A DNA stretch of 64,000 nt from Adineta ricciae (lineage: Eukaryota > Rotifera > Eurotatoria > Adinetida > Adinetidae), in contig CAJNOJ010000025.1 of assembly GCA_905250025.1 (NCBI GenBank), positions 211,132 through 275,131 of the forward strand. Direction: 5' to 3'. The position numbers and the translations under genes are program-made. The number at the start of each line of letters is the position of its first letter. Position 1 is the first letter of the stretch. Of this stretch, positions 1-64,000 are shown piece after piece. The notes below the pieces were generated by a model. The model saw only the letters and a program-made list of their open reading frames with translations. It had not been told where the DNA came from and did not search any database.

Positions 1-1
1 T

Positions 2-7342
<7,341 letters not shown>

Positions 7343-7502
7343 ATATCCAGCAAGATTGCTTTTGTTTTTTTTTATAGTTGTTTTTCACAGTCGTCAGATT
7401 ATCTATTGTTATGAATCTGATGATTTGTTGTTTCTTTCTTTTGTTAACGTATTTTAAAAAGAAAATACTAACTGATGGTTTTGTTTTGCTTATTTCTAGA
7501 TC

Positions 7503-7814
7503 ATGTCGAAAGTATTTCGTTTTGCACCAGCTGTTAAAGAATTACGTTTACATTTATGCCAAAAATCTTCGACAAGCGAGGGTGCACGAAAATTCATCGA
7601 ACAGTTTTATGTGAACTTAAAACAACAAAATCCAACAACACCCATCTTGATTCGAGAATGTTCAAATATTAACCCAACATTATGGACACGATATGAATAT
7701 GGCATTGAAAAACAAATCCCATTGACTGGCATGAATGCTGAACAAGTATTGAATGCAGTAGAGAGTTTAACCAGCAAAACAACTGCAGCCAATGCAAATC
7801 GTTCGGCAAAATAG
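7503..7814 (+). CDS. NDUFA2: NADH dehydrogenase 1 alpha subcomplex subunit 2 (complex I B8)
   Basis: This is a 103-residue accessory subunit of mitochondrial respiratory complex I with a thioredoxin-like L51/S25/CI-B8 fold. The start MSKVFRFAPAVKELRLHLCQ and the central LIRECSNINPTLW match the family closely. Both conserved cysteines (about residues 21 and 57) are present, and the length matches the usual 99 or so. The coding region has no intron. The sequence just before the ATG reads tatttctag-atc-ATG, a splice acceptor three bases upstream of the start, so the 5' end is made by cis- or trans-splicing. It lies between CAD and ESF1 on the same strand, and poly(A) signals follow the stop. Confidence 0.93.
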   Translation: MSKVFRFAPAVKELRLHLCQKSSTSEGARKFIEQFYVNLKQQNPTTPILIRECSNINPTLWTRYEYGIEKQIPLTGMNAEQVLNAVESLTSKTTAANANRSAK

Positions 7815-7894
7815 ACTTTTGTACTTTTTTTTCTTCTCTTTCTCATACTCGACTTACCATTTAGATAGTTTATGACTCTTCTCTTTGTCTCCTA

Positions 7895-7931
7895 AATAAA
7901 AGCATACATACACATATTTGAATCCAATAAA
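7895..7931 (+). terminator. Two AATAAA poly(A) signals after NDUFA2
   Basis: AATAAA hexamers at 7895-7900 and 7926-7931 lie 80-120 bp past the NDUFA2 stop and 58-94 bp before the ESF1 start. They show that the NDUFA2 message probably ends here although ESF1 begins almost at once. Confidence 0.55.
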
Positions 7932-7988
7932 TGTTCATTTGATCTCGTCCTATTTTTAGATAAGTTTGGTCATTTTTAGCAGTCAAAC

Positions 7989-10289
7989 ATGGACGAATTA
8001 AAAAAAGACGCGCGTTTTTCTCATATTACGAAAGATCCACGTTTTCGACCTGCGTCGAAAAATGAGCGAAAGCTCAAGATTGATCGCCGCTTTGCATCGA
8101 TGTTTAACGATCCAAAATTCAAAATGAAATACACAGTTGATAAACGTGGCCGACCATTGCTAAAAGAGCATACCACACGAGATGACATGAAGAAATTCTA
8201 TCAACTTGGACATGATGATGATGATGATGATGATAGTAGTTCGACATCATCTGAAGAAGAATCAGATAGTGAGACAGAGAAACCGAAGAAATCAGCCGAT
8301 GATGAAGAATTGGATGAATTTCTCGAAAGTGAAGAAAGTGATAATGACGAAGAAGAAGAAGATGACGACGAAGAGGAAGAAGAAAACAAATCAAGTTCAT
8401 CCGATGAAGACGAAGAAATACCTGATGCTAACGATGGTATCGAATGGAATGAATTCGATGAGAAATGTGCTCGGTATAGATCTTCTACATGTATTAAGAC
8501 ATACTCAATATAGTCTGTATTTAGTTCGGACGATGTTAGTCGTCGACTAGCTGTTTGCAATATGGACTGGGATCGTGTACGAGCTGTTGATATCTTTCTT
8601 CTCTTAAACTCATGGAAACAGGCTGATGGTATTATCAAATCCGTCACAATCTATCCATCCGAATATGGATTACAACAGATGGAATTAGAAAAAAATTTCG
8701 GTCCTATACCTGGAGTGGCAAAACCAGTCACCACTACAGATCAGTAAGTTTTAACGAATATTTCATTGGTAGTCCTATCCACATGTTTTCAATAGGAATG
8801 GTAACGATAGTGGACGTCAAAGTGAAGCTGAAGAAGAACCTGAAGAACCGGAAGTAAAGTCTGATGATGATGACAACGCATCAAATTATAATCAAGATGA
8901 CGACCAAGATACAACTGATCCAGTTATGCGCGAACGTCTACGAAAATATCAATTGAATCGTTTGAAATATTACTATGCAGTTGTTGAATGTGACACTGCG
9001 GAAACGGCTGCTAAGATTTACGAAGAATGCGATGGACTCGAATACGAAACAAGTGCTGTTCGCTTAGATTTACGCTTTATACCTGATTCGGTAACATTTG
9101 ACTCCTCAATTCCACCACACGATCAATGTACTCAATTGCCAGATAAAACATTATACAAGCCACAGTTATTTCGCAATACAGCATTGACACAAACCAAAGT
9201 ACGATGTACGTGGGATGAGACACCTATCGAACGCCGTCGATTAACAAAGAAGAAATATACATTAGAGGAACTAGAAAAAATTGATTTGGATGAGTATTTA
9301 GCGTCTGGAACTGATGAAGAACCAGATGATGATGACGACGATCAGATCCATGACGAAAGTGGAGATGAAAATGAGGAGAAGAAGAACGACGATGCTATTT
9401 TCAAAGTACCAACGTCTATACCGTCGGCTTCGAAAAAAAACAAAGGCGATGGACCTATTGCTCGTGCACCTAGTATTCTCAGTACTCAGGATGACATCGA
9501 TCGATATAGGTAAATCTAAACTTTTCTTAAGATAGACACTTACTTTTATTTTAATCTAGAGCTTTGTTATTGGATTTCAACGAAGATCCGAAAGCGGATA
9601 AAAAATCTAAACAAAAAACCAAAACCAAATTCTTTGACGAAGAGCCCAGTGACGAAGAGGGGCCTCGAGAAATGCTTGGCGATGATGACGATGAAGCCGA
9701 TAGCGATAGTGATATCGATATGGAGATTACGTGGACATCCGGTTTGAATGGTAAAACCGGACAGAAGTCACAAAAACCGACGAAACAAAACGACAAGAAG
9801 AACAACAACAAGAAAACCAAATCTGATAAAACTGAATCGAACGATCTGGACGAAGACGATTCGACAGAAAATAATCAAGATACCCTTGAATTATTGACTG
9901 GCGATGATGAACAAGACGGTAAACGTAATTACAATCTTCGCGAAATGATTAAATCTCATAAACAATCGACGAAAGCAGCTGCTAAAAATGCAAAAAAATC
10001 AAAAAAATTCCAACAAGATTCAGCGAATGAAATCAACGACAACAAATCAGCGGACGATGCGTTTCAACTGAACGTGAATGATCAGCGTTTTCAAGCTGTT
10101 TACACACAACCAGCATTCAACATTGATCAATCCGATCATCGTTTCAAAGCAACAGCGGGCACACAACGTCTCATTGATGAAAAATTAAAGAAAAGAAAAC
10201 TTGAAAGCTCGAATTCTTCATCGAGAACCGATCGTGATGAAGACGATATTGTTGCTAAATTAAAAAGAAAGTCAGTGAAAAAAGAATAA
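7989..10289 (+). CDS. ESF1: ESF1 homolog, nucleolar pre-rRNA processing protein
   Basis: ESF1 is a nucleolar factor needed for 18S rRNA maturation. I read four exons (introns 8474-8524, 8744-8795, 9510-9559) giving 715 residues with frame kept. The N-terminus has the family signature DARFSHITKDPRFR and KLKIDRRFASMF. A long Asp/Glu/Ser-rich acidic stretch follows (about residues 75-150). The core block has RLAVCNMDWDRVRA, then YPSEYGLQQME and YQLNRLKYYYAVVECD. A second acidic and lysine-rich region precedes the C-terminal NUC153 block NDQRFQAVY. The ATG at 7989 is the first in frame and sits nine bases after a good acceptor (ttttag). The Asp-rich repeats create long open frames on both strands that are not genes. 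Confidence 0.94.
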
Positions 10290-11142
10290 TTACGAAATAA
10301 ACTTGTTTTCGACATTGTTAGGCAAACGTTTCAGTTTACTTCAAGATAAACCTAGACATTCATGTCTCGTGACATAGAATATCTAATTATAAGACATATT
10401 TCGATAGGAAATTTGCTTCTAAAATTGAGTTATGCATCTTTCCTATGATTGATTACTCATTTCATGTAAACATGCAACGAATAAGCGTTCATTGGGTTTT
10501 TTTTCTTCGAGTACAACATCTGACAGAATTATTCAATCTCGTCATGCTAAAAATATTCATTTTAGACGATCTTCTCTTTCATATAATCAACAATTTTTTC
10601 AGTCGTAAATGATGAAATCTGAATCGGTATTGTCGACTTGTTTTTCTCGTCATGTTACTTTAACTACATCGACATCGTTCATTCTACGAGAGAACTGCAC
10701 TTCTAATCAAATGAAAACATTCACGCAGGCATACGCCTTCATCATTATACTTGTTAATAACACCATTTTCTACTACGATGGAATCTATATCATTAGTAAT
10801 CCAATTATAATTCCCCGTTGGTTCACGGAAAGCTCCTTCAACGTGAATCCAGTTGTGAAGAAAACTTGTCTGAAGGTTCGACTCGCTGTTGATTATCGTA
10901 ACGCAAGGCAATATCTGATCATCGTTTGCATATCAAACATGAGATCGATTGTAGTGCACGGAAGTTTTCTCCGCTGTGCTGACAAGATCAATTAGAAACG
11001 CTATTCTCTCATACAATGAATCTTGCTTCTGAAATACACAATCAAATAGATCTATATTGTTTGTGTCTACTAATCAAAACGACGTGCACGCACACATATA
11101 TATGAATGAAAATAAACTAAAATATCTAGTTTGCTTTTTTTT
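10290..11142. other. Intergenic space between convergent ESF1 and SPIN90
   Basis: An AATAAA at 10296-10301, seven bases past the ESF1 stop, is the likely ESF1 poly(A) signal. A 128-codon open frame at 10609-10995 has no recognisable domain and no plausible splice partners. Nothing else is seen. Confidence 0.5.
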
Positions 11143-13143
11143 TTAAAGATAAAATGGCATGTCATTCGTTGTTAACCAATTATGTTGTCGGAGAATATCG
11201 TTGATGAGAAGACGGTTTTCTTTCAAACAATTTTCTGCATATAGATGAGCACGAAAACTTGTTTGAAGATCTTCAGTTCGGGTACAATTATCCACGGTTA
11301 TCGAACGACTGCGAAGAATCAATTCTAATAAAGATAAATACTCAGTTGTTGTCTAAAACAAACAAAAGAGTTAATATGTAATGCAAATATATTGATCAAG
11401 GTTACTTCATCTGTAAATGATCGATCTGCTAATTCACGACTGATTATTTCCACAATTAGTCGTCGATCTGAATCGAATAGAAGTGCGTCACTAGTCGTTG
11501 CTTGATCACCGAATAAATCCTTGAAGAATTTGATCACTGAGTTCAACGTTTTACATTCAATAGGATCGACTAAATTTGAAATGAAAAGAAAAACACGGTG
11601 CGTGGAGATTAATTACGTTTGCTCTCTACTTACCACCTCGATTGAACAAAAGAATCAATCGTTCCATTAACTCCCGACATGATATTTGTTCATTCACTGC
11701 TACCAATGTTAGCATAATTGGATTTTCACGCGGAATATCAAAACGTAAATTCAATGATAATAGAAATTTGATTAATGTTAAAGCAAATTCCTCATCATCA
11801 TCGTTGTTTTCAACTAATTCAAAAATACTTTTCAAAAATACACAATTTGATATTTGACCTGAAGCGACAATTCATCACAATCTATCTAAATATTTGCGGA
11901 AAATTCTCACCGTAACTATGCACCGGAAAAGGTTCGTTCGTCAGAAGTAAATCTATCAAAAGGAAAAGCGCAGAAATCACCGTCGATTTTGTATTGTCAC
12001 CTAGGAAAAAAACAATTTCGATTAACCATTCTCAGTAACGTCTATCTAGTAGCACGCATAAGCATTGTCTAAGCCAACGAAATACAACAAGAGCAGCTAC
12101 ATACACATGCGTTAGATAAAATAAACACCTGTCGTACAAATACTATTTATACTCGTTTGAATAATTCGAAGACAATTGGATACTATTGGATGATCGATAA
12201 CATTCGATATAGCAAAATCTCGATCAATTTGACAGAGAAGATGAATTATATTACAAATTGTTCCATGAACTTCAAGGCCAACATTCTAAACAAGTCTTTG
12301 TTTGAATGGAAAAACAATTGCGACGACAGTACGAACCATTCCGGTTAAATTCATTAAATCACCAAGCAACAATCGCACATCTTTTTGTTGAATTACTTTG
12401 GTAAGTAATGTACATTTAAGATTTACATGTGCTTGCTAAACAATAGATTAGAATTTATATTAAACATGGTTAGTATTATTCTTTGTGACACGTCTAATAG
12501 ACTTATACAAGCAGAACAAATCCCTTCAGGAGCTGATTTTGTTTTCATGGAGGGACAAAAAAAGAACTATGCATTTATCAGACCGGAAATTTTCTGTTGA
12601 GCCATTTTCCGGAAATAGATATTAGAGAACGAGTAAAATTCAAATCACATTTCTATTGTGAATACAATCCAGTCGATCTTTTCCTTTGAATTCGGTCTAT
12701 TCATGCAGATTAGTCTTTTTCTTCGTTTACTTACTGATAATTCTTGTAATTGGTATATACTGTCCAAGAGTGCGTTCGTGTCTCGTCCCAATGTATAATT
12801 TCGTTCTTCGCAATCGTTCGAACATGTGCTGATTGTTTCGAGCAATTGTCGAAAACGACGAAGATCAGGATGATTTGTACTTTGATCAAAACGCTTGTTA
12901 GGAGAAAAACGACGTTAAAATTTAAATATCTCGAAAAGAATTTCTTACTTCTACAGCTTTTCCAATATCTTTCCATTGGCTTTCATCAATACGGATTTGT
13001 GACAAGTATGAAATTAGTTTCGATGCTAGTTGAGAACATGAGACATAACTTGATTGCGTTGACGAATGTATTAATGAAATCATATCTGTGACAATTTCAT
13101 CTGAACGATCGATTGCATTATTTTCATCGTCATCGTTGTTCAT
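11143..13143 (-). CDS. NCKIPSD: SPIN90/NCKIPSD-like (Ldb17 family) actin regulator
   Basis: SPIN90/Ldb17 proteins bind Arp2/3 and start linear actin filaments; the C-terminal helical-repeat domain does the binding. I join about eight exons, read right to left, into roughly 440 residues. The decisive match is the C-terminal half: RELMERLILLFNRGG, then SVIKFFKDLFGDQATTSD and TEYLSLLELILRS, which follow the vertebrate NCKIPSD pattern of LLLLNRG, SVLKFLQDVFGSPATA and MEYLSLMHAIV. A middle exon reads KDVRLLLGDLMNLTG. The ATG at 13141-13143 begins MNNDDDENN. The N-terminal SH3 domain and proline-rich part of vertebrate SPIN90 are not present upstream, so this protein is the Arp2/3-binding core only. 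The intron at about 12447-12735 is unusually long for this window. It is divergent from the M6 gene. Confidence 0.8.
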
Positions 13144-13643
13144 TGTTACCGAATAGTTCGTAGATACTAATTCGGTAGATAGATACAAACAAGCGAAAGA
13201 GAGAAAATGTGACTGAGTAATACTAAGAACGTCGTTGGAAATTTGTCGCCAATAGTGTCAACATTTGTGGCGCGTCTCTGATAAAAGAGAAAAATATAGA
13301 AAATAGAAAAGAATCTGATTGGTTAATATTACAACCAATGGAAAGTATTGTCTTTCTCTACTCTACTCTATTCTATTTGTCTGCTTGCTTATGTGATTGC
13401 TTGTTTACTCAGTCAGTCTATCTGTCAACATACGTTCATTTCGGATTGTTTTGGTGATATAATCAAGCCTTCAGTACATCTTACTCAAATTTTTGTTAGT
13501 TTGCAATCGATTAATATGGGAGTTGATAATCGTATGTATTTTAATGACGAGAATATGCAAGAAAAATCCGTTTTGTTCTTGTTTGAATAGGTGATGTTAG
13601 TCGATTTGCTGATCGAAGTCGAGAACTTTGGTCTGAACAAACC
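13144..13643. promoter_or_regulatory. Divergent intergenic region, SPIN90 (-) and M6 (+)
   Basis: These 500 bp separate two genes read outward, so it must hold both promoters or one shared promoter. The stretch around 13350-13400 is pyrimidine-rich (tctctactctactctattc). I recognise no specific factor-binding sites. Confidence 0.35.
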
Positions 13644-14700
13644 ATGTCGGAAGTGAAATATAAAGAAAGCAGTTCGTAGCACTTTTCTTCATTATGTTTT
13701 CTTTTAAATTTCTTCTTTTCTCAAAGATTTTCTTCGTTGTTGTGGACGTTTTCCATTTGCATCATTCATTGCCTTTCTTCTTACATTGATTGGCACTAGT
13801 GTATGTTGTGGATGTCTTTATTATCTACTACCAGGAACGATTGAGAAAATTAATATCGCATTTCAAGTCGAATACATAGATAATGATTGGTAAATGTTGA
13901 ACGAAGTGTTAATTGAAAATAATTGCTACTTCCTCTTTTCTTAGGAATCGAATTTTGCGCTTATCAACGATATTTGTGTTGGCAATTATGGGAGGATTTT
14001 CGGTGATTCTGCTCATCGTCGGATCATTAGCAACAGGTGCTACACGTCATCAGATCTACACAGGTTTTCGTTCTCGTCTTGGCGGTCGTATTGCAACAGG
14101 ATTTGTACGTTTCTATTGAAACAATCGAAAGAAAAAATAATTTTATCTTTTTAGTTTTCTATCATTGTCTACAGTCTCTTGCTCATCTGGTTATTTGCAG
14201 TCTTAGCTTTAATGGTACCATGCATTAGTCTATACATTCTTCAATTTCGTTGCTTAGAAGCTTGGCATATTTCAAGTGCTTCAGATTTTCCGAATACTGC
14301 TTCACCAGTATTATGTTTAACGCCAGGAACATATGGTATTCCAGTACCAAAACATAAACCTGATGTTAAAGTCTGTCAACAACAATTCAATGAATTGTGC
14401 ACATTGGTAAGAGAGTGATCTGTAAAGTATTAATCTTTTCTAAACGTTCTTCTCATAGACGAACTATACACCAAGATATATAGCTGCTTTATTCGGTTCA
14501 TTCTTCGTTGTTTTGGGTTTGGTAAGAACAGAATTTATTATAGTATCGATTTAAATCCGAATGATATTCATTGATTTCAGATCCAATTTCTTTGCTGTCT
14601 TGTGGCTAATTATGCGCATATAAAAGATGGTAGAAAATTACATGATTATGAAGAAGCCATTCGTGAAGAAATGGAAACGTCCAAACTTAATCAGGGCTAA
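13644..14700 (+). CDS. Proteolipid/M6 family four-pass membrane protein
   Basis: The family (PLP/DM20, GPM6A/B, fly M6) comprises four-pass plasma membrane proteins of neurons and glia or epithelial junctions. The first conserved exon reads FLRCCGRFPFASFIAF and CCGCLYYLLPGTIEKI, matching the M6 block with its double cysteine and TGTEKLIE-type loop. Four hydrophobic segments follow: at the first exon, ILRLSTIFVLAIMGGFSVILLIVG, SIIVYSLLLIWLFAVLALMV, and the last at RYIAALFGSFFVVLGL-IQFLCCLV. The large extracellular loop before TM4 holds the expected cysteines. Vertebrate lens or myelin insertions are absent. Exon 1 is short (MSEVKYKES) and needs a weak donor (GTTCGT at 13672) to keep frame, so the extreme N-terminus is uncertain. 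Confidence 0.85.
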
Positions 14701-15108
14701 ATGATGATAATCTATGCGTTACGTCAGATCGAATGTACTATATCATGTAAATAGCAAATTAATCTTCCATTCTTGTTTTTATACAAAAGTAGATCTGTAT
14801 GTGAATGAAAAATCTCCTAACGAATATGAATATTCGCTTTGTCAGATGTCGAAAAATGAATCCATTTTCATCTCAAATTTCATGTCATATGGATGTATGT
14901 GTTTGTTTATCTAATCATTTTCTTGTTCTTAGATTTCTCTTGTTGTTTTTTGAAAAGCAAGTGCCTTTCGTATTTTGACATATTGTCTAATCTATAAATA
15001 TGGATGAATAAACATACGATTTGCGTTTGTGAGCATTTTCTTCATCTAATCCTTCTTGGATGCAATTTGTAGATATATCCATATTGAAAACTAGCTTCAT
15101 CGATTCGC
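14701..15108. other. M6 3' flank and VPS13D 5' flank
   Basis: An AATAAA at 15007-15012 probably ends the M6 transcript, 307 bp past its stop. An acceptor-like pyrimidine/tag sequence near 15073 precedes the VPS13D start by about 36 bp. No gene is seen. Confidence 0.45.
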
Positions 15109-18100
15109 ATGTTTGAAGCGATTATAGCCTCCTTGTTAAAGGGTTATGTTGCTCGTTATGTTGATATAAATGCTGATCAGTTATCTGTTCAATTACTTTA
15201 TGGTCGACCGATTGTAGTAGAAAATTTAACATTTAATAAAAGCGCGTTGAATAACGATCTTCGGACAAAATTAAAATTACCAATTGAAATTGAATCATTA
15301 CATGTCGGTAAGATTCAATGTTCGTTCGTTTGGAGTTCGTTATTTTTTCGTTCGTCGTCATCGGCATTTATCATCAAAGTTGAACATGTTCGTGCTGTGA
15401 TTAAACCGATTGTTCTCGATGATAATAACGAGAATGATTCGGAGGAATCAGTGGAAGAAGATGAAATGATTAAGAAACAAACACGTTTAGACTTAGCCGA
15501 ACAACAATTAGAAAAAGAATTCGAATTTCTCGGAGAAGTCAAATCATCATCTTGGGGTTTGAAGCGTTTGATCTTATCATTTCTAGAAAAAATTCAAGTA
15601 CAAATTATTGATGTTCATATCAGTTATGAAAGTTTTACTTCTGATAATATACCCTATACAGTTGGATTAGCTTTTGATAATATTCAAATTTCGAATGAAC
15701 TGTCCAATGAAAATATGAACCGAAAACTTTTTCAAGTACATAATCTCGGACTTTATGCGGACTCTAATCCATCCAAAGATAACTCCTCTTCACATTCGTA
15801 TATACTTCTACCATCAAATTCTATAAAAATCTATTTAACTCATAATTATCTTCGCTCAGCACTCGTCAACCGCCGCCAACCACGTTATGAACTTGAATGG
15901 ACATTCGACGATTTAAGCTTGAAGTCCAGCATTGAACATATACGAATCCTTTCGGACGTTACTCGTTTCGTTCAATATTCCAATACTCATCGTAAGTTTA
16001 TCAATGATCTAAGTCGTCCAACTGTGAAAATATCCAAACAATCGGCCAGATCATGGTGGAGATACATTACGTTAGTTATCATTCGTACACAGAATTATTT
16101 GAAAACTCCTGTTTCAAGTGAACAAACGCATACGACGACTAATTTTTGGTTTAATTCACATATTTTAATAAAACGTTTGCAACAATTAGTCACATATAAA
16201 CGCTTATATCGTTTGTATCTTGATAATAAATATGTAAAACGACCGACGAATACTAATTTCACACCCGCTGACCGTTCCGTGATGAGTGAGATTGAAATGG
16301 ACTTTGATCTCGATTGTTTACTTCGTGTTCGACGTGTAATCTTTCGTAAACGTGCAAATGAACAATTCGATTTAGTTCAGACTCAAACTCAACCGACCAG
16401 TTCGTGGTATATGAGTTATGCCAAGTGGATTAGTTCAAAAACAGTGGATCTATGGAAAACATCTACACCAAATGATGTGAATCAAGCGACTATTTTCAAT
16501 ATGCCACCTGGAGTACCTTTGAATGAAAACGATCAGAAATTACAAGAGCAAGTAAGCAATTTTATTGCACAATCATTAGAAGATGAAGATCTGTCCAAGC
16601 ATCGTCGTGATGCTTTGTATCTACGATTGAAATTTGTGTTAAAATCAGTACAAATTGATTTATTAACTGACAATGATGTCATGTTCAATTTTTCATTGAA
16701 TAATGTTTCAGTACTAACAGAATTACGGCCACGACATCAATCGATTTTGTTCTATTTACGTTTGGATGATTTGAATATCTGTGATCGTTTAAGAACCGAT
16801 GCTTTTTCCAATATCATCTGTCCAAAACAACGTTCACATGAGTAAGTAACTAGTTGATACTGTACGATCTACTTCTATTCTATTTAGATCATCAGTTGGT
16901 ACACAACGCGCTCCCGTATTTGAATTATCTTATGAAACTCGTCCTCCTGCACAACAACCGAAAGCCAAACGCTTGGCTTTTGCTATTGCTGTTCGCAGTC
17001 GTGGCCTCTGCTGTGTATGTTGTCCTATGTCTGTCGAACGCCTACGCAATTTCTTTTCATCTGCATTTGTACAACCATCGGCTGAACCATTATCACCATC
17101 GCCGTCGATTCTTCAACACTGGACACATTTGAAAGAACGTACAACCAAACAGTTGAAATCCGCTTTCGAACAAATCTTTTCTACTACAACCACTAAAATG
17201 ACATCGTCGAATGTCAAACATATCAAACAAGGCCAGCGTCGGTATAAGAAGAAATTCGATATTTATCTCGATATATGTGCACCACAAATGATCATTCCGC
17301 AATCGTCGGACCGTGCCCTGATTGTCGATTTCGGTTATTTAACATTTATTAATGATGAATATCAAAAATACGCATGTCCATTGAAGAATTGTGATATGCA
17401 TTACACGAGTTCGGTATCTCCGACGTCTCCAACATCGATTAGTAATTATTTTCAACAACGTCCTTATTTTTTCAACGAACAACGTTCATCACCTGTTCCA
17501 TCGACAATAAATGAAGATGAAGACGAGGAATTTCTCACACCCGATAGTTCTCCATTGGCAACCGATGGTATGCTCGAACATGAGACAACAAATTATCTGG
17601 TGAATATCATTCCACGAGAACAAAGTCTATCTCCGATAAATGATCCTCAAGATTCCATGTATTCAACATTTTCATTGTCACTATGCGATATGCAACTGGG
17701 TTATTTGACTTACACAAAAAATCAAGAGAAAAATAAACTTTCATCGATCATTGAGCAGTTCGGTGTTTGCTTTTTGATTCAGTATCGAACAATTCCAATG
17801 TTGGACCCTCTATGGCCATTGATTAAAGTTTCGGGAACATTACCAAAGATTATTATTCATCTTGATCCATCGCGAATGGAAACTTTATGTGGAACAATTA
17901 AAAATTGGGGATCATTCGTTGAAAACTTAACATCATCGATTGTTTCTAAATCAGATATCCCAAATCCAAAGAAACCCATGGAGGATCTCAACGCACGTTT
18001 AGCATTGAGTTTTCGTCTAAATGAAATCAGCATTCGATTAAGTGATGACCCTCGTGCACTTTCCGAAATGCGTATACAAAACATCGATATCACATTGGTT

Positions 18101-21100
18101 AATCACGTCTATTCTAACGCGTTATCGTTCAGTGTTCATACGTTGATGATTATCGATGCTCTACAGAAGCATGGTAAAGACTATGAATTACTACTGACTA
18201 GTAGTCGCGCACTGGATATCAACACTCAAACGGGAACTTTATATGAATTGAACAATTATGAAACACAAATCACTGATGAATATTTGATCCGAGTGAATAT
18301 CCAATCATCGACTGATGTTCAAACTGATGAAGATTGTTTAATCATAGACATTCACGTGAATAAATTACATTTTGTATTTAATCCGGAGACATTAGCGATC
18401 TTGATAAACTTTTTCGTTAATATGACTTATCGGATGAAAACTATCCTTGGACAAGACTTTCGACAGTCCAATGAAATTGTTCTCAGTCCTCAAAAGAAGA
18501 AAACAACAAGATTCCAAATCAATGGCGAGTTTCAAGAATTAAGTATCTTATTCACGAATGTGGTCACACTCAAATCAACGGGAAAACGCTTTCATGGAAC
18601 GAAATTAGAAAAAATCGCAGCAGCACGAATGAAACAGGCGTCATTGAATATCATTCTTGAACCGTCAACATTAGTCGAAGCACAAATCTGTGCACTACAA
18701 ATATTTGATCTCTTCAGTCATGTACAATCAAGTGCGATTATTGATTTTGGTATTGACGAGAAGAAATCCTCGCATTCAGAGAAAGTTCAAGCAAACAAAG
18801 CGTTTCATCTTGTTTATATGAATAAACAGAATCGAGTAGAAGATTTGTCGATCGAAATGGCATCGGTTTGTTATACACATTCACCAAAGATTCTCTATAA
18901 AATCGAAACTATGATGAATTACATGAGACAACATTGTCACTCGAAAATCGCGATTGAAATGGAAAAAATGAAACAAAATATGATCAAACAGGGCTCCGCA
19001 TTACTTAACCAATATGTTCTTCCGAACGAATCGGGTAAGAATGCGAGTCTTAGAAACTTCTTTTCTTCATTGTTTTTTTTTGTTTTAGTGCTACCGACTG
19101 AAGAACCAACTCGACAATTGAATCTAAGTTTTGTTCTCGCTACTCCTATTCTTATCTTTCGTCCACAATCGAAAATGGCATCGATAAACGATCGTTTAGT
19201 TTTTCATCTCGGAGATATTCACGTAGAAAACTCGGAAATTCATTCGTCAATGTATGATATTAAAATCAATCATCTAACCTTATTCACCATTGATCTCGAA
19301 CGTGAACTACGGTATAATCAAAGCCAAAGTCTCACACGAATGTACAAAGAGCCACACGAGCCTTTGCCAATCCTCGATAACATTTCGATACATTTGGTTT
19401 TGAAGCTAACAGACACATCAACAACGATCGACTCTAAATTAGTTTCTTCAGTTCAGATGTTTCTCGGTAAACATCAAATAACTCTTCTGCAGAATATAAT
19501 TAGTTCACTAACATATAATGAATACGATGAAATGATAACAGCGATCACTGATGTCACTGAAGAGGATGATTTGCTATTATTCGATCAAGAAGGAGAAGAG
19601 GAAATCGCAGCTCCACAGAACGAGAAATCAAATCAAACAACATTCAAGACTTTTGCAATTCATTTTCAATTACCAGAATTGATCCTTGCATTTCAAGCTG
19701 ATTTAGATTTGAAACCGACGAAAGTTTGCGAAGCGATCTTTGGCCAGTTTCAAATGTCTATTGATCAACAACAAGCATTTCGTAAAACCATTTCCTTACG
19801 TTTGAATTCTTTACATATCAATGACCATCTAATCAAAGTAGATCAGTGTTTATTTTCAACACGTTGTCGAAAAGATTCCTCGTCAAATTTCTACCATCAA
19901 GAACAAATTTTCTCTTCGTCCGTTCCAATCGAGAAGTATTCGACACACGATGTTCATCTTTCGAGTTCTGTACCAGCTTACGCAATTCCAAATGAAAGTT
20001 CAACATGGACATTGGCGTCATCGCCGTCTAACCAAACTATATTACCACCTGCTCCAGCTTTTATTGATATTAACATAACATTAATGGATAAAAGACACGA
20101 ACAATTCGACGGATTTAATATCATTGCCGATGCACAGTTTGGAGAAGTTAATCTTGAATTTGTTATTTCAACATGGGTGATGTTGTTGGATATCATCGGT
20201 TTAATTGGTGGAACACCGACATCAGCAACAATCGGTGAGACAAATCTTTTGGAATAGAATCGAAATAGACCACATCCTATTTAGATAATCGAGAAAATAA
20301 AGAAGCTGTATCGATATCCGATAGTGATTCGATGCAAATTAATATTCACATTGATGCTGTGTCGTGTCTTCTGCAAGATGATCATATTCCGCCTATTCGT
20401 GTTTTATTACAGCGTCTTGATTGTCAAATTCAGAATTTTTTGACAGTTGAAAAAGCAATCAAAACAATGATTGTCAATGGAAAACTTGGTTCGATCTCGA
20501 TCTATGATTTGTCGTCATTCGGACAACTCTACGAAGAACGTTTTTGCACCAGTGGAACTCAAGCATTGGTCTTCACTTACACCAAGGAAGAAAACCTTAT
20601 TTCAGAGCCGTCATCAAATTTTCCATCACGATTACAATTATATTTACGTTTGACTTCTGTTCAATATATTCATACACAACGCTTTCTTATGGACATTATT
20701 CATTTCTTTGATCGGTTTCAACATAATCAAGATTGTTATAATCGAATCCGATCAGCAGCTGCCGGGCAAACCATTTCTTGCACTGCTGGTCGTTCGACTG
20801 GTATTGAACTAGATATTGAAGCCGAAAGTCCAATTCTCATCCTTCCGGAATATGCTCTCAACACACCCGTAATCGTTCTTCATCTCGGAAACATAATTAT
20901 TAAAAATCGTTTTCTACATGATAACGAACCTGGAACATTGAGCTCAATTATGAATAGACCGAAAGATTCGAAATGTTTGCTCGACGTCATATCCGTTCAA
21001 TTCCAAGATACACTGCTCTATTCTGCAACTTATTGCAAATTGAATAGAAACATTCAGCCGACTGTTTGCTTCTCGAACTTTGGTTTCTATACCAATCGTG

Positions 21101-24100
21101 ATGATCTATCTTCCATGTTACGCGAACGTTGCTATTTGAACATCCAAGTAGAACGTAATCTCGACAGTTCATTGAATCACGCATCGGCAACATACAGTGT
21201 CAAAGCTGATCTTTCTTCGGTTGATATTCTGATTGATACATATCAATACTCATTAGTACGTGGTATACTTGCTTACAATATCGGTGAACAATTAGAACAG
21301 CCTACCCGACCGGCAATGATGGTCGATGATCCATTATGTGTGTCGACAATTTTAACCGGTGATGTTTATCTCGACATGATATTTATAGTTCAAATGGACA
21401 ATGTCGGTTTTGAGATGTTGATACCCAATGATTCGAAACGCTATTCATTAGGCTATTGTGCGTTTATCAAATCGAACTTTTCCTTTGAAAAATATTCGAA
21501 TAACGACCAAGTTCTTGACTTAACATGTTCATCGATAAAATTAACGGATACACGTCCAGAACACTCGAACCAATTTCGTGAGATTCTTATTTCATCGTCA
21601 TCCATGGCAACAAGTACAAGTCAAATGCAATTAGAAGTGCATTTACTATCAAAGAAAACGGATGAGAAGTACACAATTGTATTGAATCATACTCGAATCG
21701 TTTTTATTGTTGATTGGCTGTTAAAACTAAATGATTTCCTCAATTCATTTCAACAAGTACCTATGCAAATCAACCCAGTCATGTCAGTTGCTCCAATTCA
21801 AATTAAGAAATTATTCGAATTACGATTAAATTTCAATAAATCTGAACTTGTTCTCGTTCAAACAACAAACAATCTAGAATCGAACGCATTAGTTCTCAGT
21901 GGCATCATGAATTTAACTTACCGAGAAGCCATGCGTGAACATCCAATGGAGTGTAGTCTCTTCAGTGTCACTCTATTTTCCTGTCAAATGAATAATATTC
22001 AATCAACGGCTGTCTCAATCATCGAGCCGATCAATATCACGTTTAATATTCATCTATCGAAAGATAAACAACAGGAAATATTTGAGGTTAATCTTCCTCA
22101 ATTGTTCATACGTTTATCCTATTCAGATATGAAGTTAATGCTATATATGTTTCAATCGATTAATAAACAGATTCATCAAGCACAATCACGTGATGTCATA
22201 CCGAAATATAAGATATCGCCGCCAACAAAACGCCTATCGATTGATAATGAACTTCTGATGGAATATTGTCCAGAAGATAGTCAAGTCGATTTTCGTATTC
22301 GATCAGCCATTGCATCGAATATCGGTGAACATCAACGACAACTGTCCATTATTGAAAACACAAAAGAAAAGACATCGAAATTATTTCTAAATATTCATTC
22401 CATCAAATTTGTTTGTGAACAAATAGCTCTCTGTTTAATCGATGATTGCCTAAATGCAAATATTCCTTTATTAAATCTAACATTTAAGACTATTAAATTC
22501 GTCATGACTGAATACGAAACATATCGTTTGCATCAAGCAGATTTAGAAATGAATATTGATTATTACAATCGTTTGTTGTCTGGTTACGAACCATTCATTG
22601 AGTTATGGCAATTACAATTAACATTGAAAACATCGGATATTCGAACATCATTAGCGATCTGTTCGAGCCATTTATTGAACATCAATTATACCAAAACTAT
22701 GCATCAATTGTATGATCTAGTCAGAAATAATTGGCTAGAAGATTATTATAATTCAACTGATACCAATAAAGAGAATATGTGTTTTCGCCAACCGAAACCT
22801 TTCGAACCTTATTGTTTTAAGAATCTTGTCGGACAACCAGTCAGATTTAAAACATGGTTATCATCACAACAACGATTTGATCGGAATGAACACGTTGTGG
22901 AATACAATGAAACCAAATCATTTATTTTTCCTGTTGAACCAACGGTATCAGCACCACCGCTACCGTCAACAGTTACAAGATTTGCTCTAAATAAGGAGCC
23001 TCAAACCCTATCACCTTCATCATCGTACTCTGATAGACGATTGCTCATATGCGTAGATGGTTGGGAATGGTTACAGCCGATATTCATCGATCGTGTCGGA
23101 ACCTTTTTTCGTCTTGCTGTGCCATCGAGTGATCGGCTACAAAAACCTGTTCTTGTGTTTATTGATGTTACAATGACGGAGAATTCAATGCGTTTAATAA
23201 CAATCCGATCTGCTATTGAAATACGTAACCAATTATTAACACCGGTTGATCTGCGATTGAAATGTGGTTCGGGATCATTGCATGATATTCGATTGGAACC
23301 AAATGAAGTTCGATCATTGCCGTTGCAATTTTGTTCGACGCTGAGACAGTTTCAAGTTCGACCAACAGATTTTGGATTTAATTATTGCGGAGAACCGATT
23401 GACTGGATGAAGATTGCTAATGAACAACGACGACGCGTACAACAACAGCAATCGAAGGAAGAAAAGTAAGCCTATACGAAAATCTTCTTAGGTCATTTTC
23501 TAAGATGTATTTTTAGTCCTGATAACGATTCATCAGCGGAAACGAATTCGTTACAACGTCATCGTGACATCAACTCTACTGATCGTCTTTCATTCTTTTG
23601 TACATGCAATATGGTTGGCAATGAATCTGTTTACTACGTGTGCGTTCAATCGAAACGAACTCGTCTATTAGCCTACAAAGACCATATCCTATCTGCATAT
23701 CAATTATCAATTCTTTCGCCACTAATCATTAACAATTTACTTCCATGTGATTTATTCTTTCAATTATACCCTTACCCACTTAAAGTCCGATTGAATCCAT
23801 ACAAGTCTCATCGTGAACATACTCTGAACATCGGTGAAGCAATTAACATAATCTTCGCCACAGATGTTTATCAAATGAGTAAGCCAATACGCGTACCATC
23901 GATTAATGATCTGAATCTGATGAAATATCATCGCCAACGGGTGGTATTCTACGATAGTATCCAACGAATTCTATTAGTAGACGTGACGATCGTTTGTTCG
24001 ATTCGACATCGATTGAAAATATCCGTTTCCGTACCGTATGTTCTGCTTAATAAAAGTGGTATACCATTAGTCTTCAAGCAAGAAGGTGCGACGAATGAAG

Positions 24101-27100
24101 CAGCTGGTCAAACGCACGAGCATGAAATAGCTCGTAGTCGTGAGCCATTATTATTTTCATTTAGTGATCAAGATGCATCTCATGCATGCATGATGAAAGT
24201 AGGATCAGGTTTACATAAAAATGATGATGGTCATCCATTATGGTCACAACGGTTTAATTTAGGTAAAAATCTGTCTTTTCTTTTGTTTTATTTTTTTGTA
24301 GCAACAACTATTGTTTTGTTTAGAACGAGGTTCAAGTTATCGTCAATTATATGTTCGCTCTCCTCATGGATCCCCCGATTGGATTTATTATATTGGTATC
24401 GATGTTCGTCAAGGTAAAGGACGCTTGCGTCGAACAAATTTCATCTTTCTCAGCACACGTTACATGATCAGCAATCAATGTTCTTACGATCTATCAATCG
24501 CTCAACGACATATCGTTCGAGCCATGTTGCAAACAGGTGATCGTAGTGATTTAGAACAGAATTGTTTACACGTGTTGAAAGACTCGAATGTGGCATACCA
24601 TTGGCCAAGAAGTGATCTCGATCAATTACTGTGCGTTCGCGTTATTAACAATCCTCAATATCGGCATATCTATTGGTCGGGCGGTTTTCTAATTGATCAG
24701 GTCAATGGATTTCATATTAATTTAAGATATGGAAATAATCAATGTTTAATCCTAAGGTAAGTTAAGATAGTTTGAATGAAACAAATCGTTCAGAATCGCT
24801 ACCATTTCAGAGTACAAGTGATTGAACGTGGTGGTACATTCTTTGTTGTCTTTATGGATTCGAATCAAATGCCAGCACCACTGCGTATTGTAAATCTTTC
24901 TGATGTTCCTATACAGTTTTATCAAAGTGAAACACGAGAAGATTTAACACATCTACGGGCATTTATTCAACCGCATCAATCGATTGATTATGCATGGGAT
25001 GAGCCAACACTTCGCCAAACAGTCACATGTTCTGTGGTTGGTGGTACAAAAGAAACTTATGATTTACAAAGATTCTATCAAGGAGAAAACTTGTGTTACG
25101 AAAATTATATCTGTTTAGCACTTGAAGAAACCTTTCGTGACGAGCCATCGATACAATATCAATCCAAACGTTCGCTACAAAAATCGAGTTCAATGAATCA
25201 AGACAGTCCTTTCCATTTATCTAATCGAAAACAACTAGTAATTGATCATATCCATGGTCAGTTAGTACTCGCACGACGCGAAGAAAACAAACGGTCACAA
25301 TTATGGCGTATGACCAGCAGCGGTTTGTTGGTTCATACGGGTTCATCATTACCACGTGATTGGAGCAATAAAAACGACACATTAGATGACATTCGACAAG
25401 CATTTGTACTCGATATCGAAGAACTGTCCACAAATACGTCGATGAATGTTAATTCTACAACACGTTTCACTCGTCTAGTTATTCGTCGATATGATCCAAA
25501 ACGAACACTGACACAGACATGGAGATTTCTTGAAGATGGCTATTTATGTATGGGACAGACACAAATGTGTGTACAAGTAGCTGGTGAATTAAAAGAAAAC
25601 GGTGTTGTCGTACTTGGACCACGTCAGTTTAATAAAGGTGGAAGTATAATTTCACCCACACCTGCAATGCACATTCGTCCACATCGACGTCTACAAGGTT
25701 CAGGTCTTCTATCGGTACGAACATATGCTGATGGGCCTACACGTGTTTTGGAAATCGCAAATGTTACCACATCAAGTCCCGCGGAAACACCTAAAAGCGA
25801 AACTGTTGCGATATCGCCAATGATTAGTAACAATACTCCAGCGATGATCTATCGTATTGATCTTCGTCTTGAAGTAGGTATTGGTATATCAGTGATTAAT
25901 TCTATGGGTCGTGAATCGGAAGAACTTCTCTATATCATATTAAATGATATCCATCTTGAATACAAGGACGAAAATAATGCACAAACGATCGATGCTACTA
26001 TTGGTACAATTATCATCTCTAATCAGTTATTGATGACATCAACACCATGCTTACTCTATGCGACGTATGAAGACGATGTCTCGATTCATTCTGCTGTTCG
26101 TTTACAAGCAAGTTTACAAAAACCAAGTGCTAATTATAAGTAAGTATTTTGACTGTAAGTGATAAGTCATTTGTTTCACCTGCTTTTCTCCTGTTTAGAC
26201 AACTATACATTTTCCAAAATTTGTTAATTACACTGAGTTCGATCACCATTCAGATCGATGAAACTTTATTATGGAAATTAGTTGACTTCTTTAGTATTGA
26301 TTTCTCCTCCTCATCATCATCCAACAAAAAATCCAACACAAATGATCAAATCTATGATTTAGACGAAGGAGAATACGATACACAACGCCTCTTATCGCTT
26401 TTAACATCAACACAAGCAACACGGATCTATTTTAATGAACTATCGTTGTCACCAATCTACCTTAACCTAAGTGTATATTGTGGAAATTCTCGATCGTTGC
26501 CAACTCATTTACTAACCATAAAACGACGTGCACCGTTTCCTTTAATACGTTTCGAAAATGCCCAAATTCATTTAAAACCCTATGAAAAAGTGCACGTGTT
26601 CAATACCTACGATTTCTTTTTACTTGCACTCACTACGCATTATGTCGATGAACTCAAACGACAAGCATTTAAAATTCTTGGCAGTGTCGATTTTCTTGGA
26701 AATCCGTTAGGTCTATTCAATGACGTTACAGATGGCTTTGCTAGTCTTGTTGATCATGGTAGCGTAACAGGGTTAGTAAAGAATGTAGCTCATGGTGTAG
26801 CTGATTCAACATCAAAATTTACTGGAACACTATCTTATGGAATCGGTAAACTTGCTCTCGACGAAGAACATGATGATATGCGTGAAGCAATTGCAAATAA
26901 TTATCGTGGATCATCGATCAATCATGTCATCGGTGGAACAGTAGGCTTAGCTGCTGGATTTATCGGTGGTCTTACTTCGATCATCACACAGCCATATAAA
27001 GGTGTGGTAGAAGATGGTGTAGGTGGATTAGTTAAAGGTTTTGCAAAAGGTATTGTCGGAACAGTAAGCAAACCGGTGGTTGGAATATTGGATTTTGCTA

Positions 27101-27925
27101 ATGGTTTAGCATTAGCAGTAAAAGAAGGATCACGTTCATCAAATTCAATATTAAGAAGTCGTATGCGAACAACACGATGTCCAACGAATATCTTTGGACT
27201 TCTTCAGCCATATTCAGATTTTGATTCTCGAGGGCAACTTTTGCTCTATCAAATGAATAAAGGTGATTTAACAGAACGATACATAACACGATTGACACTT
27301 TCACAAACACCTGCTAATTCTTCATCGAAAAGAAAACTCGACAATACAAGTAATGACGAATACGCAATTGATCGACGCAGTTGTTGCGTACATGTACGTC
27401 TTCTTTACATATTTCATCTAAAACAAAAATAATTCGAAATATCTGTTCTAGGCAATGATTACATCTCAACGTATAATTATCTATCGAACGGCTACTAATC
27501 AAGATGAATCTGAATATGAAGTTATACATGACTTTGATTTTAGTTCAATTGCAAATGTTGTTATAATAGGTTTGTTTTCTTCTTCTTTAAAATTTCTAAT
27601 TCATTCTTCATCTGTTTTGATGTTTATAGAAGATGAACATCGTCGACCCTACGTGCAATTCCTCCTTAATAATCAATCACATCGCTCCATAAAACCATCA
27701 GCGGTAACCGGTGGAAATCAGTATCAACAAACAGTATTACGATGTGATTTACATGATCGTGCATTACGATTGATTAGCGATATTCAACGAGCACGAGAGA
27801 TTTTCGAGGAAGAAAAATTAACTTATATTCCACCAGACGGCGAACAAGATGGCGATGATGATGATGACGATGGTAATGATATTTCAAGTGAACAACCAGT
27901 AGATGAACCAGTGCAAATGAGTTGA
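15109..27925 (+). CDS. VPS13D: VPS13D bridge-like lipid transfer protein
   Basis: VPS13 proteins are long hydrophobic grooves that move phospholipids in bulk between organelles at contact sites; VPS13D serves mitochondria, peroxisomes and ER. I read ten exons (introns at 16842, 19035, 20235, 23466, 24263, 24757, 26140, 27394 and 27570, each 46-61 bp) that sum to an exact 4,107 codons plus stop, against 4,388 in human. The N-terminal chorein motif reads MFEAIIASLLKGYVARYVD. A VAB/SHR-type region spans roughly 22.8-24.7 kb. A ricin-type beta-trefoil segment (QLWRMTSSGLLVH, then QTWRFLEDGYLCMG) at about 25.2-25.6 kb is the feature that separates VPS13D from A, B and C. The C-terminal block GSVDFLGNPLGLFNDV to GTVSKPVVGILDF and a final PH-like segment follow. 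I could not find the UBA domain of vertebrate VPS13D by eye. Confidence 0.94.
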
Positions 27926-28082
27926 TTGAATTTACTCAACAAAAGTCTTCCATTGTGCAGATGATTTATTTGTATGTTCAACAGCCATGCCAATTAATGA
28001 TTGTTTATTTCTTTATTTTGAGTGCTGACCATTCCGTCCACATTTATTGTTTCTAAACATCTGTAGCACTTGTGTTGCGCAC

Positions 28083-28088
28083 AATAAA
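28083..28088 (+). terminator. VPS13D poly(A) signal AATAAA
   Basis: The hexamer lies 158 bp past the VPS13D stop, in a 314 bp gap (27926-28239) that holds no other recognisable feature. Confidence 0.5.
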
Positions 28089-28239
28089 ACTAATTTTCTT
28101 TTATTTATACAAGAAATAGAGGTGATGGCAACATACTGCTGTTCTAGTTTGTTCTCATGAAATTTTCATTCGATTGTTTTCTTTTCTAATATACATACGT
28201 ATATAAATAAATAATTTTAGAGAAAACAGTTTCTAACAT

Positions 28240-29292
28240 ATGGATGCAGCAGCATGTAAAAAACTGTTCGAATTGTGCTCACAATCGTTGAGTAACACCG
28301 AGGTTGGTTATTCGATTTTCATGCGACAAACACTTGTATCGCCTTTTTATAGAATGAAAAGTTTTTTGAAGCGTGTCAATTACTTTGTTCAGTTATTCCA
28401 ACGATATCGGATGTATGATCGATCACTTTCGAAATCTCTTTTCAATATATTTCATTAGGATGTTTTCCAATCTTTACCGGACACGATTCTTCTCGATCCG
28501 CTGGGTAATTTATTACAATGTCGCCTTCGTAAGTAGATCGACATGTTCATTCAATATTAAGAGATGTGTTTAGGAAACGAACAACGTGCTATTCTTCTCG
28601 ATGTCTACGCTTGTCTAATCGAAAAACATAAATCAACAGCATTTCTTTGCAAACATGACAAGAAAAGATTCACACTATTGGTACTCCTTTGTGCTGTTGA
28701 AGTGCGCATGATGGTAGAAAATCCTCAAATTAATGAAGTAACCTCTTTGCCATCATTCAAATAGTGTTGTTCGCTAATCATTCATATTTGATATTGACTA
28801 GATTTTAGCACGTCAACAACATTTAGCGGCTTGTTATTTGATTATTGAATATACGATAGCGATTATCTGTCAATCGGATGAATTAACTGATGATGAGGTT
28901 TCATCCGTTCTATCGAAATTACTAGAAATGTTTCATGGGTGTATATTCTTCGTCGATCAAATCATCGATAATGTCGAAGATAAACAAGTTAGATCGTGAT
29001 GCTATATTTTTCTTACAATTCATTCCTTTACTCCGTAGGCGTTTGACACAGTTCTTCAAGCAACGATTCGATTATTAGGAATATGGCTCAGTCAAGAACC
29101 TGTCGCACTACAAAGCACAGTGCAACCTCGTCTAAACAAATGGATGCAATATGGGTAATAGAGATTAGTTTTGTAGTAATTCCTATTCCAGTATTGTCTC
29201 GTTCGTTTAGACTGAATTCACCAGCGTGTCAGGAGACTTTCAAACGATTTCTTGAACCGATTTCAATAAATTATGAACAAGAAGATGAATGA
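28240..29292 (+). CDS. Neurochondrin-like protein, short central fragment
   Basis: Neurochondrin is a helical-repeat (armadillo-like) cytoplasmic protein of about 730 residues, linked to signalling and neurite growth. I read six exons giving roughly 230-240 residues: MDAAACKKLFELC, DVFQSLPDTILLDPLGN, then FTLLVLLCAVEVRMMVEN, HLAACYLIIEYTIAII and IRLLGIWLSQEPVALQ. These line up in order with the central neurochondrin blocks (LLVNLACVEVRLALE, VTACYALMELG, VRILGAWLAEE). Both the first 280 or so residues and the C-terminal third of the family are missing, and the 314 bp upstream gap cannot hold them. It has an ATG, good splice sites and a proper stop, so it may be a functional short paralogue; a decayed copy is also possible. 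Confidence 0.65.
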
Positions 29293-29856
29293 TATTTCAT
29301 CGACTACATCGTCATTCCATCATAGTACTGAAATGAATTCTGTCACGTGTACAATGTTTTTTATTGTCTCGAAAATCTACCATTTTTCTAATCATACAAC
29401 ATGGATACATTGAGATGTTCGAGCATACCTTTTCTACACAATGTGGTGATGATGATGAGCAACAATTTAAAAAAAAATCTCTAGTAGAACAATCATAGCC
29501 TCAAATAGATATACATGTCGTAAAATCTCAGCTCAAATCATGAAAATTGATGATACGCATATATTGAATTGAGAAAATAGCACTGAACATTTTCATTTGA
29601 TTGCTAATGTTTTTAATTTTGTCGATACATCAGAATGTATAGTTATATATATAACCAATGCAATTCAGATGTCGCCAGTTGCCATTATCCAATGTATAAC
29701 ACTTGTGATTTGTCACAGTGGAATCGTCAAAATAGTAAGCGAATGACTGATGTTGTTTGACAAAAGGTCGAATGCAACAAAAGAGAATTTCATCTCATAT
29801 GCTTCATCAAGAGTGACATTGCTAATTGTTTCTTACCATATTAGATATATCGTACG
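29293..29856. other. Intergenic, neurochondrin-like to spinster
   Basis: 564 bp of AT-rich sequence with no coding signature recognised. It must contain the spinster promoter or trans-splice acceptor; one acceptor-like site (ccatattag) lies 13 bp before the ATG. Confidence 0.4.
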
Positions 29857-31976
29857 ATGACTGAAGAAGTTTCTGACATCACTTCAATGCTGATTCCTAA
29901 TAATGAAGAGCTGGTAATGTTTTTATATTGGTGTAAATATTATTCTTCATCTAAATATTGTAATGTAGTTTCTTATACCAAAGATAGCACCAAAAAGAAG
30001 GAAATATAAAAGTATCATCACTATGATTGTTTTATTTCTTATCAATTTATTGAATTTCATGGATCGATTCGCTATAGCAGGTCAGAACACAGCATACACC
30101 CTCACCCTAAATGCCTAATTGATCATTTCGTATTTTTAGGTGTCCTTGAATTAGTACAAGAATATTTCCATGTGAATGATAAGCAAGCTGGTCTTCTTCA
30201 GACAGTTTTCGTATGTAGCTATATGGCATTAGCACCACTTTTCGGTTACCTCGGGTAAAATTGGAGGCGATAGATCGACATATATAAACAAAAATATGTT
30301 TTAGAGATCGATTTAGTCGCAAAATAATGATCATATTAGGTGTATCACTTTGGTCCATGACGACTGTAGCTGGATCATTTGTCCCACCGAATGTAAAATT
30401 CGCTTTGTCGTTTTTTATCAATAACTTTTTTGTTTTGTTTTCTATTAGCTCTTTTGGCTATTTGTGTTATTGCGTAGTTTAGTCGGTGTCGGCGAAGCTT
30501 CGTACTCCTGCGTTGCTCCGACAATTATTGCTGATTTATTCACAAGTGACATGCGAACAACAATGTTGGCCGTTTTCAATATCGCTGTTCCACTCGGCGG
30601 GTAAGAACGAACTTGTGTTCTTCCGAGAGGAAAATCTCATTTTAATAATTGTATTTTCTAGTGGACTGGGGTATATTGTTGGATCATATGTAGCCAAAGC
30701 GTTCCATAACGATTGGCGATGGGCTCTACGAGTAATTTATTAATTTTTTTTTCGGCTGAATCAAATGACTTTTGCTTTGTTCTAATATAGGTCACACCTG
30801 TGTTTGGTGTTATTTGTGTTATTTTGTTGTGTTTCTTAGTAAAAGAACCACCACGTGGTGATGCGGATGGTGCTCAGATGCAGAAACGATCTAATTGGTT
30901 TTTTGACGTAAAACAAGTTCTAAAAATGTTCGTGATCACATAATCTTAATCAAAAATATGTTTTTATCGCGTTTTCTATTTAGAAAAACTTTCATTTTAA
31001 TAACGCTCGGATTTACTTGGGTATCATTCGCATTAGGATCACTTTCTTGGTGGGGACCAATTTTCCTTCAAAAAGCACATCGAGCAGAAGGTGGTACCGT
31101 TGACCCAAAAGATAAATCCAAGTAAAATATCATCGATTCATCGAAACGTCAACATATTTTTCGATTTGATTATTTTCTTTAATAGTGTAGCACTCTATTT
31201 TGGTATGATTACCTGTGGAGCTGGTATACTTGGTGTAGTACTTGGTAGTGAAATTGCCAAAAGGTATAAACTTGTTCGGCAAACGCATTAGTAATATAAA
31301 CGATGGTCTTTTTTAGATATCGGAAATATAATCGTCGTGCTGATCCAATTGTCTGTGGTATTGCTATTCTTCTTGCAATGCCGTTCTTATTCTGTGTACT
31401 ATTACTTGCAAAAGATCATCAGATTTTAACATGGATCTTTATTTTTATTGCTGAAACTTTAATGTGTAGTAATTGGGCATTGATTTCTGATATGTTAATG
31501 GTACGATTGATGTTTTTCCTATTGATTTATCTACATCTTCTTTTTCAGTATATTATCATTCCAACTCGACGTGCAACGGCAAGCTCTATTCAAATCTTCA
31601 TAATGCATCTTTTTGTATGTTTTCTCTCGTAGATAGCGGTTTTATATTTCAAATAATTTCCTTTGTAGGGTGATGCATCTAGTCCGTATATCGTTGGGCA
31701 AATCAGTGATTATTTTCAGCAGGGCGCAGATGACAAGCTAACACCGTGGATTGCATTGCGGAATGCATTAATGATCACACCTTTTGTTGCGACAGTCGGT
31801 GGCGCTGCTTTTCTGTTTGCAGCAGTATTCATTATTCGAGATCGTCGCCGAGCAGAACAAACAATCGAATGTATGTATTTCATCGAAAATGAATCTACTG
31901 ATTAACAAGAGAATCATCCATTCATTTCATAGCCCTGAGACCGTCGAATGATTACGGATTAACAGAAAAGGATTAG
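29857..31976 (+). CDS. Spinster-like MFS transporter (SPNS1 type)
   Basis: Spinster proteins are twelve-pass major facilitator transporters of late endosomes and lysosomes; SPNS1 exports lysophospholipids. The N-terminus [14 protein letters not shown] carries a cytoplasmic tail. TM1 reads [19 protein letters not shown], and the MFS motif-A loop after TM2 is [29 protein letters not shown] and [19 protein letters not shown] are typical of spinsters, and [14 protein letters not shown] lies before TM11. About ten exons of 50-200 bp with introns near 55 bp keep frame at the joins I checked; the last exon ends [14 protein letters not shown]. I place the start at the first in-frame ATG. Assignment to SPNS1 rather than SPNS2/3 is a family-level guess. 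An AATAAA follows at 31988-31993. Confidence 0.88.
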
Positions 31977-32480
31977 TTTAAGAGTGAAATAAAGTGCGTT
32001 TATCTATGCTCAACGATTTGATTGCTATTGCTCGTTCTCCCTATGAAACTTTCCGTTAGTTAGAAACAGAGAGACAGATTTTTGGTAAATTCTATGATTA
32101 TGTTTTGTTTCCTGATCATTTCCAGGTGCTCGCTATCATGCAAGTTAAAAATATTGAATAAGGTATGAACATTGCTCATTATTAGTTCTAACACTTCTAG
32201 AGGAGCAGTCCTTTTTCGAGGAGGAATTTGATCTATTCGCTCTTTTTTTTTAAATTTGAAATTGAAATGATAACCAATTGTTTTATTTATTTTTAGCTGC
32301 CGTCGATGATTTACAAACTTAATTTCACTTTTTTTCCACTATTTCTATTGTACGAATTTTTTCTGTAATTTATTACTGCCTGCAATCAAATACCATAATC
32401 AGTCGTTATTTTTGTTATTTGTTTTTTTTCCAAACATTGAATGAAAAGCTTTATATTTTGTAGATTGAAAGTAAGTTCTA
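31977..32480. other. Intergenic, spinster to SPFH gene
   Basis: The AATAAA at 31988-31993 ends the spinster transcript. The rest is T-rich with short poly-T runs. An acceptor-like ttttgtag sits about 18 bp before the next ATG. No gene is seen. Confidence 0.4.
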
Positions 32481-34277
32481 ATGAGTTCAGTGAAGAGATC
32501 ACCGTTAACATCGATTGAAGTAAGTGAACTTCTTCTACCCAAGAAAATCAGCATAACGAATATTTCAGAATCTTTCAACATCAGCGACTCCGGAAGAAAT
32601 CGAATTACGTGAATTAGTATGAGCTATATCTATTATTTATTCATCTGCTTAAAAGTTGCTTTTTCAAATCCTAGAACGAACCATTGTTACAGACAAATGA
32701 CGAAGCACCGTCATCAACACAGCCTCCGCCTTTCCCGTCAGAAATAGATGAAAGTAAGTTATCTACGTTCAACTAGTTGATTATGACTGAAAATTTCCAG
32801 CAACACCGTTGTCGTTGACTTCTGCCGATGACAATACAGAACCTCAAGTGGAGTTTCGACCAGAACCAGATGATGAAACAGATCTTCGACAACGTCGCAG
32901 TAGTAATGCCGGTCGCCGTCGTGATTCCGTATCGATGAATAGGTCAAGAAGACGTCAAAACGGTGCCATTCGGCAGATGGCACAAAATTTTTGGGCTGAG
33001 TAAGAACTTATTCTTTCTCGGATTCTTTCTATTCGCATATTTGTAGTTTATTTCCACGCGATAATCCTCAAGCGCGTCGTTTACCAATTCTAATTTTTGT
33101 GATATTTCTTGTTGTGATAGTTTTAACAATCATATGGATTTTATTTGGTTATACAAGTGTCGATTATGACGAAGTAAATTTTCTCGGAATACTTCACTTC
33201 TCCTGTACATTTCCTATGTGTATAGTTTGGTGTAACACACAACCTTTTCACTGGTGTGATGAACTTAAAAGAACCGTACTCAGCTGGCGTGTATCTCATT
33301 TTACCATGGCAAAGAATGATTACCTTTGATAAAATAGCGCGATATCAAAACTTCAAAGATTTAACGATATTTACTACCGATCAAGCAAGTGTTATTCTTG
33401 ATGCGACCATTGTTTATAGAATTAGGTAGGCGCATCATCGTCGACTTTCGCAATGAGATCATTTGTTATATTTAGACCTGACCAAATCGAACCTATTTGG
33501 TTAAATTTTGCCGATAAGCACGAAGAAGTTCTTCGACATGTTGCAAGTAACATTCTCCGTAATCACGGTAATCAGTTCTCCATTTACGATTATCGTGCAC
33601 GTCGAGAACATGTCGAATACCGCTTAGCTCGTACTCTGCAGCAAACATTATCAGGTGATTGTTGTCCAACATGTTGCCATACTCACACATGTTCGAAAAC
33701 GATCGAATATTCCTGTTCGTCGCTAACACATTGTACAAATGCCACGCAAACATGTACGAATGGGTATTTTGTTGATATTGACGCTGTTTACATCTTCAAA
33801 GTGTCTTTACCACAGCAAATTACCAAACGGTTGTATACATTAATGTTGAAACCGATCTTTACCGAAATTGCGGAAAGTCAAGAAAGTGCAGCTTTGGTTT
33901 GGATTGAAACAGAAAGACAGCGAAATGAGTTCTTGAACAAAGCACGGTTTGTCCTGATGAATGCATTAGCCAACAGTGAATTAACGCAAGAGAAAGCACG
34001 AATTCTTTTTCAGCAAAAGTTATTGAAACAATTAAGTTCTTCGGAGCAAAATACATTTAATCGATTGGATGTTCAAACGATGATTGACAAATTATCAACA
34101 ACATTTCTCTTTGAATTGGGTCATTTGGTTAATTTGACACAAGTGGTTAATCATGACTATTTATTCACGAAATACAATGCTAATCTCAAACCTCAACAGA
34201 CAAACGATCTATTTGATTTTGTACCTGCTACAAACGTTTTTGATTTGACTGAATTTCTTTCCATACTTGATAATTAA
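32481..34277 (+). CDS. Single-pass membrane protein with SPFH/Band 7 domain and Cys-rich insert
   Basis: SPFH (stomatin/prohibitin/flotillin) domains scaffold membrane microdomains. I read about seven exons. The first 150 or so residues are polar and low complexity, ending in an Arg-rich stretch (RQRRSSNAGRRR). One strong membrane segment follows (LPILIFVIFLVVIVLTIIWILF), then the Band 7 start: LKEPYSAGVYLILPWQ, IFTTDQASVILDATIVYRI, and ILRNHGNQFSIYDYRARR. Inside the domain is an insert with ten cysteines in about 35 residues (CCPTCCHTHTCS to ATQTC), which stomatins do not have. A helical C-terminal half with QESAALVWIETERQRNEF resembles the stalk of the family. The insert and the Asn-Ala-Thr sequon suggest that this side is lumenal or extracellular. 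I know no named orthologue. CDK5 starts 50 bp after the stop. Confidence 0.75.
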
Positions 34278-34327
34278 TCTGCTTTTTTTTTTAAATCCAA
34301 GTATATCAATTTTAATACGTATTTTAG

Positions 34328-35629
34328 ATGTCTCGAGCTGATAAATATGAGAAAATCGAACGCATTGGTGAAGGTAAGTGAAGAATTCAATTATTTCGTA
34401 TAAAACATCATTATTATATAGGTACTTATGGAACGGTATACAAGGCTCGAAGTCTATTAACACAAGATATCGTCGCTTTGAAAAAAGTTCGATTAGATGA
34501 TGAAGATGATGTCAGTTGCTTTTCTCTGAAGTCAATATATTCACTTCAGCTTAAATCTCATTTGATTTAGGGTGTTCCAAGCTCAGCTCTACGTGAAATT
34601 TGTCTTCTAAGAGAATTACGTCATCCCAACATAGTCAGGTATATATATATACACTGTCAGCCAAAATACCGTTAAGAATCGAAGAATAATCTTGCTTTAT
34701 TCATGCTTTAGATTATTAGATGTTATTCATACCGAAAAAACCTTAAATCTTATCTTTGAATATTGTGATCAAGATTTAAAGAAATATTTTGATTCATGTA
34801 ACGGAGATATTGATCCGAAAACAGTACAATCCTTTTTCTGGCAGTTATTACAAGGACTATCGTTTTGTCATGAACATAGTGTACTCCATCGCGATCTTAA
34901 ACCACAAAATTTACTGTTAACAAAGGTTTGTTTGGCTTGTTCTACTACTTTGAAAACATTTGAAATCTCCTATTGGATTTTTGTTTTAGAATGGAGAACT
35001 GAAATTAGCTGATTTTGGTTTAGCACGAGCTTATGGCATTCCAGTTAAATGTTATTCATCAGAAGTTGTAACACTTTGGTATCGACCGCCGGACGTGTTA
35101 TTTGGTGCAAAAATCTACACAACTTCGATTGATATCTGTAAATATTCTAGAAGAATACGCATAGATATACTTTTTTGTATTTTTCTTCTAGGGTCAGCTG
35201 GTTGTATCTTTGCAGAGTTGGCCAACGGTGGAAAACCATTGTTTCCTGGCGAGAGTGTTGATGATCAATTGAGAAGAATATTCAAGTGAGTTAATTTGAA
35301 ATGAACTGATTTTCTCGAAAGACTTAAACACTTTTCTAGAGTTATCGGAACACCAACTGAAGAAACTTGGCCTGGCGTCTCTGCTCTACCTGAATATAAA
35401 CCTTTTTCAATCTATCAACCAACACTGTCACTGATACACTTTGTACCAAAATTGAATAATAAAGGCAAAGATCTTTTACTGGTGAATATCAATCCATCTT
35501 TCGAAATAACTCGAACCTAAGTTTGTTTTCTCTTTGTAGCGTTGTCTTATTTGTAATCCAAGTCAACGAATATCAGCTGCGGATGCGCTACAACATCCAT
35601 ATTTCTCAGATTTTCAATCAGTTAACTAA
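34328..35629 (+). CDS. CDK5: Cyclin-dependent kinase 5
   Basis: CDK5 is a proline-directed Ser/Thr kinase activated by p35-type proteins, acting in neurons. Nine short exons give about 290 residues. I see the glycine loop IGEGTYGTV, catalytic lysine in [10 protein letters not shown], the C-helix PSSALRE (diagnostic for CDK5; CDK1 has PSTAIRE), [29 protein letters not shown] with serine in the activation loop, [12 protein letters not shown], and the C-terminal [16 protein letters not shown]. Length and all catalytic residues match. The start codon follows directly on an acceptor-like ttttag, only 50 bp past the upstream gene's stop, which suggests trans-splicing. A poly(A) signal lies at 35799-35804. 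Confidence 0.96.
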
Positions 35630-36222
35630 TGGAATCTTCTTTGGTGCATTCATTTGTTTACAGAATGAATGAATTTTCTTTTTCTTTACGGTACACATCT
35701 TCGTCATCTGTTGTCAAGCGTCATGTATTATTCGTCTAAACTAGTTATGTTTTTTTCGTTGTGTATTTATATGTCTTTTAATTCTTCTCAAAGAAACAAA
35801 TAAATCTAGGAAGCTGTTCGACCTTCATCATGACAAACGAACTTTTTTTTTGGAGATTTTTATTTTATAATATGAGCATAAAAACAAGATGAGAGAAAAG
35901 TAACGCATCGACATGAACTTTTTTTTGTATATGTGATGAAATTGAAGAGAAAAAAGATAGTAGAAGAGCACGAAAAAAGTAGCAGATTCGAATCTAACTA
36001 CGGAGAATCAGGACGAGCTGGAATGAAGTATACATGTATATGTATCTAAGATTTCGCGGTTGTATTTGATGGTTCCATGTGAATAAAATGCATATAATAA
36101 GGAAAAGAAAAGAAAAGCAAACGAAAAGAAGAAGAATGTATAGTTTGTTTTTAATAATCAGTCAGATCTCAATAAATTTCCTCCTTCTATATAAACTGTT
36201 ATATACAGAATATAAATCAAAT
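35630..36222. other. Convergent 3' flanks of CDK5 and TMEM59-like gene
   Basis: AATAAA occurs at 35799-35804 and 36082-36087 on the plus strand; the first is the likely CDK5 signal. The 35880-36130 stretch is strongly purine-rich (runs of gaaaa, aagaag). No coding signature is recognised. Confidence 0.45.
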
Positions 36223-37635
36223 TTAAATGTTGGATAATTTAACTTTGATAGGTAATGATTCGGTCACTTGATAAGGTTCATCATCAGGTTGAATTTTTTC
36301 CTTTTCGAATCCATCGTATTCATATGGATTGTAGATAAGTTCTTGAGCACGAACTGATAAATTGCGTGATGGTGTATGACGGCAAAGTGAGACAACCATA
36401 TCTAAAGATATTCACATATCTTATCGATAAAACAAACAACAATGTTATCTGTACTTACACCAAAGAATAGCCGATGATGAGAGAAGAATGCCAAGAAAGA
36501 TCCAAATGGGAATTTTAGGTTGTCGGCGAACAAGATTGCTCCATTCAGTACGAATGTTGTCAACGAATTGTCGAAGGCGATTGCTAACGGGTCGCATGCG
36601 ATCATGAATCAATTGTTGATGTTCACGTGGGTGTTGCATGACATGGCGAAATTCGCTGAAGAATGGACGTTTCTCATGAGGTTCTTCGCTTGATTCGCTC
36701 GATGAGTCGACCCGAAGGTTGCTTGAGACACGAACGATCGGGATTGTTTGAACTAATTTCGAAACTGCACCGAATTCTGGTGATTTAGGGAGATCTTTAC
36801 CATTCTCTTCGAAGGATTTACGAATGGATTCTTCAATAAGATTGGTCTTTTCTTGGAATCGTCGGATCATATCATTGAACATTTGAATCGGGTCACCGTT
36901 GAAGAGACTTGGAGCCGATGGCATTTCTAATGATGGACGATTACGAAGACGAATAAGAATAATTGAACGTGGTCGACCTCCCTCAGGACCCATAGGGATG
37001 ATTTGTGGAATTTTAAATCCCTAGAATTGCAATGTTAATTTTGATGGATATTATGTCATTGATCCTTACCGGAATTGGGTCAATAAGCGGAGCTGGATTT
37101 GGCTTCTCGATGTTGATTTCTCCGGCTGGACGACTCAAANCGAATAAGAATAATTGAACGTGGTCGACCTCCCTCAGGACCCATAGGGATGATTTGTGGA
37201 ATTTTAAATCCCTAGAATTGCAATGTTAATTTTGATGGATATTATGTCATTGATCCTTACCGGAATTGGGTCAATAAGCGGAGCTGGATTTGGCTTCTCG
37301 ATGTTGATTTCTCCGGCTGGACGACTCAAAGTGCAGCCAACTTGACAGCTAGCTTGAACTTTGTCGTCTTTCGAATATGATTTACATTGTGTGGCACAAT
37401 CTTCATTGAGTAACTTTAAATCACAACCTGAAACAAAGGTAGATTTGCTTTATCTTGTCATATTTTCTTACAATTAAGACAAACCTTTTTTGCAAGCTTC
37501 TAAATGAATTGCATTGGCAGCATAATTGGAATGACAGCCTGTATAACAGCTATTCTCCGTATTGAATAGTGATTCTATTAAGCCGGTTGCTGGCGATGAT
37601 GCCAGTAAAATGGCAAAAACAAGAAGTTTCACCAT
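36223..37635 (-). CDS. TMEM59-like type I membrane protein (interrupted by assembly duplication)
   Basis: TMEM59 is a Golgi/endosomal type I membrane protein that influences glycosylation and autophagy. Read leftward from the ATG at 37633-37635: a signal peptide (MVKLLVFAILLASSPATG), then a cysteine-rich ectodomain CYTGCHSNYAAN, ACKKGC, CATQCKSYSKDD, CQVGC in the TMEM59 spacing, a polar helical stretch, a membrane segment (IPIWIFLGILLSSSAILWC), and a cytosolic tail ending ESLPIKVKLSNI, close to the TMEM59 end PLPTKVNLAHSEI. A 190 bp block holding the end of exon 2, intron 2 and the start of exon 3 is present twice around the N at 37140. The real gene should contain it once, so coordinates and frame across 36950-37330 are not reliable. 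Confidence 0.78.
36950..37330. repeat. Exact 190 bp direct duplication around a single N
   Basis: 36950-37139 and 37141-37330 are identical over 190 bases, and 37140 is N. This is the pattern left when two contig ends that overlap are joined with a one-base gap instead of being merged. It cuts through the TMEM59-like gene. Confidence 0.92.
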
Positions 37636-38324
37636 TGTATGCGCGTTTTTTCTTCGTCAAACAAATGAATTTATCTAATTTATACGAAGAGCAAAAGTAG
37701 TAATCAAATCTGGCTATTAGAAATTAGAAGAAAAACAAAATCACGAAGGAAACACAGACAGCCGGAGCGTTACTTTAGTCTAAGGAGCAACTGTTTTTTT
37801 CTCGTATGTTCGATCAATTTTTTTCTTTCTTCGCCCTTCAACCCTTTTCTATACTACCGTGCATTGCAAAAAGAAAACTGCGAAGAAAGAAAAAAAAAGT
37901 ATTTTTCAGACTATTTTCTCGTCAGCAAAGTGTAACTTGATTCGGTCCGCTGCTTTTGAGAATACAAAGAAAAGAATGGAAGAAAAAAAACTGATCATAG
38001 ACAAAATGCAAAATGATAAAAGTACAAGTCATAGCGAGCACGAGTGATGTCAATAATATAGAAACAAACAAGAGAGGAGGAGCAAGAAAGGGCAAAATGG
38101 AGGATCGCATGTAGCCCTTCTTTCTTTCTTTCTGCGAATGATTCATGTTCCAACAATTAATGTACGTGAATTAAAACTACATGTAAACTACTCCTTCATT
38201 TTGTTTATTCAGAAGTATAAAAGAATAGCAGGCATCTGTATTCAATCCGCCTTTTTTTGTAATCAAAATAATAAAATGGGCAAAAATTTTCATCGATAGA
38301 TGTCTCCAGCATTACTTCGTTCTA
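37636..38324. other. Intergenic, TMEM59-like 5' flank and astacin 3' flank
   Basis: About 690 bp upstream of the TMEM59-like start. It is rich in poly-A and poly-T runs, with a short ttctttctttcttt tract near 38117. A 62-codon Lys-rich open frame at 37859 looks like chance. No gene is recognised. Confidence 0.4.
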
Positions 38325-39467
38325 CTATGCATTTTTGCAGTTGTATAGTTGACGAACTTCAAAAATGTCCGTTGGACTAAGTACGCTAGCACCATGAAGT
38401 ACAACACCGGCTTTTCGTGGAACCATTGTTGGTTTACCATTTTTGCTGAAAGCATTTCCGAAATAATGCATGATACTCGCATAGTCATATATGCTGTTTT
38501 GATTGTATACGGACGAGCCCCATGCATACTTCTCAAAACTATTGCTTTAACAAAGAAAAACACAAGATGATCATTTAGAGAAAAGGGATAACTGTTAAAT
38601 TTGCTTACTTGGCCATCTTCGATGTTCTCCCAGTTGATTTGGACATAGTTGTCCCGATCTGGTCGGCATTGTTCATGATGAAAACCTGTCGAAGGACTCA
38701 TTGGAAGATTTCTTTTGAAATGAAAAATAAAAATTTACCAAGTATGTGCATCAACTCATGTTGAATAACACCAGTATCAAAACAGCCGTCTTTTTGTAAG
38801 TATATTTCTGATTGCCCATGACTTATGTATCCTACCTATAATGTTCATAACATATGTTTGAAGATCATTGTTGTACGAAAACTGCAATCTTAGTAGCATC
38901 TACTCACATGAGCACTGCATCCAGTGCCATATTGGATTTTAAGATACGCTTGATCGTTAGCTCCACGCGGCCGGAAATAAACGCAAGGTACTCGGCCCTC
39001 AGAACCACTAATTGGCGTACCGACAGCATACATAAGTATATGCATAGCGTTAGTGACCATCTTTTGATGGTGAATATCTATTTTAATTTAACACAACTTA
39101 AGATTTCTAATGTAATGCAAAACGTTTGCTAACCTGTGATTGCTGATATGTCATAAGGAATAGTATTGTACGGCCATCGATAGTTATTACCATAGACAGC
39201 AACACCACGAACATTTTTGGTAAGATTGTAGTTTTTATGAAACAACATATCGCCTTGAAAACCGCCACCGAGTAATTTAAGATCTATACCACGATAGGCA
39301 GTCTGACTTCCGTTTGTGATTTGTTCAGGCTTAGATATCAGCATATTCATCTTTTAAATGTACGGAAAAATAGTTTCGAATGGAGAAAGAAAGTTTAAGA
39401 AACTCACTGATAGACTATGGCCGATAGAAGTATAGCATAAAATAAGAAAACCGAGGTAGATTGACAT
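38325..39467 (-). CDS. Astacin (M12A) metalloprotease, secreted; last junction out of frame
   Basis: Astacins are secreted zinc endopeptidases. Exon 1 gives a signal peptide (MSIYLGFLILCYTSIGHSLS). The propeptide and mature start follow, with GVAVYGNNYRWPYNTIPYDI at the usual activation boundary. Further exons give CVYFRPRG, then the zinc site HELMHILGFHHE (pattern HExxHxxGFxHE, complete across an intron) and RPDRDNYVQINWENIEDGQ. The final exon holds the Met-turn SIMHYFGNAFS and ends YNCKNA-stop. The protein is a minimal astacin with no EGF, CUB or ShK domains. The splice from GQ (donor gtaagc near 38612) to the last exon (acceptor after ttaaag near 38546) keeps the wrong phase: the canonical join gives an immediate stop. 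Either the assembly has an indel, splicing is unusual, or the copy is broken. Confidence 0.82.
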
Positions 39468-40549
39468 GATTGATTATTAATTTAGTCAGCTAAATTGCAT
39501 GAACTTTTCACTTTAAAATTGTGCTATTTATATGCCTTGTTCGTTTCTAGACAATGTCGTCTCATATTACATATATGACTAAACACATCAGATTTTAATC
39601 TTTCTTACAGTATTTATTTTGGAATCGAAAATACGGATGTGTTCGACTTCATCGTCATCTGTCACACATATATGCACATATTCTAGTTATCAATCTTCTG
39701 ATGATAGTCCAAAGGACAAACAGACTTGTGCTTCCCAAAATGCTTTACTTCCTCTTTTTTTCGTTAACACTCACGTTATTAGACAAGAATAAAGTTTCAG
39801 AGTTGTCACTTCCATCAAATTAAAAGAAATAGATACCCTGTGAGTCAAAATAATTGCTTCATTTCATTAGTTCCGCTCTACGTTTGAATCATAGTGATCT
39901 TCGATTATCGATATCATAGCTTCACTTTCGAGCTACTGTATATGATGATGATCATAAGTCAAATTGAAATTTTCAGGTCTCTCACTTGAAAATGTCAACA
40001 AATATTTGCATCCATAAACTCCCGCGAGCTTCTTTTCTTCTATTCCAGAAGAAATATATTCTGTATACGATATAAAATATCACCGCTATCGACATAATGC
40101 TAGTACTTCAGCTGATATCATACTCTTTCCTCAAAGACAACGATTATTTTTTATTACGAATGTAGCGCTTGTCTCCATCAGTAGAAATCTGTTCTTTTCG
40201 TATCCATTAAGATATTATTTGATCTGGATGTTTTCTCTCAACTGCTATAAATCACAGAGTTCTCTTATCATACAGATATTCTCAAGGTGTATACGACATA
40301 GATATTTTTTTTTTGAAAATTGAGATTTATATCGAAATTTATCTCGACAAATTCTATAGTTAATTCCACTGTGCAGCTCTCACATGTTCTTAAAGTTTTC
40401 TCTTTCCAGTTAATTGTATAGACCCTGAACAAAACTTTTCTTTTCTGTTTACAGTGACATTGATGCATGGGCATACACGTAGGTCGTGTCGTATCATCCT
40501 CGTAGATGATTTTTACATATCTGTACTTATTCATGTATTCGTTGGGAAA
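39468..40549. other. Intergenic, divergent astacin (-) and GlpQ-like 1 (+)
   Basis: About 1.1 kb of AT-rich sequence without a recognisable coding signature, tRNA or repeat. It holds the promoters of two divergent genes. It also marks the left edge of the accessory-looking stretch. Confidence 0.4.
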
Positions 40550-41766
40550 ATGCCGACTAAGATTGAGAATTTAATACTATTTATTCTACTTGTAGGGCTA
40601 ATTTCCAATACAATGATGGTATCGCATATTTGGTGAGTTTTGTACAACTGAATACATTGACATCTTCATTATTTATTTCTACTCACAGGTTTGGTATTTT
40701 AATCTTGCTGAGTGTTGTGAAAAGTATGAAATCATCATCGATAGAAGTTATTGGACATCGTGGTGCATCTGGTTATCTTCCAGAACATACATTACCTTGC
40801 AAAGCTCTTGCTTATGGTCAAGGTGTTGACTATCTCGAACAAGATGTTGCTCTATCAAAGGATAATGTACCTATTGTCATTCATGATATTTATTTGGACG
40901 AAATCAGTGATGTGGCTAGTGTATTTCCTGGACGTAATCGCTCAGATGGTCGTTTTTATTTAATTGATTTTACATTGGCAGAAATCAAGCAATTACGCGC
41001 TAGCGAACGTTTCAATCATCAAACAGGCAATCCAATATACCCAAATCGTTTCCCTCTTCATCAATCAACATTTCATTTGGTTACTCTAGCTGAAGAACTC
41101 GAATTTATTGCTGGCCTCAATAAAGCTAATCTCGATAACAAACGACAAGTAGGTGCTTATGTCGAAATTAAAAATCCTTCGTTTCATGCCATGGAAGATC
41201 ATCGCAACATGAGTGAGATTGTTCTTGAAGTTTTACGAAAATACAACTATTCAAAACGGTCCGACAATATTTATTTACAATGTTTCGATATAGATGAGTT
41301 AAAACGTATTCGTTCAGAGTTACGATCGGATTTGAAACTTGTTGCCCTCCTAACGGATAATAGAGAACGAGATGAATACAGTAAAACTGATTATACATAT
41401 TGGACAAGTCGGATTGGTATGGCCAATCTATCAACATTCGTTGATGCAATTGGTCCACATTACGCACAGTTGTATGAACAAGGCAATACTTTACAACCGT
41501 CGGAATTATATTACGAAGCACGAAAGCATAAATTACTCATTCATCCATATACATTTCGTAGTGACGTTGTCCCGTCATTATTTGCCACATTTGATGTTAT
41601 GTTACAATTTTTCCTTGATATTTTACGAATTGATGGATTATTTACTGATCAACCGGATCGAGTTATTCGATATATTGAATCAACACAAAAATTGAACAAA
41701 GCAGTCAAATTTCATAGTTTCTCTTTTGGTATTTTTATTTTGTCCATTGCATTAATAACATTATGA
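40550..41766 (+). CDS. Bacterial-type glycerophosphodiester phosphodiesterase (GlpQ-like), copy 1
   Basis: GlpQ enzymes hydrolyse deacylated phospholipids to glycerol-3-phosphate and an alcohol. One 56 bp intron (40633-40688) leaves 386 residues in frame. After a hydrophobic N-terminus the enzyme begins GHRGASGYLPEHTLPCKA, almost word for word the E. coli periplasmic GlpQ start. Other matches are YLEQDVALSKDNVPIVIHD, FPGRNRSDGRFYLIDFTL, YLQCFDIDELKRI, and LLIHPYTFRSD. The catalytic His-Arg, the calcium-binding Glu and Asp, and the second His are all present. The C-terminus adds a hydrophobic tail (FHSFSFGIFILSIALITL), absent from bacterial GlpQ, that could be a GPI-anchor signal or membrane helix. 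Animal GDE proteins are much less similar, so bacterial origin with a gained intron is likely. A paralogue lies at 48.1 kb. AATAAA follows at 41789-41794. Confidence 0.93.
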
Positions 41767-42093
41767 AAAATATTCCCATTTCCTTTCGAAATAAAAATAA
41801 ATAATAGTGTAGTCTGAACTAAATGATATCTACAATGATAATAAACACAGACGACTCTTCCTGTATCTTTGAATATTATTTTCTATAATAATATTAACTG
41901 ATCGTCTAGTTTTACATATAGCAGAAACAGATAATTTCGTGTATGTTACATTCAAGTTTTCGCTTTTAACAATTTATTTCCGATGTTTGGACCCGTGAAA
42001 GACACGTCGTGCAATTTCTTGTGAAACTTACGAAAACTGGCGACCCCTGATAATTATTTCTCTGACTTTTTATAATTGGTTTCAATTACTCTA
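41767..42093. other. Intergenic, GlpQ-like 1 to PPR gene
   Basis: The AATAAA at 41789-41794 is the likely poly(A) signal of GlpQ-like 1. The remaining 300 bp hold no recognisable feature. Confidence 0.4.
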
Positions 42094-44950
42094 ATGTATC
42101 GGCGAAAGAAAGAAGTTCCAAAGATAGATATAAGAGTGTATAGGATCATCATTGCGATAAACTATACTTATCATCTGTTAAATATGAATAATTTTATTAA
42201 ACGATCGATCAGTATTCAAAACAAGGAATGGAATTTAGTTACTCAAATGAAGTTAATGAATAACAATAAGCAATTTAAGAAAGCACTTCGATTATTCGAT
42301 GAACAGACGAGTGATGACAAGAATATGAAGAAAATATCCAGTTTAGTCTTTACACAAGTTTTGAAATCATGTGCTGGATTACCGGATTTTCAGCGTGGAA
42401 TAACGATTCATCGTATTGTTTCAAATCGATTGGACAAAGATTCGTATTTGTTAACATCTCTAATACACTTCTACAGTAAATATTCAAAAGAAAAAGAAAT
42501 TGTTGAATGTTAGGTTTCTTGCTTTCAAAGTGCAATGTAATCAAGTAACGAAAGCTGAAGAGTTATTTCGAATGTCAAAGGAGAAGACTTTACCCATGTT
42601 CGGTTCCCTTATGAAGGGTAAATATGATATAAAACCTTTGATTTCATACAAAATTAACTATATTCGATGTCAGGTTATCTCACAAATCATCAAGCAAGTA
42701 AAGTTATTGAATTATATGATCAAATTGAACATCCTGATGAAACAATATATGTTCTCGCATTGAATGCATGCGCTCAGCTAAAAACCGAGCAAGCATTAGC
42801 ACTAACAAAACGAATTTTTCACAATATTCAAGATAAACTTCAATCAAGTTCTTATCTTTCAACATCGTTGCTGGATGCATTAGCCAAGTGTGGCGATATA
42901 GCAGAAGCAGAAAGATTATTTCAGTCATTAGAAAAGAAGATCTTACCGATGTATGGTGCCTTGATGAAAGGTGATAAAGGAAAGAAAATTTTATCTCTTC
43001 ATGAAAAGAAAATTTTCTTTAGGATATATCGAGAATCAAATGGAACAAAAAGCTGTTGAACTTTTCAAAGAGATCGACAACCCAAGTGACAGCGTTTTGA
43101 ATCTGTTCTTTAACGCATGTGCTCAATTGAAGACGGACGAAGTGTTGACTGTGATTAAGAAATATTTGAAAGAGAATTCAAAATTACTCAGTTCAGATTT
43201 TCGTGTTTTAACATCATTGCTGGATGCATTGGTTAAATGTAGAGATCTAAATTATGCGGAGAATTTATTTAATCGGTTATCAAAGAAAACTTCATCAATG
43301 TATAAAGTTATGATTAATGCGTATCTAAAAGAGAATGACTCGTTTAAAATATTAAATTTATTTTCTGATATGAAATTGAATCATATTGAAATTGATCATA
43401 TCATTTGGACTTCTATCGTAAGCGGTGTAGCTCATATTGGCGATTCTGAATTGTCCCAATCAATTGCTGCACAAATCCCTGAATCTTGCTTGATTGATGG
43501 TCAAATACATAATACATTGATTCATATGTGGGTAAGCTAAGAAACAAAATTATGATTTTTTGCCAGTAGTCTATTTCATTTTTCAATAAATAGGGAAAGA
43601 GTGGTTGTGTTGAGCAAGCAGAGGAAATTTTCAAAAAACTTTCTCAACCAAGTACTATTGGATATGCAGCAATGAGTAAGTGTTAATGAGTCTTTTTAAA
43701 ACTGTCAGAAAATATTTTATTCAATAGTTAATGCTTATGGTTTAAATGGAAAAGGTTCACAAGCAATTGAACTCTATGAACAAATTCCTGATAGATTCAT
43801 CAACGAAGTCACTTATATTTGTATTTTGAATGCATGCTCGCATAGTGGACTTGTTGATAAAGCTGTCTCGATTTTTGAGAAAATTGAAATGAAAACCGAG
43901 AGAATATATACGGTTATGGTAAAACAAAATCTACATACAGTTTCGAAGGATTCTCATGATTTTCTCTATAGATTGATTGTCTAAGTCGATCGTTTTTTCA
44001 CATGGAAGCTCAACAATTAATCAATGAATATGAATCGTCTAATTTACCTTCGGCACCTATGTATTGTAAATATTATTGCATGAAAATATTCATTTTTCTT
44101 ATATGTAATTCAAGAAAAATGTATATTTTATCATGAAAAACTCGAAACGTACATATTGATATTCACATTTCAATAGAATATACTTCTTTCTACGAATGCA
44201 AAATTCGCATATACGTTATTTCTCTTTAGTGGCATTGTTGTCGGGTGTTCGAAACGCAAAAAATCATCATTTATCGCAAGAAATTTTCAATCGTATGAGA
44301 AAGATTTTCCCTCAATTATCAGATCCGATAACATCAGCTGCGATTCTTCTTGCTAACGTTTATGGATCCGTTGGTGATTTCGAGAAAGTATCAGACATTA
44401 GAGATGAGCTAAATCGATCCGGTATGAAGAAAAAAATTGGTCTCACATGGACTGTCATCGATGGAAATATTTACGTAAGTTAGAATAATACCTTTTTCGA
44501 CTACGAAATCTATCATTGCTTGTAGAAATTTCGAGCACATGATCAATCTCATCATCGATCTAGAGAAATTTATAATGAAATTGAAAATATCTCAAATGAA
44601 CTTGTACAACACGGGCACCAGTACAATGCTAGTTGGATCACACGACCAATTAATCAAGATGAAACAGTTGCATCAGTACTTTGCGGACATAGCGAGAGAC
44701 TTGCAATCGCTTGGAACTTTGTTTTAAAACCAAATACGTCGCGTATTCAATTAACGGAAAATCTGCGCATATGTGGAGATTGTCGTAAGTTATTACGTGA
44801 ATTATTTTCTTGGAAATCGTCTTTCTCTTTGCAGACAACGCAATAAAACTCATTGCTAAGATTCGTCAATGCGAAATTGTTGCGCGTGATACAAATAGAA
44901 TTCATCATTTTTTCAAAAATGGCCAATGCTCATGCAGTGACTTCTTCTGA
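42094..44950 (+). CDS. PLS-class pentatricopeptide repeat protein with E and DYW domains
   Basis: Plant-type PPR-DYW proteins bind organellar RNA through the repeats and convert C to U with the DYW cytidine deaminase domain. About ten exons give some 730-760 residues. Repeats include ALAKCGDIAEAERLFQSLEKK, KAVELFKEIDNPSDSV, NACAQLKTDEVL and NACSHSGLVDKAVSIFEKI. The E/E+ region reads LALLSGVRNAKNHHL, ILLANVYGSVGDFEKV, and GMKKKIGLTWTVIDG. The DYW domain has the deaminase zinc ligands HSE (GHSERLAIAW) and CGDCH (NLRICGDCHNAIK), then VARDTNRIHHFF and CSCSDFF-stop; the final tripeptide is DFF in place of DYW. The start may be ATG 42094 or ATG 42184 (MNNFIKRSISIQ, a plausible mitochondrial presequence). 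One intron (44066-44229) is 164 bp; the others are near 50. DYW proteins are known from bdelloids and a few protists; origin by transfer is inference. Confidence 0.92.
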
Positions 44951-47900
44951 TTTGTTTGATCTTATTGAACTGAAATATCTCTTCGCAAATATCGCCGTTC
45001 AAATGGTACTGTTAACAAACATCTCACATCTTTGCAAAATATTTGTCGTGAAAAACTTTGTACGCCGTTTCATTACTGATGTTCGTCTTTTTGAAATACT
45101 ATCAAAACTTGGTGAAGCTGTTCTTGAATTACATGTCAAGGCTATCTTTCAAGACCATGTCAATTCGACATAGTGGGAATGGCAGTGAATTTTCTATAGT
45201 AATAGCTCAGACCAGAGCAAAATGCGAGTCTTTTCTCTCCACTGACAATTCTACCTTACATTCTATTTTATTGAAATGAACTCTTTATAAACATCATCCA
45301 TACCGTACTGAAAATAATTTTTATAACATTTATCAACTTTCTTCTTGGCTATATAATAAGAGGGATATTTTCAGCACGAATTTCCAGTCACATGAGAAAG
45401 ATTTTTTAAATATTCTCTCAGATCTATGACTTGCTACATAACACCTAACTCTGAGTTTCGTTATAATACCAAGCTTAACCATCATATTACACAGTTGAAG
45501 GTTGAACGTACTATGATGATCAAAAATAGACTTAAACACTGGAAACAAAACTGGCTTTAATTTAGATCGAAAAGAGTGTCGTAGAAAAAAATCTTTTCAA
45601 CGTGTTCTTTTACTCAAATCGACAAATCCGATCATGTTCCTGGTGACGAATCTGCATTAGATTCCGACTGAAAAAATCCTGTCATTTGTTGCAAATTTTA
45701 TGAGCGTTCTATATAGCCATAATCCATTATAACTCTAAGAAAATCCAATATTGGATCCGAGTATGTGATTGGTTGACCTGGGTCTAAAATGATTTCGAGT
45801 TTCGTGAAAAAATAATTTCGTCCAACATCATTTTTGTTTCCAGTGAGGTTCAATAAAGTATATTATACAGAAAATTTCTCAATAGGAGCTACATATTCTA
45901 ATTTACAGAACATGTAACATATTGTTCTCAACCGATACCCAATTTTTCTAAGGCCGTTCTATTAAAAAAATTAGGCTGAAGAGAGGACGACGTGTACAAT
46001 CAGATGGTGCAGATAGAGAAGAGTAATGGATCTCTTCAGAAAAAGTATTGATTTTCCTAAAAAAATGACTTCACGAAGTAAATTCTTCCATCTTACTCAG
46101 TTTAATTAAATCAGTAGAAACAAATATATATTCTAATTGCTGCCTTAGTGTAACAAACTCGCCGTTCACTATATTGAAGTATGTTGATCATAGTTACAAA
46201 GAGAAGAGTCACTTGTTAATTTTATTCCACGTGCATCCTTTTCGTTCCTGCTGCCTCATTCGATTGTTAACTTAAATGAACTAATCAAAAGTTCCAAAAT
46301 ACCAATGCTATGGACTAGTTTAATGCTAAGATGAGCCTTTATACTATCGTTATTTATATGATAATGAAAACACTTTGTCTTCGGTGATCTGTGTCGACGC
46401 GTCATCGTTTGGTATGCTTTCAGAATTGCATGGATGCCGTACGAAACTGACGAGCTTTATTCTTTCTATGAAATGTGCGAAAGACTCTAGAGCGATTCGA
46501 TTTTGGGATGGATTTTATCCTCCTGAATACAAAACAAAATTTACACAATTATTCAACGAACTCAGTAAGTACCAGTTATAACGATAATGATATCGTTCAT
46601 CTCTTTCTGTTCTTTATTCTCTCACCTCTATATCATACTATCTCCGGGTCATCTCTCTCTTTTCTCTTCTCTATATAAGTGCATGTCTTATTGTGAAATA
46701 GGGACATTCTGGTCATGTAGAGTGGTCAATAAACATCTATACCGTGAGAAGCGGCTAGCTACTCAACCAGTTTGTCGTTACACCAGTATTGTTTTTAACA
46801 GAGATTGCCTGTGCATATGTTTCACAACCAGATAACTATTTCTAATTGTTTTTAGATATCCACTGAAGAAATATAAACGTAGTATAAACAGATTTCTACT
46901 CATTACTCGCACTACTTAATGAAAATAATATGATAAATAGTGATGAAACTATTTCAAACAGCGGTTTTATATGTTTGGCTTCGTGTGATAGATTATTCTG
47001 TCTACGATTAAATACTTCGACTACCCAGGTCGATCGTTGCAGCGACTGGATGCTTTTAAATATGAGCCAGCTTCGGCACATTTTTTGTGGATTCCGACCA
47101 AGCTGTAATGACCTGGGTATTTACCTGTTTATATAATTCGAATATGTGATATTGCCTTCTCTTATTCGACCGGCGAAACAAAGATATAATTGTGTTTTAT
47201 TGAAGAAGTTTTGTTCCAGTACACAACACCCTGTCGTAATGAATATTCTTTGCCGAAAGCATTATATGGATTGATAAGCCGACGAATAAAGCATCTTATG
47301 GTATCGGCTTTGAAAAGAAAAAACTAAATATTTTTCTAGACGCATCCAGGTGTTGATTATGTGAACAGTTAATAATTTAGCTCAAAAGTAATCTGGGAGT
47401 TTATGAGTCACCCTCAATAATAATTAAGCCTTCATTATCAATGAAGGTTTCCGTGCCGGATTGCTCAACCTGGGATATGATAATCGCCGTAAGTAACTCA
47501 ACTGTTTGTTTGTCCTCTTATTGCTAATTAGATTATTTTAGAACATCATCTTCATGACGAGAACTGCATGATGTATTTACTTGCCAGAAAAGTTTTTGAA
47601 AGTAAAAGCTTGCCTGTTCTGTTGTGAACCTGTCTTTGTATGCTTCTAAATGCTTTAAACCATCTTTTTTGTATCAATACACTGTACTGTAATAAATATA
47701 TTATCTCTCCTTCAATAAACGAACTCAAATTATTTTTATTATAGAATTCTGTTACACATAAAATATCTATAACCGTATACTCGAGTTGTGGTCCACAAAT
47801 GGGCTCAAAAATAATTGAGAAAGAAAATGACAGAATAATTAACAGTATATGATATCTATAGTAATCAAGGGCTGCGAGAAGTTTTTCTATTCTAAGTACA

Positions 47901-48071
47901 GCCATGATAAGCCCAGAGGATGGCTTGTGTTGTTTAAATATCATTCTCATCAATAACATCAACTAGGGGTATAGTTTTACATAAAACAGATACGGTTATT
48001 TTCATAAAGAAAATGTCTAGCACGAACGGCATTAAATATAATCTTCTCAGATTTGACATTCGCTATCATTC
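44951..48071. other. 3.1 kb region without a recognised gene
   Basis: This is the second-longest gap in the window and lies between the PPR gene and GlpQ-like 2. It contains scattered short open frames but nothing I can assign. The best candidate is a possible two-exon remnant near 46.3-46.8 kb, listed separately. A 136-codon minus-strand frame at 47552-47962 is hydrophobic and lacks splice or family support. I see no terminal repeats, transposase or reverse transcriptase motifs. Confidence 0.4.
46333..46833 (+). pseudogene. Possible orphan coding remnant, two joined frames
   Basis: An open frame of about 75 codons before 46563 (VICVDASSFGMLSELHGC, AIRFWDGFYPPEYKTKFTQL) ends at a good donor (gtaagtacc). 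An acceptor (gtgaaatag) before 46702 continues the same phase into FWSCRVVNKHLYREKR and runs to a stop at 46833. No start codon in frame is convincing and I recognise no family, so this may be a decayed gene or chance. Confidence 0.22.
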
Positions 48072-49241
48072 ATGATGGTATTTCAGTTGTGTTTCAGTGT
48101 CCTACTGTTTTGCTGTACTTTGAATAATGTTCAGAGTGCGTTTCGACCATTGGTGGTCGGTCATCGTGGTACAGCTTATCTACCTGAACTGACTCTGGCT
48201 GCACAAGCTATGGGCTATGCATACGGCGCAGATATGGTTGAAATCGATGTTTGTCTCAGTCAAGACGACCAACTAATTGTTATTCACGGTAGGAGTTTCG
48301 TGAAGCGTAAGCAGTAGTTGTCCGTATGTATTTATATTCGAATAGATATCTATTTGGATGCAATCAGTAATGTCGCTGAGATGTATCCTGGTCGAAATCG
48401 ATCCGATGGTCTTCATTATGTGATTGATTTTACTCTTGAAGAACTGCATCGTCTGAGTATTCATGAACGTACAATACCATTCAATGGTACTCAACGCTTT
48501 CCATCGCGATTTCCATCAAATGCAAACGTTACTTTTCGTCTTGCGACTCTAAATGAATCAATTGAGTTATTACTGGGTCTCAATCAGGCAACTCGACGAC
48601 GACGTGAACTTCTTATCGAAATTAAGAAACCTGAATATCATAGTCAGCATAACAAATCTATCTCATCGATTGTGTTAGCAACATTGAATGCATATAACTT
48701 AACAAAGTTTACTGACCCTGTCATCATTCAGACATTTCACATTGAAGAATTAGTTCATATTCGCCGAAATCTTCACAGTGAATTACGTTTATTTGCGTTG
48801 ATGGTTTGGAATCGTATCAATGAATCATCGAGTGACTACGATTTTTATCGAAGTAGAGAAGGTATCGGAAACATCTCGAGCGTTGTTCAAGCGATTGCGC
48901 CTTTCTATGAATTTCTGGTCAATTTTGATTCCCATGGTGCACTGTTAGGTGTGACTAACTTGACAACATGGGCGCATGACTATGGTCTTGCAGTTTACCC
49001 CTTTACATTTCGACGTGATCTATTTCCTGGTCAAAATTTTGAAGAATTTCTTGATTATTTCTGGCACACAGTTGATGTTGATGGTTTTATAACTGACCAT
49101 CCTGATGTTATTCTTCGATATTTGGATAAAAAACCAGCATTTAGTGTATCATCATCAATATACGCATCGTATACAACATTTCTTTTCATTCTTTCAGTCG
49201 TAACAAAAATTTGGTTTTGTAATGAACCGATACTTGTATGA
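48072..49241 (+). CDS. Bacterial-type glycerophosphodiester phosphodiesterase (GlpQ-like), copy 2
   Basis: A diverged paralogue of the gene at 40.5 kb. One 57 bp intron (48289-48345) leaves 370 residues in frame. A clear signal peptide (MMVFQLCFSVLLFCCTLNNVQS) precedes GHRGTAYLPELTLAAQA; catalytic His-Arg, the metal-binding EIDV and the second His in LIVIHD are kept. MYPGRNRSDGLHYVIDFTLE matches copy 1, and VYPFTFRRDLFPGQ corresponds to its HPYTFRSD. The PEHT of GlpQ and copy 1 is PELT here. A hydrophobic C-terminal tail (ASYTTFLFILSVVTKIW) again suggests membrane or GPI attachment. The intron falls at VIHD, a different place from the copy 1 intron, so the introns were gained or lost separately. 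Likely extracellular, releasing glycerol-3-phosphate from phospholipid head groups. Confidence 0.92.
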
Positions 49242-49351
49242 ACTATGTGTTTTAACTATTGACTTTATTACAAGTAACAATGAAAACGAACAGCCTCGAA
49301 AATGGATAGTCACCTTTTTGTTGTCATCAATAGTTCATCTTCTGTGAATTA

Positions 49352-50125
49352 TTAGTTCTTTTTAATGTAGTCAGCCACAACTTCACCGATTCTCGAATAA
49401 CCCTTTGCATTAGGATGTGCAGCACCAGATCCACTTAAACCGGCAGAGTAAGGATCAGTAGAATACATTTCATGGCCAGCAAAAGCGGTCTTTACTGCTT
49501 CAATGAATCCAATACCAGCTTCTTCTGCAGCAGCTTTCACTGTATCTGATAAGAGGTCCATCAAACGATGTGCGTCGTATTCATTAGGAATTTTATTGCC
49601 GCGACTGATGAAGTCAACATAGGGCAAAGCATAGATTTTAGTGCTTGGACGAACTGATGCTTTGATTAACTTGTAAGTGGACACAAGTTGCGGTTTAAGG
49701 GATATTGTTTTGTCTGCTACAGCAGGATAGTTGTTGTTTATTATGATTGCTTGAAGTGAACTGGCTACGCCTAAATCATTGCCACCAGTGGTAAAAACAA
49801 TGTGAGTAGCATTGTTCAATACAGCTCCAGCCTTTGCTAATTGTGCCGGTATGTTGTTCATTTTGGATCCACCGACGGCAAAATTCTTTGCCTGCCAATT
49901 GAGTAGTTTACCAGCGACAATTGGATAGGATCCTGATCCACCACCACCACTTGTGTACGAATCACCAAAGCCAAGAATCAAGTTGTTCGCTAGTGAAAAA
50001 CATAAAAAAGTAGTTGTGGGAACAAGAAACTATCTACTAAGGATAACTTATGAATGATACTAACATTGTTGTTGAGAAACAACGACCAGATTCAATATGA
50101 AACACGCAAAGAATGGAGTCAACAT
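49352..50125 (-). CDS. Secreted SGNH/GDSL hydrolase
   Basis: SGNH hydrolases are esterases or lipases of broad substrate range. One intron (49990-50064) leaves 232 residues in frame. A signal peptide (MLTPFFACFILNLVVVSQQQ) precedes block I, GFGDSYTSGGGGSGSYP, with the catalytic serine. Block II glycine is in NFAVGGSKMNN, block III asparagine in FTTGGNDLG, and block V histidine in HPNAKGYSRIGE. The aspartate normally three residues before that histidine is replaced: the sequence is SGSGAAHPN. It therefore looks like an SGNH enzyme with an altered catalytic triad, possibly a Ser-His dyad. The block I context resembles bacterial secreted enzymes. It faces GlpQ-like 2 tail to tail with a 110 bp gap. 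The substrate cannot be inferred. Confidence 0.85.
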
Positions 50126-50953
50126 TGTCTTTTGAGTTATACTTTCGATAGTAATGGGAAGGAAACTTGTTTTACACGGGTATTTTATAGCAAATCGGCT
50201 ATTTTTCAAATTAAAAAGAACATCTGTGTTAGTAGAATTAACATTCGTACACTTGATGAATAGGATTAATAGAAGAATTGACCAAAAACTGTACCTAGAG
50301 GCTATTTAGAAGATGGTCACGTGTTCTTTGAGATATCCTTTAGTGGATCCCATAAGGATTGTGAGTACAACAGAACAAAACAGGTACGAAAACATCATTC
50401 GATATTTTGATAATTGATTGATTGTATGGCCGTATTTTGACTTATATAAGCTACTATCAACTTTCAAAGGATCATTAAAAGTGAAGAAAAACTTAACTTG
50501 GTTTAAGTATTAGCTTATCATAGAACAAATGCGTGGGATCATTGATTTTGTTTTTGTGTAGATATTGATTTTATTCCAATATGTATTTTTAGTTACTGCC
50601 AAACATCACCTAGACAATGGATTTTATTCGACAAAAATCTATTTTGATTCGTATGTGTCCTTGCTATTGAATTTTGATTCTATTTGAAATATATATTCAT
50701 ATCAATCATGGATGAACTAGAATGAAAAAAACAAATATCCTTTTTTTTTCGTTTCTATTTGAATCGTTAAGTGCGCCGAAGATATTCGAGATGTACATAG
50801 ACACCTACGTTAATTATTGGAAGTTACAACTCAGATTTCATCATATGTAAAAATCAAGATCAAGATATGATTGATTAAAAAAAAGCGAACGTTAACATAT
50901 CATTTTGTTGATTTCACAATACCAAACAGACGAGTTGAATTACATCAGAAAAC
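50126..50953. other. Divergent intergenic region
   Basis: 828 bp between the SGNH hydrolase (minus) and the small membrane protein (plus), holding both promoters. A 69-codon open frame at 50054 overlaps the hydrolase 5' end in antisense and is not supported. Nothing else is seen. Confidence 0.4.
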
Positions 50954-51604
50954 ATGCCCATTGCCAGCGGTTTCACCCAAGATCCAAATCCAAACTATCA
51001 AGTACGGATGTTGAGAGAGTCGTTGGTTTTTAATCTAAATCGTTGTTTAGGTTCGCAAACAAGGTAGAAACGAGTTTTTTGATGAAACAATTTATTACAA
51101 AGATGCGAGCTACGAGAAACCAATTCAAGTAATTCGAAAAGCTATTCCCATAAAGTTTTTCCACGATTATTCTTCTGTGTATAGCCGACAGTGAAGCGGC
51201 CGATTATTAAAGAAACAGTATTCATGCCTGATCGAAAAGCACCACCCATCGCTTCAAATCGAGACATCTATACAGTAAACTCATATTCAAAGAAAAACCT
51301 TTCTCTATCAATCAAAATCTAGGTTTCACCTGAACTGGATAAAAGTGTTTACACAACAACGAATGAGCAAGCAACAAGTTCGTTTAATCTAATTCGTGCA
51401 TTAGGTTTAAATGCTGATTGTCCATGTTGGGCATGGATTTGTATTATCTTCAGTATTCTCCTTCTCCTTGGTCTCCTTGCCATGTGTTTATACTTTATTC
51501 TCGGTATGTTTATTTGTAAATCTTAATTAGAAAAGAACAAAAACACATCCCATAACACAAAACTTTTCTTTATTTCAATTTTAGATCGTGCTGGAAAGAT
51601 TTAA
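50954..51604 (+). CDS. Small single-pass membrane protein, unrecognised
   Basis: Five exons joined at good GT-AG sites give about 138 residues: MPIASGFTQDPNPNYQ, VRKQGRNEFFDETIYYKD, PTVKRPIIKETVFMPDRK, VSPELDKSVYTTTNEQ, then a cysteine motif CPCWAWIC leading straight into one membrane helix (IIFSILLLLGLLAMCLYFIL) and a five-residue tail DRAGKI. There is no signal peptide, so the long polar N-terminal part is probably cytosolic (tail-anchored-like topology). I do not recognise a family. Consistent phase at four introns supports a real gene. Its stop codon overlaps that of TP53RK on the other strand. Confidence 0.68.
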
Positions 51605-52296
51605 CCAACCATACTACGTTTTCGTCCTCGTGCACGAACTTCTTCATATTTATTCATTGTTAGTGTACGCTGTTTTTCATCTAGAATCGAACTTCTGTAT
51701 GCCATAAGGATATTTGAAAAGAAATGTTTTGCTTTTTGATGCGTACAAATAATTGCCCGCTCTAAAACATACAGATCAACTGCAAGTGCTTCGAGCATTT
51801 GAGTCTTATTCGGCACATGCGCACTCAAACCAAAATCGATCAAATATAATTGATCATTTTCTGTTAATAACATATTTGATGTGGTCAAATCTCCATGTAC
51901 AATTTGTGCTTGATGAAGACGACCAATAGTTGAACCAATCTGTTGTGCTAATGTTTCTAGTTTAGTTGTATTGTTCTCTTGAATTAATGCATCAATAATA
52001 GATTTCACTGTGCGAGCATCGTGTAGATCTTCCATAACAATCGTTCGTTTATTCCAATCGATATGATAGATTGTAGGAGTGTGAATACCTAATTGTTTAG
52101 CACGAGTTAACAATCGCACTTCACCTTTGAGACGTTGAAGTGTTATATGACTATCAAGATCTAGATGACGATAGGTTTTAACAAAACGTTCTTTCAGTAT
52201 AGCACGACGACCGAAGTATAAACATCGAAATAAGCGTGCTTCAGCACCTTGACATATAAGTTCAATATTCGAATAAACGGGTGGAGCGATTTCCAT
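51601..52296 (-). CDS. TP53RK: TP53RK/Bud32, KEOPS complex atypical kinase
   Basis: Bud32/PRPK is the small kinase-like ATPase subunit of KEOPS, which makes the t6A modification at position 37 of ANN-decoding tRNAs. The gene is intronless with 231 residues (human 253). It has IELICQGAEARLFRC, AILKERFVKTYRHLDLD, the catalytic loop IVHGDLTTSNMLL, metal motif LIDFGLSAHV, and the invariant C-terminus RGRKRSMVG. The start is the first ATG; 13 bases upstream lies an acceptor (tgtttcag on the minus strand), so the leader is spliced. The missing N-terminal 20 residues of human TP53RK are a disordered extension. It converges on the small membrane protein with a 2-base overlap of stop codons. Confidence 0.95.
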   Translation of the reverse strand: MEIAPPVYSNIELICQGAEARLFRCLYFGRRAILKERFVKTYRHLDLDSHITLQRLKGEVRLLTRAKQLGIHTPTIYHIDWNKRTIVMEDLHDARTVKSIIDALIQENNTTKLETLAQQIGSTIGRLHQAQIVHGDLTTSNMLLTENDQLYLIDFGLSAHVPNKTQMLEALAVDLYVLERAIICTHQKAKHFFSNILMAYRSSILDEKQRTLTMNKYEEVRARGRKRSMVG

Positions 52297-52868
52297 GGAC
52301 TATTTGCCTCTGAAACATAGATAACGAGATGAAAATTTCCAATTTCCAAAATATTCTAGCTGTCAAAATGTTGAATACTATCAATACGATTGCAAAAAGA
52401 AAAATTCAATTGTTCTTTAAAATTCCTTGTATTTTTTTTTTCGTATGAATTCAAATGACATTAAAGTTGATTATTTGTTTGGCATAAAGGAAGGAAAACA
52501 AGTAAATCGAATCAAACAACAACAATAACAACAACAACAATAGTAATAATAGTGGTAGTAATAATAAGAACAGGTGAGAATGAGAATAAGAAAGAAAGTC
52601 ATTGAAGAATTAGAGACCAAGAGAAGATGTACACACAAAAATATATATTGATATGAAGTGAGAGAGAGGAAAACCTTAGATGACTAAGTACATATCTGAC
52701 AAAATAATCTTGATCGCTTTCGAATGAGAACAAAAACAATGGATGTTGTGATCTGCTTGAAGCACAAAAGAGAAGAAAGAAAAACAAATGCATTATTGAA
52801 CATAAGTTCAGATGATTATATCAAGATGAAGAAGAAACACTGTTCAAATGCATATAAATTTGAATTTA
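52297..52868. other. Intergenic, TP53RK 5' flank and LRR-Ig gene 3' flank
   Basis: Mostly A-rich. The only structure is a degenerate CAA/TAA triplet tract at about 52514-52570. No gene is seen. Confidence 0.4.
52514..52570. repeat. Degenerate (CAA)n/(TAA)n trinucleotide tract
   Basis: About 57 bp of imperfect caacaa, aataac, aacaac, tagtaa, taataa units in the gap upstream of TP53RK. Confidence 0.75.
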
Positions 52869-55103
52869 CTAAAGTTGTGATTCAACTAGACCTGCATATT
52901 GAGACTCAGATCTATCGAATTTATAGTTCGAATCAAAACTTGACGAATTGACCATTTGCTGTGGTAGATGATTATGATTAGGTGTAATAGTTAGTTTTTG
53001 ATTAGATTTATGATGACCATTTGTCATGGAAGATGCTGGTGGTGGAATTGGAGCATGTGGCAACACAATTGTTTTACCTAATCTATCATGATTAGTAGGT
53101 TGTTGTTTAGGCTGCCGTCTTGGATCGACAGCTTGATTTGGTTTCATAATATCTTCACGATATTCGTAATCTTCGTCATAACCTGTTGGAAATATCATTT
53201 CATCTTCGAATTCATCAACAATAACTGGTTCCATCGGTGAAGGTCGATAGATCTAAAAAAAATCAGATGAAAAACATCTTCGTCTTTACATCTAAATTTG
53301 TTTCATACTTGTTCATAGAGTTGTCGATCCGATCGATAACTGTCATACACTGGATCATGTGCATGATGACGACGCATTAATGTTGCTGTATCGTGCAATG
53401 GTATCGAGGATGACATTGATCCACCACCGATGCTTCTCAACGGTGTTGAATCAACCATTCGTACTTCACTGTACATGGGTGGACCCAGTTGCGATCTGGA
53501 ATCAATCATATCATATGGATCATAACTACCATTTGTAACAAAACTATGCTGTTCATCATTCTTGTCTTCGTAATGGTGTCCATTGGGTATCAATGAACCA
53601 TTTTGTTGATGAACATCGAATAACAAAGCTTTATTCCGTTGTGCTTGCTGTTGATTTGCACGATGACAACGTATAATCCAGCAAACACAAAGTAAAAGAA
53701 GTATAACGATAAATAATAATAGAAATATTCCGATTGTCCAAATTAAAAACGAACCCTCCGTGAAACCTGCTGAACGACGAACGCGTAATTCATAGGAGAG
53801 ATATTCGTTATCTGAACGTCCTTGATTACGTATTGCTGCAACACAATTATACGTTCCATTGTGTTCAGATTCAATATTTGATATGGTTAGTGTTGTTGTC
53901 TTATTCAAACAGTTCGAAGACGATGGTTCCGAATAGGACGATAAACATGAATAACGGATTGTATAGGATCCGGAATGAATATCAGGTTCATTGACAGCAG
54001 ATATAATTTTGCCGATAATTTTATTCTGAAATGTCCACCAGATCTCTGGGGCAGGATCTGAATAAACCTAAAAGATGAAAACATCAGTGTGATTTTCAAT
54101 TTGGAACAGTCGAATCGACTTACGTCACATCGAAGTGTCGCCATTTCGCCAATTGAAGCCGTTAAAAGTGTCAAATCAGGTTTCGATATCAATGGTCCAC
54201 AAACAAATTGTGCTTCTAATAACGAAGCAATTTTTTTATCGGCTAAAGCTTTTGGCATTTCACATTGTGGATCATCGTGATAAATCGGATATTCTACACG
54301 ATTCAACGCATTACGCAACCATCGAAGACGACAATCACATTCCAGTGGATTCGAACTTAATTTCAAGTAGAAATTATTTGGAAATGTTATGTTATTGGTT
54401 AATGTTCGTAACATATTCGAATTGAGAAATAATTGTTTGAGATTCTTCAATTGACCGACAATAGACATATCGACATATTGTAAACGATTGAATGATAGAT
54501 CAAGTTGTTGTAAACGTTGATACGCTCGAACATCTGATAACGCCAAACGATGAATTTGGTTGTTTGAAAGAACAAGTTTTCTAAAACGATCAAAATCCGA
54601 TCATTGAAAAATCTCTTTCTCTACTGTTGAAATACTCACATCAGATTATTAAATTGATCATTGCCATCATGTGGCATGTATTGTAACTCATTCGATGATA
54701 AATCCAAATATTCAATAGCACGTGCAATCGATGCTAAAGCTCCATTATCGATTTGTCTTAAAACACCTCGTGTTATATACAAATATCGTAAATCATTCAA
54801 TTGATAAACATTGTTATTTCCATAAGAGAATTGAAGTAAACCATCAGATAAACTACGTAATTTATGGTTTACAATCGTTAGATTTGTGATAACACCACCT
54901 CGACGTAACTTTAAATCTGATTGAATACTTAATTGTTCATGTACACATCGTTGATACGCAACAAGGGACTCAACATTGGTACAAACCATCGTCATGCCAG
55001 TTCCATCGAGATTGCATGAGCATGTTACTGATTGACTATGTACAGTGACAGGAACGATTGCTAATATAAAATAGGAAGTAAATAGTAAGACGAAGAATTT
55101 CAT
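52869..55103 (-). CDS. LRR-Ig single-pass membrane protein (Kekkon/LINGO-like)
   Basis: Proteins of this layout are cell-surface receptors or adhesion molecules, many neuronal. Four exons give roughly 690 residues. A signal peptide (MKFFVLLFTSYFILAIVP) precedes a cysteine-rich LRR N-cap (CSCNLDGTGM), about five leucine-rich repeats (RAIEYLDLSSNELQYMP, LQQLDLSFNRLQYVD, LKQLFLNSNMLRTL), and an LRR C-cap (NPLECDCRLRWLRNAL). One Ig domain follows (ATLRCDVYSDPAPEIWW to HNGTYNCVA), then a membrane helix (LIWTIGIFLLLFIVILLLLCVCWII) and a cytoplasmic tail of about 300 residues with Tyr motifs (PPMYSEV). It ends ESQL, a class I PDZ-ligand pattern as in insect Kekkon proteins. I chose the ATG at 55101-55103 because it gives the signal peptide; an upstream in-frame ATG at about 55184 would bury it. 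Confidence 0.85.
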
Positions 55104-57691
55104 ATGACCAGTTAGAAGTGATTCGTATAATGTAAAACTAAAATGACATACATAAATGCATATATTAGATACTTGCATAATCATATCTGAATAATATATA
55201 TATACAAACAGTTACTCTGATGAATGCGAACAGTTAGAAATTGTATGAGCAAATTTCATTTTTGGGAAGATGATGACTCGCGATCGAAGAAACGAGAAGA
55301 CAGGTGATGTATTTTTCTCATGAAATTGAAATCTCATTTAAGAAAGAGGAAATAAATCATATGAATTTCTTTGAAGTTATTCTAACCCTATGGCATTGTC
55401 ATTGTAGCGAAAAGTCTTATCTTCTACCGGATGAACTAGACTCATTCATCAATAATCACAGTCAAAACAAATACATCTTCCTCTCTTAGTAAAAATCATC
55501 ACGAAAATTCGAAGAGAATATCTCTTTCAGCATGATGATTAAAAAGTCATTATATGAATTGTGAACAGTCCTTAGCACACGCTCGATCTGTACGGTATCC
55601 TATAGAAGAATAACCAATCGATCATAGTAGAGTGTCTAATGTTTTTTTAAGTGTAGTAATTAACTATCACTTTCTATCAATATTTATCAATAGATTCGAA
55701 ACTTTAATAATTAATATTCCTTGAGAGAAAAGTAAATGAAAGCAATTCTTACGTCATCATCGTCATTTCAATACATTCCTCGATTATATAAAACAACAAT
55801 CTAAATTCATCAATTTCCTCTGTCAAATAAAATAACTTGAAAGAAAATCAAATATGTTCATCTTATATTGCATACATCACGTAAACACTGTCATTTCTAT
55901 TCAACATATGTATGTTTATATCGGCTGTTTTTCATCTCGAGATTGATAAGCATAGAATACCACTAACATCATCATAGACACATTCGACAAATATGCCTAC
56001 GGATCACATCGTCTATGGGAATGTGTAGACACACATGGAATTTGTTGATCAAAAGGGAAAACAAATCGGCTTGAATTCATTTTATTTAATCCTCATAAGA
56101 AAAGAAGGTCACTCGGTGTCTTCTCTCTCTCTCTCTCTCTCTCTCTTTCTATCGACACTGACCATCTTGAGACGATCGATAATTGTACGTTTGTTGAAAT
56201 GACAAATAAGAAAGAAAACGAAGAATCAAATTCAATCATCTAATTCACATCACGAAATAGTTATCGATCGACAAAAAAGATATAGACACTCACGTGATCT
56301 GATTGTGATTGTCCATTGTTGAATTTTGATTAACATGATGATGTTTGATAGTTCATTCAATGTCGTTCTTTCATCTTCTCTTAAAAAGAAAAAGAAAAGA
56401 AAGGAAACACATGCGACATTGTTCGACCGATAGAACAAGATTATCTTAAAACAAAAGCAAATCAAATGTTCTTCCTACTTAGATAGAAATACTATTCATT
56501 CAAGATTGGAATGAGAAAGAAAAGGCAAATGTTCTTCTTCGTCGCCTTCTTCTCCATCGCTTGTACGCGCGAATAGAGAACGATGAAGAAACAGATTGAA
56601 CGACATCGATCGGGCACAATAGAGGAAGAAAAAGACGATTGAGGGCAACACCTCTAGGCGGGGTCAAAATACAGAACAGCAGTCTATGATAAACTAACAA
56701 GAATGGACCAGAACAAATAACGACAAAAGATAAAAATAATTACTTATATACGACACGAGAAGAAAAATTTTCTTTTTCTTGTCATTCATTTCCATAATTT
56801 AGCGTAATTGGAAGATAAAGAAGAAGAACATAGCACACAGCTGTAAATGCGAATCGTTAATGGATAGCACTTGTAGAATGAACAGTTAAAACGATAATGT
56901 TATTCCAGAACGATCGATCAACAATAATACTTGTGCGTGTATTATATGTCAAGCTTATCGATCGTTTCTCTGATGCTACCCAGATGAACATTCTTTCGGC
57001 ATCGTCTGATATAATAACGTGAAACCTGAGAGTAGATTAAGTTCAGATGTGTAACTAAGAGGAAAAACCACAATCGACTCTGACAAGGAAATAGACAGGT
57101 AACATGAACGATTGTTTTCAGACAATAAAAACAAAGATGAGCGTGAGTGATTTATTTATGAGAACCTATCTAATGTTATACAGAAAGTTATGAATGGAGT
57201 CATCATCCATTCTCGTTTTCTGACTCGACAAGTAATAACATATCAGGCAGATGATGAACGACTAAACATTTTTGTGAGTTCTTATTGTCATAAGGCAATT
57301 CGTCTAGAGACAAAACAGCGAGAATTCTCCTTGTGGTAGTCGAAAATTAGTGGTATACCTTACAGATCATTGGCGAGGACAAAAAAAACAAGACAAGACG
57401 GCGGCGACGAAAGGACACAAAGAAATTTTGGCAGCTAGGATAATTGGTCGACACATTCCAACAATAAAATATCATTACTATGACAAAACGAACATTTCCG
57501 TTTTATATAAAAGAAAATTTTCAATTATTCGAAATTCTTTGTTTTGGATTTTCCATTGAGGAAAAAAGTTTCTTAAAAAAAAAAATGTTTGCAGCGCCAT
57601 CTACATTCAATGTTCAATATACACGTGAAAAGTGCGTTTTTATCTGTTATTTTATGAAATTGTCTCGGCATTATTTACTAAAGATCTCCTC
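55104..57691. other. 2.6 kb divergent intergenic region, LRR-Ig (-) and ALG11 (+)
   Basis: AT-rich with a (CT)n microsatellite at 56122-56147. Short open frames at 55304, 56250, 56500 and 57350 have no family signal or splice support. A gap this long is unusual here and probably carries regulatory sequence or untranslated exons of the LRR-Ig gene. Confidence 0.4.
56122..56147. repeat. (CT)n microsatellite
   Basis: An uninterrupted run of about 13 CT units within the large divergent intergenic region. Confidence 0.9.
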
Positions 57692-59350
57692 ATGCCGTTA
57701 GCTTTGAAATCGACACTACAAGCAACGCTATTTGTCGTTTGGGGCTTTATATTGATTAATTTGATACTTCTGTCAGCATTTACATTCTTTCTTTTCAATC
57801 TCTGTGTAACAACATTCATGATTTGGTTCATCATCACAATTATCGCATGGGTATTGGCAGTAATTCCGATTTTTAAATTCGTTTTTATACCATGGCGTCG
57901 AAACCAATGTCGTTCATGGACAAGAAATGATCGACAATGTCGTTTAAGCATAGCTTTCTTCCATCCATATTGTAATGATGGTGGCGGCGGTGAACGTGTC
58001 CTATGGAGTGCAATTGAATCAATTCTTAAAAAATATAAAAATAATATCCAAGTAATCATTTATACAGGTGATACAAATGCCACTCCGGAAGATATTCTTC
58101 ATCGTGTAAAACAACGTTTCGATATGAACATGCAAGTCTATAAACCATCCATAACATTTATTTACCTTCGAAGTCGCTTTTTCGTCGAAGCTAAATACTA
58201 CAAAATGTTTACTTTGTTAGGACAAAGTATCGGCTCGATGATCTTAGGTTTAGAAGCCATGGTACGTTTTATTCCTGATATTTACATAGATTCCATGGGT
58301 TACGCTTTTACTTACCCACTGTTTCATTACTTAACATCAGTACCGGTCTTTGCTTACGTTCATTATCCAACGATAAGTACCGATATGCTTGAACAAGTTC
58401 GAGAACGTCGTCCGACTTACAACAACCGCGGTTTAATTGCTAATAGTTCAAGTGTTAGTAAAATTAAACTTACGTATTATCGCCTATTTGCATATTTGTA
58501 TGGATGGTGTGGTAAATGTGCACAAATGGCTTATTGTAACTCATCGTGGACCCAAGGACATATTGAACGTATTTGGGCATTACCCGCACGTTCTATTCAT
58601 CTAGTTTATCCACCGTGTGATGTAAAACCATTTTTATCAATGCCGTTAGTTGACGATAATGAACAAATTGTGAAAACATTTGTGTCCGTAGGACAGTTTC
58701 GACCCGAAAAAGATCACGAATTACAAATTCGATCGTTTCACGAACTTTTACAAAGGTAGTTTTGTGCAATTTCACATTCTTCTCTATGTGATTGTTTAGA
58801 ATCCCTGAACATCGACAAAAACTACGATTAATCTTGATTGGCAGTGTTCGACACGAGGATGACAAGCAACGTGTTGAACAACTACAAACACTTGTTGAAA
58901 ATTTAAATATCGTTGAAGAAGTTGATTTCAAATTAAACATCAGTTTCAACGAACTGAAGACTCATTTGAACAAAGCCTTGGTTGGATTGCACACCATGTG
59001 GAATGAACATTTTGGAATTGGTTGGTTAAAACCGTTTTTTTTTCTTCAGATCTCAATCATCATCGGAACTTTTCTTTCTAGGCGTTGTAGAGATGATGGC
59101 AGCTGGTGCTATTGTTCTCGCCCATAAATCTGGCGGTCCGAAAATGGATATTATCGATGAAGGACAAACCGGTTTTCTCGCGTCGGATATTGATTCGTAT
59201 GCGACAACGATGCGACATATATTAGAAATGAAGCCAGATGGACGGCAACAGATACGGGAACGCGCACGTGAAAGTGTCGATCGTTTTAGTATGATGAATT
59301 TTGAAACAAAATTTATGGAACCACTTGAGAAGTTTATACATTTGGAATAG
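57692..59350 (+). CDS. ALG11: ALG11, GDP-Man:dolichol-oligosaccharide alpha-1,2-mannosyltransferase
   Basis: ALG11 adds the fourth and fifth mannoses to the dolichol-linked N-glycan precursor on the cytosolic face of the ER. Introns 58756-58799 (44 bp) and 59021-59081 leave 517 residues in frame (human 492). Two hydrophobic N-terminal segments precede FFHPYCNDGGGGERVLW. Further family blocks are DSMGYAFTYPLF, FAYVHYPTISTDML, YCNSSWTQGHIERIW, VYPPCDV, FVSVGQFRPEKDH, and the donor-binding WNEHFGIGVVEMMAAG followed by AHKSGGPKMDI. This is a complete GT4-family glycosyltransferase. I start at ATG 57692; a slightly earlier ATG (57655) is in another frame and would not reach the enzyme. Confidence 0.95.
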
Positions 59351-60265
59351 GACTTCTTTTGTTTGTTATTTTATGTTCTTCTCTTTTCTCTTATATTATT
59401 TGCTGCGCGTTTGTTTTACTCTTGGGAAACAAAAATAGGTAAAATCAATTATCGATCGTTATGAAATTTTGACATGGAACATACTCAGTCTAAGCATATG
59501 TTTCATCATTGACACTATTCATAATATCAATTTGACTTCCAGAGAAAAGACAATCAAATCAAGTTCATCTAATAAACAACTCATCTTTTTGAAACATCAG
59601 AAGATTTGTTTTTCTTCCTCTTCTAACAATATCGATCGTCAAACAAACTTTGAAGTGTCATACGAAATCGAGGGAATATCCTTGTAACAGATGGTCAATA
59701 ACGATGAGTATTACGTGTGAAACCGTTACGAATCAATGTCGGCGGACACATTTACAACAGGCGAATATGTTCGATATTGAATAAACATAAATCATCTGTG
59801 CTTATTGCTTATCAAATATCTCTCTGATCTCTATCGTTAGACAGTCTTCGATTTTGTTTTTCAATTCGACACAATCGAAGAGATTTTATGACATTAATTT
59901 TTTTATCAGTTGAATATTTCAATATGGATTAGCTAATAGGAAGAAAAGAAGCAAACAAGAAATGATTTACTTGATTGTTATATGATTTATGTGAGCCAAC
60001 AGAAAAAAAGTGTCTTGTCTAACCAATGAGATACTTTTCTTTACCTTTCTCTCTCTTATCATTTGTACACAGAAAATTAATTATACGAATATCTTTCGAG
60101 TGTTTCTCTCCTCTTCTCCCTAGTTTTCAATATGTTCTTTTTTTTCATTTGAAAGACATTAATCATTCGCTAGTTTCAGTTTCAAACGGTAGTTAAAATA
60201 CGATCTTTATTGACTGTATTTGGAGTGTATGCCATTTGTTATTCTATTTCAACGATCACATCTAT
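59351..60265. other. Intergenic, ALG11 to homeobox gene
   Basis: 915 bp, AT-rich, with T-rich and ctctc tracts near 60050-60120. A 72-codon open frame at 59469 has no recognisable content. It probably holds the homeobox promoter and leader. Confidence 0.4.
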
Positions 60266-61073
60266 ATGGACGGAACGACATCCGCTGTAAATTATCTTCT
60301 CTCGCCAACGTCTAACGATTATTACGATCATCATTCGTTACAACCTATACAATCGTTAGGCAATTTAGCCTACTTTCAACCAGAAGCTGTTGAATGTCTT
60401 TACGAGCAACATAAAAATGAGTTTCACCCATCATCATCATCATCCTATGGATATCATTCTATACCGCAACAAACATCACAGCAGCAACCATCGTATGGAT
60501 ATGCGCCATCGATTTATGATATGCAATCAACGCAATCATTTGTTCAAGACTCAAACCTTTTATTTTTACAAAATCAACCTCGATTACCACCTACTTATGA
60601 TCTGCAATCTACTTCACAAGTTATGTCATCAAATATGCCAGTGTCAACGAAACACTTGAAGAAAGAAATGGAAGATGGACCGGTACTATCCGAGAAAAAC
60701 CATGTTTACGAATGGATGAAAGGTAGTAGCAGAACTGGGATTGGAAGTGTGTGGAAAGTCTTTTTCTCTTTAGGAGATCAAATTCGACGAAAACATCGAC
60801 AAGTTTATACACGGGCTCAAACATTCGAATTGGAAAAAGAGTATCGATTTAGTCAGTATCTGACACGTAAACGGCGATCTGAAATTGCAGCAGCTGTTCA
60901 ATTGACTGATCGTCAAGTGAAAATTTGGTATGCTTATTGCTTGAATACATTCCTCATGGTAGAGTTCGTCTTCTTTTAGGTTTCAGAATCGACGAATGAA
61001 AGAAAAACGAGAAAATCAAAAATTTAATCCAGCAGTATCAACGTCGAAACAACGCTTGGATTATTCTTCATAA
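60266..61073 (+). CDS. Caudal/Cdx-type homeobox transcription factor
   Basis: Caudal proteins are ParaHox transcription factors that pattern the posterior and gut. Introns 60723-60773 and 60928-60979 leave 234 residues in frame. The N-terminal half is rich in Ser, Gln and Tyr. A hexapeptide-like motif VYEWMKG sits just before the homeodomain; Glu-Trp-Met is the caudal form, while other Hox proteins have YPWM. The homeodomain reads [40 protein letters not shown], then [19 protein letters not shown]. Lys-x-Arg-x-Val-Tyr-Thr at its start, the YLT turn and KE after NRR match Cdx, though Met replaces Ala in NRRAKE and the Thr-Arg-Lys triplet recalls Hox. The start is the first ATG in frame. An alternative is a diverged rotifer Hox gene. 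Confidence 0.76.
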
Positions 61074-62102
61074 ACGTTGCATTGTTGTGATATTTGTAGT
61101 TTTTTTGTTCTTTTGTGTGTGTTAGAAAGCAATTCTCTCTCTCCCACATACTTCGTTGAAAATGTATCCATGGAAGGATCTTCAAGATGTTCGTTGATCA
61201 TCTCAGCAAGTCGAGCTGATCAAACAACCCTGTGTTCCATATGAACTTCGAACTTTACCCATTTTGTTTCATTTGTGAAATTTGCCTAAGAGATAATCAT
61301 TTGAGATTTATTAAAATATTTCCAAGCAAAGATGTCACTGCCAATTAGCAAGTGACAGATGATCAGATCCTTTCATTGGATATAAAATATCCCAACCATT
61401 ACCTATTTTCCCATATTTATTATTTCTTTTATTCATTTACTTAAACTCAAGTCTATGAGGTTATTCTCACGTTATATTCTCTTTACTACCTGACCTCGAG
61501 GAGTCACGATCTACTGTCTACGTGTCTTGCAGGAAGCAACATTTATGTGAAAACATATATATGAAATTCCCATTTGAGAAACGTACCTCTCATTCATAAA
61601 TAGTTTCATACATATCGTGATTCACTGAAACCCGACCTACCGTAGGTATGACATTTACCATGAGTGTTCCTTTCTATTTTTCACAGTTGAAAAAGCACAA
61701 ATCAGTCATGTCCTATCTTTTTGACTATGGAAAAAAAAAGCACGAAGCAAAACTATCGAAGTGACGATCTTCGTTGAATTAAATTTCACCACAATATTGA
61801 CGTAAGTGAGTTCTAATTGGAATGGCATGAAAAACATCTGAAAAATATATTCGTCAGGAAAAAAGACCGCGTATCATCTGTTGCAGAAAAGAGCAGTCAT
61901 GCGAAATGAAATGCTTCAATAAACACGTAGAACACGCGTAATGGATCGGCTATAAGGTATAAACAATGAATACACAAGTTTACTTTTTCTCTGACGAGAA
62001 GCCACAATAGTCACCTGTAGAATTGCGTGTGTTTAGTTTTAGATGACGCTGTATATTTAACATTAGTTGTTTGTGATATTTGCTGTGATTCAAGTGAAAA
62101 AC
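61074..62102. other. Intergenic, homeobox to right-edge gene
   Basis: About 1 kb of AT-rich sequence. I see no coding signature, tRNA or repeat. Confidence 0.4.
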
Positions 62103-64000
62103 ATGTCTGACTCGATGTGTTCATGTTGTACACTCTTTGGAAAACCGTCGGTTCGGGTGAATTTTATGATCACAACAGGTGTCCCGGGCAGTTTAGTCTA
62201 TGAACGTGTTCGTTATTTCTTGAAAAGGTTCTCCAAAAATTCAACGTCGACCATTGATACTCGTTTTACGAATTATGAAGTGTTGATGGATATCAATGAG
62301 AAACTGTTCACCGTACAGAATCGTTCTTCGTCGAATGAACAGCCATCGATGTCTCCTACACAACAATGTTGTCACGGACTTACCACAAGGCACATATATG
62401 AAGGTGATCTATCGGATGCGTCTGAATTAAGAAAAACTATTCGTGATTTTCTCAACCCATCTGTTAGTTCGAATGAAGAAGGAGGCGATTCGAAGGCTCA
62501 AACAGAGAGTTGGGTTCTGTTCTATGGACCTGCTTGTCTAGAACCTAGATTTCTGAATGTATTTGTGGAACTTGCAAATGATAAAAGTGGACTGATAGAC
62601 TTTACACTAAATATCTTGTGTTTTCTCGTGAATGAGCAACAACTTTTTGAAAATTGGCTTCAACAGAATCTTTCTCTCGAAGATTACCAAGACAATACCT
62701 ATCCTCAGTACGAACGGTCAATGAAAACTTTCTTTGAACTATTAAATTCTTCGAAATATCTTCAACAAAATACGCTATTGATCAGAGAAGATTCGATGGT
62801 GACTGACGACGCACTTCTAACATTGATACGAAATCTTTTCCATCAAGAATCATCGAAATATCGAGCAAGCAACGAATTACTTCGTCGATCTATGTCCACA
62901 CTACTTAGTCTTCGAGTTCGAACAGTTCGTGACATACGAAACGTTCGACAAAACTTACAAGGTGGTTATTCCACGATCATCTCGAAACGATTAAAGCCAC
63001 TTCTGGATGAACTGCAACAACCGGACACAGCAGCGAATGCCGCGCGTCAAATAGTTAACATTGTTCTCAATGAATTTGAACGTACAAATGAAGAAGAATT
63101 GCGCACATATAAGAGATTACTGATGATTGGTTTCACACCTACCGATGCTCAGAACTCTAACACCATTGTTGCACAACTGGTTCTTTATGCTATTCGTTTA
63201 CTTGATGAAAATAATGATTCATTAATTCCACTTATCTATTCTATAGTTGTATCTGTATGTGTATTAGCTGGTCATTTCTATTTTCGCCATGAATTATTCA
63301 ATAATACAGTCGAAGTTTATACATTGAGTTTATTATTGATTAGTAGACGACAGTATGCTTTAACTTTGGCTGGCCTTCGACTTTGCGTAACTATTTTGCG
63401 CGGGGATCAGAATGAACATAAATATGCTATTGCATATTTAACTCATGATCCATTGGCAGCGCGGAAAGTTTTAGATTCAATTAAATGGCTTTTGTCACCT
63501 TTTATCGCACTGAAAGAAACATGGAAAGAAGAGAGCGAAAAGAAGACCGACGAGAACGAAATTGTGAAGTATGTATATGTAGTTTTCTTGTGAGAAGATC
63601 TATTATTTTGCTATTTTTTTAGTGTGAATAGGGAAAAATCAGTAGCGGGTATCGCTGAGAAATTCTGTATTTCTCACGTGAAAATTTTATTTGAACGATC
63701 CTATTTACGTGGCTTGGCGTCTTTGTTCTATGGTTCAGCAGATCATTGCAGATTGGTGAATGAAGATGACATACACCATTTTACCGAAGTGATCGATATT
63801 TTAGCGAATTCTCCATTGTCCAGATGGGTACACAGTGACACAAAGTCTCGATTCAGTTTCATACTAATTGGTCATCTATGTTCTCTTTTGACCCCGATTA
63901 TTCAATACAGTCCACCGAACGTTATTTCAGTACTAAAAAGAAAACACAGTTTGTTGACGGCTATTCCAAAAACGATTGAAGGTTTATCTAAATCAGTTGA
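62103..64000 (+). CDS. Large helical protein, unrecognised (3' partial)
   Basis: The gene runs off the right edge. Exon 1 (62103-63568) and exon 2 (from 63623) join in frame across a 54 bp intron, giving over 610 residues so far. It begins MSDSMCSCCTLFGKPSVRV. The rest is mostly amphipathic helix with leucine-rich stretches (LIDFTLNILCFLVNEQQLF, LLRRSMSTLLSLRVRTVRDI, VVSVCVLAGHFYFRHELF), like a HEAT/armadillo-type scaffold. The N-terminal cysteines (CSCC) are too few for a confident zinc site. There is no signal peptide. I find no catalytic motif in the visible part; a large ubiquitin ligase or scaffold is possible but unsupported. The ATG at 62103 is the first in frame. Confidence 0.7.

Follow-up and report, generated by a model that had tools for sequence, protein, structure and literature searches.

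Can a plant-type RNA editing factor be at work in an animal? The question is raised by a gene of the bdelloid rotifer Adineta ricciae that lies in a 64,000 nucleotide stretch of contig C25 (the window), part of a surveyed genome whose 1033 contigs amount to 130.5 Mb. The gene is real and intact. It occupies positions 42094-44950 of the + strand, as the preliminary description had claimed, and splicing yields ten exons at 42184 (or 42094)-42475, 42531-42617, 42674-42970, 43023-43531, 43594-43675, 43728-43918, 43972-44065, 44230-44474, 44526-44784 and 44835-44950. They are separated by nine GT-AG introns, where about ten had been proposed; eight are 50-62 bp long and one is 164 bp. The open frame encodes 753 amino acids from 42094 and 723 from the methionine at 42184 (MNNFIKRS...). 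P0002, an A. ricciae protein of 723 aa, is identical to it letter for letter from this second in-frame methionine, residue 31 of the longer frame, so that 42184 is the more likely start and 42184-44950 the coding sequence up to the stop. The in-frame upstream extension at 42094-42183, part of the gene as first described, has no counterpart in the deposited protein and is probably 5' UTR. By eye, the surrounding open frames look like what we take to be ordinary animal genes, and contamination is therefore unlikely. The two frames flanking the gene (40567-41766 and 48318-49241) are related and resemble, in our judgement, glycerophosphodiester phosphodiesterases.

Pfam searches and home-made motif models support the view that the gene encodes a PLS-class PPR-DYW protein, and the identity, PLS array and E motif originally assigned to it all hold. 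On the + strand, a PLS-type PPR array ending in P2-L2-S2 (42226-44052; Pfam PPR, 6.9e-44) is followed by E1-E2 motifs (44053-44441, including the intron at 44066-44229; Pfam E_motif, 4.1e-7, 30.6 bits against a cut-off of 27.3). A PG-box/E+-like stretch comes next (44469-44603, including the intron at 44475-44525); its Pfam Eplus_motif match is weak, at 18 bits against a cut-off of 24, and the same stretch aligns with PDB entries 9kfx and 7o4e. The DYW deaminase domain (44613-44950) matches Pfam DYW_deaminase at 2.4e-30, covering positions 1-92 of the 93 in the profile. Among PDB entries, the protein as a whole is closest to 9kfx, in which a synthetic PPR-DYW protein is bound to its target RNA (E 2.5e-29). 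The motif models read P0002 as P-S-P-L-S-P-L-S-P-L-S-P-L-S-E1-E2, the first L not being scored, and PLS triplets followed by E1 and E2 are also found in the commonest patterns among the best 120 of 886 relatives. The product ends in SDFF, that is in DFF rather than DYW, and the family consensus ends in DYF. An exact C-terminal D-Y-W tripeptide is, in our judgement, not considered necessary for membership of the PLS class.

Both zinc-ligand motifs of the deaminase site are intact, as had been noted. HSE (44688-44696) presumably supplies the zinc-ligand histidine and the catalytic glutamate, and CGDC (44772-44783) the zinc-ligand cysteines. The last intron (44785-44834, 50 bp) lies within the deaminase domain and splits the histidine codon that follows CGDC, so the complete CGDCH is present only after splicing. 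In an alignment that took in 48 of the 120 listed proteins, the deaminase histidine, glutamate and second cysteine are invariant and the first cysteine is conserved in at least 90%. A pattern search found both HxE(R/K)L and CxDC in 111 of these 120 proteins, the best of 886. The AlphaFold2 model of the protein has a mean pLDDT of 92.0 and a pTM of 0.80. Ahead of the array, residues encoded at 42184-42225 (+; MNNFIKRSISIQNK) form a possible mitochondrial presequence that is basic and, by crude measures, weakly amphipathic. Over the first 30 residues, P0002 carries 5 K+R and 1 D+E with a muH of 0.43, and the N-termini of P0003 and P0006 are similar in charge and muH, all measured without a control.

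The gene belongs to a large family. A PF14432 profile search of the A. ricciae genome returned 127 matches, which merge within 1 kb into 81 DYW loci on 48 contigs, several contigs carrying three to six copies each. The domain is near-complete at 60 of the 81 loci and partial at 21; these counts are lower bounds, and alleles, homoeologues and pseudogenes may be among the loci. All of the best 120 of 886 relatives carry Adineta or Rotaria names. Among those listed, the closest over the last 254 residues are from A. steineri (83% identity) and Rotaria magnacalcarata (70%). For a test of selection we used 26 deaminase exon segments from 20 regions and the window, out of the 81 loci. Twenty-four are free of stops and two contain an in-frame stop, and across the 37 pairs whose dS lies between 0.02 and 0.9 the median dN/dS is 0.12. 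The recent copies examined are under purifying selection and are kept by it. The description of a working, domesticated gene thus stands in its first part, given the intact site, the fold and the dN/dS; a lone domesticated gene it is not, given 81 DYW loci. The in-frame stops and partial domains are what would be expected if the loci were decaying remnants of gene transfer and the mitochondrial signal described below an artefact of nuclear copies, translation table or sequence error. We regard this reading as highly improbable, since the low dN/dS and the close relatives in A. steineri and Rotaria speak against it.

Individual copies differ in structure. At L096 (C45), L094/L095 (C170) and L097 (C371) the whole DYW domain is matched without a stop or frame break, and the intra-domain intron is therefore apparently absent. 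These copies are possibly an older form of the family; the one on C45 is more divergent, with 45% identity to the window's gene in the deaminase exon. L107 (C288) and L109 (C237) are near-identical and have a common in-frame stop at the Trp of an SWITRP stretch, and thus perhaps represent a duplicated pseudogene.

The A. ricciae mtDNA forms the end of contig C55 (464485-478188; L011-L013). A single N precedes it at the point where it has been attached to nuclear sequence, and its two ends carry the same sequence; the junction is probably a misassembly of a circular molecule. Translation table 5 gives twelve long frames, assigned by eye, and comparison confirmed cox1, cob, nad1, cox3, cox2, nad5 and nad4. 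C is rare, with 892 among 13,688 bases overall and 49 among 3,441 at the third codon position. When 71 non-synonymous C's were scored in cob, codons 356, 273 and 17 stood apart and the rest fell below zero. Editing of codon 356 (CTT) would give the Phe found in 76/76 bdelloid rows and 33/34 other animals, editing of codon 273 (TCT) the Phe found in 89% and 88%, and editing of codon 17 (TCA) the Leu found in 70/70 and 21%, respectively. Among 138 non-synonymous C's scored in cox1, codon 381 (CTT) stands out, its edited form being the Phe of 13/16 bdelloid rows and 104/104 other animals. On C55 the candidate C's lie at 471045 (cob codon 17), 471813 (cob 273), 472061 (cob 356) and 467334 (cox1 381). 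Codons 116 and 488 of cox1 score above zero and are ambiguous; at codon 116 (TCA), which was set aside, 79% of other animals have Leu but bdelloids are mixed.

Two further positions were set aside: the Ser of PR[S]RYD in nad1 is encoded by AGA and not by TCN, and position 384 of cox1, where the other listed animals have Val, reads Ala in 16/16 bdelloid rows and was excluded from the count. No strong sites were seen in nad1, nad4, nad5, cox2 or cox3 when these were compared by eye with distant PDB relatives. tRNA and Rfam scans of the mtDNA stretches gave nothing bearing on editing. Scanning viral contigs with cob brought up no relative, and 80 loci from a scan of genome contigs, titled as bacteria, were set aside.

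If transcripts were edited, bdelloid mitochondrial genes at large would be expected to carry C where the protein needs U. We counted radical T>C-type changes (F/S, L/S, L/P and Y/H at conserved columns), each of which C-to-U editing would undo. Among the 207 cob deviations of the 81 bdelloid rows, 61 are of this kind; among the 86 of the 34 other animals there is 1. This amounts to 58.6 against 2.2 per 10,000 cells, at like overall deviation (199 and 193 per 10,000 cells). In cox1 they make up 16 of 97 deviations for the 17 bdelloid rows, against 7 of 346 for the 104 others (33.4 against 2.4 per 10,000 cells), with overall deviation differing at 202 and 119. Stricter columns give 35/144 against 0/64 for cob and 15/65 against 7/260 for cox1. 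A>G types, used as a control, are somewhat commoner in bdelloid rows (25.0 against 13.5 per 10,000 cells in cob, 14.6 against 9.6 in cox1), yet far less skewed. The p-values of the radical T>C comparison, 6e-10 and 6e-7, are overstated and not strict, because the rows share ancestry and the other animals were taken from the closest among the matches listed. Of the 81 bdelloid cob rows, one comes from the A. ricciae genome and seven from GenBank records with a species name; the other 73 were assigned by similarity, as were 15 of the 17 cox1 rows. P0195, P0198, P0201, P0203 and P0204, which are partial or divergent, were dropped from the cob counts, and P0221 is in neither group.

The artefact reading introduced above could point here to the mtDNA joined to nuclear sequence on C55 and to metagenome rows apparently read with table 4. 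The main count omitted outcomes R and I/M, which a wrong translation table might mimic, and the same types of change occur in GenBank records of A. vaga (candidate sites at cob codons 127, 219 and 273), Philodina citrina (cob codons 274 and 280) and one Macrotrachela (cob) and of Rotaria rotatoria (cox1), both of which tell against it. Counted separately, W>R at conserved Trp is seen in 5 of the 232 cox1 cells from bdelloids and in 0 of the 1,456 from other animals, where an R read with table 4 may be AGR, and in 1 of 644 against 0 of 272 cells in cob, the one being in P0195, restored for this count only.

Thirty-four of the 81 cob rows have at least one radical residue and 47 have none; none is found in Habrotrocha constricta, Rotaria rotatoria or two of the three Macrotrachela records, and L274S appears in one of the three Macrotrachela quadricornifera records. 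On a tree of 70 cob rows built without the candidate sites, codon 274 changes 16 times for 18 rows of C type, codon 273 7 times for 7, codon 280 8 for 12, codon 148 4 for 7 and codon 219 4 for 6. Editing would permit a site to flip between T and C although the protein calls for T. The Rotaria rotatoria GenBank COX1 (P0241) has Y22H, I249T, F381L and L414S at nearly fixed positions, all reversible by C-to-U change. There are many candidate sites in the bdelloid-like rows P0253, P0245 and P0255 (cox1) and P0188 (cob), and P0253 has W28R, W292R and W344R; P0188 and P0255, both on contigs with a length of 14330, may come from one genome.

Most of the cob signal sits at codons 269-281, the PEWY region at the quinol site. 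The stretch PEWYFLFAYCILR is nearly fixed in other animals; bdelloid rows vary in it mostly by F/S, L/S, L/P and Y/H, with L, R and G forms rarer. In yeast, serine changes in this region of cob give inhibitor resistance. The clustering would fit a reading in which the DYW proteins are non-editing RNA-binding or processing factors and the mtDNA has changed in an ordinary or adaptive way, for example by Q-site resistance to natural cytochrome b inhibitors. We hold this to be improbable, as the changes in the region are of T>C type and include Y272H within PEWY itself, and as further changes lie beyond the motif and in cox1, where W292 and W344 show W>R. Without residues 269-282 the cob signal is weaker, with radical T>C types at 19/160 against 1/78 (p 0.003). 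Taken together, the mtDNA comparison, a comparison of gene sequences, supports putative C-to-U editing in bdelloids.

Which transcript the window's gene might act on was sought through the PPR code. The preliminary description had proposed a prediction from residues 5 and last; carried out with a code table of our own, it placed the five candidate sites at ranks 112, 317, 83, 533 and 489 of 841 C's, none better than 83rd. The residue pairs read STT PGD LVS STI PGS LND STT and, continuing along the array, PKD LTD SNS PAN LIT STS; as residue 5, the later P motifs have G twice, then K and A. They are nearly identical in the A. steineri relative, and the two proteins therefore probably share a target. 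Among 13 A. ricciae proteins scanned with the same table, the best was P0076, which ranks cob codon 356 second of 841, a rank that is not significant over the 65 protein-site pairs.

The top-scoring mtDNA C for the window's gene, C55:475218, belongs to no protein gene and lies in the interval from nad5 to cox2. This position, the presence of 81 loci against about four strong candidate sites in two mtDNA genes, and the contigs with three to six copies would all suit a family that edits or binds other RNAs (nuclear, cytosolic, transposon, or mitochondrial tRNA or rRNA), mitochondrial mRNA editing being minor or the work of few members. We consider this unlikely, though the most credible of the alternatives. 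The residue pairs of the 120 listed proteins largely fit the RNA code, with much Gly at P-motif residue 5. An arms race would predict unusual diversity at residues 5 and last, but their entropy gives no sign of it (some L motifs being set one residue late), and six members have basic, mildly amphipathic N-termini, measured without a control.

We favor, with a probability of about 0.68, the explanation that the gene is a working member of the PPR-DYW family, probably mitochondrial, which binds transcripts through its PPR array and deaminates C to U. It belongs to a large bdelloid family for which a spread through gene transfer has been suggested in print. Its product would probably enter the mitochondria, as the weak presequence hints, its PPR array would bind one or a few transcripts and its DYW domain would deaminate a nearby C to U. 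In bdelloid mitochondrial genes, C appears to stand at positions where the protein calls for U, the pattern that edited transcripts would leave; the DYW family would do the editing, and the window's member may edit a mitochondrial site. On the DNA evidence, C-to-U editing by the DYW family probably takes place in bdelloid mitochondria. That there is a full plant-type system, with about 80 PPR-DYW genes editing mitochondrial transcripts at sites that vary between and within species and on which cob and COX1 residues depend, seems to us likely.

To our knowledge, such a plant-type organelle editing system would be the first in animals. If true, it would stand as a rare instance of gene transfer supplying an RNA-processing system that then expanded and became essential, and published bdelloid mitochondrial protein sequences, barcoding COX1 included, would be wrong at some sites. 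The question left open since rotifer DYW proteins were noted is reduced to four named codons. Bdelloid mitochondrial coding sequences in PMC3426538 derive in part from cDNA of clonal cultures, A. ricciae among them. Judged by its listings, the open-access literature holds no report of rotifer RNA editing that we could find.

DYW proteins of Adineta ricciae and Philodina roseola are already in print (PMC4202320, citing Schallenberg-Rudinger et al. 2013), and those bdelloid proteins belong to the same family as the window's gene, the A. ricciae ones also to the same species. Within the open-access literature searched, the genome-wide count, the selection test and the mitochondrial signature appear to be new. 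The rotifer proteins resemble those of Naegleria, Acrasis and Physarum as part of a scattered non-plant DYW family; the same paper describes lineage-specific expansion in Acrasis and Naegleria, a grouping of Naegleria with rotifer sequences, and mitochondrial C-to-U editing in Acrasis, for which 12 DYW ORFs are named (PMC4202320). Unlike Acrasis, as portrayed there, the present case has an animal host, 81 loci rather than 12 ORFs, and editing predicted from DNA alone. Unlike land-plant factors, the rotifer gene is nuclear in an animal, has compact introns, a DFF end and an E+ match under cut-off, and its P motifs often have Gly at residue 5. In architecture it is like the land-plant PLS-DYW editing factors (for example At3g63370, PDB 7o4e), with PLS triplets, E1-E2, a putative PG-box-like stretch and an HxE/CxxC deaminase whose DYW domain matches 7o4e at E 4.5e-31.
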